Shown here piece after piece: positions 1 through 64,000 of a stretch of 64,000 bases of DNA. A program made the translations under genes and the position numbers. The notes beneath the pieces were generated by a model. It made no database searches. It was not told the origin of the DNA and was given only the letters and a program-made list of their open reading frames with translations. Every line of letters starts with the position of its first letter. Positions within the stretch are counted from its first letter, which is position 1. Origin of the DNA: Planctomycetota bacterium (GTDB lineage: Bacteria > Planctomycetota > Phycisphaerae > Phycisphaerales > SM1A02); assembly GCA_016872835.1 (NCBI GenBank), contig VGYX01000003.1, positions 62,001-126,000 on the forward strand, given 5' to 3'.

Positions 1-34
1 GCTCTCGACCCGTTGACCAGGGTAAATCTCGCGC

Positions 35-53
35 GAGGGCGAGCCACGCCCTC
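35..53 (-). other. Hairpin downstream of tRNA-Arg
   Basis: A perfect 7-bp stem with a 5-nt loop lies just beyond the 3' end of the tRNA-Arg gene on the minus strand. No clear T-run follows it, so it may be a weak terminator or a 3'-processing structure. It is seen by base pairing only. Confidence 0.4.
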
Positions 54-66
54 ATCGTGTTTGAAG

Positions 67-140
67 CGTCCCTGGCAGGAGTCGAACCTGCGACCTGGAG
101 CTTAGAAGGCTCCTGCTCTATCCAACTGAGCTACAGGGAC
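67..140 (-). tRNA. tRNA-Arg (anticodon TCT)
   Basis: Read on the minus strand, the gene folds into a full cloverleaf. The acceptor stem GTCCCTG pairs with CAGGGAC, and there is a D-arm with TAGCTCAGTTGG. The anticodon stem GGAGC/GCTCC encloses the loop CTTCTAA, which gives anticodon TCT. The T-arm reads GCAGGTTCGACTCCTGC. The discriminator base is G and the 3' CCA is not encoded, so it must be added by a nucleotidyltransferase. This tRNA decodes AGA and AGG, which are rare codons in this GC-rich genome. Confidence 0.96.
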
Positions 141-152
141 GAGGCCCACAGT

Positions 153-1001
153 TTACGCCCTGACCTCGGCGCGCTGGATGTTCCGCACCGTCCGCCAGCG
201 ACGCGGCTCCGGGGAATGAAGCGGGGTCGCCGCGCGTCGCAACCGCAATGCGCCACGCGTGACTTCAAGCCAGCCCCAGCGTGCCGGCAGCTCATGTGCC
301 TTCAGCAGTCCGCCTTGGGTGCAGAGATACAGCCGATCCGCAAGACGCCAGTGCGCAAGCTTGTCGAACTTCACCTGCGCCTGCAGAGTTCCGCGCGCAA
401 GCCGCTCGTCACGATCCGCCTGCCGCACGCTCGCAAGCTTCGAGCTCGATGCGTCCCAGCCATCGGTCTCGGGAAAAAGTGTCTCGCCATCGCGACGAAG
501 GTGCGGTTCCCAGCGGGGGAGCAGCTGTTCGCGGATACGGTCGCGTCGGCGTTGCATGCGTGCGTGATGTTCGACCGCTTCGGTCAGGTCGGCGCGGTCA
601 CTCAGGAAGTCCGCGCGCGAAGCCTTGCACTCGACCAGCACCGTTCGCACCGACTCCATGCATCGTCGGATGGCCGCGGGTTGTGGCGCAGGATCCGGAT
701 TTCCGAACAGATCCATGGCGCCCGCGTGCCGCAGCAGTCTTTCAAGAGGATTCGCCTCCACGACGGCGAAGAGCGAAGCGAGATCATCGGAGGCCGAGGC
801 GCGATGCGTACGCTCGATCTCTGCGCGCGGCAGGGCGGCGGTCCGCTCCAGGCCGGATTCGTCGCCCTCCAGCCAGCCCGCGACATCGGCGCGCCAGAAC
901 GGGATCGCGGTGCGCACCTCGTGTGCGGCAGCCGAGGCCCCGGCCGCCCGCAACCACGCGAGTGCCGCGCTCTTGAGTGTTCGGTGAAGGTCCGACTCCA
1001 C
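153..1001 (-). CDS. PD-(D/E)xK nuclease-like protein of unknown role
   Basis: The gene encodes 282 aa from a GTG start. I do not recognise a named family with certainty. The pattern Asp39 in FWRADV followed much later by Glu124-x-Lys126 in VLVECKASR resembles the D...ExK metal site of PD-(D/E)xK endonuclease folds, such as MmcB-like repair nucleases. The region just after (RADFLSDRADL) resembles the helix that often follows this site. No signal peptide or membrane segment is visible, so it is probably cytoplasmic. The GTG start is chosen because a TAGTCT -10-like hexamer ends six bases upstream, the leaderless arrangement common in this window. The enzymatic assignment is inferred from the motif only. 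Confidence 0.7.
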   Translation of the reverse strand: MESDLHRTLKSAALAWLRAAGASAAAHEVRTAIPFWRADVAGWLEGDESGLERTAALPRAEIERTHRASASDDLASLFAVVEANPLERLLRHAGAMDLFGNPDPAPQPAAIRRCMESVRTVLVECKASRADFLSDRADLTEAVEHHARMQRRRDRIREQLLPRWEPHLRRDGETLFPETDGWDASSSKLASVRQADRDERLARGTLQAQVKFDKLAHWRLADRLYLCTQGGLLKAHELPARWGWLEVTRGALRLRRAATPLHSPEPRRWRTVRNIQRAEVRA

Positions 1002-1007
1002 GGCAGC

Positions 1008-1013
1008 AGACTA
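1008..1013 (-). promoter_or_regulatory. -10 element TAGTCT, leaderless start
   Basis: TAGTCT on the minus strand is separated by 6 nt from the GTG at 1001, with no Shine-Dalgarno between. Transcription would begin at or next to the start codon. Confidence 0.5.
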
Positions 1014-1335
1014 GGCAGGCGGATCCGGGTTCTCCGCGCAGCCCAAAAACGGAAGCGGCCTCCGGTGGAGGCCGCACTCCGCTGCTTGGTGCGGACGACG
1101 GGTTCCCGTCCGTCGTCGACGCGTGCGTTCAGGCCGGTTCCCGCGGCCGTCATTGCAGGGTGCTGGTCGAGTTCCCGTCGACCTGCACCACTTGTCCTTC
1201 ACCAACTGAAACGAGAAATCGGGGTGTCACCGCTCACGCCTCGCAAGATTTTTTCGCAGCACGCCACAGAGTCCGGTTTTGGACGAAAAACCCACTTCCC
1301 TGATCGAATTCGGGCGTCAGTGCGGCTGTGCGCCG
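1014..1335. other. Intergenic region between nuoC and the nuclease-like gene
   Basis: The stretch from 1002 to 1335 holds the -10 element of the nuclease-like gene and a strong hairpin with a T-run on the minus strand, annotated separately. The rest (about 1080-1335) contains only very short open frames, which lack family resemblance. I see no RNA gene in it. Confidence 0.5.
1045..1075 (-). terminator. Rho-independent terminator after nuoC
   Basis: GCGGCCTCC and GGAGGCCGC form a perfect 9-bp stem with a 3-nt loop (1055-1075). On the minus strand five Ts follow after a short gap (complement of 1045-1049). It lies about 260 nt downstream of nuoC and just before the next gene's promoter, so it probably ends the nuoC transcript. 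Confidence 0.65.
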
Positions 1336-1893
1336 TCAGGCGGAGTCGCGCGCCAGCTTCTGGTAGTGCTCGCGCTCGCCGCGGCCGCGCAGGGGATAGT
1401 CCTTGCGCAGCGGGTGGGCGGGGAAGTCCTTCCAGGTCAGGATGCGGCGCAGGTCCGGGTGGTTCCGGAAGCGGATGCCGTACATGTCGTACACCTCGCG
1501 CTCCATCCACTCCGCGCCGGGCCACAGGTCGGTCACGCTGTCCACGATGAGCGCCGGGTCGGCGTCGATGCCGGTGGTGTCGATCGTGGGGTTCATGAAC
1601 ACCTTCAGGCGCAGGCGGCGATCGTTGGCGTGGCTGACCAGATTCCAGATCACGGCGAAGCGGCCAGGCTGCGGGGCGGGGTAGTCCAGATAGTCGACCG
1701 CCGTCACGTCGCTCAGGAAGTTGTATTGGCAGCGTGGATCGTCGCGCAGGAAGCGGGCCACGTCGTGCAGCTTCTCGGCAGGCACCACCAGCGTGGTCTG
1801 GCCTCGGAACTCCGTGGCCATGAACTTCACGTCGGCGAAGCGCTCCTTCACCAAGGGCAGCGAGGGGTGGTCAAGCTTGGGTGCGGCGGCCAT
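1336..1893 (-). CDS. nuoC: NADH-quinone oxidoreductase subunit C
   Basis: The gene encodes 185 aa, matching the 30-kDa peripheral subunit of complex I, which sits in the hydrophilic arm between NuoB and NuoD and helps pass electrons from NADH to quinone. The diagnostic C-terminal block is present: REVYDMYGIRFRNHPDLRRI followed by PLRKDYPLRGRGER. The preceding WNLVSHANDRRLRLKVF strand is also typical. The ATG start is supported by a TACGAT element ending 9 nt upstream. No other nuo gene is in the window: the next minus-strand gene upstream is a zinc-ribbon membrane protein. This nuoC is therefore separated from the usual nuoA-N cluster, unless it duplicates a clustered copy elsewhere. Confidence 0.95.
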   Translation of the reverse strand: MAAAPKLDHPSLPLVKERFADVKFMATEFRGQTTLVVPAEKLHDVARFLRDDPRCQYNFLSDVTAVDYLDYPAPQPGRFAVIWNLVSHANDRRLRLKVFMNPTIDTTGIDADPALIVDSVTDLWPGAEWMEREVYDMYGIRFRNHPDLRRILTWKDFPAHPLRKDYPLRGRGEREHYQKLARDSA

Positions 1894-1902
1894 GGGGCGA
1901 AC

Positions 1903-1908
1903 ATCGTA
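1903..1908 (-). promoter_or_regulatory. -10 element TACGAT upstream of nuoC
   Basis: TACGAT on the minus strand lies 9 nt before the nuoC ATG, with no Shine-Dalgarno in between. This is consistent with a leaderless or nearly leaderless mRNA. Confidence 0.5.
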
Positions 1909-1935
1909 GCAGCGGCAGGTGCCGATTTCCTCGCG

Positions 1936-2553
1936 TCATCGTGAGGCCTCGCGTCCGATCGCGCGCCAGCCCGGGATGCGCTCGTGGTCGAAGGGTTGGG
2001 GTGCCGAGAAGCCGAGCGCAGGGTCGTAGCGCAGTATCGCGAACGAGCCCCATCCCTCGCGCGGTCGAGCGAGCGGCTCCCGCACGTCGAGGGCCAGCAG
2101 CCTGTCGACCTCCAGCCGAAACAGCCGCTCGTCGCGTCGGATGCGAACTTCGGCCCACACGACCGAGATCGCGAAGATCAGCGCCCCCAGCACCAGCACG
2201 CGCATCAGCCCGGTGCGGGTGAAGAGTTCACGCGGCGCCACGGTTCCGTCGCCGCCGCATTCGGGACATGGAAAGCGGTCGCACGGATACGCGCAGTCCG
2301 GGCAGCGCCGCTGCGTCCGGCGTCGCTCCGGCAAGCCGCGCCCGAACCACCATGCGGGCAGGAGCGCGAGCGGCACCAGCATGAGAAGCGGAAGCACGCC
2401 GACCATCGATCCGACGATCGCGGTCAGGACCTGCAGTGGAGGCGAGCCGAATCCGCCAACGAGCGCGCGCGCGATCTCGTGAAACGCGATGCAGTACAGC
2501 GTCGCGGCGACGCCAAGCACGACGCCCGCGGCCATCGTGACCCAACCGGGCAT
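1936..2553 (-). CDS. Membrane protein with paired CxxC zinc ribbon
   Basis: The gene encodes 205 aa. Two hydrophobic segments near the N-terminus (about residues 5-30 and 38-70) are followed by a small cytoplasmic or lumenal zinc ribbon RCPDCAYPCDRFPCPECGG, then a third transmembrane helix (LMRVLVLGALIFAISVVWAEV) and a soluble tail. This layout, with a ribbon resembling CGYxLRGL...CPECG, recurs in planctomycete membrane proteins of unknown function. The ATG at 2553 is chosen because the frame upstream of it is the antisense-like extension inside ubiD. The gene starts 20 nt after the ubiD stop and is probably co-transcribed with it. Function unknown. Confidence 0.75.
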   Translation of the reverse strand: MPGWVTMAAGVVLGVAATLYCIAFHEIARALVGGFGSPPLQVLTAIVGSMVGVLPLLMLVPLALLPAWWFGRGLPERRRTQRRCPDCAYPCDRFPCPECGGDGTVAPRELFTRTGLMRVLVLGALIFAISVVWAEVRIRRDERLFRLEVDRLLALDVREPLARPREGWGSFAILRYDPALGFSAPQPFDHERIPGWRAIGREASR

Positions 2554-2573
2554 GCGTGGAGCGCGACCGTCGA

Positions 2574-4622
2574 TCAATCCAAGGCGTCCACGGAAATGCC
2601 GTCCGCGCACTCGACCGCACGCGCCGCGTCCAACGTGGTGGCGTCGAACCCGACCAGCGGTGGATAGCGGCGCACCGCGTAGCCATGACGCTGGTCGCCG
2701 TCGCGCTTGATCGTGGCGTCGATCGCGATCCGGTGTCCGGCGCGATGCAGGTCGCGCGCCAGATCGGCGTTGGCGGCCATCAGGAAGAGCACGCGTTCCC
2801 AGTCGGACAGGTTGGTGCCTGCATCGACAACCACCAGGAAGTCCGCGGCGCCTGGCTGATCGGAAAGCAGGCTCCATGCGCGTTCGATCGCGCGCGCCCC
2901 GTCGAGCGCCTCGCGCTTGTCGATCGCGATGAACGCGCAACGGCCGTGGCCCCACGCGGGCATCGCCGCTGCGCCGAACGCGCCGCGCAGCGCGACCACC
3001 GCGGCGTCGGTCTCCTCAGGCGAAGGCAGTCTCGGATCACCCAGCGCGATGCCGAATGCCTGCTCGCCCTCGCGCTTTCGCGTTGCGTCAAGGCCCATCT
3101 TCGTGCCCGCGCCCAGCGCCGGCGCGGAGTGATCGAGGATGTCGAGCGGACCGTGCACAAGTTCCACGTCGCGTCGGAAGTCGCAGCGCTCGAACACGGT
3201 CGAGAGCACCTTCGCCTCGTCGTGCACGGGCACGCCCTCGTCGACGACCACGATCATCTTCGTCCACGCCATCTGTCCCGCGCCCCACACGCTGCTCATG
3301 AGTCGGCGCCCCTGGAACGCGTAGCTCTTGCGGATGCGCACGAACGCCGCGTTGTGGAAGCAGCCGAATCGCGGCAGGTGGTAGTCGTCCACGTCGTGCA
3401 CGATGGTCTTCAGCAGTGGCAGGAAGACGCGCTCGGTCGCCTTGCCCAGCCAGTAGTCCTCCTGCGGTGGAAGGCCCACGATCGTCGCGGGGTAGATCGC
3501 GTCGCGCGCGTGCGTGATCGCCGTCACCTCGACCACGGGGTAGCGATCGGGCAGCGAGTAGAAACCGGTGTGGTCGCCGAAGGGGCCCTCGAACACCGCG
3601 CCGGGGCCAAGCGGCTCGCCGGATTCCGGTTCCCAGCCTGGGCCGCCGCAGTCGGTGCGGACCCATCCCTCGATCACGATCTCGCTGTTGGCGGGCACGC
3701 GCAGCGGCACGGTCTTCGCGCGCACCATCGGAATGCCTCGACCGTTCAGGAAGCCGCACATGAGCAGTTCGCTGATGCCGGGCGGCAGTGGGGCGGTGGC
3801 GCCGTAGGTCATCACGCTCTCGCCGCCAAGGCAGATCGCGATCGGCATGCGCTGGCCCAGTTTCTTCCAGCTGCGCCAGTGCGAGGCGCCGTCATGGTGC
3901 AGGTGCCAGTGCATCGCGAGCGTGGTGGGCCCAAGCAGCTGGCTGCGGTACATGCCGATGTTGTGGCTGGCGGGCTTGGCGGCGTCGCGATCGTCGGCGT
4001 GGATCGTGTGCATGCCGGCCAGCGTGATGTAGCGGCCGTCGCCGCCCTCGGTGCCGGACTCGCGGGCGGTCAGCGGATAGCCCACCGCGCGCGGATCACC
4101 GTCGAGCGGCCAGCACTTGATGATGGGAAGCCGGCGCAGGTCGACTTCGCCGCGCGAGGCGAGCTTCACCACCTCCTGGCAGCGGCCGTTGCGCACGGTG
4201 CGCGGCCCAATACGCAGCAGCGGCAGGAACTCGCGCGCCTTTGCGAACGCCTCGCCGAGCGAACGGGGAGGCTGCGGCTTCGTCAGGCTTGCGATGCGGT
4301 CGGCGATGGATTCCAGCCCGCGCGGGCTCGCTTCCACGCCAAGCGCCATCTCCATGCGCCGCGCACTACCGAACAGGTTCATCGCGAGCGGGAAGTCGCA
4401 GCCTTCCACCTGCTCGAAGAGAACGGCCTTCCCACCCAGCGCGGCACCGACCGGATCGAACGTGGAAGCGCTCTCGGAATCGCGTGCGCAACGGCTGCGC
4501 GACTGGCGCTCCGCGATGCAGCCCGGCACCAGGAGTGGACGCACCGGCGTGCGTACGCGCGCGAGCTCACCGGCGCGATCAAGCGCGGTCACGAAGTCGC
4601 GAAGGGTTGGGTGCGTGGGCAT
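2574..4622 (-). CDS. UbiD-family decarboxylase (likely menaquinone biosynthesis)
   Basis: The gene encodes 682 aa. UbiD enzymes are prenylated-FMN-dependent decarboxylases of aromatic or unsaturated acids. Typical blocks are visible: PIIKCWPLDGDPRAVGYPL, SHNIGMYRSQLLGP (the NxGxYR active-site segment), MHWHLHHDGASHW, and SEIVIEGWV (carrying the conserved active-site Glu), then EGPFGDHTGFYS. The length exceeds the roughly 490 aa of E. coli UbiD and fits the longer forms linked to the futalosine menaquinone route, which are around 600 aa with a C-terminal extension. The substrate is therefore inferred. The start ATG at 4622 aligns with the family N-terminus (TLRDFVTALDRAGEL). It is divergent from the lipoprotein at 4806. 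A zinc-ribbon membrane protein follows. Confidence 0.9.
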   Translation of the reverse strand: MPTHPTLRDFVTALDRAGELARVRTPVRPLLVPGCIAERQSRSRCARDSESASTFDPVGAALGGKAVLFEQVEGCDFPLAMNLFGSARRMEMALGVEASPRGLESIADRIASLTKPQPPRSLGEAFAKAREFLPLLRIGPRTVRNGRCQEVVKLASRGEVDLRRLPIIKCWPLDGDPRAVGYPLTARESGTEGGDGRYITLAGMHTIHADDRDAAKPASHNIGMYRSQLLGPTTLAMHWHLHHDGASHWRSWKKLGQRMPIAICLGGESVMTYGATAPLPPGISELLMCGFLNGRGIPMVRAKTVPLRVPANSEIVIEGWVRTDCGGPGWEPESGEPLGPGAVFEGPFGDHTGFYSLPDRYPVVEVTAITHARDAIYPATIVGLPPQEDYWLGKATERVFLPLLKTIVHDVDDYHLPRFGCFHNAAFVRIRKSYAFQGRRLMSSVWGAGQMAWTKMIVVVDEGVPVHDEAKVLSTVFERCDFRRDVELVHGPLDILDHSAPALGAGTKMGLDATRKREGEQAFGIALGDPRLPSPEETDAAVVALRGAFGAAAMPAWGHGRCAFIAIDKREALDGARAIERAWSLLSDQPGAADFLVVVDAGTNLSDWERVLFLMAANADLARDLHRAGHRIAIDATIKRDGDQRHGYAVRRYPPLVGFDATTLDAARAVECADGISVDALD

Positions 4623-4805
4623 GCGGACGCCGATTGAAGGGCAGTTCCCGGGCTTCGGCAAGGCCGGGGTCGCACGATCGGCGCGATTCCGGCGATCTTC
4701 CGGAAAAAGGGCCTGATTCTCGTGGAAGGTGGCCTGAGCGTGCTGAAGTGTCGCCCATGTCGGCGCCGGAGCGCCGAGTCCATCACATGCAAGGAGAGCA
4801 TCCCC

Positions 4806-5447
4806 ATGAAGCACGAACCCAAGAAGGTATGGCGAAGACTTTTTCAGATCGGTGTGCTGCTCGCGCTTGGAGCGTGCACGGCGCAGGAATTCACGGTGCG
4901 AAATCCGGACGGATCGGAGCGCACGTTCCGACATGTGGAGCTGCATCCACATCTGGTGGTGCGCCCCGACCAGTTCGAGGTGCGCCCGGCGGGAAACACC
5001 GAGGACGGATTTCCGGTCGAGGAGATCGTCCGCCGCGATGGACGGGGAACGCGCTACTACCGCGTGACCCCTCCCGTGGGGGAGCCGCTCTTCTTCCGCG
5101 AGATTCCGCGACCGAAGCCCGGCCGCCCCGTGTCGCGCCCCATCTCGATCGCCGACGAGGTGCCGGAGCCGATCTTCCCGGAGTCCGCACCATGCAGCGA
5201 GATCCGCGTGACCGCGCAGATGCAGCACGAGCATGCGCTGCTGGAGGGCCGCGCCATCGGGGGTCCATGGCTTCCGATCGCCAACGGAACCTTCGAGCAG
5301 GTCGCGCGCGCCGCGGCGAGTCGCGGCATGACGCCCATCGAGTTTCACAATGAACTCGGTCTCTGGAAGCTCTCCGTGGACCGTCGCTTCCCCATGGCGG
5401 TGGTCCGCCTGCACGGGGAGGTCGTGGAGGTGCGCGGCTTGCACTGA
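4806..5447 (+). CDS. Putative lipoprotein, unknown function
   Basis: The gene encodes 213 aa. The N-terminus MKHEPKKVWRRLFQIGVLLALGAC is a lipoprotein signal: a basic start, a hydrophobic core and a lipobox LGAC, so the mature chain would be anchored through its Cys. A good Shine-Dalgarno AAGGAG (4791-4796) lies 9 nt before the ATG and decides this start over upstream in-frame alternatives. The mature part is Pro/Arg/Glu-rich in its first half (for example RPKPGRPVSRPISI) and more globular in its last 70 residues. I recognise no domain. It is divergent from ubiD and followed by an ABC exporter pair. Confidence 0.8.
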   Translation: MKHEPKKVWRRLFQIGVLLALGACTAQEFTVRNPDGSERTFRHVELHPHLVVRPDQFEVRPAGNTEDGFPVEEIVRRDGRGTRYYRVTPPVGEPLFFREIPRPKPGRPVSRPISIADEVPEPIFPESAPCSEIRVTAQMQHEHALLEGRAIGGPWLPIANGTFEQVARAAASRGMTPIEFHNELGLWKLSVDRRFPMAVVRLHGEVVEVRGLH

Positions 5448-5521
5448 TCGCCCATGCGGAGGCGCGGGGCCGGTGCGTCCGCATCAGGCCCCGCGCGCTT
5501 CGTGGCGTTGCGCGCTGCTCG

Positions 5522-5527
5522 TAGACT
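5522..5527 (+). promoter_or_regulatory. -10 element TAGACT, leaderless start
   Basis: TAGACT lies 7 nt upstream of the GTG at 5535, with no Shine-Dalgarno. It supports that GTG as the true start of the ABC ATPase gene. Confidence 0.55.
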
Positions 5528-5534
5528 TGACCGG

Positions 5535-6491
5535 GTGTCCGAAGCGGCCATCGACATCGCGTGCATCCGAAAGACCTACAAGGGTCGCGTGACCGCGCTG
5601 CATGAGGTGTCGTTTCGCGTTGAGCCGGGCGAGATCTTCGGACTGCTCGGCCCCAACGGCGCGGGCAAGAGCACGCTGGTGAAGATCCTGCTGACGGTGG
5701 TGCGGCCCACCGAGGCGCGCGGATCGCTGCTTGGACGGCCGATCGGCGAGAAGGGTGCGCTGGCGCGCGTGGGCTATCTGCCCGAGCAGCACCGGCTTGC
5801 ACCGTATCTCACGGCACGGCAAGCGGTCGAGTTCAGCGGAGCGCTGTCCGGCGTGCGGCGCGGCGAGCGCCGGCGTCGAACGGACGCGCTGCTCGATCTG
5901 GTCGGGCTTGGTGCATGGAAGGACCGTCGCGTCGGCATGTTCAGCAAGGGCATGCGCCAGCGGGCGGGTCTGGCTGCGGCTCTGGTGAACGATCCGCAGA
6001 TCCTCTTCCTCGACGAGCCCACCGATGGCGTGGATCCCGTCGGCCGCAAGGAGATCCGCGATCTGCTGGTGCGGATGCGCTCCGAGGGACGCACCGTCTT
6101 CCTGAACAGCCACCTGCTGAGCGAGGCGGAGCAGGTCTGCGATCGGGTGGCGATCCTGCTGCAGGGTCGCGTGGTGAAGCAGGGTGCGCTGGCGGAGCTG
6201 CAGCGCGAGGGCGCAGGACAGGAACTCGTGGTGCGATGGCCGTCCGAGCCGCGTGAACTTCCGGGTTGTGCCGGTCCGCCGCGCGTGCACGCCGACGATC
6301 CAACCCTGCATGTGCACGAGATCGCGTCGTTGGATCCGTCGGACGCACAGCCGGCGATCGACGCCGCGCGCGCCGCCGACGCGGTGATCGTGTCGCTCGT
6401 CTCGCGGCGTGAGCGGCTGGAGGACCTGTTCATCAAGGCCGTCTCGGATCCGGTCACCGGCCGTCCGCTTCCACCGGGAGCCTCGCGATGA
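5535..6491 (+). CDS. ABC transporter ATP-binding protein
   Basis: The gene encodes 318 aa. This is the cytoplasmic ATPase of a two-gene ABC-2 type exporter. Walker A is GPNGAGKS (residues 39-46), the ABC signature is the FSKGMRQR segment, Walker B is ILFLDEPTDGVD, and the switch His sits in LNSHLLSE. The roughly 80-residue C-terminal extension is typical of CcmA/NatA-like exporters. The GTG start is chosen from the -10 element 7 nt upstream; an open frame extends about 27 codons further but lacks homology. The stop overlaps the ATG of the permease by 4 nt, indicating translational coupling. The substrate is not identifiable. Confidence 0.93.
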   Translation: MSEAAIDIACIRKTYKGRVTALHEVSFRVEPGEIFGLLGPNGAGKSTLVKILLTVVRPTEARGSLLGRPIGEKGALARVGYLPEQHRLAPYLTARQAVEFSGALSGVRRGERRRRTDALLDLVGLGAWKDRRVGMFSKGMRQRAGLAAALVNDPQILFLDEPTDGVDPVGRKEIRDLLVRMRSEGRTVFLNSHLLSEAEQVCDRVAILLQGRVVKQGALAELQREGAGQELVVRWPSEPRELPGCAGPPRVHADDPTLHVHEIASLDPSDAQPAIDAARAADAVIVSLVSRRERLEDLFIKAVSDPVTGRPLPPGASR

Positions 6492-7594
6492 TGGCCCTGC
6501 TGGCGATCCTCGTCGACACCTACCGCGAGCTCTCGAGCAAGCGGCTGTTCTGGCTCAGCATGGCCCTGTCGGGGTTCCTCGTGCTGTGCTTCGCCGCCGT
6601 GGGCATCAACGAGCGCGGTCTGGTGCTGCTCACGTGGACGATCGAGATTCCGCTGCTCAACACCTCGGTGCTCGAGCCCGGGGAGTTCTACAAGCTCACC
6701 TTCTACACGCTGGGCGTGCGCGTGTGGCTTGCGTGGCTCGCCTGCCTGCTGGCGCTCGTGAGCAGTGCCGGCCTCTTTCCCGAGCTCGTCTCCAGCGGCA
6801 CCGTCGAGACGCTGCTTGCGCGACCGATCACGCGCTGGCGGCTGTACCTGTTCAAGTTCGTCGGCGGCCTGCTTTTCACGGCGCTGCAGGTCGCGGTGTT
6901 CTGCGCAGCAAGCTTCCTGGTGATCGGCGTGCGTGGTGGCGCGTGGGAACCCGGCATCTTCCTGGCCGTGCCGATGGTGACGCTGTTCTACTCGTATCTG
7001 TTCGCGGCCTGCGCGCTGCTTGGCACGCTGACGCGCAGCGCGATCGCGGCGCTGCTGCTCACGGTGCTGTTCTGGGGCTTCCTGTTCACGCTGAACACCA
7101 GCGAAACAATCGTGAACAGTTTCCGTGTGGCGAAGGTGGAGGAGGTCGCGGCGATCGACCGGTTCGTGGATCGGCGGCGGCAGAAGGACCCGAACGTGGA
7201 CATCTCGGATCTCGAGACCGAGCGTTCATTGGCCGAGGAGGCGCTTGGGTCCCTGCGCACCGCGCACCGGATCCTGTTCACCACCAAGACCGTGCTGCCC
7301 AAGCCCGAGGAGACCGTCGCGCTGGTGGAGCGCTGGATCGTGGATGCGGCGAACCTTCGCTCGGTGGCACCCGAGGACGGCGACGACGAGCCTTCGCAGG
7401 ACACGCTGGCCAAGCGTCGGCGTGGGCGCGGCAGCTCCTTCGGCAGCGTGCGCGCCCGCGAGAGCGACGTGCTGGAAGCGGTGCGCCGCGAGCGTGACGC
7501 ACGCAGCGCCACCTGGATCGTCGGCACCTCGCTGGCCTTCGAAGGCGTGCTGCTGCTGCTTGGTTGCGTGTCGTTCTCGAAGCGCGACTTCTAG
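6488..7594 (+). CDS. ABC-2 type transporter permease
   Basis: The gene encodes 368 aa. It has about six hydrophobic helices: residues ~18-45, 75-100, 120-150, 155-180 and 185-205 in the first part, and a last one near the C-terminus (WIVGTSLAFEGVLLLLGCVSF). A long hydrophilic, charged loop of about 130 residues separates helix five from the last helix. The ETLLARPITRWRLYLFKF segment is characteristic of ABC-2 permeases. It begins with a 4-nt ATGA overlap with the ATPase gene and must form the membrane half of that exporter. Its stop codon overlaps the convergent proC stop by 4 nt. Confidence 0.88.
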   Translation: MMALLAILVDTYRELSSKRLFWLSMALSGFLVLCFAAVGINERGLVLLTWTIEIPLLNTSVLEPGEFYKLTFYTLGVRVWLAWLACLLALVSSAGLFPELVSSGTVETLLARPITRWRLYLFKFVGGLLFTALQVAVFCAASFLVIGVRGGAWEPGIFLAVPMVTLFYSYLFAACALLGTLTRSAIAALLLTVLFWGFLFTLNTSETIVNSFRVAKVEEVAAIDRFVDRRRQKDPNVDISDLETERSLAEEALGSLRTAHRILFTTKTVLPKPEETVALVERWIVDAANLRSVAPEDGDDEPSQDTLAKRRRGRGSSFGSVRARESDVLEAVRRERDARSATWIVGTSLAFEGVLLLLGCVSFSKRDF

Positions 7595-8409
7595 GCCGGG
7601 CGCGTTCCGCGCGATGCGCCGCCACCCAGTTCGCGCGCTCGATCGCGAGCCGCCATCACCGCCTGCGTGATCACCGCCTGCATCTGTCCAGCCTGAAGGG
7701 CCGCGAGTCCGGCCGCCGTGGTGCCGCCCGGGCTGGTGACCTGTGCGCGAATCTCCGCTGGCGTGCCCATGCCACCGCGCACGCCCGCCACGGCCCCCTC
7801 GACGGCGCCGATCGCCAACGCCGATGCCGCTTCGGGTGGAAGCCCCGCCTCCATCGCGGCCTGTGCAAGCGCCTCGAGGAATGCGCACGCGAAACCGACG
7901 CCCGATGCACCCACCGCGGTGACCGCGTCCATGTGTGCCTCGTCGATCTCGACCACAGGCCCGATCGCCCCGAAGAACTGACGCGCGAACTCGGCGGCCT
8001 GCTTGGGCACGCCGGCCGGCACGGAAAGACCCGTGGTGCTGGCGCCCACGGACGCAGCCACGCTCGGCATGGCCCGGATCACGGGCCCGCCACCAAGCTT
8101 GGCCGCCACATCCGCCGCACTCCAGCCCCCCATGACGCTGATCCAATGCGGGGCTGGCGTGACATGGGGCACGTCCGTCGTCATCGCCCCGAACGCCTGG
8201 GGCTTGAGCGACAACAGCACCGTGGGTGCCGCGTGCAGAATCTGCGGCCACTCCACCAGCGCAAGCCCCATGTCGGTGGCGAGCTTCCGTCGCGGTTCAC
8301 TGCGCGCCAAGACGCACACCTCGGTTGAACGCACGATGCCGCGGGCCAACGCGCCACGAACGAGCGCGGATCCCAACTTGCCGAAACCGGCCACCGCCAG
8401 ATGCGCCAT
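7591..8409 (-). CDS. proC: Pyrroline-5-carboxylate reductase
   Basis: The gene encodes 272 aa, close to the family length. The enzyme reduces 1-pyrroline-5-carboxylate to proline with NAD(P)H, the last step of proline synthesis, in the cytoplasm. The N-terminal Rossmann motif is AVAGFGKLGSAL. Family marks follow: LSLKPQAF, SVMGGWS, VIRAMPSVAASVG, AVGASGVGFACAFLEAL, and the C-terminal VTSPGGTTAAGLAAL, which contacts substrate. The start ATG is preceded by a CACAAT hexamer 6 nt upstream, a weaker form of the -10/leaderless arrangement. It is divergent from accA, with a 68-nt gap. Confidence 0.93.
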   Translation of the reverse strand: MAHLAVAGFGKLGSALVRGALARGIVRSTEVCVLARSEPRRKLATDMGLALVEWPQILHAAPTVLLSLKPQAFGAMTTDVPHVTPAPHWISVMGGWSAADVAAKLGGGPVIRAMPSVAASVGASTTGLSVPAGVPKQAAEFARQFFGAIGPVVEIDEAHMDAVTAVGASGVGFACAFLEALAQAAMEAGLPPEAASALAIGAVEGAVAGVRGGMGTPAEIRAQVTSPGGTTAAGLAALQAGQMQAVITQAVMAARDRARELGGGASRGTRPA

Positions 8410-8463
8410 GACGGCATTGTGGCCGCAGCGCCGCGTTTCTGGGGTATGCGCACGGGCTCGTGC

Positions 8464-8469
8464 TAGGAT
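8464..8469 (+). promoter_or_regulatory. -10 element TAGGAT upstream of accA
   Basis: TAGGAT ends 8 nt before the accA ATG at 8478, with no ribosome-binding site between. It is likely a leaderless transcript start. Confidence 0.5.
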
Positions 8470-8477
8470 TTCCCGAC

Positions 8478-9443
8478 ATGTCCACGCCGCAGCTGGTCAC
8501 CCTGGACTTCGAGGAGCCGGTCGCCGAGGTACAGCGCCAGATCGACTCGCTGGAGCAGAAGCCCGACGCCGCCACCTTCGCCGAGGAGATCGCGACGCTC
8601 CGTCAGGCTCGCGACAACCTTCTGGAGAAGACCTACGCGAATCTCTCGCCGTGGCAGACCGTGCGTGTGGCCCGGCATCCGCAGCGGCCCCAGACCCTCG
8701 ACTATGTGCGGATGATCTGCCGAGATTGGTGCGAGCTGCATGGCGACCGCCGCTATCGCGACGACCCAAGCATCGTGACGGGCTTCGCGCGCATCGGCAG
8801 CATGAAGTGCCTGGTGGTGGGCCATCACAAGGGCCGCAGCACTGAGGAGCGCATCAAGTGCCGCTTCGGATGCGCGAATCCCGAGGGCTACCGGAAGGCG
8901 CTGCTGAAGATGCAGATGGCCGAGAAGTTCCGCCTGCCGATCGTCACGCTGATCGACACCCCGGGTGCCTACCCCGGTCTGGACAGCGAGGAGCGCGGAC
9001 AGGCCGAGGCCATCGCGGTGAACTTGCGCGAAATGAGCCGGCTTCGCACCCCCATCGTCTGCTGCGTGATCGGCGAGGGCGGCAGCGGCGGGGCACTTGG
9101 CATCGGCGTGGGCGACCGTGTGGCCATGCTGCAGTACAGCTGGTACTCGGTGATCAGTCCGGAAGGCTGCGCCGCGATTCTCTGGAAGAAGGCGAACGAG
9201 CAGACCAACACGGCCGCAGCGACCGCGCTGGCGCTGACCGCTGAGGCGAACCTGCGAAACGGCCTCGTCGACGCGGTGATTCCAGAGCCGCACGGCGGGG
9301 CCCACCGCAATCCGCAGGCCACGGCGGAGCGATTGCAATCGTGGATCGTTGACTCGGTACGAGAATTACAGCGATTGGCGCCGGAAACCCTTGTCAGGCT
9401 TCGATTCGAGAAGTTCCGGGCGATTGGTTCCGTCGCGCATTGA
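8478..9443 (+). CDS. accA: Acetyl-CoA carboxylase carboxyltransferase subunit alpha
   Basis: The gene encodes 321 aa, the usual length. AccA with AccD transfers the carboxyl group from carboxybiotin to acetyl-CoA, giving malonyl-CoA for fatty acid synthesis. Recognisable blocks are TLDFEEPVAEVQRQIDSLE, RHPQRPQTLDYV, ELHGDRRYRDDPSIVTGFA, the CoA/oxyanion segment LIDTPGAYPGLDSEERGQAEAIA, and IGEGGSGGALGIGVGDRVAMLQYSWYSVISPEGC (glycine-rich oxyanion-hole region). The start ATG at 8478 matches the family and lies 8 nt after a -10 element. accD, accB and accC are not in the window. It works upstream of the fab operon at 40.6-47 kb. Confidence 0.97.
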   Translation: MSTPQLVTLDFEEPVAEVQRQIDSLEQKPDAATFAEEIATLRQARDNLLEKTYANLSPWQTVRVARHPQRPQTLDYVRMICRDWCELHGDRRYRDDPSIVTGFARIGSMKCLVVGHHKGRSTEERIKCRFGCANPEGYRKALLKMQMAEKFRLPIVTLIDTPGAYPGLDSEERGQAEAIAVNLREMSRLRTPIVCCVIGEGGSGGALGIGVGDRVAMLQYSWYSVISPEGCAAILWKKANEQTNTAAATALALTAEANLRNGLVDAVIPEPHGGAHRNPQATAERLQSWIVDSVRELQRLAPETLVRLRFEKFRAIGSVAH

Positions 9444-9660
9444 GGGCACGAAACACGATTCTTTCGCGATGAATCGCGATGGACAGCAGATGTCTTGTTG
9501 AGGTCTTCGACCGATCCGGGGATAGGTCGGGTCTCAGAGCGGGGTCCACAAAGGGGAATATCGAGGGGTGTGGGACAAGGGTGCGCCTGATCTGGCGACG
9601 CCTAGATGCGTGTTTGGGCTGCTCCTGATCTGAACCTGGAGTGGCTCGTGTCCGACACCC

Positions 9661-10212
9661 GTGCGGCACATCCTTCACAACCCCCAGCTCTTCGAGAGCA
9701 TCTACGGCCGGCTCAAGGAGCTCAGCTCCATGTGCATGCAGTCGCAGCCGGCAGGCCACACCCTGCAGCCGACCGCTGTGTTGCACGAGGCGTTCGTGAA
9801 GTTGGCCGAGCGCAAGTCGACGGACTTCAAGGATGAGGATCACTTCCTGGCCACCGCCGCGACCGTGCTTCGGTCGGTGCTGGTCGATCATGCCCGACGC
9901 CGCCGCAGCAAGAAGCGCGGTGGCGTGGCGTGGAAGGGCTCGGTGGATGAGTTCCAGCCCGTGGAACCGTCGGTCGAGGTGGGTGGGGTGCTGGCGCTCG
10001 AGGACGCGCTGCAGCAACTTTCGAAGGACGATCCCCGGAGTGCACAGGTTGCCGAATTGCGGATCTTCGGCGGCCTTCCAATGGATCAGGTGGCGCGCAT
10101 GCTTGACGTGGCGGTCGCCACGGCCGAACGCGACTGGCGCCTGGCGCGCGCGTGGCTGGAGCGCGAGTACGACGTCGGCCTGAAGTCGATGGTCGCGGAG
10201 GACGCGGCATGA
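9661..10212 (+). CDS. ECF-related RNA polymerase sigma factor
   Basis: The gene encodes 183 aa of the planctomycete/acidobacterial ECF-like family, recognised by PAGHTLQPTAVLHEAFVKLAE followed by FLATAATVLRSVLVDHARRRRSKKRGG. This is the region-2 analogue with the core-binding and -10 recognition helices. A C-terminal region 4 contains LEDALQQL, LRIFGGLPMDQVARML and WRLARAWLEREY. Such sigma factors usually sit next to a Ser/Thr kinase that controls or is controlled by them. Here a kinase remnant follows with an ATGA overlap. The start GTG at 9661 is the first in-frame start after a stop at 9631. The 217 nt upstream hold no clear promoter. Confidence 0.9.
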   Translation: MRHILHNPQLFESIYGRLKELSSMCMQSQPAGHTLQPTAVLHEAFVKLAERKSTDFKDEDHFLATAATVLRSVLVDHARRRRSKKRGGVAWKGSVDEFQPVEPSVEVGGVLALEDALQQLSKDDPRSAQVAELRIFGGLPMDQVARMLDVAVATAERDWRLARAWLEREYDVGLKSMVAEDAA

Positions 10213-10520
10213 CGCTCGAGATGCTGAACAAGGATCGCTGGTCGATCGTGCGCGCCATGTTCGACGCGGTGCCCGGGCTGCCAGACGCCCAGCGCGGCAA
10301 GTTCCTGGATTTCGCATGCCCCGACCCCGGCATCCGCGCCGAGGTGGAGTCGCTGCTTGGGTCCGGTGGCGTGGGAAGCGTCCATGCGGCACGCAACGGG
10401 ATCTCGGGCGCGCGGGTTGCGATCAAGGTGGTGCGCTCGGTCGGCCTGGGCAGGCAGGCCCTGATCCGATTCCGTCAGGAGTGCCGTGCGCTGGCCCGGC
10501 AAAAAGTTGAACTTGCGTGA
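10209..10520 (+). pseudogene. Truncated serine/threonine protein kinase
   Basis: The reading frame encodes 103 aa, starting with an ATGA overlap to the sigma gene. Residues 1 to about 50 (DRWSIVRAMFDAVPGLPDAQRGKFLDFAC...AEVESLLGS) are the helical leader common on planctomycete and acidobacterial kinases. They run directly into a glycine-loop-like GSGGVGSVHAARNG, the VAIK lysine motif (RVAIKVV) and the start of the alpha-C helix (RFRQECRALARQ), and then a stop. The linker usual between leader and kinase domain is missing. So is everything after the alpha-C helix, including the HRD and DFG motifs, so it cannot phosphorylate. It looks like a decayed kinase with an internal and a 3' deletion. A regulatory peptide role is possible but unsupported. 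Confidence 0.75.
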
Positions 10521-10594
10521 GGGGGTGCAAGCGTGCATCGCGTTGCTCCTCGTGCCGGAGCCCGTGGTTGTTGACAGGTTCCTGGCAAGCGAGT

Positions 10595-10656
10595 GGCCGA
10601 CCCCCTTTTCGGCCAAAACCCCCGGCGCCCCTTTTCGCCGGGGGTTTTCGCTTTTT
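10595..10656 (+). terminator. Strong Rho-independent terminator, tandem hairpins
   Basis: A first hairpin (GGCCGA/TCGGCC, 10595-10614) is followed by a 13-bp stem AAAACCCCCGGCG/CGCCGGGGGTTTT with an 8-nt loop (10615-10648), then CGCTTTTT. The A-run before and T-run after make it able to work on both strands. It isolates the sigma/kinase pair from the following operon. Confidence 0.88.
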
Positions 10657-10794
10657 GCCCCTGGCGGCGCCCTCCATCCGGGTCGATTGACGCAGCCTCC
10701 CTGTCCCCGGACAATTCCGGGTCTCCCGGGCCGAGGCCTGGAGCCGCGTGCTCCGGCACTCCAACCCGTCACCCCCCACCCCACGAAGACTCGC

Positions 10795-11658
10795 GTGCCC
10801 TCCAAGAAGCCAATCAAGAAGTCCGCCCCCAAGGCGAAGGCAACCGCCAAGTCCGCCAAGTCCTCCAAGAAGGCCGCGAAGGCGGGCATGAAGCCGCTGT
10901 CGGGTGGCATGAAGCCGATCAACACCGCGAAGCCCGCCGTGTCGGTGGTGCCGTCGTCGCCTCCACCGCCGACGAAGAAGCATCCGAATCGCGTACCGCC
11001 ACCGCCCATCGGCAAGAACGCGCCGCGTCCGATGCCGAAGAAGGAGCCGGTCGAGGAGAAGGGCAAGAAGACGCCGAAGATCGACTACGCGACCGCGCTC
11101 AGCGTGGCTGCGGTGGCCGTGCAGCAGAAGGCCGACAGCTCGGGCTACGTGATGGTGAATGGCCGTCGCGTGCGCATGCTGAGCGGCAAGAACGTGCCGA
11201 CCACGAAGAAGTCCTCCAAGGCCTTGGTAGCCGCCGCGAAGGCGAAGGCCGCCGAGGAGGCGATCGATGTCTCCGAGATCCGTACCAAGCTCTCCGCCAA
11301 GGAACTCGAGGGGTACCGCGAGGTCCTGCGGCGCAGCCGCATGGAACTTGTGGGCCGTGTGGACAGCCTGGAGGACGAGGCGCTGCGCTCGAGTGGCGGC
11401 AACTTGAGCAACATGCCGTTGCACATGGCCGACGTGGGCACCGACACGTTCGATCAGGAGTTCGCGCTGAACATGGCCGCAAGCGACCGTGAGAAGCTGG
11501 CTGAGATCGACGCCGCGCTGCAGCGCATCACAGATCGGATCTACGGCGTCTGCCAGATCACCGGCAAGCCCATCCCGAAGGCGCGTCTGGACGCGAATCC
11601 GCTGGCGAAGTACACGGTGGAGGCCGCTCGGCTGGTCGAGCGCGGCGTCGCGCGGTGA
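10795..11658 (+). CDS. DksA/TraR-like protein with Lys/Pro-rich N-terminal extension
   Basis: The gene encodes 287 aa. The first ~110 residues are rich in Lys, Ala, Ser and Pro (KKPIKKSAPKAKATAKSAK and SSPPPPTKKH), resembling a histone-H1-like tail that could bind nucleic acid. The last ~120 residues resemble DksA/TraR: a coiled coil (ELEGYREVLRRSRMELVGRVDSLEDEAL), then DREKLAEIDAALQRITDRIYGVCQITGKPIPKARL split by a loop. In DksA a C4 zinc finger follows. Here only one of the four cysteines remains. DksA proteins bind the RNA polymerase secondary channel; that role is inferred for this variant. The GTG start is chosen because it begins the compositionally distinct domain. The gene overlaps lspA by 4 nt (GTGA). 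Confidence 0.75.
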   Translation: MPSKKPIKKSAPKAKATAKSAKSSKKAAKAGMKPLSGGMKPINTAKPAVSVVPSSPPPPTKKHPNRVPPPPIGKNAPRPMPKKEPVEEKGKKTPKIDYATALSVAAVAVQQKADSSGYVMVNGRRVRMLSGKNVPTTKKSSKALVAAAKAKAAEEAIDVSEIRTKLSAKELEGYREVLRRSRMELVGRVDSLEDEALRSSGGNLSNMPLHMADVGTDTFDQEFALNMAASDREKLAEIDAALQRITDRIYGVCQITGKPIPKARLDANPLAKYTVEAARLVERGVAR

Positions 11659-12317
11659 GTGCGCCCGCCGGGCAGCCGGCTCCGTCCGATCGGCCCGCCT
11701 GGCGATGTGCCGGGTGCTGGGTGCTGCTTGTGGCGATCACGCTGTCGGGCCTCACGATGGATCTGGCCACGAAGGCATGGGCGTTTCGAACCGTCGCGGG
11801 GCAGCCGGTGGAACTTCCCTACGACGAGATCGCGGGCAATCCCTCGTACCGATTGCCGTGGCATCAGGGCGTTCGCGCACTGCCCGGTGATCTGCTGGAC
11901 TTCCGGCTCGTGCTGAACCATGGCGCGGTTTTCGGTCTGGGACAGCAGCGAAGACCGGTGTTCATCGCCTTCACGGTGGTGGCCGTCGTCGCGGCGGTCG
12001 GCGTGTTCGGCTGGTGGACCACGAGGAGCGCGCGTTGGGCGCATGTCGGCATCGCGCTGGTGCTGGCGGGCGGACTGGGGAATCTCTACGACCGTCTGGC
12101 GTTCGGCGCGGTGCGCGACTTCCTGCACATGACGCCGCGCTGGAACCTTCCCTTCGGGCTGCGGTGGCCCGGTGGAAGCGGTGAACTCTTCCCGTGGGTG
12201 TTCAACGTGGCGGACGTGCTGCTGCTGGCAGGCATGGCGCTGCTGCTGTTCACCGCGAATCGGCCGGCGGCGAAAACGGGCGGATCGCCTGCTCCAGCCC
12301 CTGCGGATCGTCCTTGA
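11655..12317 (+). CDS. lspA: Lipoprotein signal peptidase (signal peptidase II)
   Basis: The gene encodes 220 aa, longer than the ~165 aa norm because of extra loops. LspA is an inner-membrane aspartyl protease that cleaves the signal peptide of lipidated prolipoproteins. Conserved boxes are present: the first helix ends TMDLATKAWAF (D-x-x-TK); LVLNHGAVFGL; the GGLGNLYDRL box with one catalytic Asp; and FNVADVLL with the second. Several lipoproteins encoded in this window would be its substrates. The GTG start overlaps the DksA-like stop by 4 nt, suggesting coupling. The 3' end overlaps the convergent truB gene by 68 nt. Confidence 0.93.
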   Translation: MSAPAGQPAPSDRPAWRCAGCWVLLVAITLSGLTMDLATKAWAFRTVAGQPVELPYDEIAGNPSYRLPWHQGVRALPGDLLDFRLVLNHGAVFGLGQQRRPVFIAFTVVAVVAAVGVFGWWTTRSARWAHVGIALVLAGGLGNLYDRLAFGAVRDFLHMTPRWNLPFGLRWPGGSGELFPWVFNVADVLLLAGMALLLFTANRPAAKTGGSPAPAPADRP

Positions 12318-12963
12318 GCGGCATCGCCATCGAAAGGTCGTAGGGACCGATCGCGGTGCGCCGGATCGACAGGCAGTGGCCCAGAGTTCCAAGGCGAAGC
12401 GCCAGGTCGCGCGCCAGACTGCGCACGTAGAACCCCTTCGCGCAGCGGATCGAGAGTCGCGCGACCGGCCATGCGTAATCCAGCAGATCCAGCGCGTGCA
12501 CGGTCACGTCACGAGGCTGCGGCTCCACCGCGTCGCCCTTGCGTGCCAGGTCGTAGGCGCGACGGCCCTGGATCTTGATGGCGCTGAAGGCCGGTGGCGC
12601 CTGCGCAAAGGTGCCGCGGAAGGATTCCAGCGCCGCAAGCACCTGCTCGCGCGAGGGCGGGGGCCCGTCGCAAGCCGCAGGTACGCGCTCACCCTCGGTG
12701 TCCAGCGTGGCGGTGGTGGCGCTCAGATCGATCTCGGTCTCGTAGCGCTTCTCGAGTCCCATGAGAAAGGGGATCTGCTTGGTCGCGCGACCGATCGCCA
12801 CGATCAGCACGCCGGTCGCCAGGGGATCCAGCGTTCCGGCATGACCGGCCTTGGCGCCGCCCAAGGCGCGGCGCACGCGCTCCACCGCACGCATGCTCGT
12901 CATGCCGAGCGGCTTGTCGATCACCAGGATTCCCTGCAGGGCGGCATCCATGATTCGGTCCAT
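12250..12963 (-). CDS. truB: tRNA pseudouridine(55) synthase
   Basis: The gene encodes 237 aa. TruB converts U55 in the T-loop of tRNAs to pseudouridine. The N-terminus GILVIDKPLGMTSMRAV, the active-site block GHAGTLDPLATGVL (catalytic Asp in TLDPL), KRYETEIDLSATTATLDTEG, PPAFSAIKIQGRRAYDLARKG and CAKGFYVRSLARDL are all characteristic. It lacks a PUA domain and is shorter than the 314-aa E. coli protein. The ATG at 12963 gives the best family fit; an in-frame ATG at 12990 is the alternative. It is convergent with and overlaps lspA, and divergent from the HD-GYP regulator. Confidence 0.93.
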   Translation of the reverse strand: MDRIMDAALQGILVIDKPLGMTSMRAVERVRRALGGAKAGHAGTLDPLATGVLIVAIGRATKQIPFLMGLEKRYETEIDLSATTATLDTEGERVPAACDGPPPSREQVLAALESFRGTFAQAPPAFSAIKIQGRRAYDLARKGDAVEPQPRDVTVHALDLLDYAWPVARLSIRCAKGFYVRSLARDLALRLGTLGHCLSIRRTAIGPYDLSMAMPLKDDPQGLEQAIRPFSPPADSR

Positions 12964-13011
12964 GGGTATGCTCGCAGAATCGGTAGGCATGCGCTTGACC
13001 CGACGACGGGC

Positions 13012-14793
13012 GTGAGCGGGCCGGCCGAACTCCCCATGCATGTGCCCCCAGACGAGGACCGCGCGACCATCCTTGTGGTTGATGATCAGCCGACGGTCGT
13101 CGCGGCGGTTCGCTCGATGCTTGCGAGCCGACCGAAGTGGGAGGTGCACACGGTCGCCACCTTCGCCGACGCACTGGATGCGGCTGTGCGCCTGAAGCCG
13201 AACGTCATCCTGCAGGACATGGTGCTGGCGGACGGGAATGGTCTTGCGCTCGTCGCCCGATACGTGGCGTGTCGGGATCTGCCCGGCGTGCAGATCATCA
13301 TGCTGTCCGTGGATGAGCGTCCCGAGCACAAGGCGGCGGCATTCGACGCGGGCGCGTTCGACTACATCGTGAAGATGCCGTCGCAGGCCGAGTTTGTGGT
13401 GCGCGTGCGACACGCGGTGCGCCAGTCGGAGATGGTCGCCACGCAGGTGCGGCTGCTCGACGAGGCCGAGGCCGCGAACCAGCGAGCCGAGCGGCAGCTG
13501 CTGGCGCGCGAGCAGGCGGAGAAGCTGCTTCAGGAGCGGACGCTGGAACTGGCCGCGCTGAATGCGCGCCTGCAGACGGACCTGTCGCTCCGCCTGGAGA
13601 CGCTGAACCGCATAGGGGCGGATCTGCACATGCTCCAGGATCTGGACATGCTGCTGAAGCGCCTGTTGGCGGAGGCGCGCGGCGCCTTCGGCTGCGAGGC
13701 CGGCAGCATCCTGCTCCGAGATGGAGATCGGCTGGTCTTCACCTACGCGCAGAACGACGTGCTGAACGTCGAGACGCGTTTTCCCGATCCCAAGCGCAGT
13801 CCGGTGCATCTTCCGATCGACCGCGCCAGCATCGCGGGCGCCGGTGCCGTGGACGGTCTGGTGATCGTGAAGGACGCATACGACCTGCCGGCCGACGTGC
13901 CGTTCCGATTCAACCGTTCGTTCGACGAGGCCACCGGGTACCACACGCGGGCGGTGCTTGCGGTCGCGCTGCGGGATTCGGCGCATCGCCTGCTGGGCGT
14001 GCTGCAGCTGATCAATCCGCGGGCTCAGGGAGCGCACCACGGTCGCGATTTCACCGACGACGATCGGAAACTGGCACAGCACTTCGCCGGTCTTGCCGCG
14101 ATGGCGCTGGAGCGCTCGCAGCTGGGCCGATCGATGGTGCTGCGCATGATGCGGCTTGCCGAGATGCGTGATCCGAAGGAGACTGGCGCGCACGTCAAGC
14201 GTGTGGCGGAAGTCGCGGCGTTGCTGTACCAGGCGTGGGCGGAGCGTCGCTCGATGCCTGAGCGTGAGATGGAGCGGAAGCTCGATCTGCTGCGCACCGC
14301 AGCGATGCTGCATGATCTTGGCAAGGTCGCCATCCCGGACGCGATCCTGAAGAAGCCTGCCAAGCTGGATCCGCCTGAGCGCGCGGTGATGGAACTGCAT
14401 CCGGTGCATGGCGCACGCACTCTCGACGGGCTCTCCACGGCGCTCGACGAGGCCACGGCTGACGTGATCCTGTATCACCAGTCGCGTTGGGACGGGCACG
14501 GCTACCCGTCGCACCAGACGATCGTGGCGGAGCTGGGACGCCTGGGCCGGCGACCCGAGGATGTACCCGCTCCGGTAGGTTCGGAGATACCGATCTTCGC
14601 GCGTTGCGTGGCGCTGGCCGACGTGTTCGACGCGCTCATGTCCCGGCGTGTGTACAAGGATCCGTGGCCGCCCGAGCGCGTCCTGGAGACCATCGTGTCC
14701 GAATCCGGCAGTCACTTCGATCCGGAGCTCGTCGAGATCTTCCGTACGCGGTTCGACGCGATGTGTGCCGCGAACCAGATGTTCCTCGAGTGA
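13012..14793 (+). CDS. Response regulator with REC, GAF and degenerate HD-GYP domains
   Basis: The gene encodes 593 aa. The N-terminal receiver domain (ILVVDDQP, acceptor Asp in ILQDMVLADG, Ser in IMLSVDE, Lys in YIVKMP) is followed by a coiled-coil linker (EAEAANQRAERQLLAREQAE) and a GAF domain (about residues 200-365). Next comes an HD-GYP domain with MLHDLGKVAIPDAI (His434-Asp435) and the DGHGYP signature at 494-499. HD-GYP domains hydrolyse cyclic di-GMP. Here the usual HHE before the signature reads HQS, losing one metal-ligand His, so activity may be altered. The GTG at 13012 is used; the ATG at 13036 is an alternative. Confidence 0.85.
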   Translation: MSGPAELPMHVPPDEDRATILVVDDQPTVVAAVRSMLASRPKWEVHTVATFADALDAAVRLKPNVILQDMVLADGNGLALVARYVACRDLPGVQIIMLSVDERPEHKAAAFDAGAFDYIVKMPSQAEFVVRVRHAVRQSEMVATQVRLLDEAEAANQRAERQLLAREQAEKLLQERTLELAALNARLQTDLSLRLETLNRIGADLHMLQDLDMLLKRLLAEARGAFGCEAGSILLRDGDRLVFTYAQNDVLNVETRFPDPKRSPVHLPIDRASIAGAGAVDGLVIVKDAYDLPADVPFRFNRSFDEATGYHTRAVLAVALRDSAHRLLGVLQLINPRAQGAHHGRDFTDDDRKLAQHFAGLAAMALERSQLGRSMVLRMMRLAEMRDPKETGAHVKRVAEVAALLYQAWAERRSMPEREMERKLDLLRTAAMLHDLGKVAIPDAILKKPAKLDPPERAVMELHPVHGARTLDGLSTALDEATADVILYHQSRWDGHGYPSHQTIVAELGRLGRRPEDVPAPVGSEIPIFARCVALADVFDALMSRRVYKDPWPPERVLETIVSESGSHFDPELVEIFRTRFDAMCAANQMFLE

Positions 14794-14812
14794 GGGTTCG
14801 CGCGCAGCACCC

Positions 14813-14818
14813 TAGAAT
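14813..14818 (+). promoter_or_regulatory. -10 element TAGAAT, leaderless start
   Basis: TAGAAT, one base from the TATAAT consensus, ends 6 nt before the GTG at 14825, with no Shine-Dalgarno. It fits a leaderless transcript. Confidence 0.55.
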
Positions 14819-14824
14819 GAGCCG

Positions 14825-15391
14825 GTGCAGCCTTCATCCGAAGCGCAGACCGTGGCTCGACCGCCGTTCCTGGCTGGGCTGCTCATCGGCGGGTGGCTGT
14901 CGCTCCTGATCGGAGCTGGCGCGAACGCGGCGTGGCTGTTCATGGCGTTGAAGCGCGCGGGGGTGCAGTTCGCCTCGCGTGACACGCGCATGCTGGATGC
15001 GGAGGAGACGGGGCGTGTGCTTGCAGGCGTGCTGGCGCAGCCGGCTTTCCTCGCGGTGTTCATGCTGGGGCTGGTGGTGGGTCCGGCTGGCGCGTGGCTC
15101 CTGATTCGAAGAGCGCGTGTCGGCGGTCCGGGAGCCCGGCGGCTGCGATGGGCTGCGGCGGGACTCGTGATCGCGGGCGCGATCGGTGCCGCGCAACTCG
15201 CGCTCGCCCGGACCATCGCCGACCGTGCCGTTGAGCGCACCGAGGCGCTTGTGTCCGACGATCAGGCACGGGCTGCCACGGCGCGTTCCGCGCTGGATGT
15301 GGCGCATCGCACGAGCGAGGTGGCCTACGCAGCACAGACCGGGCTTGTCGCTGTCGCGGCGCTGATTCTGGTGCCGCGGCCACGGGGCTGA
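14825..15391 (+). CDS. Four-helix membrane protein, unknown function
   Basis: The gene encodes 188 aa from a GTG start placed directly after a -10 element. Four hydrophobic segments are seen: residues ~15-42, 68-95, 105-130 and 160-185. Between the third and fourth lies an amphipathic stretch ending DVAHRTSEVAY. The topology and the His/Ser-containing loop before the last helix are reminiscent of DUF4149-type proteins, but the resemblance is weak. It lies between the HD-GYP regulator and icd, all on the plus strand, with its own promoter. Confidence 0.75.
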   Translation: MQPSSEAQTVARPPFLAGLLIGGWLSLLIGAGANAAWLFMALKRAGVQFASRDTRMLDAEETGRVLAGVLAQPAFLAVFMLGLVVGPAGAWLLIRRARVGGPGARRLRWAAAGLVIAGAIGAAQLALARTIADRAVERTEALVSDDQARAATARSALDVAHRTSEVAYAAQTGLVAVAALILVPRPRG

Positions 15392-15438
15392 TGCCGCTCG
15401 CGTGACGCGGTTACGCTTCTTGACCCCAAGGAGACCTC

Positions 15439-16902
15439 ATGCGCATCGCTCTTGCCCCCGGAGACGGAATCGGCCCCGAGATCATGAACGCCACGCTCGA
15501 GCTGCTGAAGGCGGCGGGTGGCTCGCAGGCGATCGAGTTCGTGGTGGTGGAGATGGGCAAGCACTGCTTCGATCGCGGCGAGACGCGCGGCATGACGAAC
15601 GCGGCGATCGAGATGGTCGAGGCCTGCGGCCTGCTGCTGAAGGGGCCCATGGAGACTCCCAAGAGCGGCGGCGGCAAGTCGATCAACGTGACGGTGCGCA
15701 AGATCTGGAACGCCTTCGCGAATCTGCGCCACTTCCGCACGCTGCCGGGCGTGATGACGCCCTACAGCCGCAGCGGCGTGAGCGTGGACTTCTTCATCGT
15801 GCGCGAGAACATCGAGGACACCTACGGCGGCATCGAGCATCGGCTCAGCAACGACGTGGTGCAGTGCAAGCGCCTGATCAGTGCGCCTGGCAGCGACGCG
15901 GTGCACCGCTTCGCGTTCGAGACGGCGCGGCGCGTGGGCATCAAGAAGGTGCACTGTGGCCACAAGGCCAACATCATGAAAATGACCGACGGCCTGTTCC
16001 TTGAGCGCTTCAAGGCCGTGGCCGCGGAGTACCCCGAGATCGAGACGGCGGACGTGATCGTGGACGCGCTCTGCATGAATCTGGTGATGAAGCCGCAGCA
16101 GTACCGCATGATCGTGCTGCCGAACCTGCAGGGTGACATCGTGAGCGATCTTGCCGCGGGCCTGGTGGGCGGTCTGGGCTTTGCGCCAAGCGCCAACATC
16201 GGCAACCACATCAGCATCTTCGAGGCGGTGCACGGTACGGCGCCCGACATCGCCGGCAAGGGCATCGCGAATCCGTGCTCGCTCATCCTGAGCACCATCA
16301 TGCTGCTGCGCCACGTGGGCATGTTGGGCACGGCGTCGCGCCTGGAGAACGCGCTGCTGGCCTCGCTGGAGCAGGGGGTGCGTACGGGTGACTTCGGCGA
16401 TGCAGCCAAGCCGGCGCTGGGCACGATGGACTTCGTGCACGAGGTGGCGAAGCGACTTGGCCAGAAGCCCGGCCTGATCGCCGCGGTGCCCGACGCCGAG
16501 GATCGCGTCACCTTCAAGGCACCGGTGAAGCCCTTCAGAGCGGCGGCGGTGCACACCTTCGGCCCGGGCAAGACCGAGGTGGTGGGCGCGGACGTCTATC
16601 TCGACGCGGCCGAAGGCTGCCACGAGCTCGCGAAGCGCCTGCAGGAACTCGTGCAGGGCACGTCGTTCCGGCTGAAGCTGATCTCGAACCGAGGCACGCA
16701 GGTGTGGCCGACGGGGAGCGTGTACACCGATTGCGTGGACTACTGGCGCGCGCGATTCGAGCGTGTGGAAGGTGCTGCGGTGGCGCAGCCTCAGACGATC
16801 GACCTGCTGCAGCGCATCGCCGCGAAGTACGTCGTCTGCAGCTACGAACTGTTGCGTACGTTCGACGGCAAGCCCGGCTTCAGCATGGCGCAGGGGCAGT
16901 AG
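15439..16902 (+). CDS. icd: Isocitrate dehydrogenase (NADP-type, long form)
   Basis: The gene encodes 487 aa. It oxidatively decarboxylates isocitrate to 2-oxoglutarate in the TCA cycle. Family blocks are LAPGDGIGPEIMNATLELL, KGPMETPKSGGGKSINVTVRK (substrate-binding Ser region), FFIVRENIEDTYGGIEHR, KKVHCGHKANIMKMTDG, LPNLQGDIVSDLAAGLVGGLG and HGTAPDIAGKGIANP. The C-terminal ~140-residue extension matches the Thermus/Rickettsia-type enzyme of about 480-500 aa rather than the E. coli form. A Shine-Dalgarno AAGGAG (15428-15433) sits 5 nt before the ATG, one of the minority of leadered genes here. The TAG stop is shared with the -10 element of the next gene. Confidence 0.95.
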   Translation: MRIALAPGDGIGPEIMNATLELLKAAGGSQAIEFVVVEMGKHCFDRGETRGMTNAAIEMVEACGLLLKGPMETPKSGGGKSINVTVRKIWNAFANLRHFRTLPGVMTPYSRSGVSVDFFIVRENIEDTYGGIEHRLSNDVVQCKRLISAPGSDAVHRFAFETARRVGIKKVHCGHKANIMKMTDGLFLERFKAVAAEYPEIETADVIVDALCMNLVMKPQQYRMIVLPNLQGDIVSDLAAGLVGGLGFAPSANIGNHISIFEAVHGTAPDIAGKGIANPCSLILSTIMLLRHVGMLGTASRLENALLASLEQGVRTGDFGDAAKPALGTMDFVHEVAKRLGQKPGLIAAVPDAEDRVTFKAPVKPFRAAAVHTFGPGKTEVVGADVYLDAAEGCHELAKRLQELVQGTSFRLKLISNRGTQVWPTGSVYTDCVDYWRARFERVEGAAVAQPQTIDLLQRIAAKYVVCSYELLRTFDGKPGFSMAQGQ

Positions 16903-16905
16903 ACT
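16900..16905 (+). promoter_or_regulatory. -10 element TAGACT using the icd stop codon
   Basis: TAGACT begins with the icd TAG stop codon and ends 9 nt before the ATG at 16915. There is no Shine-Dalgarno. It probably drives the small zinc-ribbon gene. Confidence 0.5.
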
Positions 16906-16914
16906 GCGGGCCGC

Positions 16915-17118
16915 ATGGGCGGCCTGATTCGATCGTTGGTGAAGCGCTCGCAGCGGAACTGGACCGCGCGATGCCTCTCGTGCGGCCTGCGCTTCCCGTA
17001 TCCGGGCATCCGGATCGGAGCATCTGGCACGCCCTCCAAACTGCTGCATTGCTCTCGCTGCGGGTGCTGGCGCTGTTGTCGTGTGGAACCGATCGAGTCC
17101 GGGCAGCGGACGTCGTGA
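16915..17118 (+). CDS. Small zinc-ribbon protein
   Basis: The gene encodes 67 aa. Two CxxC knuckles, CLSCGLRF and CSRCGCWRC, are spaced about 27 residues apart, as in a rubredoxin-like zinc ribbon that binds one Zn. The rest is basic. It has its own -10 element and lies just before a long hairpin, which together support a real small gene. The function is unknown; such ribbons often bind nucleic acid or a protein partner. Confidence 0.6.
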   Translation: MGGLIRSLVKRSQRNWTARCLSCGLRFPYPGIRIGASGTPSKLLHCSRCGCWRCCRVEPIESGQRTS

Positions 17119-17202
17119 ATCCCGAGTGTGGCATGCAGGATTTGAAATCTTCGCGGAGCGGCGGGCATGCGCAGCGTGACCGCGTCAGCGCGAACGAAGC
17201 GA

Positions 17203-17232
17203 GAAAGGGAAGGCCGCATGGCCTTCCCTTTC
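17203..17232. terminator. Long hairpin between zinc-ribbon gene and tRNA-Pro
   Basis: A perfect 13-bp stem GAAAGGGAAGGCC/GGCCTTCCCTTTC with a 4-nt loop GCAT. It lies between convergent units, the plus-strand zinc-ribbon gene and the minus-strand tRNA pair. No strong T-run follows on either strand, so it may terminate inefficiently or protect 3' ends. Confidence 0.6.
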
Positions 17233-17240
17233 GAGTGGAG

Positions 17241-17314
17241 TCGGGCTGACAGGATTTGAACCTGCGACCTTTTGACCCCCAGTCAAACGCGCTACCAAGC
17301 TGCGCTACAGCCCG
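17241..17314 (-). tRNA. tRNA-Pro (anticodon GGG)
   Basis: On the minus strand the acceptor stem is CGGGCTG/CAGCCCG with discriminator A. The D-arm is TAGCGCAGCTTGGTAGCGC. The anticodon stem TTTGA/TCAAA encloses CTGGGGG, giving anticodon GGG. The T-arm is GCAGGTTCAAATCCTGT. CCA is not encoded. It lies 73 nt downstream of tRNA-Ser and may share its transcript. Confidence 0.95.
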
Positions 17315-17387
17315 CGAGATGTGCCCGACGCCACGAGGGTCGACGGGGATTCGTCGGTTCAGGCGGCGAACGGAGCGCCGCCAAAAG

Positions 17388-17474
17388 CGGACAGGGCGGG
17401 ATTCGAACCCGCGATACGGTTACCCGTATACAGCATTTCCAATGCTGCTCCTTCAACCGCTCGGACACCTGTCC
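17388..17474 (-). tRNA. tRNA-Ser (anticodon GGA)
   Basis: At 87 nt it is a class II tRNA with a long variable arm (TATACGGGTAACCGTAT). The acceptor stem GGACAGG pairs with CCTGTCC, and the discriminator is G. The anticodon stem encloses TTGGAAA, giving anticodon GGA. The T-arm reads GCGGGTTCGAATCCCGC. CCA is not encoded. It lies 12 nt downstream of the FG-GAP lipoprotein gene on the same strand. Confidence 0.95.
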
Positions 17475-17486
17475 GACGGGCAAACA

Positions 17487-19178
17487 CTATAGCGAAGAGC
17501 TGGGGTACGTAGCGGGAGGCTCGAAAGAGGGCCTCGACTGGGGTTCTGGCGCAGTTTCCTCGGGCGTGACGGGCGGCTCGGAGGCCTTCTCCACGACCGG
17601 GCTCGATTCCGATGGTGATGGCGGTGTCGGTTCCCGATAGATCGCCGACGACTTTCGGTACAGCACCACGTGACTCTTTTGGCCACTCGTGGCCGGTGCT
17701 CCGACCACCGCCCAGGCCGGAGATGTCGCGACGGATTGTCCAAAGTTCTCCATGCGCGCGATCGCGGGTGCAGCCCACTCCTCGGTCGCCTCCCAAGTCG
17801 TGCCGCGCTGCGCCGATCGGCCCAGTCGCTTCCGAAGCGCCAGGTCATTCATTCCATCGAGCTGCGTTTCGGTGGGCGGCGAGGATTGCGCGCGCTTCTC
17901 GAACGCGAACACGGTGCCTGATCCGTGAACACGCGCTGCCGAGGGTTGGCCAACCACGACGAGGTCACCCCAGACGGCGACGGCCCTCCCGAAGCTGGAG
18001 CCGACCTCGGGTGCCGGGGATTCCAGCGGAGCACTCTCGATCCAGAGACGTGTCGCCACGTTCTGCTGGAACACCAGTACGCGCCCAGCATCCACCGCCA
18101 GCGGCGTGTTCGCGTTCGGGATTCCGGATACCGCGAGTCCGGGCGCCGTGGCGATCGCGGTGCCGAACAGGTCCGAGGCTTCGGCCTCCTCCGGCGCGAT
18201 GACCGCATTCGCGTTCGGTCGCCATGGCGCTTTCGGGCGCCGGATGAACACCGAGATGGTTCCACCCTCAATGCCGTACCTGGTCATCTGTGGCGGGGCG
18301 CTGATGACGGTCTGGGTCCCGTCATGCGCGATCGCCGTTCCGAACCTGGCCATGGGCCTGCCACGCGTCAGGAGACAGTATTCGGGTCCATTCCACGCGC
18401 CGGCCTTGTCGAGTTGCCAGACCAGCACGGCCCCTTCGCGGATGAAGTGCTGTCGGATCGACGGCTCCTCGAACGTCTCGACGATCGGCTCCGGTGGCTC
18501 CTTCAGCATGGGGGCACCAGGATCCGGCCGTTCCCTTCGGAAGCGGGTCTTCAGCACGTCATCGGTCACGGTCATGCTTGCGTCGGGCGCGCCCACGATC
18601 AGGCATTCGCCATCCAACGCGACGCTTGCGCCGAAGTGCTGGAATTCGCTCGAGGTGTCCGGGTCCGTGAAGGCACGCTCGTGAACCCATGCCTCGCCCT
18701 CGCGGCGCCACAGGTTGACGCGCCCAAGTTCACGCACGCCCCCGATGGTCGCGTTCGGAGAACCCACGGCGACGCGGTCTCCGTTCGGCGAGATCGCGAC
18801 CGCGCTTCCGAAACGCTCCTTGCTGGCGTCGGGAGGTGGCAGCAGGCAGATCGCGGGCTTGTCGAGATGTTCAGCGTCGTAGATCCACACCTTGCCCGAG
18901 GGTCCCGCCTTGGGCGCACCGACGACGATCGTGCTACCCGAGCAGGCCACGGCCTGACCAAAACTGCCTTGCGACGGTTCAGGCTCGGAAAGCAGTGCGT
19001 GCGCCTGACGCAGCGGCAGCACCTTGCGCGGCAGACTCGGCCGGGTCACCGAACCGACCTTCGGCTCGCCGGCGTACGTCGGAATCTCCGGTGCAGGGGG
19101 CGTTCGACAGCCTGCGCACAGCAGACTTGCCAGCAGAAGCGGTCCGGAGAAGGCGGAAAGGCGGGAGGGACGAGGCAT
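17487..19178 (-). CDS. FG-GAP repeat lipoprotein
   Basis: The gene encodes 563 aa. The N-terminus has a signal peptide ending LLLASLLCAGC, a lipobox, so the protein is probably an exported lipoprotein. The body carries repeated units of the form FGxAVA...VGAPxA (GSFGQAVACSG, ERFGSAVAIS, HFGASVALDG, RFGTAIAHD, LFGTAIATAP, SFGRAVAVWG, NFGQSVATS), the pattern of FG-GAP beta-propeller blades. The C-terminus is Pro/Ser/Glu-rich. The ATG at 19178 is chosen because TAGACT ends 8 nt upstream. It resembles the larger exported protein at 57.4-59.7 kb. It is probably a surface or periplasmic binding propeller; the ligand is unknown. Confidence 0.82.
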   Translation of the reverse strand: MPRPSRLSAFSGPLLLASLLCAGCRTPPAPEIPTYAGEPKVGSVTRPSLPRKVLPLRQAHALLSEPEPSQGSFGQAVACSGSTIVVGAPKAGPSGKVWIYDAEHLDKPAICLLPPPDASKERFGSAVAISPNGDRVAVGSPNATIGGVRELGRVNLWRREGEAWVHERAFTDPDTSSEFQHFGASVALDGECLIVGAPDASMTVTDDVLKTRFRRERPDPGAPMLKEPPEPIVETFEEPSIRQHFIREGAVLVWQLDKAGAWNGPEYCLLTRGRPMARFGTAIAHDGTQTVISAPPQMTRYGIEGGTISVFIRRPKAPWRPNANAVIAPEEAEASDLFGTAIATAPGLAVSGIPNANTPLAVDAGRVLVFQQNVATRLWIESAPLESPAPEVGSSFGRAVAVWGDLVVVGQPSAARVHGSGTVFAFEKRAQSSPPTETQLDGMNDLALRKRLGRSAQRGTTWEATEEWAAPAIARMENFGQSVATSPAWAVVGAPATSGQKSHVVLYRKSSAIYREPTPPSPSESSPVVEKASEPPVTPEETAPEPQSRPSFEPPATYPSSSL

Positions 19179-19186
19179 CCGCGCGC

Positions 19187-19192
19187 AGTCTA
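19187..19192 (-). promoter_or_regulatory. -10 element TAGACT for the FG-GAP lipoprotein
   Basis: TAGACT on the minus strand lies 8 nt before the ATG at 19178, with no Shine-Dalgarno. It faces the divergent msrBA promoter about 40 nt away. Confidence 0.55.
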
Positions 19193-19230
19193 TTCCCAAG
19201 TCGACTCGCACCACCGCGTGGGTGTAGGCA

Positions 19231-19236
19231 TACGAT
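19231..19236 (+). promoter_or_regulatory. -10 element TACGAT for the MsrB-MsrA gene
   Basis: TACGAT ends 9 nt upstream of the ATG at 19246. No ribosome-binding site lies between. Confidence 0.5.
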
Positions 19237-19245
19237 CCAATCCTC

Positions 19246-20343
19246 ATGCGACCGCGATCCCTGATCCTGCTTGGCCTGATTTCAATGGCGGCCGGCGCGG
19301 TCTGCGTGGCAGCCATGCAGTCGCAGGATTCACCCAAGGAAGCCCCCATGTCACAGCCCGCACGAACGATCTCACGGTCCGGTTACGCGATCGCACGCCT
19401 TCCGGCTGCCGAGGTGGAGCGCCTGGCCAAGAACCTCACCCCCGAGCAGTACCGCGTGACGCAGAAGTCAGGCACCGAGGCCGCGTTCTGCGGCAACCTG
19501 CTCGACAACAAGAAGGACGGCTTCTACGCCTGCGTGGTCTGCGGACTTCCGCTCTTCGCGAGCGAGCACAAGTTCAACTCGGGCACCGGATGGCCGAGCT
19601 TCTTCATGCCCTTCGACAAGGACCATGTGGCCTACGTGAAGGACGAGAGCCATGGCATGGAACGCATCGAGATCGAGTGTGCGCGATGCGCCGCACACCT
19701 GGGACACGTGTTCGAGGACGGCCCGCGACCGACGGGCCTGCGCTACTGCCTGAATTCCGCGGCGCTGATCTTCATCGAGAAGGGCCAACCGATTCCGATC
19801 GCGAGCCAGCCGCTTCCGCTCAAGACGGCCTACTTCGCCGGCGGCTGCTTCTGGGGCATCGAGCACCGCTTTCAGGAGTGCCCCGGCGTGGCGGGTGTGG
19901 AGAGCGGCTACATGAACGGATCGACCGATGCACCGACCTATGAGGATGTGTGCGGGCATGGCACGGGCCACGCCGAGGCGGTGAAGGTGCTGTACGACCC
20001 GGCGAAGGTGACCTATCGGCAGCTGCTCGACGGGTTCTTCCGGATGCATGATCCGACGCAGCTGGATCGTCAGGGGCCTGATGTGGGCGACCAGTACCGC
20101 AGCGCCGTCTTCACGACCGACGCGGAGCAGCAGCGTGAGGCGGAAGCCTTCAAGCTCTCGCTGCAGTCGAGCCCGAAGTACGTGGGCCGCAAGATCGTCA
20201 CGGTGATCGAGCCCGCGAAGCGATTCTGGTCGGCCGAGGCCTATCACCAGGACTACGTGGAGCGCACGGGGCGCGCCTGTCACTCGGTGAATCCGTGGCC
20301 CGAGGTGTTCGGGCAGGACAAGGCACCCGCGAAGGCGCACTGA
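19246..20343 (+). CDS. Exported bifunctional methionine sulfoxide reductase MsrB-MsrA
   Basis: The gene encodes 365 aa. After a short hydrophobic signal sequence (residues 1-24) comes an MsrB domain: zinc ligands Cys96/Cys99 and Cys145/Cys148, [18 protein letters not shown] and the catalytic Cys168 in RYCLNSAAL. An MsrA domain follows, with its nucleophilic Cys201 in [11 protein letters not shown], then [24 protein letters not shown] cut by loops, and YHQDYVE near the end. The two domains reduce R- and S-methionine sulfoxide. The signal sequence places repair outside the cytoplasm, so an electron donor must be supplied there. The domain order is B then A. The M28 peptidase gene begins 6 nt after the stop, suggesting an operon. 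Confidence 0.93.
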
Positions 20344-20349
20344 ACCGTC

Positions 20350-22440
20350 ATGCGCGCGTGCCTCGTCGCTCTCGTGTCGATGCTTGCGGTGGTCGGCTTC
20401 GCACGCGGTGACGGCGGCAGCAAGGACTACGCGCGATCCGTGGGTGCACTGGTATCGCCCGCCGACCTCGCGCGCTTCCATGAACTGCTGGCTTCCGAGC
20501 CGCATGTCGCGGGCACGCCCGGCGACGCGCGCCAGATCGAGCGCATCCGCGCGGCATTCGTGGCGATGGGTCTGGAGGTCGAGGTGCACCGTTTCCGAAG
20601 CCTGCTGAGCCGGCCCGTGCGTGCCGCGCTGGAGATCGTGGGAGCCACGGGGCCGTCGCAGCCCTCGCGAGGCGTGCTGGCGCTTCCGATCGACGAGCGC
20701 GACCTGCTTGCGGATCCATCGACGGCTCACCCCGACCTGACCTACGGCTGGAACGCCTTCAGTGGATCCGGTGACGTCACCGCGCCGGTGGTCTACGCGA
20801 ATTACGGACTGCGAGAGGACTACGACGAGCTGCGCAAGCTTGGCATCGAGGTGCGCGGCAAGATCGTGCTGGTGCGCTACGGTCGGTGCTTTCGTGGCTA
20901 CAAGGCGCGTTTCGCGCAGGAGCAGGGAGCCGCAGGCGTGATCCTGTACACGGACCCGGCGGACTCCGGGTTCACGAAGGGGCAGGTGTGGCCCGAAGGC
21001 GGCGGCTGGGCAAACGACGCCTGCATCCAGCGTGGCACGTTGAACACGCTTCCCTATCCCGGCGATCCTGGCACGCCGGGAGTCTTCGCGTCGGATGCAG
21101 CCACTCGGCTCGACCCCTCCACGCTGGATCTGCCCCGCATTCCGGTGCAGCCGATCGGATACGGCGCCGCGGGCATGATCCTTGCGCGATTCCAGGGCCC
21201 CGAAGTGCCCGAGTCGTGGCGCGGCGGACTCGCGATGCCGTACCGGCTGGAAGGCGGCGACGCGCTCCGTGTGCGGCTCATGGTCGAACAGGAACGATTC
21301 GTCGGTGAGTCGGCGAACGTCATCGCCACACTGAAGGGGACTTCGAACTCGAACGAGTTTGTGATGCTGGGCTGCCATCACGATGCGTGGGGCTTCGGTT
21401 CGGCCGATCCGGCTGCGGGCACCATGTGTCTGCTGGAGGCGGCCCGCTGCGCGGCCGAGGCGGCTCGTGTGGGCATGCGACCTTCACGCACGCTGCGTTT
21501 CGCCGCTTGGGGCGCCGAGGAGTTCGGCATCATCGGAAGCACCGAGTGGTGCGAGGCGACCGAGGCCACGCTTTCGCGCGACGCGCTGCTGTACGTGAAT
21601 CTGGACATGGCCGCGATGGGCCCGAACCCGGGGCTCTCGATCTCGCCGGAACTCGACACGGTCGCACGCGAGGCGACCGGCATCGCAATGGCCTCGATGG
21701 AGCCTGCGGAGACGGTGCGCGAACGCATGACCAAGGTTTCACCGGATGGAATCCGCTTCGGAAGCCTCGGCGGCGGCAGCGACCACATCGCGTTCGTGTG
21801 TCGGGCCGGTGTGCCCAGCGTCTCGATCGGCGCGGGCGGCTCGCCGGGAACCAGCTACCACAGCAATTACGACACGGTCACGTGGTATCGCGCCACCGTG
21901 GGGGCGGACTACGCGAGTCCCGCCATGGTCACGCGCATCGCGTTGGCGATGGCGGGGCTGGTGGCGCAATCGGACCGACCGACCTGGCGCGTGGCACCGG
22001 TGGGCGCGGCGTGCCTTCGACATCTCGATGGCGTGATCGCGGCATCGCCGGATCCGGCCATGCGCGCGCAACTGGAGCGCCTGCGGCCGGGGTTCCAGGC
22101 GATCGTGGATCAGGGCGCGAGGATCGATGCCATGCTGGATCGATCTGCGTCGGTCGCGAACGCGGGCGAGCTTCAAGCTGGCATGCATGCGTTCCTGCAG
22201 GCGTTCATCGATCCGGCAGGGCTGGACGGTCGTCCGTGGTTCCGCAGTCTCATCGCCGCGAGCGATCGTGATGACGGCTACGCCCCGTGCATGCTGCCTC
22301 TGCTGGCCGAAGCCGTGCGTGATCGCGACACCGCTCGCGTGGCGGCCGCCGTGGTGCGTATGGAGGCTGCGCAGCGGCGCGCATGGAAGGCGATGGAGGG
22401 ACTTCAGGCGGCGCTCGGACAGTCCGTGACGAACCCATAG
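20350..22440 (+). CDS. Exported M28-family metallopeptidase with PA domain
   Basis: The gene encodes 696 aa with a signal peptide (MRACLVALVSMLAVVGFARG). The architecture resembles glutamate carboxypeptidase II: a protease-associated insert (about residues 120-290, with GKIVLVRYGRCFRGYKARFAQEQGA cut by a loop) inside an M28 zinc peptidase. The di-zinc ligands are seen in GCHHDAWGFGSADPAAGT, FAAWGAEEFGIIGS (catalytic Glu), NLDMAAMG and GTSYHSNYDT. A C-terminal helical part corresponds to the dimerisation domain. It probably trims peptides in the periplasm. It starts 6 nt after msrBA and ends with a TAG that forms part of the next promoter. Confidence 0.9.
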   Translation: MRACLVALVSMLAVVGFARGDGGSKDYARSVGALVSPADLARFHELLASEPHVAGTPGDARQIERIRAAFVAMGLEVEVHRFRSLLSRPVRAALEIVGATGPSQPSRGVLALPIDERDLLADPSTAHPDLTYGWNAFSGSGDVTAPVVYANYGLREDYDELRKLGIEVRGKIVLVRYGRCFRGYKARFAQEQGAAGVILYTDPADSGFTKGQVWPEGGGWANDACIQRGTLNTLPYPGDPGTPGVFASDAATRLDPSTLDLPRIPVQPIGYGAAGMILARFQGPEVPESWRGGLAMPYRLEGGDALRVRLMVEQERFVGESANVIATLKGTSNSNEFVMLGCHHDAWGFGSADPAAGTMCLLEAARCAAEAARVGMRPSRTLRFAAWGAEEFGIIGSTEWCEATEATLSRDALLYVNLDMAAMGPNPGLSISPELDTVAREATGIAMASMEPAETVRERMTKVSPDGIRFGSLGGGSDHIAFVCRAGVPSVSIGAGGSPGTSYHSNYDTVTWYRATVGADYASPAMVTRIALAMAGLVAQSDRPTWRVAPVGAACLRHLDGVIAASPDPAMRAQLERLRPGFQAIVDQGARIDAMLDRSASVANAGELQAGMHAFLQAFIDPAGLDGRPWFRSLIAASDRDDGYAPCMLPLLAEAVRDRDTARVAAAVVRMEAAQRRAWKAMEGLQAALGQSVTNP

Positions 22441-22443
22441 ACT
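22438..22443 (+). promoter_or_regulatory. -10 element TAGACT using the peptidase stop codon
   Basis: TAGACT starts with the TAG stop codon of the M28 gene and ends 6 nt before the ATG at 22450, with no Shine-Dalgarno. This is the same stop/-10 sharing as at 16900. Confidence 0.55.
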
Positions 22444-22449
22444 TCCGTC

Positions 22450-23493
22450 ATGCGATTCGCGCCTGCGATCCTGACGACGGTTCTCGCGCTTGGCTCGGCG
22501 GCCTGGTCACAGGCTCCGGCTGCCGCGCCGTCGGCGGCGGCGGCGTCTCCCGTGGTGATTGAGCCGGCGGAACATGATCTTGGCAGGATTCCCCCGGGAT
22601 CCTCGCAGGTGCGGACTTTCAAGCTGCGCAACACCGGCAGCGCGCCCGTGAAGATCGTGAGCGCCATCCCGAGCTGCAAGTGCACCACGCTGTCGGACCT
22701 CGCGGGTAAGGAGATTCCCGCAGGTGGCGAGATCGAGCTGCAGGCGAGTCTGGATGCGCCGCGCACGCCGGGCATGAAGGACGCGAAGGTCTTCGTGAAT
22801 CTGGAGGGTGGCGCACGTCCGCTGGTCGCCAAGCTGCATGGCGACGTGACCTTGCCGGTCCAGCCATCGCCGCCGTTCGTGGACGCGCTGAAGGGCAACC
22901 GCACGGGAACGATCGAGTTCGCGTCGACCGATGGCAAGCCCTTCCGTGTGCTTGCCGTGGATGGCGCCGCGCCGCAGTTCGCGGATTTCGACCCGACGAA
23001 GGACGCGCCGCGGAGCCACTATCTGGTGCGATGGGACTTCACCATGGTGCCCGATGGCAAGTTTCGGCAGTGGATGGTGGTCGAGACCGATCGGGCGGAT
23101 TGCGCGCTCGTACCGATCCGGATCCGCAACGAGTCGACCGGTGCGCGCTTCGACCCCGATGTCGATCGACGCGGCTCCTTCGTGCCCGAGAGCATCGTGG
23201 TCGCCGGACGCATGAAGCCCGGTGAGGCGAAGGACCTCGAGATCGAGCTGGAGTCGAGCGCACCGAGGGGCAAGCAGCAGACCCCGTACTGGGACCGGGT
23301 CTTGAAGGCCCAGTGCGTGGCGCCGGAAGCGCATGTGCAGCTGCTCGACTCGCGGCGTGTCGGCGATCGCGCGATGGTGCGGTTCCGCATGACGCTGTCG
23401 ACGAAGGCGCAGGGTTTCGCGTATGTGCCCGTGACGATCGAGACAGGCACCGGCGTGGTGCGCTGTTTCGTGGCGGTGGTGGCCACCCCGTGA
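22450..23493 (+). CDS. DUF1573-type exported protein
   Basis: The gene encodes 347 aa with a signal peptide (MRFAPAILTTVLALGSAAWSQA). The segment VIEPAEHDLGRIPPGSSQVRTFKLRNTGSAPVKIV...IPSCKCTTL is typical of DUF1573, an immunoglobulin-like beta-sandwich domain whose CxC motif is common in Bacteroidetes and Planctomycetes. The remaining ~220 residues contain a second, less conserved beta-rich part. It lies at the head of a tight run with a phosphoesterase and tsaB, overlapping the phosphoesterase start by 4 nt (GTGA). The molecular function of the family is not established. Confidence 0.85.
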   Translation: MRFAPAILTTVLALGSAAWSQAPAAAPSAAAASPVVIEPAEHDLGRIPPGSSQVRTFKLRNTGSAPVKIVSAIPSCKCTTLSDLAGKEIPAGGEIELQASLDAPRTPGMKDAKVFVNLEGGARPLVAKLHGDVTLPVQPSPPFVDALKGNRTGTIEFASTDGKPFRVLAVDGAAPQFADFDPTKDAPRSHYLVRWDFTMVPDGKFRQWMVVETDRADCALVPIRIRNESTGARFDPDVDRRGSFVPESIVVAGRMKPGEAKDLEIELESSAPRGKQQTPYWDRVLKAQCVAPEAHVQLLDSRRVGDRAMVRFRMTLSTKAQGFAYVPVTIETGTGVVRCFVAVVATP

Positions 23494-24377
23494 AGCTGCC
23501 GTCCGTCGATCATCTGAACGCCGAGGCCGCCGCTGAACTCTTCACGCAGGCTGCGCAGTCTCTTCGGCAGGATCCTCTTCGTCGCGGCTGCTGCGTCATG
23601 CTTCCATCGCGCGGTCGGCTTGTCGCGACCGGGGACCTGCACGACCATCCGATCCACTTCCAGAAGGTGTGTGACTTCGCGAAGCTGGACAAGCCCGATC
23701 ATCACCTGATCCTGCATGAGCTGATCCATGGCGAGCGCCTGACGCACGGTGCCGATCTGAGTTGGCGCATGCTGGCGAAAGTGGCGGCGCTTCGCCTGCA
23801 GCATTCTGGACAGGTGCACCCGATGCTGGCCAATCACGAGATCGCGCAGGCGTTCCTGCAGCCCGTGAGCAAGGGTGCGGGGGAGTGCACGCAACTGTTC
23901 CGTGACGGCCTGGAATGGAGCTTCGGCGAGGACGCAGGCACGGTCGAGGAGGCGATCAACGACTTCATCCGCGCGATGCCGCTCGCGATCCGCTCGGAAA
24001 GTGGACTGCTGTGCGCGCACTCCTTGCCGGCGCCGATCGCGATGCCGAAGTTCGACATGGGCGTGCTGGATCGCGCGCTGGACGAGACGGATTTCACCAC
24101 GCGCACCGGATCGGCGTGGTCCATGACCTGGGGACGCGGGCAGACACAGGACTCCGTGCGGGCTCTGACGGATGCATGGGCGGTGAAGCTCTTCGTGCTC
24201 GGACACAAGCACGTGGAGCAGGGCGCGGAGACGCCTTTCCCTGGCGTGGTGATCCTGAACAGCGATCATGAGCGTGGCGCGGTGCTTGCGTTCGATCTGG
24301 CTGCGCCGCTGCCGACCGCCGAGCAGGCCGTGGCGAGCGCCGTGTCGCTGGCATCGATGGGTTCGATGCATGACTGA
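23490..24377 (+). CDS. Metallophosphoesterase family protein
   Basis: The gene encodes 295 aa from a GTG that overlaps the previous stop. Calcineurin-like metal-binding motifs are partly recognisable: GDLHDHPIHF in place of GDxHG, MLANHEIAQAF for the GNHE block (Asn-His-Glu kept), CAHSLP for the middle His, and VLGHKHVEQG for the GHxH motif. The usual GDxxDRG block is replaced by HHLILHELIHGER. The fold is therefore clear but the active site is unusual. The substrate is unknown. The 3' end overlaps tsaB by 8 nt. Confidence 0.8.
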   Translation: MKLPSVDHLNAEAAAELFTQAAQSLRQDPLRRGCCVMLPSRGRLVATGDLHDHPIHFQKVCDFAKLDKPDHHLILHELIHGERLTHGADLSWRMLAKVAALRLQHSGQVHPMLANHEIAQAFLQPVSKGAGECTQLFRDGLEWSFGEDAGTVEEAINDFIRAMPLAIRSESGLLCAHSLPAPIAMPKFDMGVLDRALDETDFTTRTGSAWSMTWGRGQTQDSVRALTDAWAVKLFVLGHKHVEQGAETPFPGVVILNSDHERGAVLAFDLAAPLPTAEQAVASAVSLASMGSMHD

Positions 24378-25080
24378 TCAAGGCTTCGTGCTGGCGATCG
24401 AGACGAGCCAACGCGCGCAATCAATCGCGATCCGCACGCATGACGCCGGCGTGCACGAGGAGGTCGTCGAAGCCGATGACCGCACCCGGGAGGATCTGCT
24501 GCCGGCGATCGAGAGACTGATCGACCGTGTGGGATGCCTGCCGGAGCACCTGCGCGCCGTGATGCTGAACGCGGGCCCCGGCGGTTTCACGGGACTTCGC
24601 ATGGCACACGCGGCCGCGCAGGCGATCGCGCTGGCGCTGCAGGTTCCCGTGGTGCAGGTGAGCGGCGCCGCATGCGCGCGCGCTGCGGCGATCCTGTCAG
24701 GCGATCTGGCACCCACCGACGCGTGCTGGGTGGCGCTCGCCTCCAAGGGTGAGGAGACCTGGATCGCCAGGGCGGATGCGCAGGGGCCGGTCGAAGGCCG
24801 ATCGATCGAAGTGGACGCATGGCAGCCCGGTGACTGCAACGTGCTGGTGTCCGACGCGCACCTGCCAGCCTCGTGGCGTGCGCTCGCGGAACGGCGTGGC
24901 ATCCGCCAACTTCCACTACGGATTCAGGCGTCGGCCGTGCTGGCGGCGGGGCTTCCCATGCTGCAGCGCGGGCAGTGCACGCCTCCGGAGGCCCTGGTGC
25001 CGACCTATCCGCGGGAGGCCGAGGCCGTGCGTCTGTGGCGACTTCGCAAGGTTGCGCGCGCAGACGGATCACCGGCCTGA
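24370..25080 (+). CDS. tsaB: tRNA threonylcarbamoyladenosine biosynthesis protein TsaB
   Basis: The gene encodes 236 aa. TsaB is the inactive ASKHA-fold partner of TsaD, needed for N6-threonylcarbamoyladenosine at position 37 of ANN-decoding tRNAs. The N-terminus VLAIETSQRAQSIAI, the block LNAGPGGFTGLRMAHAAAQAIAL and the later ACARAAAIL are typical. tsaD and tsaE are not in the window. The ATG at 24370 overlaps the phosphoesterase gene by 8 nt, pointing to one mRNA for DUF1573, phosphoesterase and TsaB. The 67 nt after the stop contain the inverted repeat GAATTC-CGC-GAATTC. Confidence 0.9.
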   Translation: MTDQGFVLAIETSQRAQSIAIRTHDAGVHEEVVEADDRTREDLLPAIERLIDRVGCLPEHLRAVMLNAGPGGFTGLRMAHAAAQAIALALQVPVVQVSGAACARAAAILSGDLAPTDACWVALASKGEETWIARADAQGPVEGRSIEVDAWQPGDCNVLVSDAHLPASWRALAERRGIRQLPLRIQASAVLAAGLPMLQRGQCTPPEALVPTYPREAEAVRLWRLRKVARADGSPA

Positions 25081-25147
25081 GAATTCCGCGAATTCGTCTC
25101 GGAGGGGAGTGAAGTGACCCCCATTTCCGGTCGACCTTCCCGGGGCC

Positions 25148-26257
25148 GTGGAAAACACCCCTGCATCGAATCCGTCCACTTCCGCAACCGGTTCCGGCCA
25201 GGTGCTCGCCATCGGCGACGCCGCGCGCTGGCCCGACTGGCTGGAGGCGCTGGTCGCCGAGGGCCATCGCGTCGAGGTGGTGCCTGACCCGCGAAGCGGC
25301 TTCCTTCGCTCGGTGGAGTGCGTGATCGACGTGGTGCTGGTGGCGGCCGAGACGGCCCTCGATGAACCGGAACCTCTGGAACAGTTGCGTCGGCTTTCGC
25401 CTTGCACGCGCATGCTGCTGATCGGAGATCGTTGCGAACGTGGCGCGAACGCCCGAACGACAGCCGCATCCTCGGACGAGTCCGTGCGCGCATTGGCCTC
25501 CACGCTGGCCGCTGCGGCATTCGTGCGCGAGGTGCGCGCCTCGGTGCAATCGGCGCGCGTGGCGCGTGAGCGCAGGGAGCGCATCAGCCAGTTGCGCTCG
25601 CTGGTGCAGCGCGTCCAGGATCCGCGCGGGTCCGCAGGGGACCTCCGGCAATTCATCGAGTCGGTTCCGACCGACGCCGAGACGCCCGCCACGGCAGGTT
25701 TCGACTCGCTTCGGCGCTCGCTCGGGAACGAGCTGGACCCGTTGCATGCGGCGCGGGAGACGACCGATTTCATCGCCACCTGCCTGCCCGACGCGGTCGT
25801 GGCCGTCTGGCTCGCGGGGCCCGGACAGCGCGTGGGCCTGGCGGCCTGCGGAGGCGGCCGCGGTTCGACCAGTGACTGCGCCGTGCGATTCATGGCGCGG
25901 GTGGAGCGACTGCATCTGCCTGGACACATGATTTCGGGCGGCGTGGTGGCGACGGCCGATGCCGCCTCATGGGGCCAGTCCGATGACGCGCACGAACTCG
26001 AAGGTCGCTGGGCGATGCTGGCACCATGTCGCAGCGACGGGAGTTGCCACGCCGTGATCCTGGTGCTGGGCGGTCGGGGTCCGCGACCGGCGCCCGCCGA
26101 GAGCGCGCTGGATGCGGTGCGTCAGATCCTTGGACAGCATCTTGGCCGCATCGAGCGCGTGAATCTTCGCTGTGCGCCGACCTGGCCCGACATGGATGGA
26201 TTCCTTGAGCCGCCGGAGGATCCCGATTCCAACTTCGAGGATCCGGGGCAGGACTGA
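25148..26257 (+). CDS. Protein with receiver-like and GAF-like regions, unknown function
   Basis: The gene encodes 369 aa from a GTG start. The first ~100 residues resemble a receiver fold in outline (VLAIGDAARW...CVIDVVLVAAETAL...RMLLIGDRC) but lack the acidic pocket and acceptor Asp. A helical segment (SVQSARVARERRERISQLRSLVQRV) follows. The C-terminal ~180 residues (ETTDFIATCLPDAVVAVWLAGPG...RWAMLAPCRSDGSCHAVILVLG...) look like a GAF domain. There is no output domain. It may be a sensor or protein-interaction module. It is convergent with psd: their stop codons abut with no gap. I do not recognise a named family. Confidence 0.65.
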   Translation: MENTPASNPSTSATGSGQVLAIGDAARWPDWLEALVAEGHRVEVVPDPRSGFLRSVECVIDVVLVAAETALDEPEPLEQLRRLSPCTRMLLIGDRCERGANARTTAASSDESVRALASTLAAAAFVREVRASVQSARVARERRERISQLRSLVQRVQDPRGSAGDLRQFIESVPTDAETPATAGFDSLRRSLGNELDPLHAARETTDFIATCLPDAVVAVWLAGPGQRVGLAACGGGRGSTSDCAVRFMARVERLHLPGHMISGGVVATADAASWGQSDDAHELEGRWAMLAPCRSDGSCHAVILVLGGRGPRPAPAESALDAVRQILGQHLGRIERVNLRCAPTWPDMDGFLEPPEDPDSNFEDPGQD

Positions 26258-26920
26258 TCAGCGTCGTCGCGCGAGCGCGGTTTCCGCACCGCGCACGCGG
26301 TCGCCGACCTGCACGAGGCACTCGAACTCCGCGTCCGGCACGACCAGCTCGGTGGTCGATCCAAACTTGATCATGCCCATGCGGTCTCCACGGTTCAGCG
26401 TGTCACCCACCCGCGCCGTGCACGCGATGCGTCGGGCCACCGCACCCGACACCAGTCGCACGCCGAAGCGGAACCCCTCGGATGCCTGCAGGGTCAGCAG
26501 CATGCTCTCGTTGACCTTCGCGCTCTCGGCCACGCGGACATCCACGTAGCGACCGGGCCGATGCGATCGCTGCAGGACGCGACCGCTCCAGGGCACGCGG
26601 TTCACGTGCACGTCAAGAACGCTCAGATAAACGCGGATCACCAGCGCGGGACCATCGACGGCCTCATGCTGGGCTTGGCGCAGCACGGCGCTCACAAGGC
26701 CGTCGGCCGGGCTCACCATCGTGCGATCGCTCATGGGCGGGGGCGTGCGCGATGGATCGCGGAAGAACGCGAGGAATCCAAGCCATGCGACGGCCGTGAC
26801 CCCGAAGGGAAGCCACCAGCCCGCTTCGCCTCGCAACGCCAGCCAAGCGCAGCCAAGCATCACGGGAACCGCGACGAGCGTCGCGGGAATCCACTGGTCA
26901 GCACCGTTCCTGCTCAGCAT
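26258..26920 (-). CDS. psd: Phosphatidylserine decarboxylase (short, pyruvoyl type)
   Basis: The gene encodes 220 aa of the short proenzyme class (about 215 aa). It decarboxylates phosphatidylserine to phosphatidylethanolamine at the membrane. Two hydrophobic segments at the N-terminus precede AFFRDPSRTPP. Then come VSPADGLVSAVL, VIRVYLSVLDVHVNRVPWSG, the VSGAVARRIACTARVGD stretch and MIKFGSTTEL, where self-cleavage at Gly-Ser creates the pyruvoyl group. The ATG at 26920 lies 19 nt after the stop of the upstream HTH membrane gene and is chosen over upstream codons that read into that gene. No pssA gene is in the window. Confidence 0.92.
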   Translation of the reverse strand: MLSRNGADQWIPATLVAVPVMLGCAWLALRGEAGWWLPFGVTAVAWLGFLAFFRDPSRTPPPMSDRTMVSPADGLVSAVLRQAQHEAVDGPALVIRVYLSVLDVHVNRVPWSGRVLQRSHRPGRYVDVRVAESAKVNESMLLTLQASEGFRFGVRLVSGAVARRIACTARVGDTLNRGDRMGMIKFGSTTELVVPDAEFECLVQVGDRVRGAETALARRR

Positions 26921-26939
26921 GCCGGGGTGGCCCCGAGCG

Positions 26940-28283
26940 TCACTCCGTCGCCTTGCCGACGAAGAAGCCGATCGCACCGCTGACTGCGATGATGCCGGCG
27001 AACGCACCGGTGTACATCACCCAGTCGCTCGCATACATGACGGCAAGTTCCGGCGGTGCGCCCAGCTGCTTGGAGACCACGATCGCGGCTGTCGCGATCA
27101 GGCCAAGGCTGGCTGGCAGCAGCAGGCCGACGCCCAGGCCACTCCAGGGTCCGCTGTAGACCTCGGGCGCTGCGGGACCGCTTGTGAAGATCGCGGCCGC
27201 CGCGCCTTTCTTGCCGGTCGTGGCCACGACGCCAGCGGCCACACCGACGGCGGCGGCCGCAAGTCCCGCGCCGCTCTCGCCGCCTTCGCCCGATTCGCCA
27301 CCGAAGATGCCGCTTGCGTTCGCCGGCAGTTCGGCGCCCTCATCCGACGAGAAGGCCTCGTCCATGAGCGCGGCGCCGATCGAGCTGCTCTCGCTGTCGT
27401 TCGTCAGGTCCATCAGGCCACTGCCCGAGGAGACGCCGTCCAGTCCAATGCGGTCCGAGATCGAGGAACCGTCCGGCGCGGCGCCCGTGTTGCTTCCGTC
27501 GAGTCCCAGCTGGCTGCCCGACGCTCCGGCCGCGGAGGCCGCGGCGACGCTGCCAACGCTGTCAGCCATCGGACGCGACGGGGCCTTCGCGGCGGGCGAT
27601 GGCGCGTCGTCGCCAAGATCCAGCTCAAGTGTCATGTCCTCGCGGGCGGCCGGCGTGGTGATGCCGGACATGGAGGCCGATGCCGCCTTGTCGCCCGGGT
27701 TGCTGGCATTGCCGCCATCGCCCAGATCCAGTTCAAGCGTCAGGTCATCATGCGCCGCGGGCGACGCGATGCCAGACATCGACGCGGAGGCCGCCTTGCC
27801 AGCGGACTTGCCGGCACCATCGGCGTCATCGAGGTCCAGATCGAAGGCGGGCGCACTGCCTGCCTTCGGGCTGTCCAGATCAAGGTCCAGGTCGAGATCC
27901 CCGGCGCCGCCCGACGCGGGGGCCGCGCCAGCGGCGCTTTCCGCCAGATCCAGCTCGAAGGGGGAGTCGTCAGTCTTGTCCTCGACGCCACCGAGTCCGA
28001 CAGGGCTCGCGGAGCGGCCCGTGCCACCGCGGTCATCGACCGAGGAATCGGAGAGATCAAGCTCGAAACTGTCGCTGCCGGCCGACACTCCGGAGAGGTC
28101 CAGTTCGCCGCTTCCGGCGGCGTCCGCCAGCAGCAGGTCGACCTCTTCGCGCTTGAACATCAGCTTGTTGTCGTGATCGCGGAACTCCCGGAGCTTGCCG
28201 GCGGACACCAGGCCGTCAACAGCCTCCTGGTCCTTACCGAGCTTCGTCAGAGTCTCTTGGAGCGTGTAGAACAGCTTGGCCAT
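26940..28283 (-). CDS. HTH protein with acidic LDL repeats and C-terminal membrane helices
   Basis: The gene encodes 447 aa. Residues 1-52 (MAKLFYTLQETLTKLG...SAGKLREFRD...LMFKREEVDLLL) look like a MerR/excisionase-type helix-turn-helix. Residues 53-230 are low-complexity and acidic, with repeated short motifs such as FELDLSD, FELDLAE, DLDLDLDLD, FDLDLDD and LTLELDLGD. A near-exact 26-residue unit at 164-189 recurs at 200-225. After a Gly/Ser-rich part come two or three transmembrane segments near the end (GLLLPASLGLIATAAIVVS and AFAGIIAVSGAIGFFVGK). The DNA-binding head is thus tethered to the membrane by an acidic linker. This kind of protein recurs in planctomycetes; its function is unknown. 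It is divergent from mutY and upstream of psd. Confidence 0.75.
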   Translation of the reverse strand: MAKLFYTLQETLTKLGKDQEAVDGLVSAGKLREFRDHDNKLMFKREEVDLLLADAAGSGELDLSGVSAGSDSFELDLSDSSVDDRGGTGRSASPVGLGGVEDKTDDSPFELDLAESAAGAAPASGGAGDLDLDLDLDSPKAGSAPAFDLDLDDADGAGKSAGKAASASMSGIASPAAHDDLTLELDLGDGGNASNPGDKAASASMSGITTPAAREDMTLELDLGDDAPSPAAKAPSRPMADSVGSVAAASAAGASGSQLGLDGSNTGAAPDGSSISDRIGLDGVSSGSGLMDLTNDSESSSIGAALMDEAFSSDEGAELPANASGIFGGESGEGGESGAGLAAAAVGVAAGVVATTGKKGAAAAIFTSGPAAPEVYSGPWSGLGVGLLLPASLGLIATAAIVVSKQLGAPPELAVMYASDWVMYTGAFAGIIAVSGAIGFFVGKATE

Positions 28284-29469
28284 GGGTGATTCGCGACGCG
28301 GTTCTCGTGGGCCGAAACAGAGGTGGGGTAGGGTACGCCGGTCCGGTGGACGTCGCAAGGCAGCCTCCGCATCGCCGGGCCCCACGGTTGCGCCCGTTTC
28401 CAAAGAGCCGCCGCTGCCGGCGGCGAACCGGCTCTCCAAAGCCTTGGAGCGCTGGTTTTTGAAGGCGGCACGGGATCTGCCGTGGCGCCGGAGACGATCT
28501 GCCTGGGCAACGCTGGTGAGCGAGATCCTTCTGCAGCAGACGCAGGTGGTTCGCGTCGCGGAGCGATTTCCGGAATTCATGGAACGGTTTCCCGATCCGG
28601 CAGCCATGGCTCGCTCCTCGGTGGAGTCGGTGCTGCGCTGCTGGCGCGGTCTCGGTTATTACCGGCGTGCCCGATCCCTGCACGCCGCCGCATGCCAGAT
28701 CGTCACAGTGCATGGCGGCAAGGTTCCCGATGATCCGATCGCGCTTCGCGAGTTGCCGGGTGTGGGGCGATACACCGCGGGCGCGATCGCGAGCATCGCG
28801 TTTGGAAGAGCGGAACCAATCGTGGATGGCAACGTGGCACGCGTCGTCAGTCGCCTTGCGGATCGACGGGCGAGCGCGATCGATCGCGCAGGCCTTGCGT
28901 GGTGCTGGAACGCCGCGACGCACATCGTGCAGGCTGCGGCAAACCCCGGCCATACCAACGAGGCGCTGATGGAACTTGGCGCGACGGTCTGCACGCCCGT
29001 CTCACCGCGCTGCGACACATGCCCGTTGCGCGCGATGTGCGCTTCGCGCAAGGCAGGTTCGCAGGACCTCGTGCCGCCTCCCAAGCCGGGGGCGAAGCGG
29101 CAGACGGTGGTGCTGCACGGACTGGTGGATGCGCGGGACGGCACCGTCGCCATGGAGCATCGAGCCTCCGGCCTGTGGCAGGGGCTCCTGTCGCCTCCAC
29201 TGGTGCCGGGACCCGCTGGGATGGAGCCTCAAGCCCTTCGTCAGGCCTCGGGGGCGCTTCATGTCGACGCCGCCTGTGCACGGTTCGACTTTCAGACCAC
29301 CCATCGCGCGATCCGCTTCATCGTGCACGCGGCGAGATTCGGCAGGCGCGCGGGACTTCGGCGAATCTGGCTGGATCGACTTTCGGGCGAGGCGATCTCG
29401 GCGGCGGCGCTCCGCGTGATCCGGGCCGCCCGGCAGGATCGCCCGCGGGCCGATAGGTTGCAGCCGTGA
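28276..29469 (+). CDS. mutY: A/G-specific adenine glycosylase
   Basis: The frame encodes up to 397 aa. MutY removes adenine mispaired with 8-oxoguanine. Family blocks are LPWRRRRSAWATLVSEILLQQTQV (catalytic Glu), GLGYYRRARSLH, the helix-hairpin-helix LPGVGRYTAGAIASIAFG with catalytic Asp in VDGNVARV, and the iron-sulfur loop C-x6-C-x2-C-x5-C (CTPVSPRCDTCPLRAMC). A C-terminal NUDIX-like domain follows. The start is uncertain: the ATG at 28276 overlaps the divergent gene's start and gives a basic ~50-residue lead with no family match. The conserved protein begins near 28430, where only TTG codons are available. Confidence 0.9.
   Translation: MAMGDSRRGSRGPKQRWGRVRRSGGRRKAASASPGPTVAPVSKEPPLPAANRLSKALERWFLKAARDLPWRRRRSAWATLVSEILLQQTQVVRVAERFPEFMERFPDPAAMARSSVESVLRCWRGLGYYRRARSLHAAACQIVTVHGGKVPDDPIALRELPGVGRYTAGAIASIAFGRAEPIVDGNVARVVSRLADRRASAIDRAGLAWCWNAATHIVQAAANPGHTNEALMELGATVCTPVSPRCDTCPLRAMCASRKAGSQDLVPPPKPGAKRQTVVLHGLVDARDGTVAMEHRASGLWQGLLSPPLVPGPAGMEPQALRQASGALHVDAACARFDFQTTHRAIRFIVHAARFGRRAGLRRIWLDRLSGEAISAAALRVIRAARQDRPRADRLQP
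29454..29459 (+). promoter_or_regulatory. -10 element TAGGTT inside the mutY 3' end
   Basis: TAGGTT ends 6 nt before the GTG at 29466 and lies within the last mutY codons. There is no Shine-Dalgarno. It would give the lipoprotein gene its own leaderless mRNA. Confidence 0.45.
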
Positions 29470-29978
29470 ACCGTTTCGCCGCGATCCCTGCCGCGCTTCT
29501 CCTGAGCGCCTGCACGAAAGACGTCATGACGGTCGACAGCAACCTGCGCATGCCGGGAGAGCCGTCGACGGTCGCGCGTCAGCTCACCGCGGAAGAGCAG
29601 GCGCGCTCGATCGAGGCGATGGACTCCGCGCAGCCGCCGGGGTTGCAGCCACAGCCGTTCGCGCGTGCGGGCGCGACGGGTCGCTGGTCCGACATGCGCA
29701 GCGCGGTGATCGCGGCGGTGAAGAGCTGCGAGGTCGCGATGGTGAGACAGGATCGGCTGACGGACGCTTCCGGCGTGGTGATCGGTGCCACATTCGTGCT
29801 GCGCAGCATCAGTGACCAGCCCGGATCCATGCGCGTGATCGGTTCCAACGCGACCGGCGTGACGGCGGTCGAGGTCTCGATGGGCAACTTCGGCGAGCAG
29901 GAGGAGCTTGCGCGATGCGTGCTCAAGGCGTTCGATCGCGAACTCCGAACGGCGGCGCGGATCCTGCGACCGCAGTGA
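29466..29978 (+). CDS. Small lipoprotein, unknown function
   Basis: The gene encodes 170 aa. The N-terminus MNRFAAIPAALLLSAC is a short lipoprotein signal with lipobox LSAC. The mature part has a Pro-rich stretch (PPGLQPQPF) and a compact C-terminal region with alternating hydrophobic residues (VVIGATFVLRSIS, VTAVEVSMGNFG). The GTG start overlaps the mutY stop by 4 nt. It is convergent with gatA, only 4 nt away. No family is recognised. Confidence 0.72.
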   Translation: MNRFAAIPAALLLSACTKDVMTVDSNLRMPGEPSTVARQLTAEEQARSIEAMDSAQPPGLQPQPFARAGATGRWSDMRSAVIAAVKSCEVAMVRQDRLTDASGVVIGATFVLRSISDQPGSMRVIGSNATGVTAVEVSMGNFGEQEELARCVLKAFDRELRTAARILRPQ

Positions 29979-29982
29979 CTGG

Positions 29983-31449
29983 TCAGATCGGCGCAGACAC
30001 GCAGGCGCTTGCGTGGAGCGACTCCACCATGCGTGCGGCGCGCAGCAGTCGAGCGTCGGCCATGGCTGGCGCCTGCAGGTGAAGGCCGACCGGCAGCCGC
30101 GTGCCACCGTCCTCCACGAATCCGATCGGCACGCTGACGCCTGGAATGCCCGCGATGTTCGTGTTCACCGTGTAGACGTCGCACAGGTACATCTGCAGCG
30201 GATCCGAGAGTTCACCTGGGCGGAAGGCGGGCGTGGGGCTCGCGGGCCCGGCGATCACGTCGCACGTCTCGAACGCGCGGTCGAACTCCGCCTTGATTCG
30301 TCGGCGCACCTTCAGCGCGCGTCCGTAGTAGGCGTCGTAGTAGCCGGCGCTGAGCACGTAGGTGCCCAGCATGATTCGGCGCTGCACCTCGGGACCGAAA
30401 CCCTGCGCGCGGCTTTCCGCGTATAGGTCATCCAGCGACTGGCCCGCACGCGCGGGCGCGCGGTGTCCATAGCGGATGCCGTCGAAGCGGGCGAGGTTCG
30501 CGCTCGCCTCGGCGGGCGCGATCACGTAGTAGGTGCTGATGCCGACGTCGGTCAGCGGAAGTTCCACCGGTACGATCGACGCGCCGGCGCCCCGAAGTCG
30601 ATCGAGCGACGACTGGATGAGCGTGTTCACGCGTGGATCGTTCGCGTCGCTCATGTATTGCGTGGGCACGCCGACGCGCAGGCCTTCGATCGGTCGCTCC
30701 AGATCCTGCAGCGGGTCCTCGACAGGTCGCTGCGCGCTCGTGCTGTCGCGCGGATCTGCGCCCGCCATCACCGCATAGGTCAAGGCGGCGTCGCGCACCG
30801 TGCGTGCGAGCGGGCCGATCTGGTCCAGACTGCTTCCGAACGCCACAAGTCCGTAGCGGCTCACGCGGCCGTAGGTCGGCTTGAACCCCACGCATCCGCA
30901 CAGCGAGGCCGGCTGTCGAATGCTGCCGCCGGTGTCGCTGCCCAGGGCCACGCCGCAGATCGCCGCCGCCGCTGCCGCCGCGCTGCCGCCGCTGGAGCCT
31001 CCTGGCACGCGCGCCTGATCCCACGGGTTGCGCACGGGGCCCCATGCGCAGTGCTCGCTGCTGGATCCCATCGCGAACTCGTCCAGATTCGTCTTGCCCA
31101 TCACCACGGCGCCGGCCGCGCGCAACCGTTCGACGCAGGTGGCGTCGAACGGCGAACGGTAGTTCTCGAGCATGCGACTCGAGCAGGTCGTGTGGCCCTC
31201 GTGCGTGGCGATGTTGTCCTTCACGGCCACGGGCACGCCCGCCATCGGACCCGGATCGCGGCCTGCCGCGACCGCGGCGTCGACCGCGGCCGCCTGCCGC
31301 ATCGCGTCCTCCTCCAGAATCTCGTGGAAGGCGTTCAGTTTCGCGTTGGCGGCCTTGGCGCGGGCGACCAGCGACGACACCACTTCGGTCGCCTTCACCT
31401 TGCGCGAGCGCACGGCATCGCGGATCTCGGTGGCGTCGGAGAGGTTCAT
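29983..31449 (-). CDS. gatA: Aspartyl/glutamyl-tRNA amidotransferase subunit A
   Basis: The gene encodes 488 aa. GatA is the amidase subunit of GatCAB. It releases ammonia from glutamine or asparagine to amidate mischarged Glu-tRNA(Gln) or Asp-tRNA(Asn). The Ser-cis-Ser-Lys triad of the amidase signature family is visible: Lys77 in VPVAVKDNI, Ser152/Ser153 in VPGGSSGGSAAA, and nucleophile Ser176 in GSDTGGSIRQPASLCG. KPTYGRVSRYGLVAFGSSLDQIGP is also characteristic. It overlaps gatC by 4 nt and follows it in one operon. gatB is not present in the window. Confidence 0.96.
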   Translation of the reverse strand: MNLSDATEIRDAVRSRKVKATEVVSSLVARAKAANAKLNAFHEILEEDAMRQAAAVDAAVAAGRDPGPMAGVPVAVKDNIATHEGHTTCSSRMLENYRSPFDATCVERLRAAGAVVMGKTNLDEFAMGSSSEHCAWGPVRNPWDQARVPGGSSGGSAAAAAAAICGVALGSDTGGSIRQPASLCGCVGFKPTYGRVSRYGLVAFGSSLDQIGPLARTVRDAALTYAVMAGADPRDSTSAQRPVEDPLQDLERPIEGLRVGVPTQYMSDANDPRVNTLIQSSLDRLRGAGASIVPVELPLTDVGISTYYVIAPAEASANLARFDGIRYGHRAPARAGQSLDDLYAESRAQGFGPEVQRRIMLGTYVLSAGYYDAYYGRALKVRRRIKAEFDRAFETCDVIAGPASPTPAFRPGELSDPLQMYLCDVYTVNTNIAGIPGVSVPIGFVEDGGTRLPVGLHLQAPAMADARLLRAARMVESLHASACVSAPI

Positions 31450-31760
31450 CCGCCCGCGTCCTCCGCCAGCACCTTCGGTACGGCGAGGTATCGCCCCTCG
31501 ACGGCAGGGGCGTTCTTCAGAAGCTCCTGGATTGGCAGGCAGGTACCGGGCTCGTCGGGATCGAGACGGTTGGACTGGTCGAACGGCGTAGTCATCGGCT
31601 CCACGCCCTCCACGTCGATCGCCTTCAACTTGGCCACGTGACCCAGCACGCCGGCCAACTGGCCGCGCAGCGCCTCGACGCGATCGCCCGGCACGGCGAG
31701 TCGTGCCAGCTTCGCCACGTGGGCCACTTCCTTCGGCGTCAGCGGATGCGCCTCGCTCAT
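31446..31760 (-). CDS. gatC: Aspartyl/glutamyl-tRNA amidotransferase subunit C
   Basis: The gene encodes 104 aa, the normal size. GatC is the small stabilising subunit of GatCAB that wraps between GatA and GatB. Family marks are LTPKEVAHVAKLARLAV, VLGHVAKLKAIDVEGVEPMT, LDPDEP and LLKNAPAVEGRYLAVPKVL. The ATG at 31760 is supported by TACACT ending 7 nt upstream on the minus strand. It overlaps gatA by 4 nt and is divergent from the ROK kinase gene. Confidence 0.94.
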   Translation of the reverse strand: MSEAHPLTPKEVAHVAKLARLAVPGDRVEALRGQLAGVLGHVAKLKAIDVEGVEPMTTPFDQSNRLDPDEPGTCLPIQELLKNAPAVEGRYLAVPKVLAEDAGG

Positions 31761-31767
31761 CGCGGCG

Positions 31768-31773
31768 AGTGTA
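31768..31773 (-). promoter_or_regulatory. -10 element TACACT for gatCA
   Basis: TACACT on the minus strand lies 7 nt before the gatC ATG, with no Shine-Dalgarno. It fits a leaderless gatC-gatA mRNA. Confidence 0.55.
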
Positions 31774-31792
31774 ACGCTGCGCATGGCCGCGC

Positions 31793-31798
31793 TACGCT
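31793..31798 (+). promoter_or_regulatory. -10 element TACGCT for the ROK gene
   Basis: TACGCT ends 10 nt before the ATG at 31809, with no Shine-Dalgarno. The gap is the longest of the set, so this is a weaker example. Confidence 0.4.
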
Positions 31799-31808
31799 GC
31801 GCGCACCC

Positions 31809-32801
31809 ATGGGCAAGGATCGAAACGAAGGACCGGTCGTCGGCGTGGACCTTGGTGGCACCAACATGGCCATCGGCGTGGTGGATGAGAAGGGCCGCGT
31901 CTTGGGCCGCTGCAAGCGCAAGACCAAGGCGATGGAAGGCCGCGACAAGGTGCTTGCGCGTCTGGTCGATGGCATCGAGCGCGCCTGCGACGAGGCGAAG
32001 ATCCCGATGAAGGACATCACCGCCGTCGGCGTGGGCGCGCCAAGCGCCGTGGACTGGGAGAAGGGCGTCGTGATCCACGCGGGCAATCTGGGTTGGAAGC
32101 GCTTTCCCCTTCGCGAGGCGCTTGAAAAGCGGCTGGATCGTGCGGTGGTGGTCGACAACGACGTGAACGTCGCCGCATTCGGCGAGAGCCGCGTGGGCGC
32201 CGGCAAGGGGCGCGGTGATCTGCTCGCCCTGTGGGTGGGAACCGGCATCGGTGGCGGGCTCATCCTGAACGGACAGCTCTGGCGTGGCCCGCTGTACACG
32301 GCGGGCGAGGTGGGGCACGTGATCCTCTTCCCGGGGGCAGGGCCAGGGCATCGCAAGCTCGAGGAGCACTGCAGTCGCACCGCGATGGTGCGCAGCATGA
32401 TGATGCTGATCGGCCATTATCCGGAATCGATGCTGCGCGAGTTCCTGAAGGTCGAGGCGGACGGGGCCGAGCCCAGCATTGGCAGCGGCGTGATCGCCGA
32501 GTGCTACGAGAAGGGGGATCCGCTGGTTACCAGCGTGGTGAACGCGTCGGCGGACCTGCTGGGACTCTCGATCGCGAATCTCATCACGGTGCTCAGCCTG
32601 CCCACGGTCATCCTGGGTGGTGGCGTGACCGAGGCGCTCGGCAAGCCGTGGCTGCACCGCGTGCGCGAGGCCGTGGAGGCGCATGTCTTCCCGAGCAGTC
32701 TGCGCAAGTGCGAGGTCGTGGCGAGCGAACTCGGCGATGACGCGGGTCTGCTGGGCGCCGCGATGCTGGCGCGCGAGACCGCGCAGGGCCAGAAGGGTTG
32801 A
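31809..32801 (+). CDS. ROK-family sugar kinase (glucokinase-like)
   Basis: The gene encodes 330 aa. The ATP-binding phosphate motif VVGVDLGGTNMAIGVVDE, the catalytic-Asp block VVVDNDVNVAAFGE, VGTGIGGGLILNGQLWRG and TVILGGGVTEAL identify a ROK kinase, most likely phosphorylating glucose or a related hexose. After GEVGHVI, where most ROK proteins carry CxCGxxGCxE for zinc, this sequence reads LFPGAGPGHRKLEEHCS. The zinc cysteines are absent, with one His and one Cys remaining. No HTH domain precedes it, so it is an enzyme rather than a NagC-type repressor. It is divergent from gatCA. Confidence 0.9.
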   Translation: MGKDRNEGPVVGVDLGGTNMAIGVVDEKGRVLGRCKRKTKAMEGRDKVLARLVDGIERACDEAKIPMKDITAVGVGAPSAVDWEKGVVIHAGNLGWKRFPLREALEKRLDRAVVVDNDVNVAAFGESRVGAGKGRGDLLALWVGTGIGGGLILNGQLWRGPLYTAGEVGHVILFPGAGPGHRKLEEHCSRTAMVRSMMMLIGHYPESMLREFLKVEADGAEPSIGSGVIAECYEKGDPLVTSVVNASADLLGLSIANLITVLSLPTVILGGGVTEALGKPWLHRVREAVEAHVFPSSLRKCEVVASELGDDAGLLGAAMLARETAQGQKG

Positions 32802-32813
32802 GCGCACTGCGGC

Positions 32814-33932
32814 TCAGGCCGCGTGGAAGGGTGGAGCGTCGGACGAACTGATCTGGATGGCCACGCCAGGCAGGTGTGGTCGCAGACTCGCAGCCAGACG
32901 CGGCAGGTAGCCCCGCTCCGTCTGGCTGTGCCCGGCAAGCACCAGATCGCAACCGCGCGCGCGCGCGGCGAGCTGGTCGTGGTGCCTCGCCTCTCCTGTC
33001 ACGAACAGTGTGCAGCCCGCGTCGGCCGCCTTCGCCATCAGGCTGAAGCCCGCGCCGGGCACGAGCCCCACGCGCGCGTGCTTCCGTGCGCGCAGCGACT
33101 CGACCACCTGCACTGCACCAGCGGGAAGTCGCAGCGCGCCACGCAACTTCCGCACGACCTGCGCGCAGGTGAGCGGGCGATCGAGCCTCGCGACACGGCC
33201 ATGTCCCTGCGTCGCGTCACGGTGTGACTCCGTCCGGAACACGTCGATCGGAGCCTCCTCGTACGGATGCACGGCGCGGATCGCCTGCACCACCGCCACC
33301 TGCGCACTCGGCTCGCACACCATCTCCAGACGCACCTCGTCGACTCGCTCGAATCGACCGCGCTTGCCTTCGGTCGGCTTCGAGCCAGTGCCACCCTCGA
33401 AGGTTCCGCTGCCCACGAGCTCGAAGCTGCACTTGCGATAGGCGCCGATCGTGCCTGCGCCGGCGCGCGCCATCGCGTCACGCACCACGCCCAACGCGTA
33501 GGCCGGCACGAAGGTGACGATCTTCAGTCCCTCGCCCGGGCGCGGGGTGACCGATGGCTCGATGGCCCAGCGCTCACCCGAGCCAAGCTGTTCCGCAAGC
33601 CAGTCCGTCACGCCACCGCGCACCGCGTCGAGCGCGGTGTGTGGCGAGAACAGCGCGATGCCGTGCTCCATGCAGCGCAGCAGCAGCGCGCCGCGCGGTT
33701 CCAAGGCGGTCAGCCGCGTGATCGGTTCGAAGATCGGCGGGTGGTAGGCCACGATCGCCTGACATTTCCGGCGGATCGCCTCGGCGAGGGTCTCCTCCGT
33801 CAGGTCGATGCACAGCAGCGCGCGCTTCAGGGTCCGCGAGGGGTCACCCACCAGCATGCCGACCTTGTCCCAATCAGCGGCCAGGCGTGAGGGAGCGACG
33901 GCTTCGAGCGCGAGCGCGAGTTCTCCGATCAT
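32814..33932 (-). CDS. Nif3-like dinuclear metal centre protein
   Basis: The gene encodes 372 aa, the long form with a CutA-like insert between the two Nif3 halves (about residues 130-240, with VHPYEEAP). The metal-binding motifs of the family are seen: AYHPPIFEPITRLT, SPHTALDAVRGGVTDWLAE, and at the C-terminus FVTGEARHHDQL and LAGHSQTERGYLPRLA. Members are hexameric metal proteins formerly called GTP cyclohydrolase I type 2; the physiological reaction is not firmly established. The gene overlaps the upstream zinc-ribbon membrane gene by 4 nt. Confidence 0.92.
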   Translation of the reverse strand: MIGELALALEAVAPSRLAADWDKVGMLVGDPSRTLKRALLCIDLTEETLAEAIRRKCQAIVAYHPPIFEPITRLTALEPRGALLLRCMEHGIALFSPHTALDAVRGGVTDWLAEQLGSGERWAIEPSVTPRPGEGLKIVTFVPAYALGVVRDAMARAGAGTIGAYRKCSFELVGSGTFEGGTGSKPTEGKRGRFERVDEVRLEMVCEPSAQVAVVQAIRAVHPYEEAPIDVFRTESHRDATQGHGRVARLDRPLTCAQVVRKLRGALRLPAGAVQVVESLRARKHARVGLVPGAGFSLMAKAADAGCTLFVTGEARHHDQLAARARGCDLVLAGHSQTERGYLPRLAASLRPHLPGVAIQISSSDAPPFHAA

Positions 33933-34855
33933 GCGGGCAGGCTAGCGGGTGCGTTGCCGCGGATCCCGGCGCCGCACTCCGGGCACATATGTGCGCCGGT
34001 GCGCACCGGGTAGCCGCAGTTCCCGCACGCGCGTCGGATCCATCCAAGTCGCGCCCGCCGCGTGAGCATCAGCAGCAGCATCGGGCCGCCGAGCACGGTG
34101 AGCGTGACCGTGCCGATCAGGATCGACCACCAGCTCATCCAGCCGCAGAAGCAGCTGTCGCGTCGCGCAGCCACCGCGAAGGTCGGTGCCGCGATCGCGA
34201 GCTCGACGCAGGTGCCCGCGAAAAGCCAGCGCACGAAGCGACCGATGCGGTTGGGATTTGGGCCCTTCCCGGCGTTCTGGAGCGCCCACGACCAGATGAC
34301 GCCGGTGCCAATCCAGGCGATCAGCGACGTCACGAACACCATCCCGCCTGTAAGCGAATGTCCGGCCTCCCACGCGGCGATGCGGGGGAGATCGATCAGC
34401 ACCAGCACGACGCCAACGCCCAGGCTTCCGCCGAGCACGCCGCCGCCGGCGATGGCCCAGCTCAGCGGAACGCCCGACTCGGCGCGCGCACGCAGGCCCA
34501 CGAGCGGCGCGGAGAGCGAGACGCAGCCCACGAGCGCGCAGATGGTCGCGAGCCACACGATCCAAGTCTCCGAACGCGCAGAGAATTCGAACGAGTAGGT
34601 GCGTGCAAGAGAGCAGATCGCGTCCCACCAACCTGATACGAAGTGCACCGCGACATCCCGGTTCGTTCCGGTGGCATCGAACGGCCCGTGGCCATGCACG
34701 AAGTTCGTGTACTCGAGGGTGACCATGCCGATGAAACTGCCCACAAGGATCATCGCGATCCAGGTCGCGAGCAGCAGGCAGACCAGCACCATTGCGCGGC
34801 GCGCCCCGTTCGCGTTGGCGACGAGGCCCCCAGACTCACCCCTGAGCGTGTCCAT
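33929..34855 (-). CDS. Multi-pass membrane protein with C-terminal zinc ribbon
   Basis: The gene encodes 308 aa. About seven hydrophobic segments are visible, for example MVLVCLLLATWIAMILVGSF, WLATICALVGCVSLSAPLVG, AIAGGGVLGGSLGVGVVLVL and ILIGTVTLTVLGGPMLLLML. The chain ends in a zinc ribbon ACGNCGYPVRTGAHMCPECG with two CxxC knuckles. This ribbon is a planctomycete hallmark and resembles the one in the 1936-2553 protein. The ATG overlaps the stop of the Bax-inhibitor-like gene (TGATG), and its own stop overlaps the nif3 start, so the three genes form one operon. Function unknown. Confidence 0.78.
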   Translation of the reverse strand: MDTLRGESGGLVANANGARRAMVLVCLLLATWIAMILVGSFIGMVTLEYTNFVHGHGPFDATGTNRDVAVHFVSGWWDAICSLARTYSFEFSARSETWIVWLATICALVGCVSLSAPLVGLRARAESGVPLSWAIAGGGVLGGSLGVGVVLVLIDLPRIAAWEAGHSLTGGMVFVTSLIAWIGTGVIWSWALQNAGKGPNPNRIGRFVRWLFAGTCVELAIAAPTFAVAARRDSCFCGWMSWWSILIGTVTLTVLGGPMLLLMLTRRARLGWIRRACGNCGYPVRTGAHMCPECGAGIRGNAPASLPA

Positions 34856-35673
34856 CAGTCGCGCTTGCCGCCGCCGAAGATGAGCGCCAGTCGGTAGACG
34901 ATCTTCAGGCTCTCCATGTAGATCCAGATCAGGCTGACCAGAAGGCCGTAGGCGAGGTACCACTCCGCGCTGGCCGGCGAACCCTCGCGCACAGCCATGT
35001 CGACCTGCTGGATGTCGGCGACCAGCGTGAGAGCTGCCACCACCAGGATCACGCCGTTGATGGCAAGGCCGATGTACGCGCCACTACTTGCACCCGCCTG
35101 CGTCGGCAGGCTCAGGAAGGGCACGTTGACGCCGAAGAATCCGAGCACCATCGTGATCAGGTAGGTGATGGCGATGCCAAGCACAGCGCACCACAGCACG
35201 AAGGCGCCACGCTGCGTGATGCGGACCGCGCCGCTGCGGTAGAGCAGCAGGCACGCCGTCGACACGCCCAGCGTCATCAGGAAGGCCTGCAACGCCACGC
35301 CGCCCGCAAGACGCACGCCGTTGCGCGCCAGCAGGGTGTCCAGCACCAGCGCCACGGCACCCAGGAAGAAGCCCTGCACCGCGGCATAGACCGGCGTGAG
35401 CACGGCGGCCCACGCGGGGCGGCCATACATCGCGAAGGCCACGCCCAGCGAGGCGACCAGACTGACGATGTTCACCACACCCAGCAGGCCCGGATTGGCC
35501 TTCACCACGGAATTGCCGATCGCGCCGAAGGCGACCGCCACCGCCAGGCTGAGGCAGGTCTTGTTCACCACGCCGCCTACGGTCGCCGGGGCCTGCGTGG
35601 CCTGCGCGTTGCGCAGGGCGTTGTCCAAGCGACCGTCGGCCAGCACCGGATTTGTGGATTCAAGGGGGTTCAT
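34855..35673 (-). CDS. Bax inhibitor-1/YccA-like membrane protein
   Basis: The gene encodes 272 aa. It starts MNPLESTNPVLADGRLDNA, as is usual for the bacterial BaxI_1 subgroup, and has about seven transmembrane helices (from VVNKTCLSLAVAVAFGAIG to the C-terminal EWYLAYGLLVSLIWIYMESLKIVYRL split by loops). The family forms pH-sensitive Ca2+ leak channels or modulators. The segment FFLGAVALVLDTLLARNG is typical. The ATG at 35673 is chosen because TACACT ends 6 nt upstream. It heads an operon with the zinc-ribbon membrane protein and Nif3. Confidence 0.88.
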   Translation of the reverse strand: MNPLESTNPVLADGRLDNALRNAQATQAPATVGGVVNKTCLSLAVAVAFGAIGNSVVKANPGLLGVVNIVSLVASLGVAFAMYGRPAWAAVLTPVYAAVQGFFLGAVALVLDTLLARNGVRLAGGVALQAFLMTLGVSTACLLLYRSGAVRITQRGAFVLWCAVLGIAITYLITMVLGFFGVNVPFLSLPTQAGASSGAYIGLAINGVILVVAALTLVADIQQVDMAVREGSPASAEWYLAYGLLVSLIWIYMESLKIVYRLALIFGGGKRD

Positions 35674-35679
35674 GCCGCA

Positions 35680-35685
35680 AGTGTA
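35680..35685 (-). promoter_or_regulatory. -10 element TACACT for the Bax-inhibitor operon
   Basis: TACACT on the minus strand ends 6 nt before the ATG at 35673, with no Shine-Dalgarno. The arrangement is the same as at gatC. Confidence 0.55.
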
Positions 35686-35718
35686 ATGCATGGAAAATGC
35701 GCGTTCCATGAAGGTCGG

Positions 35719-35746
35719 TTGAACTTGACTTTCCGAGTCCTAGAAT
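35719..35746 (+). promoter_or_regulatory. Promoter of the PIN-PhoH gene
   Basis: TTGAAC (35719-35724), a 16-nt spacer and TAGAAT (35741-35746) form a good sigma-70-type promoter. It is about 80 nt upstream of the start codon, so this mRNA has a leader. Confidence 0.65.
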
Positions 35747-35764
35747 TGACGCTTTCACCGTCGG

Positions 35765-35792
35765 TCGAGCCGATCAAGGAGGATCGGTTCGA
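35765..35792 (+). promoter_or_regulatory. Leader hairpin with Shine-Dalgarno-like loop before PhoH
   Basis: TCGAGCCGATC pairs with GATCGGTTCGA (11 bp including one G-U) around a 6-nt loop AAGGAG. The loop is a perfect Shine-Dalgarno sequence, but no start codon lies at the normal distance. It may bind the ribosome or a regulator, or be part of an uncharacterised leader element. Confidence 0.5.
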
Positions 35793-35827
35793 GTCTCGGG
35801 TTCGCAGGTTTCACAGGGGTCATCGCC

Positions 35828-37288
35828 TTGAAGCACGCTCCGAATGCCGCACAGCGGCCCACGTCCGAGTCGAGCACGCACGCCAAGCCACAGTCCAGCA
35901 CGCCAGGGGGGTCCGCCACGAAGAAGCACTTCGTGCTGGACACCAACGTGCTGCTGCACAATCCGAACTCGCTCTACAAGTTCGAGGAGCACGAGGTCGT
36001 GATCCCGCTGCAGGTGATCGAGGAACTCGACCAGTTCAAGAAGAACAACGACGAGACCGGCCGCAACGCGCGCACCGTGATCCGCTCGCTCGACAAGTTG
36101 CGCTCCATCGGCCGCCTGTTCGAAGGCGTGATCTGGAATGAACAGGGTGGCTGCATCCGCATCGAGCGCTGCGACCGCACCACACCGTTCGCGCTCGACC
36201 TTGACAGCGCCGACAACCGCATCCTGGGCGTGGCGCACCGCCTGCATGAGGGTGGCAACCGCACGATCTTCATCAGCAAGGACATCAATGCGCGCGTGAA
36301 GTGCGACGCGCTGGGCATTCCCAGCGAGGACTTCGAGGCCGACCGTGTGGACGCCGACTGGCTCTACTCCGGCTACGCCACCATGTCGTGTCCGGGCGAG
36401 ACGATCGACGAGCTCTATCAGGAGCGCCAGCTCAGCGTGGAGCAACTCGAAGGTCTGGTGCTGAAGACGCCCGAAGGCATGGAGATCAAGGCGCACGACC
36501 TCGTCGCGAACCAGTTCGTCACGCTCACCGACGACGCCGACGAGAGTCACACGGGTCTGGCGCGCGTGCTCGCCGACACCGGCCATCTGATCCCGGTGGT
36601 CGGCCCGCGCAAGCCCGTCTACGGCATCATGGCGCGCAACCTGCAGCAGACCATGGCGCTCGACCTGCTCCTCGATGACGAGGTGCGGCTGGTCTCGCTG
36701 ATTGGCCCTGCGGGCACCGGCAAGACGCTCATGGCGATTGCCGCAGGCCTGCACAAGGTCTTCCGCGAGGAGCGATTCGACAAGCTGCTGGTGGCGCGCC
36801 CGATCATGCCGCTCGGCCGCGACATCGGCTACCTGCCCGGCGACAAGGACGAGAAGCTCTCGCTCTGGATGCAGCCGATCTTCGACAACGTGTCCTACTT
36901 GCTGAGCACGCGCGGAGGCGGCGGCACCGAGGCCGACAGCCGCACGGCGGAGCAGCGCATGGACCAGCTCGTGGCGGGCGGCAAGCTCGTGATGGAGCCG
37001 CTGACCTACATCCGCGGTCGCAGCATTCCGCACCAGTTCATGATCGTGGACGAGGCGCAGAACCTCTCGCCCCACGAGGTGAAGACGATCGTGAGCCGCG
37101 TGGGCGAGGGAACGAAGATCGTGCTGGCCGGCGACATCGGCCAGATCGACAACCCGTACCTTGATGCCGCGAGCAACGGCTTGGCGCACCTGATCGAACG
37201 CATGAAGGGCCAGCGCATCGCGGGTCACGTGACCATGAGCAAGACCGAACGCAGCGAGCTTGCGAGCCTCGCCGCGGACATGCTCTGA
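35828..37288 (+). CDS. PhoH-family ATPase with N-terminal PIN domain
   Basis: The gene encodes 486 aa from an apparent TTG start. Residues ~35-170 form a PIN ribonuclease domain (HFVLDTNVLLHNPNSL, IEELDQFKK, LDSADNRILGVAHRL, ISKDINARVKCDALGIPSEDF, with the acidic residues spaced as expected). The rest is the PhoH P-loop domain: IGPAGTGKTLMAIAAGL (Walker A), ARPIMPLGRDIGYLPGDKDEKL, FMIVDEAQNLSPHEVKTIVSRVGEGTKIVLAGD split by loops, and a motif-III-like LAGDIGQID. Such PIN-PhoH proteins couple a nucleic-acid-dependent ATPase or helicase to an RNase. The first ~30 residues are Ser/Thr/Pro-rich. AGGGG about 8 nt before the TTG could act as ribosome-binding site. Confidence 0.93.
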   Translation: MKHAPNAAQRPTSESSTHAKPQSSTPGGSATKKHFVLDTNVLLHNPNSLYKFEEHEVVIPLQVIEELDQFKKNNDETGRNARTVIRSLDKLRSIGRLFEGVIWNEQGGCIRIERCDRTTPFALDLDSADNRILGVAHRLHEGGNRTIFISKDINARVKCDALGIPSEDFEADRVDADWLYSGYATMSCPGETIDELYQERQLSVEQLEGLVLKTPEGMEIKAHDLVANQFVTLTDDADESHTGLARVLADTGHLIPVVGPRKPVYGIMARNLQQTMALDLLLDDEVRLVSLIGPAGTGKTLMAIAAGLHKVFREERFDKLLVARPIMPLGRDIGYLPGDKDEKLSLWMQPIFDNVSYLLSTRGGGGTEADSRTAEQRMDQLVAGGKLVMEPLTYIRGRSIPHQFMIVDEAQNLSPHEVKTIVSRVGEGTKIVLAGDIGQIDNPYLDAASNGLAHLIERMKGQRIAGHVTMSKTERSELASLAADML

Positions 37289-37300
37289 ATCGTTCGGGCG

Positions 37301-38395
37301 TCAGGCGCGAGCGCCGGCGCGTCGGGCACGGACCAGTTCGGCTCCGGCCGTCGATGCCATGCTGGCGCGCGGTGCGAAACCGTCCGCACCCACGGTGCGC
37401 CAGAGATTCGGCGCCATGTGGAAGGGCATGCCACCCACCAGCACGGCGGGTGACTGGCTACCCATCGCGGCCCGTACTGTGGCGATCAGGTTGGCGATGC
37501 CGCGGACGGCCAGTGGCGTGCCCGCGCTCACGAGCAGCAGGTCCGCCGGACCGCGATGCGGCTGGGCGCCGACGGACTCGGCCACCTCGTGGGAGGGCAT
37601 GTTCGCGCCCAGGCACTCGACGTTCCAGCCGTCGAGTTCCATGAGGTCGCTGATCATGCGGATGCCAAGATCGTGCATGTCGCCACCGCTGCTGCACGAG
37701 ACGGCCAGCATGCCGTTGGAGGTGCGACGCTCGTACTGCCCACGCAGTCGGGCAAGGATCGCCAGCGTGCTTGCCGTGCAGTAGTGCTCGTCTGCGATCG
37801 AGGCCTCGCGCATGTGCCACATGTGGCCGATCTCGTTCATCGCCGGCGCAAGGATTCGCTCGTGGATCTCGGCCAGCGACATGTTGCCGTCGATCTGCTC
37901 CTGCACGATGCGTTCCGCATGATCACGCTCTCGCTGCAGGAGGTGCAGCAGGAAGAGGCGCGCCAGCGTCCCTTGGTCGCCCATGTGCTCCAAGGGACTC
38001 TCGGGTGTGTGTGGTCCCGCCTCGACCTCGCGAATCGCGCGATCGATCATCGCTCCGGCTCGATCGGACACGGTCGACGGCAGATGCTCGGTGATCACCT
38101 CGCGCAGGCAACGCAGGCTTCGCAGCACGTCCCCATCACCCATGTCACGCGCCAGGAAGGCCGCACGGCTCCACGCGGCGCTGGCCAGAAAGAGGGCAGG
38201 CTCGTCCGCGGCGAGCGCCTCGACCAGATGCGCCACACGCGCCTGCACGTCGCCGCGCCACAGGCGGCGGCACTCCGGGCCGAACCGGCTCTCCAGCGAG
38301 GCATCAGCGGCGCAATGCTGGTCCACAGTCCACTCCGCAACGGCGCGGCAGACGGATTCAAGAGCGTCGGCAGCCTGAAGATGGGCCGATTGCAT
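37301..38395 (-). CDS. Cobalamin-binding protein with CarH-like photoreceptor signature
   Basis: The gene encodes 364 aa. The C-terminal ~225 residues are a B12-binding module: a helical cap with Trp193-x9-Glu203-His204 (WHMREASIADEH), then a Rossmann-like domain with the DxHxxG motif Asp239-Met-His241-Asp-Leu-Gly244, where His241 would be the lower axial ligand. The W-x9-EH motif is the mark of the CarH/LitR light-sensing family, which uses adenosylcobalamin. Those proteins carry an N-terminal MerR DNA-binding domain. Here residues 1-135 are instead an all-helical domain with no HTH that I can see. It may therefore signal by protein contact. Light sensing is inferred from the motif. Confidence 0.82.
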   Translation of the reverse strand: MQSAHLQAADALESVCRAVAEWTVDQHCAADASLESRFGPECRRLWRGDVQARVAHLVEALAADEPALFLASAAWSRAAFLARDMGDGDVLRSLRCLREVITEHLPSTVSDRAGAMIDRAIREVEAGPHTPESPLEHMGDQGTLARLFLLHLLQRERDHAERIVQEQIDGNMSLAEIHERILAPAMNEIGHMWHMREASIADEHYCTASTLAILARLRGQYERRTSNGMLAVSCSSGGDMHDLGIRMISDLMELDGWNVECLGANMPSHEVAESVGAQPHRGPADLLLVSAGTPLAVRGIANLIATVRAAMGSQSPAVLVGGMPFHMAPNLWRTVGADGFAPRASMASTAGAELVRARRAGARA

Positions 38396-38399
38396 GACT

Positions 38400-38437
38400 G
38401 GGGACTTCGACCGTCGTCCCCAATGGATTCAGTCCCC
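38400..38437. promoter_or_regulatory. Inverted repeat GGGGAC/GTCCCC next to the B12 protein start
   Basis: GGGGAC (38400-38405), GTCCCC (38416-38421) and a second GTCCCC (38432-38437) lie directly upstream of the ATG at 38395. The two GTCCCC units are 16 nt apart. This could be an operator for autoregulation or a structured leader. It was noted by eye and no protein is assigned. Confidence 0.4.
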
Positions 38438-38491
38438 CGTGACAGTCGGGAACCCTTCAATGTCTCTTGAAATCAGGCCTCGTGGCCCGAT

Positions 38492-40516
38492 TCAGCGCAA
38501 GCGATGGCGGGCGGGTTCCTCGGTCAGGTCCACCTGCCGCTGCTCCGGCGAGCCGGTCAGGGCGGCGTGCTTCAGCCGGTACTGGGTCACCACAGTCATC
38601 AGAGTGGCGTGACTCCAGGTGAGCGGGCTCACCGAGATCTGCGCTCCGGAGTGGGGGTCGTACTGCTCGGCGAGCACGCCGCTGGGGGAAGCACGCCAAC
38701 GCGCCCACTCCAGATACTCCAGCGCCTCGCGGAGTTCCGCCTCGTTCGAGGCACGCGCGATGAGCCACTGCGCGTACCAGAGCGTGCAGATGACCCACGG
38801 GTTGCCGGGAATCTCGTGCAGCGCGTGCCGCTCGACCTGGTGATAGGTGTCGCGTTCATAGCGCGCGATGCCGCCGACCTCGGTGCGAACCCAGAGCCGT
38901 TCGCGGATCGCGCGCATGTGACTGGTCACGCGCGCGTCAGTCGCCTCGAGCGCCCCGAACGCGAACAGCGCGTAGGCGGAGGCGTCCAGCGTGAAGTCGA
39001 GCCGGTAGGAGCCGTCCTCCTGCGGGTGCGCCGTGCGCGCGAAGAGCCGGCGCTCGGGATCCCACAGGTGGCGGATCATCGCGCCGCGCATGCGCTCGGC
39101 GCCCTCGCCGAACTCCGCGGCGCGGTCCATGGCGCCCATGTCGGCCGCGAAGTTGCTGGCCGCCTGCAGCGCGCCGATCGTGGCGCACACCGTGAACAGG
39201 TGCACGCCGCGGCGCTCCTCCCACAGGTCCCAGCTTGGCAGCGGCAGTCCCGCGTGATCGCGGTAGCTCAGCATCCAGTTGGCCGTTTCGACCACCAGCG
39301 GGTTGTAGAGCGTCTTGATGAACTCCACATCGCGGAAGGCCAGGAAGTGCTTGCGCAGCGCCCAGGTGACCAGTGCGGTCTCGTCTTGCTGGATCGGCAG
39401 CCATCGGCCCTTCTCGGTGAGCCACGGATGCCAGCTGCTCGCGAGCGTGCCGGTGGGGTTGTACTTGTGCAGGAAGTAGCCGTCGGCGTGCCGCACGCGC
39501 TCGCAGAAGTTGAAGAAGTTCCGGCTGAGTTCGCTGTGACCGGCCAGCGTGAGCGCGTAGGACACCAGCGCGCCGTCGCGCGGCCACATGTACGAGTAGG
39601 TGTCGCCTGCGAAGTGCGTGATGTCGTGGTCGTTGGCCGCGATGATCGCGCCGCCGTGATCGATCTGCGTGCGCACGATCAGCGCGCTGCGGCGGTGCAG
39701 GTCGGAAAGATGGTCCGGCAGCGGGTCGTTGGCCACCGCCTCCTTCTGGCTCCAGAGGCGCCAATAGGCCTCGGTGCGATCCAGCATGCGCTGCGGCGTC
39801 TTCAGTCGGACCTTGTCGTCGAGCTCTCGGATCGCGTCGTAGCTCTTGCCCGAGGCGATCCAGTAGAAGCAGTGCTCGGTGCCGCCAGCGGGCACGTTCA
39901 GGTGCAGTCCCACCGTGCTGTCCACGCTGCCCTGCGCGATCGCGTTGCGGCTCAGCAGGCCGTCCTCGGCGTCACGCCAAGTGCCCTCGGCGTCACCGAT
40001 GCGCTTCTGGCCCGTGGCCCAGGTGCCGATGCCCCAGCCGGCGGGGTGCAAGCCGTTGAACAGGAAGTAGCACTCGTCCTTGTAGTGCACCAGGCCGCCG
40101 GTGCCAGGGTCGTAGGCCACGGTGTCGCCCACGGGACTTTCCGCCACCGAAAGGTCCGCGTGGAAGAACAGCCGAACGTCACGCGCTCGCCCAAGCAGAT
40201 CGCACACCGTCACCTTCCGGAAGAAGACCGGACTGTAGTAGTCGACCGCGTCATGGCAGATCAGCTCGAGGCCCAGCCGCTCGTGGCGCAGGCGCACCTC
40301 CGTCACCAAGGTGTCGCGCTTGTAGCGCAGTTCGCGCACCCATCCCGCGCTGTCGACCCATGAGAAGGCCCCATCGGCCCACACGCCGAACCGCTGCAGG
40401 TGACCGCAGGTGTGGTTGGGCTGGCCCACGTGGGGCCAATACAGGTCGCGGATGCGATAGAGGTCGTCGAACGCGACCAGCATCTCGCCGTTACCGATGG
40501 GGATGTTGCGTGGCAT
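38492..40516 (-). CDS. Glycoside hydrolase family 15-type glucoamylase/trehalase-like enzyme
   Basis: The gene encodes 674 aa with no signal peptide, so it is probably cytoplasmic. An N-terminal beta-sandwich domain (residues 1-240) precedes an (alpha/alpha)6 barrel. TYSYMWPRDGALVSYAL around residue 307-323 is the GH15 WPRD motif. The catalytic acid is likely Glu433 in SWDLWEERRG. The second carboxylate is likely Glu617 in SGVLAEQYDP. Family members remove glucose from maltooligosaccharides, isomaltosides or trehalose; the substrate here is not determined. The gene follows fabF on the same strand after 97 nt and precedes the B12 protein gene. Confidence 0.9.
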   Translation of the reverse strand: MPRNIPIGNGEMLVAFDDLYRIRDLYWPHVGQPNHTCGHLQRFGVWADGAFSWVDSAGWVRELRYKRDTLVTEVRLRHERLGLELICHDAVDYYSPVFFRKVTVCDLLGRARDVRLFFHADLSVAESPVGDTVAYDPGTGGLVHYKDECYFLFNGLHPAGWGIGTWATGQKRIGDAEGTWRDAEDGLLSRNAIAQGSVDSTVGLHLNVPAGGTEHCFYWIASGKSYDAIRELDDKVRLKTPQRMLDRTEAYWRLWSQKEAVANDPLPDHLSDLHRRSALIVRTQIDHGGAIIAANDHDITHFAGDTYSYMWPRDGALVSYALTLAGHSELSRNFFNFCERVRHADGYFLHKYNPTGTLASSWHPWLTEKGRWLPIQQDETALVTWALRKHFLAFRDVEFIKTLYNPLVVETANWMLSYRDHAGLPLPSWDLWEERRGVHLFTVCATIGALQAASNFAADMGAMDRAAEFGEGAERMRGAMIRHLWDPERRLFARTAHPQEDGSYRLDFTLDASAYALFAFGALEATDARVTSHMRAIRERLWVRTEVGGIARYERDTYHQVERHALHEIPGNPWVICTLWYAQWLIARASNEAELREALEYLEWARWRASPSGVLAEQYDPHSGAQISVSPLTWSHATLMTVVTQYRLKHAALTGSPEQRQVDLTEEPARHRLR

Positions 40517-40613
40517 AGGTGGTGGGTGGCGCGACGCCGAGCGCCTGCAGGAATATCGGATCCCGGGCAGCTTCGGTGGAGCGGAATCCCCAGATTCCCG
40601 TCGGCAGGTGCGC

Positions 40614-41879
40614 TCAGCCGCGGAAGCGGCCGAAAATCAGGCTGGTGTTGTGCCCGCCGAAGCCGAAACTGTTGTTGATCGCGAAGTCGGTCTTTCGCTG
40701 CTGCGGCGTATGGGGCACGAAGTTCAGGTCCATGCCCTCGTCGGGGGTGTCCAGGTTGATCGTGGGAGGCAGGGTGTCGTTCACGATCGCCAGGATCGTG
40801 GCCACGCTCTCGATGCCGCCGGCCGCGCCCAGCGCGTGACCGGTCACGCTCTTCGTGCTGCTCATGGCGAGCGACTTGGCCGCGTCGCCGAAGAGCCGCT
40901 TCACCGCCACCACCTCGGCCTTGTCGCCAAGCGGCGTGCTGGTGCCGTGCGCGTTGATGTAGGCGATCTGCTCGGGGTTCAGTTCCGCCTCGCGCAGCGC
41001 CATCTTCATGCTGCGGTAGGCACCCGCGCCCTGCTCATCGGGTGCCGCGATGTGATAGGCGTCACCGCTGCAGCCGTAGCCGAGCACCTCGGCGTAGATG
41101 CGCGCGCCGCGCTTCTTCGCGTGTTCGAGCTCCTCAAGCACGATCACGGCCGCACCCTCGGCCAGCACAAAGCCATCACGGTCCTTGTCGAAGGGCCGGC
41201 TCGCCTTGATGGGATCGTCGTTGCGCGTGCTCAGCGCCTTCATCGCGCTGAAGGCCGACACGGCCACGGGGCCGATCGCGCCCTCGGCACCACCGGCGAG
41301 CATCACGTCCGCGTCACCGCGCTGGATCATGTGGAAGGCCGCGCCCACCGCGTGCGAGCCTGTGGCGCAGGCGGTTGCGGTGGCGACATTCACGCCCTGC
41401 AGATTGAGGCGGATGCTGGTCTGGCCTGCGCAGGCATTCACCATCAGGCGTGGAACCACGAAAGGGCTCACCTTGCGGGGGCCACCTTCCATGAGCTTGG
41501 TGTGGTTCACCTCGATCGTGTCGATGCCACCGATGCCGCTGCCGATCGCCACGCCGCGCCGCTCGAAGTCGCCCGCGTTGAAGTCGATGCCGCAGTCGCG
41601 GGCTGCCTCGACGGCGGCGCCGAGGCCGTACAGGCAGAAGCGGTCCATGCGCTTGGCCTCGCGGCCATCCACGCCCATGTGCTTCTCAGGATCGAAACCC
41701 TTCACCTCGCCGCCAAAGCGGGTTGGCCAGTCGGGCGTCGTGGGGAAGTTGGTGATCAGGCCGATGCCAGATCTGCCCTCGAGCAGGCTTTGCCAGAAGG
41801 CGGGGACATCGATGCCGATGTCGGTGACGGCACCGAGACCGGTCACGACGACGCGTCGAAGCGTGATCGTCCGTGGCAT
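40614..41879 (-). CDS. fabF: 3-oxoacyl-ACP synthase II
   Basis: The gene encodes 421 aa. The enzyme condenses malonyl-ACP with acyl-ACP during chain elongation. The start RRVVVTGLGAVTDIGIDVPAFW is typical. The catalytic triad is visible: Cys in ATATACATGSHAVGAAFH, His in INAHGTSTPLGDKAE and His in SVTGHALGAAGGIESVA. The C-terminal NNSFGFGGHNTSLIF loop is also conserved. It is the last gene of the rpmF-plsX-fabH-fabD-lipoprotein-fabG-acpP-fabF run, 28 nt after acpP. There is no strong Shine-Dalgarno. Confidence 0.97.
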   Translation of the reverse strand: MPRTITLRRVVVTGLGAVTDIGIDVPAFWQSLLEGRSGIGLITNFPTTPDWPTRFGGEVKGFDPEKHMGVDGREAKRMDRFCLYGLGAAVEAARDCGIDFNAGDFERRGVAIGSGIGGIDTIEVNHTKLMEGGPRKVSPFVVPRLMVNACAGQTSIRLNLQGVNVATATACATGSHAVGAAFHMIQRGDADVMLAGGAEGAIGPVAVSAFSAMKALSTRNDDPIKASRPFDKDRDGFVLAEGAAVIVLEELEHAKKRGARIYAEVLGYGCSGDAYHIAAPDEQGAGAYRSMKMALREAELNPEQIAYINAHGTSTPLGDKAEVVAVKRLFGDAAKSLAMSSTKSVTGHALGAAGGIESVATILAIVNDTLPPTINLDTPDEGMDLNFVPHTPQQRKTDFAINNSFGFGGHNTSLIFGRFRG

Positions 41880-41907
41880 GCGGGTGCGGGGCGTGGAGCC
41901 GCCGGGG

Positions 41908-42159
41908 TCAGGACTTCGCGGCCAGACCCTTGTTGATCATGTCGACGGCCTGACCCACGGTGTGGATCTTCTCCGCCTGATCGTCCGGGATCTGGATGTC
42001 GAACTCTTCCTCAAGCGCCATGACCATCTCGACGGTGTCGAGACTGTCGGCGTTCAGGTCGTTCGTGAAGCTGGTGTCGCGCGTGATGGTCTCCTTCTCC
42101 ACGCTCATCTGCTCCGACACGATCTTGATCACCTTGGTTTCGATCTCTTGCTCGGTCAC
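41908..42159 (-). CDS. acpP: Acyl carrier protein
   Basis: The gene encodes 83 aa, the normal size and acidic. The phosphopantetheine attachment site is the Ser of [18 protein letters not shown]. The GTG start is preceded by AGGAGA about 7 nt upstream, which decides it. Upstream in-frame codons read into the spacer after fabG. The high level of this protein needed for lipid synthesis fits its good ribosome-binding site in a genome region where few genes have one. It sits between fabG and fabF. Confidence 0.97.
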
Positions 42160-42260
42160 GTCGCTTCTCCTGAAAGATGCGGACCCTGGCTTTCCCGGGT
42201 CCTGAAGGCTGGGAGGGTATCCGGAACGGCCGGAAACCGCCACGCGGCGGCCGGCACCGG

Positions 42261-42995
42261 TCACATCGCCATGCCGCCGTCCACCACGATCACCTGGCCG
42301 GTCACGTAGCCCCCGTCCTCGCCGGTCAGCCATCCGATGGCGGACGCGATGTCGTTCGGGGTTCCGAACCGCTTGAGCGGAATGTTCGGCAGGGCCGCTT
42401 CCTTCACCTGAGGTGGCAGGACGGCGGTCATGTCGGTCTCGATGAAGCCCGGGGCGACCACGTTGGCGGTGATGCCCTTGGACCCCAGTTCACGCGCGAT
42501 GCTCTTGGTCATGCCGACCAGCCCCGCCTTGGCCGCGGCGTAGTTGGCCTGGCCCGCGTTGCCCATGAGGCCGCTGACGCTGCCCACGTTCACGATGCGG
42601 CCGAAGCGGCCCTTCATCATGGGGCGGCTGGCGGCGCGGCAGGCCACGAAGGCGCTCTTGAGGTTCACGCGGATCACGTCGTCGAAGTCGGCGTCGCTCA
42701 TGCGCATGAGAAGGCCGTCCTTCGTGATGCCCGCGTTGTTCACGAGGATGTCAAGACGGCCGTGCTTCTCGGCCACGTCCTCGACCATCGCGGCCAGCGC
42801 GGCAGAATCGCCCACATCGCAGCCGCGTGCCTCGAAGCGGCCACCCGCGGCCTGGATCGCCGCACCCGTCTCGGCCAGGTTGTCGGCGCTGCGGGCCACG
42901 CCCACGACCAGTCGGCCGCCCTTCGCGATCCGTTCGGCGATCGCCCGGCCGATGCCTCGGCTGGCTCCTGTCACGATGGCGACGCGATGTTCGAT
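42261..42995 (-). CDS. fabG: 3-oxoacyl-ACP reductase
   Basis: The gene encodes 244 aa with the start used here. It reduces 3-oxoacyl-ACP with NADPH. SDR motifs are [17 protein letters not shown] (cofactor loop), [14 protein letters not shown], the catalytic Ser in [18 protein letters not shown] (Tyr-x3-Lys) and [13 protein letters not shown]. The start is unusual. A Shine-Dalgarno AGGAG lies 6 nt before an ATC codon (42993-42995), from which the protein begins [10 protein letters not shown], as expected for the family. The nearest ATG in frame (43046) would add 17 residues, has no ribosome-binding site, and has no counterpart in FabG. Confidence 0.92.
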
Positions 42996-43095
42996 GGTTC
43001 GCTCCTGTCTGGGGGAAACGGCATGGACGCCCGGTTGCGCGGGCATGATGGGGTGCGGCCCGTCGGCGCGCAACCAGGCTGTACGGCAGGCTGGC

Positions 43096-43836
43096 TCAGT
43101 TCGACTTGCCGGGCGTTCCGCCGGGCTGGCCCGAGGCGGGCTCCTCGCCCTTCACGGAACGATCCTCCTGCGCCGACTCCAGCGGCACATCGGGCTTCTT
43201 CGATTCCTCGATCGAACTTCGTGTGTACGCCATCCACTGCTTGATGCGCGGCTCGGCGGTGGTGCCCGAGAGCTTGTCCATCATGTTGGGCCAGTTGGGC
43301 TGCGCTTCCAGTTGGATCTGGTCGGGATTGTCCTTCGACTCGACGAAGGTCCACAGCTGGCCTTGGAACTTGTCGCCCACCAGGAACACCGCCAGCACGT
43401 CGGGACCCGCACAGCCGATGCTGACACGGTCCACGTCCTGGCCAAGCGTCTTCCATTCGCCGCTCTTGACCATGGTCTCCAGCGTGGCCTTGTCGCGCGC
43501 GGAGAGCATGGGCTTGATGGCGTCCTCCTTCGCGTTCAGCATCGCATCGAAGAAGACCACCAGCGCCTCGAGCTGCTTCTGATTGGTGGCGGCATCGCCC
43601 GAGGAGGGACGCTCGCTCTCCTCCATGCGGATGCGCTTGTCCAGACCGAGTCGCGTGACGACCTCCTCGACCGTCTCGGCCTTCACGGTCTCGACGGGCG
43701 CGGGTGGCGGCGGAGGCGCCTGCGCGGCCTGTTCCTCTTCCTTCTTGCCACAGCCCGCAAGGGCGAGCGCGGTGAGCAGCAGGGCGGCTCTGATCGTGTC
43801 AGGCCTTCGCACGCTGCGGTTCCTCGATGGCGTCAT
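43096..43836 (-). CDS. Lipoprotein embedded in the fatty-acid operon
   Basis: The gene encodes 246 aa. The N-terminus ends LLLTALALAGCGKKEEE, a lipobox followed by a charged and Pro-rich tether (AAQAPPPPPAPVETVKAE). The mature part is mostly helical (EALVVFFDAMLNAKEDAIKPMLSARDKATLETMV), then a beta-rich region (GPDVLAVFLVGDKFQGQLWTFVESKDN). I recognise no family. It lies between fabD and fabG and overlaps the 3' end of fabD by 38 nt in another frame, so it is translated from the same mRNA. A role in the envelope linked to lipid supply is a guess from position. Confidence 0.78.
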   Translation of the reverse strand: MTPSRNRSVRRPDTIRAALLLTALALAGCGKKEEEQAAQAPPPPPAPVETVKAETVEEVVTRLGLDKRIRMEESERPSSGDAATNQKQLEALVVFFDAMLNAKEDAIKPMLSARDKATLETMVKSGEWKTLGQDVDRVSIGCAGPDVLAVFLVGDKFQGQLWTFVESKDNPDQIQLEAQPNWPNMMDKLSGTTAEPRIKQWMAYTRSSIEESKKPDVPLESAQEDRSVKGEEPASGQPGGTPGKSN

Positions 43837-44764
43837 GGGTGGTCACCTCGGCGGTTCGGTCGATGCGGCGCATGAGACCGCGGAGCACGCTGCCCGGGGC
43901 CATCTCATGCAGCGACGCGCTGGCATCGAGGCCGTGGGCCTTGCGCCACGACAGCATGTCGAGGCAGCAAGCGTCCCAGCGTACCGGCTTCACGATCTGG
44001 TCCACCAGCAGCGACTTCAGCGTGGCGGCGTCGGTCCCGTGCGGCTTGCCGGTCACGTTGCTCCACACGGGGCAGCGTGCGGCGCGGAACTCGACGGTCT
44101 CGAGCGCGCGCGCCATGCCTTCGGCAGCGGGCGCCATGAGTGGACTGTGGAAGGCGCCAGCCACCGCGAGCTTGGTCGCGCGCAGACCCATCGCACCGGC
44201 CACCTCGACGGCACGGTCGCACGCCTCGGCGTGGCCGCTCAGCACGATCTGGCCGGGTGCGTTGAAGTTCGCGGGCACGAGAATCTGGCCCTTCGCGGCT
44301 GCGGCACAGACCTCGTTCGCCTTGGCCTCGTCACCGCCGATCAGGGCGACCATGCCGCCCTTGCTCGCCTCGGCGGCCTTCTGCATGAGTCGGCCGCGCG
44401 TGGAGACGAGGCGCAGGCCCTCGACGAAGGTGAACACGCCGGCGAGCGCCAAGGCGGTGTATTCGCCGAGCGAAAGTCCGAGCGCCGCGGCGATCGGGGT
44501 CTCGCCACCATGCTCGGTCAGCGCGGCATGACAGGCGTAGCCGCAGGTGAAGAGGGCCGGTTGGCTCACGTCGGTGCGGTTGAGCGTCTCGACGGGACCT
44601 TCGAAGCAGAGCGCGCTCAGTCGCGCGCCGCCGTCGAGTTCCACGACGTGATCGGCCTGTGCGAACAGCGTGGCGGCGGTCGGGCTGGCGTCGTGCCACG
44701 ACTTGCCCATGCCCACGGATTGAGCGCCCTGACCCGGGCAGAGAAGGATGTGCTGCAGACTCAT
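43799..44764 (-). CDS. fabD: Malonyl-CoA:ACP transacylase
   Basis: The gene encodes 321 aa. It moves the malonyl group from CoA to ACP. LLCPGQGAQSVGMGKSW is the N-terminal family block. The nucleophile elbow reads LGLSLGEYTALALAG, where the usual GHSLGE has Leu in place of His; the Ser is kept. The second catalytic residue is His in VAGAFHSPLMAPA, and Gln/Arg positions are in GRLMQKAAE. A Shine-Dalgarno AAGGAG is 8 nt before the ATG. It lies between fabH and the lipoprotein gene. Confidence 0.96.
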   Translation of the reverse strand: MSLQHILLCPGQGAQSVGMGKSWHDASPTAATLFAQADHVVELDGGARLSALCFEGPVETLNRTDVSQPALFTCGYACHAALTEHGGETPIAAALGLSLGEYTALALAGVFTFVEGLRLVSTRGRLMQKAAEASKGGMVALIGGDEAKANEVCAAAAKGQILVPANFNAPGQIVLSGHAEACDRAVEVAGAMGLRATKLAVAGAFHSPLMAPAAEGMARALETVEFRAARCPVWSNVTGKPHGTDAATLKSLLVDQIVKPVRWDACCLDMLSWRKAHGLDASASLHEMAPGSVLRGLMRRIDRTAEVTTHDAIEEPQRAKA

Positions 44765-44805
44765 GATTGGATCTCCTTGCAGACGTGCGTCACGGGTACG
44801 CGCGG

Positions 44806-45810
44806 TCACACGTTCCAGACGCCACTCGCCCAGGTCATGCCGCCGCCGAAGGCCACGAGCATCATGGGCTGGCCAGCCGGCACCTTGCCCGCTCGCCACA
44901 GCTGGTCCAGACACAGACCCACGCTGCCGGCGCTCGAGTTTCCGAATCGATCGATGTTCACGTAGACCTTCTCGGGAGGCAGACCGATCTTCTCCATCGC
45001 GCTTTCGATGATGCGGATGTTGCTCTGGTGGCAGATCACCTGGCTCAGGTCGGCCGGCGTGAGGTTCGTGGCGGCGAGTGCGTCCTCGATCACCTGGCGG
45101 AACCGGTTCACCGCGAACTTGAACACCTCGCGGCCGTTCATGCGCAGGCAGCCCAGGCGGATCGGGTTGTTCAGGTCGGCTTCCGGCACTTCCTGCGGGC
45201 GGCGTGGCATGTAGAGGCCGGTCCAGTCGCGCCCGTCGCTTCCAAGCTGCTGATGGATGCAGCCGCGGTCGGGGTTCTCGTCGGCGACCAGGATCGCCGC
45301 GCCGGCCGCGTCGCCGAACAGGATGCTCACGGAGCGCTCCTGATAGTCGATCACGGTGCTCATCGCGTCGCCGCCGCACACGCCGATGCGCTTGAAGCGC
45401 CCGCTGCGGATGAGCGAGTCGGCCAGATTCATGCTGTAGACGAAGCCGCTGCACGCGGCGACCACGTCGAACGCGCCCGCGCCCAACGCGCCGACCTCGC
45501 CGGCCACGCGGCAGGCCACGCTGGGGCAGCTCATCTCCTGCGTGCAGGTTCCCACGATGATCAGGTCAAGATCGCTGCCCTTCATGCCCGAGGCGTCGAG
45601 CGCGTTCTTCAGCGCGTCGCGGTTCAGGGTGAAGGTGCCTTCCTTGCTCGGGTCACTCACACGGCGTTCGCGGATGCCCGTGCGCTGCACGATCCACTCG
45701 TCGCTGGTGTCGACCATGCGCGAGAGATCGTCATTCGTCAGGCGTCGTTCTGGCACCGCGCTGCCCGTGCCGACGATCCGGACGCCTGGGGCGCCGGGGA
45801 TTCGTGTCAC
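44806..45810 (-). CDS. fabH: 3-oxoacyl-ACP synthase III
   Basis: The gene encodes 334 aa. It starts fatty acid synthesis by condensing acetyl-CoA with malonyl-ACP. VRIVGTGSAVPERRLTNDDL, DTSDEWIVQRTGIRERR and the catalytic Cys in VVAACSGFVYSMN are typical. The catalytic His (VICHQSNIRII) and Asn (DRFGNSSAGS) are present, and the C-terminus is LVAFGGGMTWASGVW. The GTG start overlaps the plsX stop by 4 nt (GTGA), indicating coupled translation. Confidence 0.97.
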   Translation of the reverse strand: MTRIPGAPGVRIVGTGSAVPERRLTNDDLSRMVDTSDEWIVQRTGIRERRVSDPSKEGTFTLNRDALKNALDASGMKGSDLDLIIVGTCTQEMSCPSVACRVAGEVGALGAGAFDVVAACSGFVYSMNLADSLIRSGRFKRIGVCGGDAMSTVIDYQERSVSILFGDAAGAAILVADENPDRGCIHQQLGSDGRDWTGLYMPRRPQEVPEADLNNPIRLGCLRMNGREVFKFAVNRFRQVIEDALAATNLTPADLSQVICHQSNIRIIESAMEKIGLPPEKVYVNIDRFGNSSAGSVGLCLDQLWRAGKVPAGQPMMLVAFGGGMTWASGVWNV

Positions 45811-46841
45811 GCGTTCACCTCGGCGTCCGCGCCCACGCCCCGCAGTTCGCCAAGGCGTCGGCTGATCTGGCCGTTCAGGCCGGTGATCACGAACTGACGC
45901 ATGCGGAGGATCGCGTTCATGATGGTGCGCGCCTGGCTGCTGCCGTGACTGATCAGGCAGACGCCATTCACGCCCAGCAGCGGCGCGCCGCCGTACTCGT
46001 GATAGTCGTGCTTCGCGTAGAGGCTCTTCACGACGGGCTCGAGACGCGCGGCCAGCTCTGGATCGATGGCGAGCACCTCGCGCGCGAGCGCCTTGAAGAT
46101 GCCGCTCGAGAGGCCCTCGGCGAGCTTGATCATCACGTTGCCCACCACGCCGTCGGTGATCACCACGTCGGCTTCGCCGTCGAACACGCCGCGGCCCTCG
46201 ACGAAGCCCGTGAAATTCAGGCCTTCCGCGCTGCGCAGCAGGTCACGCGCCAGACGCATGTCGTCGGTGCCCTTCTGCTCCTCGCCGCCCACGTTCATGA
46301 TGGCCACGCGTGGCTGCTTGATGCCGATCATGGTGCGGGCGTAGGCCTCGCCCATCACGCCGTACTGCGCCAGGTGCGCAGGACGGGGCTCAATGTTGGC
46401 GCCGACGTCGATCAGGACCACGGGGCCCGCGAAGGTCGGCACGGTCACCGCGATGCCGGGGCGGATGACGTTCGGCAGGCGGCGCATGTACATCTGCGCG
46501 GCGCCCACCATCGCTCCGGTGTTGCCGGCGCTCACGATCGCGTCAAGACGGTTTTCCGCCTTGGGGCCCGCGTGCTTGGCCATCACGACGAGGCTGGCGT
46601 CCTTCTTGGAACGGATCGCGTCGACCGGCGCGTCGTCCATCCCGATCACCTCGGTGGTGGCAACGATCTCGATGCGCGCATCGCGGATGCCGCGCTCACT
46701 CAGAGTCTCCTCGATGACGCGACGGTCGCCGTACAGAACCAGCCGATCTTCGGGAGGAAGCTTCGGGAGCGCCTGCAGACAGCCCTTGAGGATTTCGTCA
46801 GGGGCGTTGTCGCCGCCCATGACGTCCACGCCGAGTCGCAT
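45807..46841 (-). CDS. plsX: Phosphate acyltransferase PlsX
   Basis: The gene encodes 344 aa. PlsX makes acyl-phosphate from acyl-ACP, the donor for PlsY in phosphatidic acid synthesis. The N-terminus MRLGVDVMGGDNAPDEILKG is diagnostic. IDVGANIEPRPAHLAQYGVMGEAYA, GNVMIKLAEGL and the PLLGVNGVCLISHGSS block near the C-terminus are also conserved. It starts 3 nt after the rpmF stop, as in many bacteria, and overlaps fabH at its 3' end. Confidence 0.96.
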   Translation of the reverse strand: MRLGVDVMGGDNAPDEILKGCLQALPKLPPEDRLVLYGDRRVIEETLSERGIRDARIEIVATTEVIGMDDAPVDAIRSKKDASLVVMAKHAGPKAENRLDAIVSAGNTGAMVGAAQMYMRRLPNVIRPGIAVTVPTFAGPVVLIDVGANIEPRPAHLAQYGVMGEAYARTMIGIKQPRVAIMNVGGEEQKGTDDMRLARDLLRSAEGLNFTGFVEGRGVFDGEADVVITDGVVGNVMIKLAEGLSSGIFKALAREVLAIDPELAARLEPVVKSLYAKHDYHEYGGAPLLGVNGVCLISHGSSQARTIMNAILRMRQFVITGLNGQISRRLGELRGVGADAEVNA

Positions 46842-46844
46842 GGA

Positions 46845-47030
46845 TCACTGGCCCGCGCGAGAGGTCTTCACCTGCAGTCCGGGACGAACATAGCCACACC
46901 CTGGACAGGCGGTGTGAGGTCGCTTGGCGGTTCCACAGTTCGGGCAGAGGACGGTGTGCACGGCCTTGATCGCCTGATGCGATCGACGACGGTGGGTACG
47001 ACCTGGAGACTGGCGGAAAGCTGGGGTCAT
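46845..47030 (-). CDS. rpmF: 50S ribosomal protein L32
   Basis: The gene encodes 61 aa. The basic N-terminal tail (RQSPGRTHRRRSHQA) and the zinc-binding CPNCG...CPGCGYVRPG pair identify L32 of the four-cysteine type, which needs zinc. A Shine-Dalgarno AGAGGA sits about 5 nt before the ATG. It is the first gene of the fatty-acid operon, behind a consensus promoter. The rpmF-plsX link is widely conserved. Confidence 0.94.
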   Translation of the reverse strand: MTPAFRQSPGRTHRRRSHQAIKAVHTVLCPNCGTAKRPHTACPGCGYVRPGLQVKTSRAGQ

Positions 47031-47078
47031 GGCATCCTCTGTAGAAGTTCCCACAGGCGATCCTGCAGGGAGCCCCGC

Positions 47079-47106
47079 AAGGTAGCCAAACCCTCTTTCA
47101 TGTCAA
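47079..47106 (-). promoter_or_regulatory. Promoter of the rpmF-plsX-fab operon
   Basis: On the minus strand, consensus TTGACA (complement of 47101-47106), a 16-nt spacer and TACCTT (complement of 47079-47084) lie about 50 nt upstream of the rpmF ATG. The leader contains the rpmF Shine-Dalgarno. It is the best -35/-10 pair seen in the window. Confidence 0.75.
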
Positions 47107-47169
47107 GCACGGGGATCTTCCGATAACCGATCTGGACACGGGGAAACCTTCTCTAAAGCCCTCTCCTTT

Positions 47170-47622
47170 ATGTCTTCCTTCGAGCTGTTCACGGATGGTG
47201 CCTGCTCCGGCAACCCGGGACCGGGGGGCTGGGCCTTTGTTCTTCGGGGGCCGGGCATCGCGGGGGACATGGAAGTCAGCGGGGGTGATCCCGAGACCAC
47301 GAACAACCGCATGGAACTGCTCGCCGTGATCCGTGGGCTCGAGGCGGTGCCTGGGCAGTCGGCGGTGCGGGTGGTCTCCGACAGCGAGTACGTGGTGAAG
47401 GGACTGCGCGAATGGCTGGACGGCTGGAAGGCGCGCGGCTGGCGAACTGCAGCGAAAAAGCCTGTAAAAAACGAGGATCTGTGGAGGCAGCTTGACGCCC
47501 TGCGTGCGACGCACCGCCTCGCTCCCGAGTGGATCCGGGGGCACAATGAGCACCCGGAGAACACCCGTTGCGACGCGCTGGCGGTGGCCGCCATCGAGCG
47601 GATGCGGCGCGGGAGGGGCTGA
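47170..47622 (+). CDS. rnhA: Ribonuclease HI
   Basis: The gene encodes 150 aa, the normal length. It cleaves RNA in RNA-DNA hybrids. The four active-site carboxylates are visible: Asp in [20 protein letters not shown], Glu in [12 protein letters not shown], Asp in [12 protein letters not shown] and Asp in [30 protein letters not shown] is the basic substrate-binding handle. It is divergent from rpmF and lies 134 nt upstream of rpsL, which has its own promoter. Confidence 0.95.
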
Positions 47623-47681
47623 AACGAGCCGAAATCGGGGCTTGGGTCCGAAGTCGCGTTCGGATCGAGGGTTTCCAACCC

Positions 47682-47711
47682 TTGCGGAGGCCCTCCGATC
47701 TGCGTTACAAT
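47682..47711 (+). promoter_or_regulatory. Promoter of rpsL-rpsG
   Basis: TTGCGG (47682-47687), an 18-nt spacer and TACAAT (47706-47711) lie about 45 nt upstream of the rpsL ATG. The leader contains a small GGCC-CTGAAA-GGCC hairpin. Confidence 0.65.
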
Positions 47712-47756
47712 CGCCGATCCGGCCCTGAAAGGCCGGTTCTTCCACAGGACTTCTGC

Positions 47757-48149
47757 ATGCCGACCATCAATCAGCTCGTTCGCAATCCTCGCCGCGACAA
47801 GCCCGCCAAGAGCAAGGTCAAGGACCTCGCTCGCTGCCCGCAGAAGCGTGGCGTGTGCCTGCAGGTGAAGACCGTCACCCCGAAGAAGCCCAACTCGGCG
47901 CTTCGCAAGGTGTGCCGCGTTCGACTGAGCAACGGCAAGGAAGTCACCGCCTACATCGGCGGCGAGGGCCACAACCTGCAGGAGCACAGCATCGTGCTCG
48001 TGCGTGGCGGCCGTGTGCGCGACCTTCCCGGCGTGCGCTACCACGTGGTGCGCGGCACCCTCGACTGCCTCGGCGTCGATGGTCGCAAGAAGGGTCGCTC
48101 GCTCTACGGCGTGAAGAAGAAGGCTGCCGCCGCGGCCAAGAAGAAGTGA
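47757..48149 (+). CDS. rpsL: 30S ribosomal protein S12
   Basis: The gene encodes 130 aa. S12 lies at the decoding centre. The N-terminus [47 protein letters not shown] split across lines, the accuracy loop KKPNSAL, and [19 protein letters not shown] (site of the conserved beta-methylthio-Asp) are typical. The C-terminal tail is unusually rich in Lys and Ala ([11 protein letters not shown]). It heads a two-gene unit with rpsG, behind a promoter at 47682-47711. Confidence 0.98.
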
Positions 48150-48316
48150 TCGATCGTCACTCGTACGCAGATTGAACGCATCGCCCCCCATGGGGGCACA
48201 ACTCGATTCGGCAAGTAATCGCGGGCTTCCACCTCCGGGCATGTCGCCCGACCCGCGGTGAACGATGGACCCAGGCCACGGCCTTGGTCGCCGAGCCAAC
48301 TCAGGAGGAACCGCCC

Positions 48317-48811
48317 ATGAGCGGACGTATCACGCACAGCGAGAAGCAGCTTCAGCCCGACCCGCGCTACCAGGACACCACGGTGGCGAAGTTCATCAAT
48401 TGCCTGATGTACGACGGCAAGAAGGCCACCGCACAGAAGGTCGTCTACTCGGCCTTCGACGCGATCCAGGCCAAGCTGGACAAGGAGAAGCCCGAGAATC
48501 TGCCGCGCACCGCGATCGAGGTCTTCCAGAAGGCCCTCGACAATGTGCGCCCGGTGGTTGAGGTGCGCTCCAAGCGCGTCGGTGGCGCCAACTATCAGGT
48601 GCCGATGCAGTTGAACCGTCGTCGCCAGCAGAGCCTGACCTTCCGCTGGATCCTGGAAGCCACCCGCGAGGAGAAGGGCAAGCCCATGCACCTGAAGCTC
48701 GCCGGCGAGCTCTTCAGCGCCGCGAAGGGCGAAGGCAAGGCCATCCAGACCAAGGAGAACACCCACCGCATGGCCGACGCCAACAAGGCGTTCGCGCACT
48801 TCGCGTGGTGA
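48317..48811 (+). CDS. rpsG: 30S ribosomal protein S7
   Basis: The gene encodes 164 aa, slightly longer than the usual 156. S7 nucleates the 30S head. VAKFINCLMYDGKKATAQKVVY, ALDNVRPVVEVRSKRVGGANYQVP split by its central Lys, RRQQSLTFRWIL and the C-terminal NKAFAHFAW are typical. A perfect Shine-Dalgarno AGGAGG (48303-48308) is 8 nt before the ATG. The 167-nt spacer after rpsL contains a hairpin (48183-48197), which could be an S7 autoregulatory site. fusA and tuf, which usually follow, are absent: a terminator follows at once. Confidence 0.98.
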   Translation: MSGRITHSEKQLQPDPRYQDTTVAKFINCLMYDGKKATAQKVVYSAFDAIQAKLDKEKPENLPRTAIEVFQKALDNVRPVVEVRSKRVGGANYQVPMQLNRRRQQSLTFRWILEATREEKGKPMHLKLAGELFSAAKGEGKAIQTKENTHRMADANKAFAHFAW

Positions 48812-48840
48812 TCTGAACGAGCCAAGGCTCGCAGCCTCAG

Positions 48841-48877
48841 CGCCCGCGGTTGTCGGACCGCGGGCGCTTCTCTTTTT
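48841..48877 (+). terminator. Rho-independent terminator after rpsG
   Basis: CGCCCGCGGT and ACCGCGGGCG form a perfect 10-bp stem with a 6-nt loop, followed by a T-rich tail ending in five Ts. It closes the rpsL-rpsG transcript. Confidence 0.9.
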
Positions 48878-48889
48878 GGGCTTTACGGG

Positions 48890-48895
48890 GAGAAT
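48890..48895 (+). promoter_or_regulatory. -10 element GAGAAT, leaderless start
   Basis: GAGAAT, a variant of TAGAAT, ends 6 nt before the GTG at 48902, with no Shine-Dalgarno. It favours this GTG over the one at 48896. Confidence 0.4.
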
Positions 48896-48901
48896 GTGCG
48901 C

Positions 48902-49942
48902 GTGCACGAGATCCACCACCGCCAGACGCTGCTTGGATGGCTGGGCGAGGCAGGGCAGGCCCGCCTGACCGGCGCGCATGCGCTCGTGGTCGGCTGTGGT
49001 GCGCTCGGGGGCGTGATCGTGGAGTGGCTCGCGCGCGCGGGTGTGGGTGAGCTCACGCTGGTCGATCGTGACGTGGTCGAGCCGAGCAACCTGCATCGAC
49101 AGGTGCTCTTCACCGAGCGAGATGCGCGCGATCGTGTGGCGAAGGCCGAGGCCGCCGCGCGGCGTGTGCGCGAGATCGCACCTGACGTGCGCGTGCACGC
49201 GTGCGTGGAGCATCTGGGGCCCGGCAACGCGATGGAGCTTGCGCGGGGTGCGGGCGTGATCGTGGACGGCCTCGACAACATCGAGGGTCGTCTGGTGCTG
49301 AACGATCTGGCCGTGCGCGAGCGGATCCCGTTCGTGCACGCGGCAGCGGTGGCGATGCAGGGCCGCTCGCTGGCGGTGCTGCCCGATGGCGCGTGTCTTC
49401 GATGCGTCTTTCCCGAGATGCCGCAGCCGGGCGCGCTTGAGACCTGCGACACGGCGGGCGTGGCGGGTCCGGTGGTGGGACTCGCGGGCTCGTTCGCGGC
49501 GCTGCAAGCGATGCGCGTGCTGGTGGGGCGCATGGATCTTGTGGATCGAGGACTGTGGTGCGCGGATCTCGACCGAAACCGCTTCGTGTCGGTGGCCACG
49601 CAGCGTGATCCAGCGTGCGCGTGCTGCGTGGGGCGGAAGTTCGAGTTCCTTCAGGCCAGCGGCGAGCGGACCGCCAGCCTGTGCGGACGCGGTGCGGTGC
49701 AGGTGCTGCCTGCGTCCGGTGCGCGCGGGAGCGTGAGCCTGGAACGGCTGGCAGCACGACTTCAGGCGCACGGCCGTTTCGATCGGCAGGGCGACCGTCT
49801 GCATGGCGCGATCAACTCCGCGCGCAACGCCGATGGCGTTCCCTACGAGCTCACGGTGTTCGCCGATGGTCGAGCGATCGTGGGTCGGTGCACGGATCGG
49901 GATGCGGCGCTTGGCGTCTACGACCGCTTCGTGGGTGGTTGA
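48902..49942 (+). CDS. ThiF/MoeB/HesA-type adenylyltransferase
   Basis: The gene encodes 346 aa. It is an E1-like enzyme that adenylates the C-terminal Gly of a ubiquitin-like sulfur carrier (ThiS or MoaD type). The nucleotide motif is VVGCGALGGVIVEWLARAGV. LVDRDVVEPSNLHRQ is the DxDxVExSNLxRQ signature. The zinc pair is CLRC and CACC. ALETCDTAGVAGPVVG carries the conserved TC near the catalytic loop. An ~80-residue C-terminal part is unlike rhodanese. No sulfur-carrier gene is adjacent, so the pathway (thiamine or molybdopterin) is open. Confidence 0.9.
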   Translation: MHEIHHRQTLLGWLGEAGQARLTGAHALVVGCGALGGVIVEWLARAGVGELTLVDRDVVEPSNLHRQVLFTERDARDRVAKAEAAARRVREIAPDVRVHACVEHLGPGNAMELARGAGVIVDGLDNIEGRLVLNDLAVRERIPFVHAAAVAMQGRSLAVLPDGACLRCVFPEMPQPGALETCDTAGVAGPVVGLAGSFAALQAMRVLVGRMDLVDRGLWCADLDRNRFVSVATQRDPACACCVGRKFEFLQASGERTASLCGRGAVQVLPASGARGSVSLERLAARLQAHGRFDRQGDRLHGAINSARNADGVPYELTVFADGRAIVGRCTDRDAALGVYDRFVGG

Positions 49943-49952
49943 CGTGCGCGGC

Positions 49953-49958
49953 TAGCAT
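49953..49958 (+). promoter_or_regulatory. -10 element TAGCAT, leaderless start
   Basis: TAGCAT ends 6 nt before the ATG at 49965, with no Shine-Dalgarno. Confidence 0.55.
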
Positions 49959-49964
49959 CCGCGC

Positions 49965-50486
49965 ATGACCACCGCGACCCAAACCAGCATCGGATCGATG
50001 ATCGCCTCCGGCCTCCGCATGGCGATCGGTTACGGACAGAAGCTCTGCGCCGGCGCGCCCGAGGCGAAGTTCGGACACATGCCCAGCCATGGCATGAACA
50101 GCGCGCTGTTCAACATGGGTCATCTCGCGATCTATCCCGAGAAGGCGTTCGCGCTGATCGGCCGTCCGGAGCTCGCGAAGCCGCTTCCTGAGAAGTGGGA
50201 GGAGCTCTTCAAGAACGGCGCACCCTGCGTGGAGCAGGATGGTCGCTATCCCGGCAAGGATGCGGTGGTGCAGCGCTACGTGGAGCGTTACACCGCGCTG
50301 GCCGACGCACTGGAGTCCGTGCCGGACGAGGTGATGCAGCGACCGAACCCGATGGGTGGGCGCATGACCGAGATGCTTCCCACGATCGGTGCCGCCGTGA
50401 TGTTCCTGTGCGGAAGCCACCTGCAGATGCATCTGGGTCAGGTCAGCGCGTGGCGTCGCGCGATCGGTCTTGGCAGCGCGATGTGA
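49965..50486 (+). CDS. DinB-like metal-binding four-helix protein
   Basis: The gene encodes 173 aa. It is helical throughout, with a DinB/DUF664-like pattern: an early His in SALFNMGHLAIYPEKAFAL and a C-terminal HLQMHLGQVSAWRRAIGL with His-x3-His. These would form the three-His metal site of this superfamily, whose members include thiol-dependent transferases and proteins of unknown function. It has its own -10 element and is followed by glpK after 21 nt. The specific reaction cannot be told. Confidence 0.75.
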   Translation: MTTATQTSIGSMIASGLRMAIGYGQKLCAGAPEAKFGHMPSHGMNSALFNMGHLAIYPEKAFALIGRPELAKPLPEKWEELFKNGAPCVEQDGRYPGKDAVVQRYVERYTALADALESVPDEVMQRPNPMGGRMTEMLPTIGAAVMFLCGSHLQMHLGQVSAWRRAIGLGSAM

Positions 50487-50507
50487 CACCTCCTTGTGGT
50501 CAGGTCC

Positions 50508-52022
50508 ATGCCGCGATCGCACATTCTGGCGCTGGATCAGGGGACCACGAGTTCGCGGGCGATCGTGTTTGACGCGTCGGGTGTGGCGTGCGGTACGGCA
50601 CAGCGCGAGTTCGCCCAAGGCTTCCCGCAGCTTGGATGGGTGGAGCATGACGCGCAGGAGATCTGGGCGACGCAGCTCGACACCGCGCGGTCTGCGCTGA
50701 AGGCGGCCGGAGTCGACGCTGCGGATGTCGCCGCGATCGGCATCACGAACCAGCGCGAGACCGTGGTGGTGTGGGAGCGTGCCTCGGGACGGCCGATCGC
50801 GCCGGCAATCGTGTGGCAGGATCGTCGGACGGCACCACAGATCGAGGCGCTTCGGGCTTCGGGCATCGAGCCGATGGTGATCAAGCGCACGGGTCTGCTG
50901 CTGGACCCCTACTTCAGCGCCACCAAGATCGCGTGGATTCTGGACCATGTGTCCGGTGCGCGAGCGCGTGCGGAGCGCGGCGAACTTGCCGCGGGCACGA
51001 TCGACAGCTGGCTGCTCTGGAACCTGAGCAGCGGTGCGGTGCATGCGACGGACGTGACGAACGCGAGCCGCACGATGCTGATGGATCGGCGGACGCTCGC
51101 ATGGGATCCCGAATTGCTCGCGGCGTTTCGTGTGCCGCCGGCCATTCTGCCCCGCATCCACCCGAGCGACGCGGCGTTCGGCATGGCGAGCGCCGAGCTG
51201 CTGGGTGCGGAGATTCCGGTGCATGGCATTCTCGGAGACCAGCAAGCCGCCCTGTTCGGGCAGCGCTGCATGGAGCCGGGGATGGCGAAGAACACCTTTG
51301 GCACCGGTTGCTTCATGCTCATGCAGACGGGGACGCAGGCGGCGACGAGTCGACATCGGCTGCTCGGGACGGTCGCGTGGCAACGCTCCGGAGAGCCTGC
51401 GCATCATGCGTTGGAGGGCAGCGTGTTCGTCGGCGGCAGCGCGATCCAGTGGCTGCGCGACGGTCTGGGCATCATCCGATCCGCTCCCGAGGTGAACGCG
51501 CTCGCCGCGAGCGTTTCCGATGCGGGCGGCTTGATGATGGTTCCCGCCTTCACGGGTCTGGGCGCGCCCCATTGGGATCCGCACGCGCGCGGAGCCATGC
51601 TGGGCATCACGCGTGGCACCACGGCCGCGCACATCGCGCGCGCCACGTTGGAGGGGATCGCGCATCAGGTGGCGGACCTTGCTGACGCGATGAGCGCGGA
51701 TGCGGGAACGCCGCTGTCCTTGTTGCGTGTCGATGGCGGCGCGGCGGCGAGCGACTTCCTGATGCAACTGCAGGCGGAGCTGCTTGGCATCGCGTTGGAG
51801 CGGCCCAAGGTGGTCGAGACGACCGCGCAGGGGGCGGCATTCATGGCGGGGCTTGGGTGCGGCCTTTGGAGCGATGCGTCACAACTGGCTCGGATGCGAG
51901 CCGTGGATCGGACGTTCCAACCGACCTGGGACTCGGGTCGGCGCGCCGATGCCCGTGCTCGCTGGAAGCGCGCGGTTGAGTGCAGCCGTTCGTGGCATCC
52001 TGCCGAAGAGGTGAATCGATGA
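50508..52022 (+). CDS. glpK: Glycerol kinase
   Basis: The gene encodes 504 aa, the usual length. It phosphorylates glycerol to sn-glycerol 3-phosphate. [58 protein letters not shown] split by loops, [13 protein letters not shown] (catalytic Asp) and [15 protein letters not shown] are diagnostic. The ATG at 50508 fits the family; a GTG four codons upstream is also in frame. It overlaps glpD by 4 nt, so the two steps of glycerol catabolism are coupled. No glpF facilitator is seen. Confidence 0.97.
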
Positions 52023-53572
52023 ACATCGGTCCTGCGTTGGCTGGAAAGCTCCAGGAGGCGAGGCGCGAGGCCATTCGCCGGCGCACGCAAGGCCTGGACG
52101 CGCTGGGCGCCGAACGCTTCGACGTGCTGGTGATCGGCGGGGGCGCGACAGGACTTGGTGTCGCGGTGGATGCGGCCGCGCGAGGCCTTCGCACCGCGAT
52201 CGTCGAGGCGAACGATTGGGCTGCCGGCACGAGCAGCCGCAGCACCAAGCTTGTGCACGGCGGCGTGCGCTATCTGGAGCAGTTGGACTTCGGTCTGGTG
52301 CGTGAGGCGCTTCGCGAGCGCGGTCTGCTGCATCGCAACGCGCCGCATCTGGTGCATCCGCTTCCCTTCATCGTGCCAAGCTTCAAGTGGTGGGAAGGTC
52401 CGTTCTACGGCGCGGGCCTGAAGCTGTACGACGCGCTTGCGGGAAGCCTGAACCTGAAACCGAGCCGATTCATCGGGCGCGACGAGGTCATCAAGCGAAT
52501 TCCGAATGTCCATCTGGAGGGCCTTTGCGGCGGCGTCGAGTATCACGACGGTCAATTCGACGACGCGCGCATGGCGATCAGCCTGCTGCGGACGGCAGAA
52601 GCGCGCGGGGCCGTGGCGGTCCGCTCCGTCCGCGTCATGTCGCTCGTGAAGGAGAACGGTCGGGTGTCCGGTGCGGAGGCGTCCTGCGCGCTGACGGGGC
52701 GGACCGTGCGCATCCGCGCGCACGCGGTCGTGAACTGCACGGGCATCTTCGCCGATGGCGTGCGCGCGATGGAGTCCGAGGGCGCGCGGCCGATGATCGA
52801 GCCTGCGCAGGGTGTGCACGTGGTGCTGGATCGCAGCTTTCAGTCCAGCGACACCGCCATCATGGTTCCGCACACCGACGATGGACGTGTGCTCTTCGTC
52901 ATCCCGTGGCATGGTCACACGCTGATCGGCACGACCGACATCCCGCGGCCACGGCCTGAGGAGGATCCACAGCCCACCGAGGAGGAGATCGGCTTCATCC
53001 TGCACAACGCCGGTCGCTATCTCCAGCGCATTCCCGCGCGCAGCGACGTGCTCGCCGCGTTCGCCGGCATGCGACCGCTGGTCCACGAGGGGGGCATGGA
53101 CGGCACCGCAAGCAAGAAGGTCAGTCGTGAGCACGTGGTGTTGGTGGGCGACGCCGGACTTGTGAGCGTGATCGGTGGCAAGTGGACCACCTACCGCAAG
53201 ATGGCGCAGGACGGCCTTGATCGGGCGATCGAGGTCGCGGGGCTCGGGGCCCGGCCATGCGAGACGGAATCGCTGCGTGTCCATGGCGCGATCGATCGCA
53301 CCGATCCGGCATGGCCGGCGGAGGAATGGCTACAGGCCTACGGTTCGGAAGCTTCGGATCTTCGTTCGCTCATGGCGCGCGATGCCGACATGGCCACGCC
53401 GCTGGATCCGCGATTGCCCTATACGGCTGCCGCGATGTGGTGGGGATTGCGCCATGAGCAGGCGCTCTCGGCCGCGGACCTTCTCTTCCGTCGTGTTCGC
53501 GCCGGGCTGCTCCATGCGGGCGCGACCCGAGACATCGCGTCGGCGCTGGAGCCGGTTCTTGCCGCGTCGTGA
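52019..53572 (+). CDS. glpD: FAD-dependent glycerol-3-phosphate dehydrogenase
   Basis: The gene encodes 517 aa. It oxidises glycerol 3-phosphate to dihydroxyacetone phosphate and passes electrons to quinone at the membrane. The FAD motif is [74 protein letters not shown] split in two, and [16 protein letters not shown] are family blocks. The ATG overlaps the glpK stop (ATGA), with GAGGTG just upstream as ribosome-binding site. Quinone could come from the menaquinone route suggested by the UbiD gene. Confidence 0.97.
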
Positions 53573-53672
53573 GACGCTGGAGCGGTCCGTGGGATCGTGG
53601 ACGCGGGGGGGCTTGAAATCGGGAAGTGGTGAATTACAAGGTCTGACCCTGTTACGCGGACGCGTGGGCTTC

Positions 53673-53678
53673 TAGATT
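53673..53678 (+). promoter_or_regulatory. -10 element TAGATT, leaderless start
   Basis: TAGATT ends 7 nt before the ATG at 53686, with no Shine-Dalgarno. Confidence 0.55.
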
Positions 53679-53685
53679 CAACGCC

Positions 53686-55029
53686 ATGCAACCGACGCGC
53701 GCCTTGGCGACCATCGCCGCACTCACGCTTCTGCTCCTGTCGCTGGCTGCTGGGACCGTTCCCTCGATCGCGCCGGCGCCCGCCACCACGCAGCCTTCCG
53801 ACAACGCCGCGATCAAGGTCGCGCTGCAGGAGCGCAAGACGTGGACCTTCGCGGATCCGGCGCCTGTCGTGACCTTCGACAACACGTTCAGTGGCGCGCG
53901 CGTGAACGATTGCACGCAGGTGGGGCCGCACGAATTCAAGATCCTCGTCACACCGGAGAACGAACCGATCAACCCAAGTCCGTGGTACGCGTTCCGCGTC
54001 AAGGCATCCGCGCCGGTCGAGATCACGGTGCGTCTGGCGATCGCGACGGCGAAGTCACGGCCGCGTGCGCGCATCAGCGAGGACGGAATCCGGTGGAAGC
54101 GCGTGGACGACGCGGACTGGAAGGGCGAGTCGGGCGCGCCCGAGTGCGTGCTGAAGCTGAAGGTGGGGCCCAAGCCGGTGTGGGTGGCGAGCAACCACAT
54201 GGTGAGCGTGGACCAGCTCTGGGCGTGGACCGACGCGCTGGCGAGGAAGCCGGGGGCCTCGATGCGGACGATCGGGCAGAGCATCGCGGGCCGACCGATC
54301 AAGCTGGTCGAAGTCGATCAGGGCGCTCCTGCCAACTACGTGATCATCATCGGACGGCAGCATCCACCCGAGGTCACGGGCAGCATCGGCCTGATGGCGT
54401 TCATGGATCGCGTGATGGATGAGAGCGAGATATCGAGCGCGTTCCGGAAGAAGTTCCGCGTGGTCACCGTGCCACTGGTGAATCCGGATGGTGTGCATGA
54501 GGGCCAGTGGCGAAGCACGCTCGGCGCCGTCGACAGCAACCGCGACTGGCATGACTTCTCGCAGCCCGAGACCACCGCCGTGCGCGACGCGATCCTGGCG
54601 ATCCAGAAGCGCCCCGATACGCGGCTGTTCCTGCTGCTCGACTTCCACACGACGTCGAAGGACATCTTCTACCTGCCACCCGATTCGGCGAAGACCTTTC
54701 CGCCCAGCTTCTCGCGCCGCTGGGTCGACGCGATCCAGGCGCGCTTTCCCGACTACGAGGTCGAGAGCAGCGGCTCCCACAACGTGGATCAGTGGACTTT
54801 CAAGCGATGGGCCTTCGAGACCACGGGCGCACCGGGCATCACGTATGAACTGGGCAGCGGTACGTCGCCAGCCAAGATCGAGCGCATCGTGCAGGGTGCG
54901 GCCGACGAGGCGATCCGTCTGCTGATGGAGAGCGCCGACGCGCCGCGCAGCGAGGGCCCGTTCCCGCCGAAGCCTGACACGATCGTCGAGGTGAAGCCGT
55001 CCGGACGGCCGGCGGTGGTGGGGCCCTGA
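53686..55029 (+). CDS. Exported M14-family zinc carboxypeptidase-like protein
   Basis: The gene encodes 447 aa with a signal peptide (MQPTRALATIAALTLLLLSLAAG). An N-terminal beta-sandwich (residues ~45-190) precedes an M14 catalytic domain, as in cytosolic-carboxypeptidase-like (AGBL) proteins. Zinc ligands are His and Glu of GRQHPPEVTGSIG and the later His of LLLDFHTTSKDIFYL. NPDGVHEGQWRSTLGAVDSNRDWHDF split in two carries the substrate-binding Asn-Arg pair. The catalytic Glu is in GITYELGSGT. The peptide substrate is unknown. Confidence 0.9.
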   Translation: MQPTRALATIAALTLLLLSLAAGTVPSIAPAPATTQPSDNAAIKVALQERKTWTFADPAPVVTFDNTFSGARVNDCTQVGPHEFKILVTPENEPINPSPWYAFRVKASAPVEITVRLAIATAKSRPRARISEDGIRWKRVDDADWKGESGAPECVLKLKVGPKPVWVASNHMVSVDQLWAWTDALARKPGASMRTIGQSIAGRPIKLVEVDQGAPANYVIIIGRQHPPEVTGSIGLMAFMDRVMDESEISSAFRKKFRVVTVPLVNPDGVHEGQWRSTLGAVDSNRDWHDFSQPETTAVRDAILAIQKRPDTRLFLLLDFHTTSKDIFYLPPDSAKTFPPSFSRRWVDAIQARFPDYEVESSGSHNVDQWTFKRWAFETTGAPGITYELGSGTSPAKIERIVQGAADEAIRLLMESADAPRSEGPFPPKPDTIVEVKPSGRPAVVGP

Positions 55030-55054
55030 GGGTCTCTGTGCCGACGGGTCCGGA

Positions 55055-55060
55055 TACGCT
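55055..55060 (+). promoter_or_regulatory. -10 element TACGCT, leaderless start
   Basis: TACGCT ends 6 nt before the GTG at 55067, with no Shine-Dalgarno. Confidence 0.5.
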
Positions 55061-55066
55061 ACGCGC

Positions 55067-56452
55067 GTGCCTGCGGCCGCTTCCGTCGGAATGAGATCGC
55101 GTTTGTTCGAGGCCTGGTGGAGGCGACCATGGCTGGCTGGTTGGCTCGTGTGCAGCACGATCCTCGTTCCGATCCTGTCCTTTCGAAGGCAGAGTGAGTG
55201 GACCGGCTGTTATGCCCCCGCGGCGAAGCGCATCATCGCGGGACTGGACCTGCCCGGCGCAGAGGGGTGGGTGTACCCCCCGTTCTTCGCAGTCCCTGTT
55301 CTGCCGATCGTCTGGCTTCCTACCGCTGTGGGACGATTGGCATGGTGCATGCTGCTTGTGGGCGCCGTCATCCTCGCCGTCCGTTGGCTGTGGAACGCAC
55401 TGATGCTCGACGAGCCATTTCGCATGGCGGTGAAGCGGCCGTTGCGTTTCGTCGTGTTCGTGCTGCTGCTGGGCAGCACCTCGGTAGGGCATGCGCTGGT
55501 TCCCCTCAGCTATCAGTCGCATGATCCAATCGTGCTTGCGCTGATCGCTGGCGGAGCATGGTTTGGCGCCGCCGCGTTCCGCCCACTTTCCGATCGTCTG
55601 GATCCCGTGCGTGAGTGGAGCGCGGGGATCTGTTTCGGACTCGCCGCTTCCTGCAAGGTCATGCCCGTGCTTTTCTTGCCGGTGATGGTCGCGGAGCGGC
55701 GATGGCGCGCGTGCTGGTCGATGTTGCTGACGGGTGCGATGGCAGCGTTGCTCTTCGATGCCTGCGCATGGCTTCTCACGGGCCGCGTACACCTCCTCAA
55801 GTGGCTTCAATTGGCAGCGGGAGGGAGTGACCTGATGGCATCAGGAGGCGGGCGATGGGGCGCCTGGAACCCGCTCAACCAAAGCGGCACAGGAATCCTC
55901 ACGAGACTCATGGTTCCGACGCCGACTGAGTTGGGGCTCGGACACGAATGCATGATCCTGGCGGTGGATGATCAGTGGCGACGCATCGTGCTGCTCGGGT
56001 GGATCTTGGTGATCGTGGGCACGCTGACGTGGGTTGCCTTCCGAACGGCACTCGGGAGCATGGCGCGCCAGAAGCGGGGAGGTGCTTCCACCGCGATTCA
56101 TTCGGTGGCGATGGCGGGAGCCACGGCATGTGCCGCTCTGCTCATCGCGCCGCACTCCAGCAACTATCACTTCGCTCCGCTCTGCTTGGCCGCTGCCGCG
56201 ATGGCCGCTTGGCTGATCACCCGAGGTCTTGACGCCACGCTGGTGACCTGCCTCGTCGTGATGATCCTGATCGAGGCTGTGCCGGGTCGCGATCTGATTG
56301 GAGGTCGGATGGCGGACCTCAAGCTCGCCTACGGATCGGTCGGGCTTTGTGCGTTGGCCGCATTCATCGGTGCGCTGCGGATAATGTCGCTTGCTTCGCG
56401 GCCTGTTGACGACGACGCTGTTGGCCGTGGAGGATCGGATCTGTCTCGATGA
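55067..56452 (+). CDS. Multi-pass membrane protein, putative GT87-type glycosyltransferase
   Basis: The gene encodes 461 aa from a GTG start. About ten transmembrane helices are visible. The first extramembrane loop contains TGCYAPAAKRIIAGLDLPG and WVYPPFFAVPVLP, the pattern (Asp/Tyr...YPP) of the DUF2029/GT87 polyprenol-phosphate-sugar transferases such as mannosyltransferases. GICFGLAASCKVMPVLFLPVM is also typical of these. The donor and acceptor are unknown. It overlaps the next gene by 4 nt (ATGA). Confidence 0.8.
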   Translation: MPAAASVGMRSRLFEAWWRRPWLAGWLVCSTILVPILSFRRQSEWTGCYAPAAKRIIAGLDLPGAEGWVYPPFFAVPVLPIVWLPTAVGRLAWCMLLVGAVILAVRWLWNALMLDEPFRMAVKRPLRFVVFVLLLGSTSVGHALVPLSYQSHDPIVLALIAGGAWFGAAAFRPLSDRLDPVREWSAGICFGLAASCKVMPVLFLPVMVAERRWRACWSMLLTGAMAALLFDACAWLLTGRVHLLKWLQLAAGGSDLMASGGGRWGAWNPLNQSGTGILTRLMVPTPTELGLGHECMILAVDDQWRRIVLLGWILVIVGTLTWVAFRTALGSMARQKRGGASTAIHSVAMAGATACAALLIAPHSSNYHFAPLCLAAAAMAAWLITRGLDATLVTCLVVMILIEAVPGRDLIGGRMADLKLAYGSVGLCALAAFIGALRIMSLASRPVDDDAVGRGGSDLSR

Positions 56453-57351
56453 TCACTCCCATCGATGTCGGCTACCTCGGAGTGATGGGCGCGGCGAACG
56501 CGTTTCTGGTGCGCGGCCCGCAGGGTCATGTGTTGGTCGAATGCGGACCCGCCGCGTGCTTCGACACGCTCGTGGCGGGGCTACGGGCACACGCATGCGC
56601 GCCAACCGACATCGGCGATCTGCTGCTCACGCACATCCATCTGGATCACGCGGGAGGCGCGGGGCATCTGGCCGCACAGGGCGCCCGCGTGCACGTGCAC
56701 CCATTCGGAAAGCCGCACCTTGTCGATCCCGCCAAGCTGATCGCGAGCAGCCGGCGCGTGCACGGCGGCGCATATGACCGCTTCTACGGCGACCTGCTGC
56801 CCGTTCCGCAGCATTCCATCGTCGAGGCGCGCGATGGCGCAAGGATCACCGCAGGCGGACTTCGATGGCGCGCGCTTCACACGCCGGGGCATGCGCACCA
56901 TCACGTGGTGTGGATGCTCGAGCATGAGGCCGAGCGGCACGCCTTCATGGGAGACTTGGCGGGGATTCTGGTGCCGGAGAGCCGGCACATCGCCGTGCCC
57001 ACGCCTCCACCCGAATTCGATCCGCAGGCATGGCGGACGAGCCTTGGGCGCGTGTTCACTGAGGGACCGAGTCACCTGTGGCTCACGCACGGTGGCTGCG
57101 TGGCGAAACATCCGCGTGACGTGGAGGCGTTCCTGCATCGCGCGCTGGCTCGGCTTGCCGAAACGACCGAGTGGCTTCAGGACGCCGTGAAGCGTGCAGA
57201 TGCGGAGGTGGTTCCGGAAGGGTTGGCTCGCGAGCGCACGCTGGCTGCCGAGGATGGCGTGAACGATCGCCGCATGCGCGAGTTCATCGACGAGGCATTC
57301 GTGCGCATGAACCTTGGCGGCGCACGCCGGGCGTTCCTGCCACGCGACTGA
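56449..57351 (+). CDS. Metallo-beta-lactamase-fold hydrolase
   Basis: The gene encodes 300 aa. The MBL metal motif is LLLTHIHLDHAGGAGHL (HxHxDH). The third His is in LHTPGHAHHHVVWML, the bridging Asp in HAFMGDLAGIL, and the last His in LWLTHGG. N-terminal strands (DVGYLGVMGAANAFLVRGP) are typical. The C-terminal ~90 residues are helical, as in glyoxalase-like or MBL hydrolases of the LACTB2 type. The substrate is unknown. The ATG overlaps the stop of the membrane protein gene. Confidence 0.88.
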   Translation: MITPIDVGYLGVMGAANAFLVRGPQGHVLVECGPAACFDTLVAGLRAHACAPTDIGDLLLTHIHLDHAGGAGHLAAQGARVHVHPFGKPHLVDPAKLIASSRRVHGGAYDRFYGDLLPVPQHSIVEARDGARITAGGLRWRALHTPGHAHHHVVWMLEHEAERHAFMGDLAGILVPESRHIAVPTPPPEFDPQAWRTSLGRVFTEGPSHLWLTHGGCVAKHPRDVEAFLHRALARLAETTEWLQDAVKRADAEVVPEGLARERTLAAEDGVNDRRMREFIDEAFVRMNLGGARRAFLPRD

Positions 57352-57356
57352 CGGCG

Positions 57357-59723
57357 TCAGCGCCGTGTCACGTCGATCACGCGCGATCCACCGATGCTGC
57401 CGATCATGCGGCTCTTCAGGATCTTCTCGACGCCGCCCTCGAAGTGCATGTAGAGCACCACCAGCTTGCCGCTTCCGCCGCGGCTCAGCAGGAGGTCGTC
57501 GCAGCCGTTGCCATCCCAGTCGCGCACGGCCTCGATGCGCCAGCGCCCGCCGTCGATGCCGAGATCACGCACCGACACGACCTCGTTGTTGCGGTTCATG
57601 CGCCAGATCGTGATCTCGTCGGTGTCTGGATTCCGGCAGACCATGTCGGTGGTTCCATTGCCGTCGACATCGCCCATGCCTTCGATCGCGGCCGCTTCCT
57701 CGGGCGAGGGGAACCGCGAACTGGTGATCACGCCAGTGAGCAGGTTGCGGTTGAACAGCACGACCGCTCCCGTTCCATCTTGGCGCAGCAGCAGACCGCT
57801 TTCGCGACCATGGGGTACCACGCGCCAGGAGAGATCCGGAAGCGCGATGTTGTACTCGGTGGTGGAGGTGCCATTTCGCATCCGCAACACGTTGACCTGT
57901 CGGGTGTCGGTGTCGCGGGTCACCACGTCGTCCACGCCATCGCCATCGAAGTCCATCGATGCCACGATGGTTTCGGCGGGTGCGAGCGCGCGCAACGTGT
58001 TCTTCGCCGTGAAATTGGTTCCGTCACGCAGCCACACCGCGATCTTGCGATCGGCATCCTGCCAAATGAGGTCACCGCTGGCGTCGCCATTCGCGTCGCC
58101 GGTCGCGGCCAGCGTCCAGGTGCTCGGATAGGTGGTGAGCACTCTCGCCTCCGGCCCGCGGAACTGCTGCAGGCCATCGATCTGCAGGCCGACCACGGAG
58201 TTCATGCCGCCCGCGTCCACGATCACCGTATCCGTCACGGATCCGAATGGCGCAGGCAGCGCCGGGAGCGGCTGCAACGGGCGAGGGCGGCCACCCTGAC
58301 CAAAGTTGCCATTCGGATCACCGGTTCCGCCGCTCGACAGATCGCCGCCATCGCCTCCCGAACCCGAGCCCGACCCGGATGCACCGCCCGAACCCGAGCC
58401 GGATCCGCCGTCGGAACCACCTGAGCCGGTGGGTCCGCTGTCCGTGGCCGGTGTTCCCGAGTTGCCTGCGAGCCACTGCATTGGAAAGGCGCCACCGATC
58501 GAGCCGCGTGGAAGTTCCGACGAGAGCACGACCATTCCACCATTCGCCGCGATCGCGAGTGCCTTGCCCGCGAACTGCCCGCGCACGGCCTGTTGGGACC
58601 AGAGGTCGCTGAACTGCTTGTTCCAACCGGTGGACCCCAGCGAGTAGGCGAACGCGGCACCCGCGTCGACGTCCGGCACGTCGTAGCCGGGTGCGCTGGC
58701 GACCAGCATCGGTCGCCCATCGGGCCCGACCGGAGCCGCCACCATCGCGAAGCCGAAGTTCTCCGAGGTCCGTGGCGTCTCCAGGGTGATCGTCGCGGTC
58801 TGTCGCCAGGAACCGGTGGAATCCGTGAACACCGTCACCGCGCCGGCGCGGGTTTGGCCCTCGGAGCCGGTTCGGCTTGGGCTTCCAATCGCCACGAAGT
58901 TGCCGCCACTTACCACGCTGCTCCCGAAACCGTCATTCGGCAAGCCCCCATTGTCCTGCAGCGTGGCGGTGCTGGTCCATGCGCCGTCGATTCTCTGGAA
59001 CACGAACGCCTTGCGTCGGCGTGAGGCGCCGGCGACCAGCGTTCCATTGCGTACCGAGACGTTGGTGCCAAGCTGATCTCCAGCCGTCGCGTCGGGCGCA
59101 CGCAGTTTGCTCACCTGATTCCATGTTGTGCCGTCGAACTCGAAGATGTACACGGCACCCGTGCTGTTGGTCGCATCATTTGGCCGACCGATCGCCACCA
59201 CTGGCGGTGCACCTGCCGGCAGATCGAGACTCAAGCTCCATCCGAACAGCGCGGGCTTGGCCGGTTGCGGATCAGCTGCCGCGAGCGTCGCAGTGAGATT
59301 CCACATATCCGCACCGTCGCGCGTGTATATGAATGCCCGCCCGCTGAAACCCGACGTGCCCCAGGACCCGACAGCGAGCGTGTCGCCGCGAAGCGCGACG
59401 GCGTTGCCGAAGGCCTGGAACATCAGCGGGTTCTCCTGCGTCAACGACTGCCGATAGACCCAGGTTCCGTTGTCGTTCTTGAACAGATGCACCGCGCCGG
59501 TGGAGCGTGCGGCGCCGATCGTGCTGTCACTCGCGCCCACGGCCATCCAGTTTCCATCCACCGCCACGCTGCAGCCGAACTTCTCGTTCAGCAGAGGAGG
59601 AATCGCGTTGACCTTGCCCATGGCGTTCCAGCCCGCGCTGGCAGGGCATGCCACTCCCAGCATGGCAAGCGCCATCAGGACCCAGACCAGGGTTCGGGCA
59701 TGCGACCGCATGAACAGAATCAT
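57357..59723 (-). CDS. Large exported FG-GAP/VCBS repeat protein
   Basis: The gene encodes 788 aa with a signal peptide (RTLVWVLMALAMLGVACPASAG). The first ~430 residues carry FG-GAP-like blades (KFGCSVAVDG, FQAFGNAVALRG, FGWSLSLDL, QLGTNVSVRNG, FGSSVVSGG, NFGFAMVAAP). A Gly/Ser-rich linker (SGSGSGGASGSGSGSGG) follows. The last ~270 residues hold four VCBS-type repeats with Asp-rich Ca2+ loops: GDANGDASGDL, DFDGDGVDDVV, GDVDGNGTTDM and DWDGNGCDDLL. It is probably a secreted or surface propeller protein. The ATG at 59723 is preceded by AAGAAT 6 nt upstream. It resembles the lipoprotein at 17.5-19.2 kb. Confidence 0.85.
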   Translation of the reverse strand: MILFMRSHARTLVWVLMALAMLGVACPASAGWNAMGKVNAIPPLLNEKFGCSVAVDGNWMAVGASDSTIGAARSTGAVHLFKNDNGTWVYRQSLTQENPLMFQAFGNAVALRGDTLAVGSWGTSGFSGRAFIYTRDGADMWNLTATLAAADPQPAKPALFGWSLSLDLPAGAPPVVAIGRPNDATNSTGAVYIFEFDGTTWNQVSKLRAPDATAGDQLGTNVSVRNGTLVAGASRRRKAFVFQRIDGAWTSTATLQDNGGLPNDGFGSSVVSGGNFVAIGSPSRTGSEGQTRAGAVTVFTDSTGSWRQTATITLETPRTSENFGFAMVAAPVGPDGRPMLVASAPGYDVPDVDAGAAFAYSLGSTGWNKQFSDLWSQQAVRGQFAGKALAIAANGGMVVLSSELPRGSIGGAFPMQWLAGNSGTPATDSGPTGSGGSDGGSGSGSGGASGSGSGSGGDGGDLSSGGTGDPNGNFGQGGRPRPLQPLPALPAPFGSVTDTVIVDAGGMNSVVGLQIDGLQQFRGPEARVLTTYPSTWTLAATGDANGDASGDLIWQDADRKIAVWLRDGTNFTAKNTLRALAPAETIVASMDFDGDGVDDVVTRDTDTRQVNVLRMRNGTSTTEYNIALPDLSWRVVPHGRESGLLLRQDGTGAVVLFNRNLLTGVITSSRFPSPEEAAAIEGMGDVDGNGTTDMVCRNPDTDEITIWRMNRNNEVVSVRDLGIDGGRWRIEAVRDWDGNGCDDLLLSRGGSGKLVVLYMHFEGGVEKILKSRMIGSIGGSRVIDVTRR

Positions 59724-59905
59724 CGCTTCATTCTTCGGAGTAGTGCATGCAGCCGTGGACGAAATACCGGACAGATTTGAGCGAGAAGCCGCTCGGCCCG
59801 GAAGGAGCCCGCCGGAGCGGCCTCGGCTGGCTCGGAACTGCCCGCTTATCGGACAATTTTTCAATCTTGTGCATCCAATCAGCCCGGATCGAATAAGCCA
59901 TCCCC

Positions 59906-61645
59906 ATGATCGTTCGCGACCCCATGACCATTGTCCGCCTCTGCCTTGCCGTGCTCCTTTTTGGTTCTACCGCTTTGGCCCAGACGCCGCCCGCGGGCGG
60001 CGATTCGCAACCGCAGGCGCCCCGCGAAGGTGGTCGCGGCGACAACGCCGGTCGCGGTGAAGGTGGCCGAGGTGGTCGGGGATTCATGGGAGGCGGTGGA
60101 GGCCGCGGCGGCATGTTCGGGCCGATGGGCCGCTCGCTCGACTCCGTCACCGAGTTGCGTGAGCAGTTCCAGCCCACGATCTTGCGTCGGGATGTGCAGC
60201 TGATGCGGGATGAATTGAAGTTGGACGACACGCAGGTTCCGATCGTCGAGACGCTTGTGTCCGACTACGAGACCCAGTTCAACGATGCCAGCGACAAGGC
60301 GCAGCAGCGTCAGCGTGACCTGATGCAGAAGATGTTCCAGAGCTTCATGGGCGGCGATACGCGCGAGAAGTTCCAGCAGTCATTCCAGAAGATCCAGTCG
60401 GACCTGGAGCAGATGGCCGTGGAGGCCGGCGGCGAACTGCCACCCGAGACGCGCCGCCAGTACTTCCGCGAGCAGATGCAGAAGATGTCCGAGGAGATGG
60501 CGCAGGAGCGCGAGGCCAGCGGCGCGGCGGCGGAGACACGCGCGATCGCAGCCGACATGACAAAGTCCGCCGAGGCGTGGCGACGCGAGCGGAGTGGGAT
60601 GGATACAAAGCTGATGGAGGAGGTGCAGGCCACCCTGAACGCCACGCAGAAGTCGGGATGGCCCGCCTTCGACCGCTTCCTTCGCCGCGAGAAGTCGCTG
60701 CCGCGCGGACGCCTGAGCGGCGAGAGCGTGAACCTGTTCGCCGTGTTGGATGCCGCGGGTCTCTCGAAGGAGAGCATCGAGAAGCTGAGCACGCTGCTTG
60801 AGGAATACGAAGTCCGTTTGGATGAGGCGCTGAAACGCCGCAACGACTATCTGGGGCAGAACGAGGCCAAGGCGCTTCGCGCCATTCAGGAAGGTGATGC
60901 GAAGGCGATGGAGAATCTCGCCGAGCGCATGATCGATCTGCGCAACGCGGTGCGCGCGGTCAACGAGCAGTCGCGCACCTCGATCGTGGCGGCACTGTCG
61001 CCCGAGGACGGCAAGCGGGTCGAGCGTGCCGCGCTCGAGGCGGCGTATGGACGGGTGTATCGCGCCACGCGCGCGGATCGTGCCTTCGCTGCGGCGCTCG
61101 AGATGGAGGATCTGACACCGGATGTGCGTACCGCGATTCAGGACCTGCAGGTTCTCTACGGCACCGAGATCGAGTCGATGAACCAGCGCATCGCGCAGTC
61201 GATCCGCAAGAGCGAGCCGGAGCGCATGAAGCAGGACGCGGTGCGCGCGAGTGGCCTGTTGAGCGGAGGCGGCGGCGCCTTCTTCGGTGGCCAGCCGGAT
61301 GATCCCGCGGACGCGCTGCTGGAGAAGCGGGGCGAGACCACCGACAACTACGTGAAGCGACTGAGTGCATTGCTCACGCCCGAGCAGGCAGCCAAGTTGC
61401 CCCGCGGCACCGGACGCGACGACGGTCGTCGTCAGGGTCCCTTCGGCAGTTGGACCATCTCGGAGATGCCCGAGGAATCCCGTGCCGCGGCCAAGGCGGC
61501 GGACAAGGACGGCAACGGCATCATTGAGGGCGACGAGCGGCGCGAACTCTTCCGCGCGATGCGGCCCGATGGCGGGCAGGGTGGCGGCGGTGGTGGCGGT
61601 GGTGGCGGCGGTGGCGACGGTGGGAATCGTGGTGCGGGCAACTGA
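59906..61645 (+). CDS. Exported Gly/Arg-rich coiled-coil protein with EF-hand-like loop
   Basis: The gene encodes 579 aa. A signal peptide (IVRLCLAVLLFGSTALAQ) is followed by a low-complexity Gly/Arg region (residues ~38-72). About 400 residues of charged alpha-helix follow (for example DKAQQRQRDLMQKMFQSF and ESIEKLSTLLEEYEVRLDEA), reminiscent of Spy/CpxP-type periplasmic helical proteins. Near the C-terminus is an EF-hand-like loop AADKDGNGIIEGDE, and the chain ends in an oligo-Gly tail. The ATG at 59906 is used; one at 59924 also fits the signal peptide. It is divergent from the VCBS protein. Function unknown. Confidence 0.78.
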   Translation: MIVRDPMTIVRLCLAVLLFGSTALAQTPPAGGDSQPQAPREGGRGDNAGRGEGGRGGRGFMGGGGGRGGMFGPMGRSLDSVTELREQFQPTILRRDVQLMRDELKLDDTQVPIVETLVSDYETQFNDASDKAQQRQRDLMQKMFQSFMGGDTREKFQQSFQKIQSDLEQMAVEAGGELPPETRRQYFREQMQKMSEEMAQEREASGAAAETRAIAADMTKSAEAWRRERSGMDTKLMEEVQATLNATQKSGWPAFDRFLRREKSLPRGRLSGESVNLFAVLDAAGLSKESIEKLSTLLEEYEVRLDEALKRRNDYLGQNEAKALRAIQEGDAKAMENLAERMIDLRNAVRAVNEQSRTSIVAALSPEDGKRVERAALEAAYGRVYRATRADRAFAAALEMEDLTPDVRTAIQDLQVLYGTEIESMNQRIAQSIRKSEPERMKQDAVRASGLLSGGGGAFFGGQPDDPADALLEKRGETTDNYVKRLSALLTPEQAAKLPRGTGRDDGRRQGPFGSWTISEMPEESRAAAKAADKDGNGIIEGDERRELFRAMRPDGGQGGGGGGGGGGGGDGGNRGAGN

Positions 61646-61687
61646 GCCGCACCTCGGAACTTGCATGACGGACCGCGCTCACGGAAG

Positions 61688-61693
61688 TAGCCT
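61688..61693 (+). promoter_or_regulatory. -10 element TAGCCT, leaderless start
   Basis: TAGCCT ends 6 nt before the ATG at 61700, with no Shine-Dalgarno. Confidence 0.5.
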
Positions 61694-61699
61694 GACGTC

Positions 61700-63109
61700 A
61701 TGCGACATCGTGCCTTGACCCGTCCGTCCGGCCCCTCGCTCACGCGCCGTTCGTTCCTGCGGGGTGCCGCCTCACTTGCCGCGGTTCCGCTGCTGCCTCG
61801 GCTCGCGATGGGTCGTGCACCCGCGTGGAACTCGAGATTGCGACTGGCGAAGATCGGCGTGGGTGGCATGGGCGAGACGGATCTCGGCCACCTTGCGGCC
61901 CACCCCGGTGTCTCCATCGCCGCGCTTTGCGACATTGACGCGCGCGGCAAGCAGGCGTTGGCGGGCAAGTATCCGGATGCCGTGTGGTTCGCCGACTGGC
62001 GCGAACTTCTCGCGAAGCTTGGCGACCGGGTCGACGCCGTCTGCATCTCGACCCCTGACCACATGCATGCGCCCATCGCGATGACGGCGATGCGCATGGG
62101 CAAGCATGTCTACTGCCAGAAGCCGCTTGGCCACTCCGCGCTCGAGAACCGCAGGCTCGCGGCGTTCGCCTCGGCGCACCCTGACGTGGTCACCCAGATG
62201 GGCACCCAACGCTCGGCGATGATCGGACGCCGACATCAGCTGCAACTGCTTCGTGAGGGAGCGATCGGGCGCTTCAAGTCGATCCATGCGTGGAGCGACC
62301 GACCGGCCGGCTGGTGGCCGCAGGGTCAACCGCGTCCGCAGGGCAGCGCCACGCCGCCCGAGTGGCTCTCGTGGGACCTGTTCCTTGGCGTCGCGCCCGA
62401 GCGGCCGTTCCTGCCCGATCGGTATACGCCGTTCAAGTGGCGTGGCACGTACGACTTCGGAGGTGGTGCACTGGGTGACATGGGATGCCACATCCTCGAC
62501 TATCCATTCCTCGCGGCAGGACTTGGCTTGCCGACTGCCGTCCGATGTGACGCCACCGACGCGACCGACGATGAGTATCCGACGAAGGAGACCATCCGCC
62601 TGCGCTACGCCGCCACGCCGCAGACCGTCGGACCGATCGAGGTGGTCTGGTATGACGGCGGCCTTCGGCCCTCGAACGCGGCGCTCGGCATTCCCGATGA
62701 CGTGGACATCCGCAGCAATGCCGTGGTGGTGGTCGGCGAGAAGGGCTCGATGCTCTGTCCGCTGGACCCCGAGTGGGACAAGGACGGCAAGCAGATCAAG
62801 AGCGACGCGCCGCAGGCGTGGGATCCCTCGGGCAAGCCCATGGCGCTGAAGCTGTACGCGCTGAACAAGCGCGATCACTGGCATCACTGGGTGGATGGCT
62901 GCATGGGCAAGGCGAATCCCGAAGCGCATTTCGCCTTCGCGGGACTGCTGTGTGAGAGCCTGAGCGTGGGTGCTGCAGCGAGCCAGTTCGCGAATCGCGA
63001 CCTCTCCTACGACGCGAAGGCGTTGCTCTTCACGGGTGTGCCAGAGTCGAAGGCGATCCTGCAGAAGCCCTATCGCAAGGGTTGGGAAGTTGAGGGCCTG
63101 CAGGCCTGA
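61700..63109 (+). CDS. Tat-exported Gfo/Idh/MocA family oxidoreductase
   Basis: The gene encodes 469 aa. The N-terminus has a twin-arginine signal (LTRRSFLRGAASLAAVPLL), so the protein is folded with its cofactor before export. The NAD(P)-binding Rossmann motif is LAKIGVGGMGETDLG; then CDIDARGK, VDAVCISTPDHMHAPIA and GKHVYCQKPLGHSALE (the family EKP motif, here QKP). GGGALGDMGCHILDYPF carries the conserved His of the C-terminal domain. Such exported members are greatly expanded in planctomycetes and probably act on sugars or cyclitols; the substrate is unknown. Confidence 0.92.
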   Translation: MRHRALTRPSGPSLTRRSFLRGAASLAAVPLLPRLAMGRAPAWNSRLRLAKIGVGGMGETDLGHLAAHPGVSIAALCDIDARGKQALAGKYPDAVWFADWRELLAKLGDRVDAVCISTPDHMHAPIAMTAMRMGKHVYCQKPLGHSALENRRLAAFASAHPDVVTQMGTQRSAMIGRRHQLQLLREGAIGRFKSIHAWSDRPAGWWPQGQPRPQGSATPPEWLSWDLFLGVAPERPFLPDRYTPFKWRGTYDFGGGALGDMGCHILDYPFLAAGLGLPTAVRCDATDATDDEYPTKETIRLRYAATPQTVGPIEVVWYDGGLRPSNAALGIPDDVDIRSNAVVVVGEKGSMLCPLDPEWDKDGKQIKSDAPQAWDPSGKPMALKLYALNKRDHWHHWVDGCMGKANPEAHFAFAGLLCESLSVGAAASQFANRDLSYDAKALLFTGVPESKAILQKPYRKGWEVEGLQA

Positions 63110-63124
63110 GCCAGCCGCGCCGGT

Positions 63125-63556
63125 TCAGCGCTCGCGCACCGTTTCGGGAAGTGTGCACACCATTCCCACCAGCGGGCTCTTGGCGTCGAGCTGCATCTGC
63201 ATGAGCACGATGCGCGTGGGTTGGTAGTAGCGGAACCAGCCGCCGTCAAAGGGGGTCTCACCGCGCTCATCCCAGAATTGGTCCAGCGGGATCCCCAGCG
63301 TCTGGCCTGCAGCGAGAGCGTCGACATGCGTCATGTAACGCTGGTTGAGCCAGAGGTCGAAGTTGGCGTAGCTGGTCGCGGTGGCGTTCACGATCTTCAA
63401 CTGCTTCGGCTCGGGAATCACCTGAATCTGGGCGATGCTTCCCTGCGGCAGTTCCGAGGGATACGCACGCGTGGCCTTGCCGGGCTCGTACGGAGCGAGA
63501 CGGCAACCCGTGAGCGCGGCGCAGATCAGGCAGGGCAACGACCAAAGACGATGCAT
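63125..63556 (-). CDS. Small lipoprotein, unknown function
   Basis: The gene encodes 143 aa. The N-terminus MHRLWSLPCLICAALTGC is a lipoprotein signal with lipobox LTGC. The mature domain is beta-rich (SIAQIQVIPEPKQLKIVNATA, YANFDLWLNQRYMTHVDAL, TRIVLMQMQLD) and might be an Ig-like or DUF-type periplasmic fold. The ATG at 63556 is supported by TATCCT ending 7 nt upstream. It is convergent with the oxidoreductase gene and divergent from the dus gene. Confidence 0.78.
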   Translation of the reverse strand: MHRLWSLPCLICAALTGCRLAPYEPGKATRAYPSELPQGSIAQIQVIPEPKQLKIVNATATSYANFDLWLNQRYMTHVDALAAGQTLGIPLDQFWDERGETPFDGGWFRYYQPTRIVLMQMQLDAKSPLVGMVCTLPETVRER

Positions 63557-63563
63557 GCGCGGC

Positions 63564-63569
63564 AGGATA
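63564..63569 (-). promoter_or_regulatory. -10 element TATCCT for the small lipoprotein
   Basis: TATCCT on the minus strand ends 7 nt before the ATG at 63556, with no Shine-Dalgarno. Confidence 0.5.
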
Positions 63570-63580
63570 GCGGTGGCTCC

Positions 63581-63586
63581 TATGCT
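63581..63586 (+). promoter_or_regulatory. -10 element TATGCT for the dus gene
   Basis: TATGCT ends 9 nt before the ATG at 63596, with no Shine-Dalgarno. It is back-to-back with the divergent TATCCT element. Confidence 0.5.
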
Positions 63587-63595
63587 CACGGCCGC

Positions 63596-64000
63596 ATGAG
63601 CGTCGAACTGAATCCAGCGCCACGGCAGGATCGTGCGCTCTCCGCGCCGCCCGCGGAGATCGCTCGACGGACCGTGGTGGATCCGCGCATCCAGGCGCTG
63701 GTGCCTGGATTCGACGCGCCGTTCTTTCAGGCGGGTCTCGCGGGCTACTCCGACGGAGCCATGCGACTCGTGGCGCGCGCGCACGGCGCGCCGTTCTGCA
63801 TCACCGAGGCGTTGCTGGATCGCACGCTGCTCCTGGGGGGCAAGGGTCGCCGCAAGGAGGACCCCGATCTCATCGCCAGCGAGTGCGGGCTGGGCGATGT
63901 CGAGGACAACCAGATCGCCGGCACGCATGACCATCCGATCGCGGGGCAGATCATGGGAACGCTTCCCGACGAGATGGCGCGCGCGGCGGAGCTGCTGGTT
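63596..64000 (+). CDS. tRNA-dihydrouridine synthase, 5' part
   Basis: 135 codons are open to the window end, so the gene is cut by the boundary. The enzyme reduces uridines in the tRNA D-loop using FMN and NADPH. FFQAGLAGYSDGAMRLVARAHGAPFCITEALL split by its central Arg corresponds to the Dus N-terminal block (usually APMAGVTD...R). HPIAGQIMGTLPDEMARAAELL corresponds to the QLxGxxPxxMAxAA block. The catalytic Cys would lie beyond the end. There is a ~35-residue N-terminal extension before the barrel. The Dus subtype cannot be fixed from this part. Confidence 0.85.
   Translation, partial: MSVELNPAPRQDRALSAPPAEIARRTVVDPRIQALVPGFDAPFFQAGLAGYSDGAMRLVARAHGAPFCITEALLDRTLLLGGKGRRKEDPDLIASECGLGDVEDNQIAGTHDHPIAGQIMGTLPDEMARAAELLV

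Follow-up and report, generated by a model that had tools for sequence, protein, structure and literature searches.

The locus

The gene at the center of this account lies in the window, by which we mean the whole 64,000-nucleotide stretch of planctomycete DNA that we analyzed. It closes a run of genes on one strand, in the order PlsX, FabH, FabD, a lipoprotein-like gene, FabG, acyl carrier protein, FabF and a GH15-family gene, and a PIN-PhoH gene converges on it from the other side. The genes are as follows.

35828-37288, plus strand: PIN-PhoH gene, convergent; 13 nt separate its end from the stop codon of the photocobilin gene, with which it is not co-transcribed
37301-38395, minus strand: predicted photocobilin-type photoreceptor gene, ATG start, 364 amino acids, photoglobin domain followed by an adenosylcobalamin (AdoCbl) domain
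38492-40516, minus strand: GH15-family gene, 96 nt upstream of the photocobilin gene on the same strand; often, not always, its neighbor
40614-41879, minus strand: FabF-type ketoacyl synthase gene, a conserved neighbor (Pfam and neighborhood comparison)
41908-46841, minus strand: the rest of the fatty-acid run (acyl carrier protein, FabG, lipoprotein-like, FabD, FabH, PlsX)

Orthologues in many genera keep the reading frame of 37301-38395 intact. Set against two orthologues (~61% identical), the gene gave a dN of 0.32 and dS values of 0.82 and 1.08, which indicates purifying selection. Because the frame is open across many genera and dN falls well under dS, we take the gene to be real. A single-protein query led to no confirmed related locus; a query with the family alignment was needed to bring in the relatives. 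A scan of 37150-42400 turned up no sigma-70-like promoter, a result that carries no information in this phylum.

The adenosylcobalamin domain

Pfam recognizes two domains in the 364-residue protein, B12-binding_2 at residues 149-217 (E 1.6e-11) and B12-binding at 234-338 (E 1.1e-11), and finds neither a domain nor a helix-turn-helix (HTH) in residues 1-148. The full-length AlphaFold2 model has a pLDDT of 92.5 and a pTM of 0.89. The features of the C-terminal half are these.

37325-37981, minus strand: CarH-type AdoCbl domain, residues 139-357, a predicted helical bundle plus Rossmann fold (Pfam, PDB sequence matches, VIA Z 25.9)
37784-37828, minus strand: adenosyl-pocket signature G190xxW193-H194 ... 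E203-H204 (alignments; signature according to PMC11796333)
37673-37684, minus strand: G238-D-M-H241, with the putative lower axial His of cobalamin, aligned with SasPcob His108
37595-37609, minus strand: G263xxxP267 signature (alignments; signature according to PMC11796333)

Light-responsive AdoCbl domains carry a published signature of GxxW, EH, GxxH and GxxxP (PMC11796333), and in our alignment it is complete (G190xxW193, E203-H204, G238xxH241, G263xxxP267). A sequence-only reading of this DNA had picked out W193-x9-E203-H204 and D239-x-H241-x2-G244 as the mark of a CarH/LitR-type AdoCbl photosensor module, and its residue numbers proved correct. Among 30 relatives of the same taxonomic family W193, E203, H241 and G244 never vary, with H204 conserved in at least 90%; among 80 wider relatives W193 and E203 are found in all 80, H204 in 77 and H241 in 79. 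Position 194 is His in 77 of the same 80. This H194, which follows W193, aligns with the H132 that follows W131 in TtCarH and gives that protein its bis-His light state; the position is Gln in SasPcob and Tyr in AbDPcob (PMC11796333).

The nearest solved proteins, by sequence and by Z score, are photocobilins, and not the methyltransferase corrinoid proteins that would have told against the photosensor reading. The best PDB sequence matches are AbPcob (8j2y, E 2.6e-18) and SasPcob (8j2w, E 6.4e-15), with CarH far weaker at E 0.002. In structure comparison with VIA, the modeled C-terminal domain matched AbPcob 8j2y with a Z of 25.9 (rmsd 2.3 Å, 211 residues aligned), SasPcob with 25.0 (rmsd 2.1 Å, 206 aligned) and TtCarH with ~20. 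Identity with MtaC, MtbC or MtgC was rejected on score, the three best NCBIfam models giving 40-45 bits against cut-offs of 215-370.

The same genome provides an internal negative control in a second B12-domain protein (L002:1426-2178; G000:C2 ~87446-88198), a paralogue of 250 amino acids with a degenerate domain that has no W, EH or axial His at the signature positions. An ECF sigma factor gene (L002:2242-2835) follows 64 nt downstream of it, and most genomes of the taxonomic family contain comparably weak matches, with ~21-31% identity to the B12 half. This paralogue is possibly a cobalamin-free signaling partner of a sigma factor.

The N-terminal photoglobin domain

The sequence-only reading had described the first ~135 residues as all-helical, with no MerR domain or HTH in view, and both points are borne out by the models. 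Residues 1-128 are all helix in the full-length model, and residues 1-137 modeled alone (AlphaFold2) give a confident all-helical domain (pLDDT 92.7). The fold can be put more precisely: it is modeled as a phycobiliprotein-fold globin, not a winged helix.

38012-38395, minus strand: predicted photoglobin (phycobiliprotein-fold) domain, residues 1-128, putatively biliverdin-binding (AlphaFold2, VIA, profile match)
38249-38251, minus strand: D49, aligned with SasPcob Asp270 (PDB alignment and N-domain profile)
38171-38173, minus strand: W75, invariant, aligned with SasPcob Trp296 (alignments and N-domain profile)

The modeled domain matches the photoglobin domain of SasPcob (residues 225-345) with a VIA Z of 17.2 and an rmsd of 2.3 Å over 121 aligned residues, which exceeds the Z of ~13 that is the tool's caution level for helical bundles. 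Allophycocyanin and the biliverdin-binding smURFP match with Z ~17. RsbR-type globins are not among the structural matches listed, though a distant relation to them may exist. A profile of 24 such N-domains independently of structure found SasPcob (8j2w, E 1.7e-7), ungapped over residues 49-104. Searching the PDB with the single N-domain sequence gave nothing but a designed helical repeat, and Pfam run on the 24 N-domains gave a weak Phycobilisome match in 2 members only (best E 0.011). Taken together, model and profile identify residues 1-128 as a photoglobin.

The chain index and residue number of SasPcob differ by an offset of 6, fixed by W193 = Trp61, E203 = Glu71 and H241 = His108, and because this offset applies to the profile alignment, D49 corresponds to Asp270 and W75 to Trp296. 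In SasPcob, Asp270 is the key contact to biliverdin and Trp296 touches both ring D of biliverdin and the corrin; the weak biliverdin binding of AbDPcob has been attributed to a His at the position equivalent to Asp270 (PMC10979010). At position 49, 29 of 30 close relatives have an acidic residue (Asp or Glu), and His is frequent among more distant ones (17 of 80); W75 is invariant in the 30 family members and the 80 wider relatives alike. The Cys that would link a bilin is missing: if D49 is the Asp of CXRD, then W46 occupies the place of the cysteine.

A probable globin-first photocobilin

Sequence and models combine to classify the 364-residue protein as a photocobilin in which the domain order is reversed, globin and then cobalamin domain. 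A single chain holds a CarH-type AdoCbl domain with W-x9-EH and D/E-x-H, a photoglobin domain (the profile match at E 1.7e-7 and the Z of 17.2), and the equivalents of Asp270 and Trp296 (D49 and W75) with no linking Cys. It shares with CarH/LitR proteins the AdoCbl light signature and the bis-His residue (W193, H194, E203, H204, H241) but has no N-terminal MerR domain, residues 1-128 modeling as a globin. The earlier suggestion of a new architecture has to be given up: the helical domain is a photoglobin, and since photocobilins had been grouped from predicted structures in 2024 with their AdoCbl domain at the N- or at the C-terminus (PMC10979010), the globin-first arrangement was already known.

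SasPcob, the standalone photocobilin of Saccharothrix syringae (8j2w/8j2x; PMC10979010), likewise joins a CarH-type AdoCbl domain to a photoglobin with no output domain, and its Asp270 and Trp296 have their equivalents here; unlike SasPcob, our protein puts the globin first, has His194 in place of Gln, and is ~25% identical to it in the B12 domain. AbDPcob/AbPcob, a photocobilin-diguanylate cyclase (8j2y), comes nearest both in the PDB sequence search and in the Z score of the AdoCbl domain, but the window protein has no enzyme domain, Asp in place of its His at the biliverdin position, His194 in place of its Tyr, and the opposite domain order. With CarH/LitR (TtCarH, 5c8d) it has in common the AdoCbl domain, W-x9-EH, the lower His and the bis-His residue (H132 = H194), with a photoglobin where those proteins have their MerR DNA-binding domain. 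Photoglobins, or bilin-biosynthesis-associated globins (PMC10151467), are another case in which a globin of the bilin type is associated with a protein that binds B12; the Myxococcales globins of that study come from genomes with heme oxygenase, whereas here none of the heme-oxygenase families searched for was found. AerR/PpaA (7te2) is a cobalamin-binding light regulator that also lacks a DNA-binding domain and works by protein contact; the target of AerR is CrtJ (PMC5362033). The AerR chain of known structure, at 205 residues, is in contrast a B12 domain alone, with no photoglobin.

Cofactor supply

The host genome (2.39 Mb in 46 contigs, 98.9% complete) encodes a PduO-type cobalamin adenosyltransferase (E 2.5e-60), as do 32 of the 34 photocobilin-bearing genomes in our sample of the taxonomic family. 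For bilin the picture is different. The heme-oxygenase families PF01126, PF10615 and PF03992 had no match in the host genome, in searches that gave matches in control genomes; across the taxonomic family PF01126 was found in 7 of 34 genomes with a photocobilin and 34 of 87 without (Fisher p 0.058). Because these families are missing from the host, the bilin half is possibly empty or externally fed. It may stand empty, take up environmental bilins, be supplied by an unrecognized enzyme, or be used in some other way.

Neighbors that stay when the photocobilin goes

The order fabH-fabD-fabG-fabF(-GH15)-photocobilin recurs among relatives. FabF lies within 8 kb of 41 distinct photocobilin genes and GH15 at a median of 94 nt in 26 cases, counts that are approximate since they come from single-linkage clustering of uncurated ORFs. 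The arrangement varies by clade: one clade of photocobilins has no GH15, and in another the fab run is convergent to the photocobilin gene. Two genomes of the same genus, G039 and G114, run from FabG-ACP-FabF-GH15 directly to PhoH, with the photocobilin gene absent. Since the locus persists in these two without it, and given the variation between clades, GH15, PhoH and fab are not required partners, and the idea that the PIN-PhoH and GH15 genes are linked to the photoreceptor falls away. The photocobilin gene is an accessory, carried by some genomes and missing from others.

The two loci without it (L144 and L145) retain, besides FabG-ACP-FabF-GH15 and the convergent PhoH, BaxI and NIF3, the photocobilin gene being cleanly missing. 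G039 has a heme oxygenase instead.

Distant relatives adjoin genes for ECF sigma factors, an RskA-type anti-sigma factor, fasciclin proteins, cyclopropane synthase, DUF1365 and amine oxidase. In the photo-oxidative response of Vibrio, much of which runs through ChrR/sigma-E, a cyclopropane-synthase gene is induced by blue light (PMC5241685). The resemblance between the two hints at a similar output and is the best lead we have, one that comes by analogy from the relatives and not from the window.

How it might work

Our best explanation, in which we have considerable confidence, is a standalone globin-first photocobilin in which light would trigger cleavage of AdoCbl, a change in assembly and an output by protein contact. 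Output by protein-protein contact had already been thought probable in the sequence-only reading, and standalone photocobilins are described as acting in this way (PMC10979010). Cofactor binding, photochemistry and oligomer change we infer from the solved relatives; partner and physiological role are speculative. In the dark, AdoCbl would be bound base-off/His-on through H241, its adenosyl group packed on W193 and E203-H204 across the dimer interface of what, by homology, should be a head-to-tail dimer (PMC10979010). The Co-C bond would be broken by green light, or by red light should a bilin sit close to D49 and W75. The adenosyl group would then depart, the helical bundle with its E203-H204 helix would shift, and H194 may turn into the upper cobalamin ligand as in TtCarH. 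The dimer would be disrupted, the oligomer state would change, and the light form would contact a partner protein directly, an ECF sigma or anti-sigma factor being our best guess.

Alternatively, the protein might sense light through AdoCbl only, its globin having lost bilin binding to become a structural or docking module, with a response to green and blue light only. We take this seriously while leaning slightly against it. The host's lack of matches to the three heme-oxygenase families speaks for it, as do the lack of any positive association between heme oxygenase and the photocobilin gene in the taxonomic family and the precedent of AbDPcob, with ~20% biliverdin occupancy (PMC10979010). 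Yet position 49 is acidic in all but one of the 30 close relatives and W75 never changes, and the weak binding of AbDPcob was put down to a His where the window protein has Asp. It is distinctly unlikely that the signal is the occupancy of the site by AdoCbl and not photolysis; such a pocket would register how much AdoCbl is present, and a B12-responsive regulator had been allowed for earlier, but every residue that marks light-responsive domains is retained, and the signature-bearing proteins tested in PMC11796333 were all responsive to green light.

The position of the gene at the end of the fab run, and the recurrence of that order with FabF close to 41 photocobilin genes, would suit a functional coupling to fatty-acid synthesis, such as light-adjusted membrane lipids. 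We think this unlikely, given that G039 and G114 keep FabG-ACP-FabF-GH15 beside PhoH without a photocobilin, that fab is convergent in one clade and that distant relatives are located elsewhere. Scarcely credible is a corrinoid carrier for a methyltransferase, of the MtaC/MtbC/MtgC type: MtgC and MtbC models do top the NCBIfam ranking, but the protein has an N-terminal globin and the W/EH signature, and no methyltransferase was seen among the conserved neighbors.

What the planctomycetes bring

On sequence and models, the window holds a real, well-conserved gene of known architecture, probably for a photoreceptor. In the literature covered here, two photocobilins have been characterized, both from actinobacterial sources, and the class would now take in many planctomycetes, most of them from fresh water. 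In these, nature has set up a comparison by which the two chromophores can be told apart in their roles. Their AdoCbl half lacks nothing, the bis-His residue included, but the usual source of bilin is missing from most of the genomes, so that it becomes testable whether the globin acts as an antenna, as a scaffold with nothing bound, or as a receptor for some other input. The clade has its peculiarities, in that H194 is kept where SasPcob and AbDPcob are without it, and the AdoCbl-making enzyme is present without the tested heme oxygenases. A tentative extension, which we would not press, is of a planctomycete sub-lineage that combines a photoglobin with a CarH-type bis-His light state, makes no biliverdin of its own, has a globin that is externally fed, binds a new ligand or serves mechanically, and works with a sigma/anti-sigma partner.

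Other settings are seen further afield. In L042 and its relatives the photocobilin gene lies downstream of genes for a TgpA-type transglutaminase, an unassigned protein of 280 amino acids and a Bax-inhibitor-like protein, with fab convergent. In the proteobacterial relatives L118, L125 and L131, RND-efflux-like genes, their family judged by sequence appearance, are found near the photocobilin homologue; in L131 such a gene precedes it by 28 nt in the same orientation.
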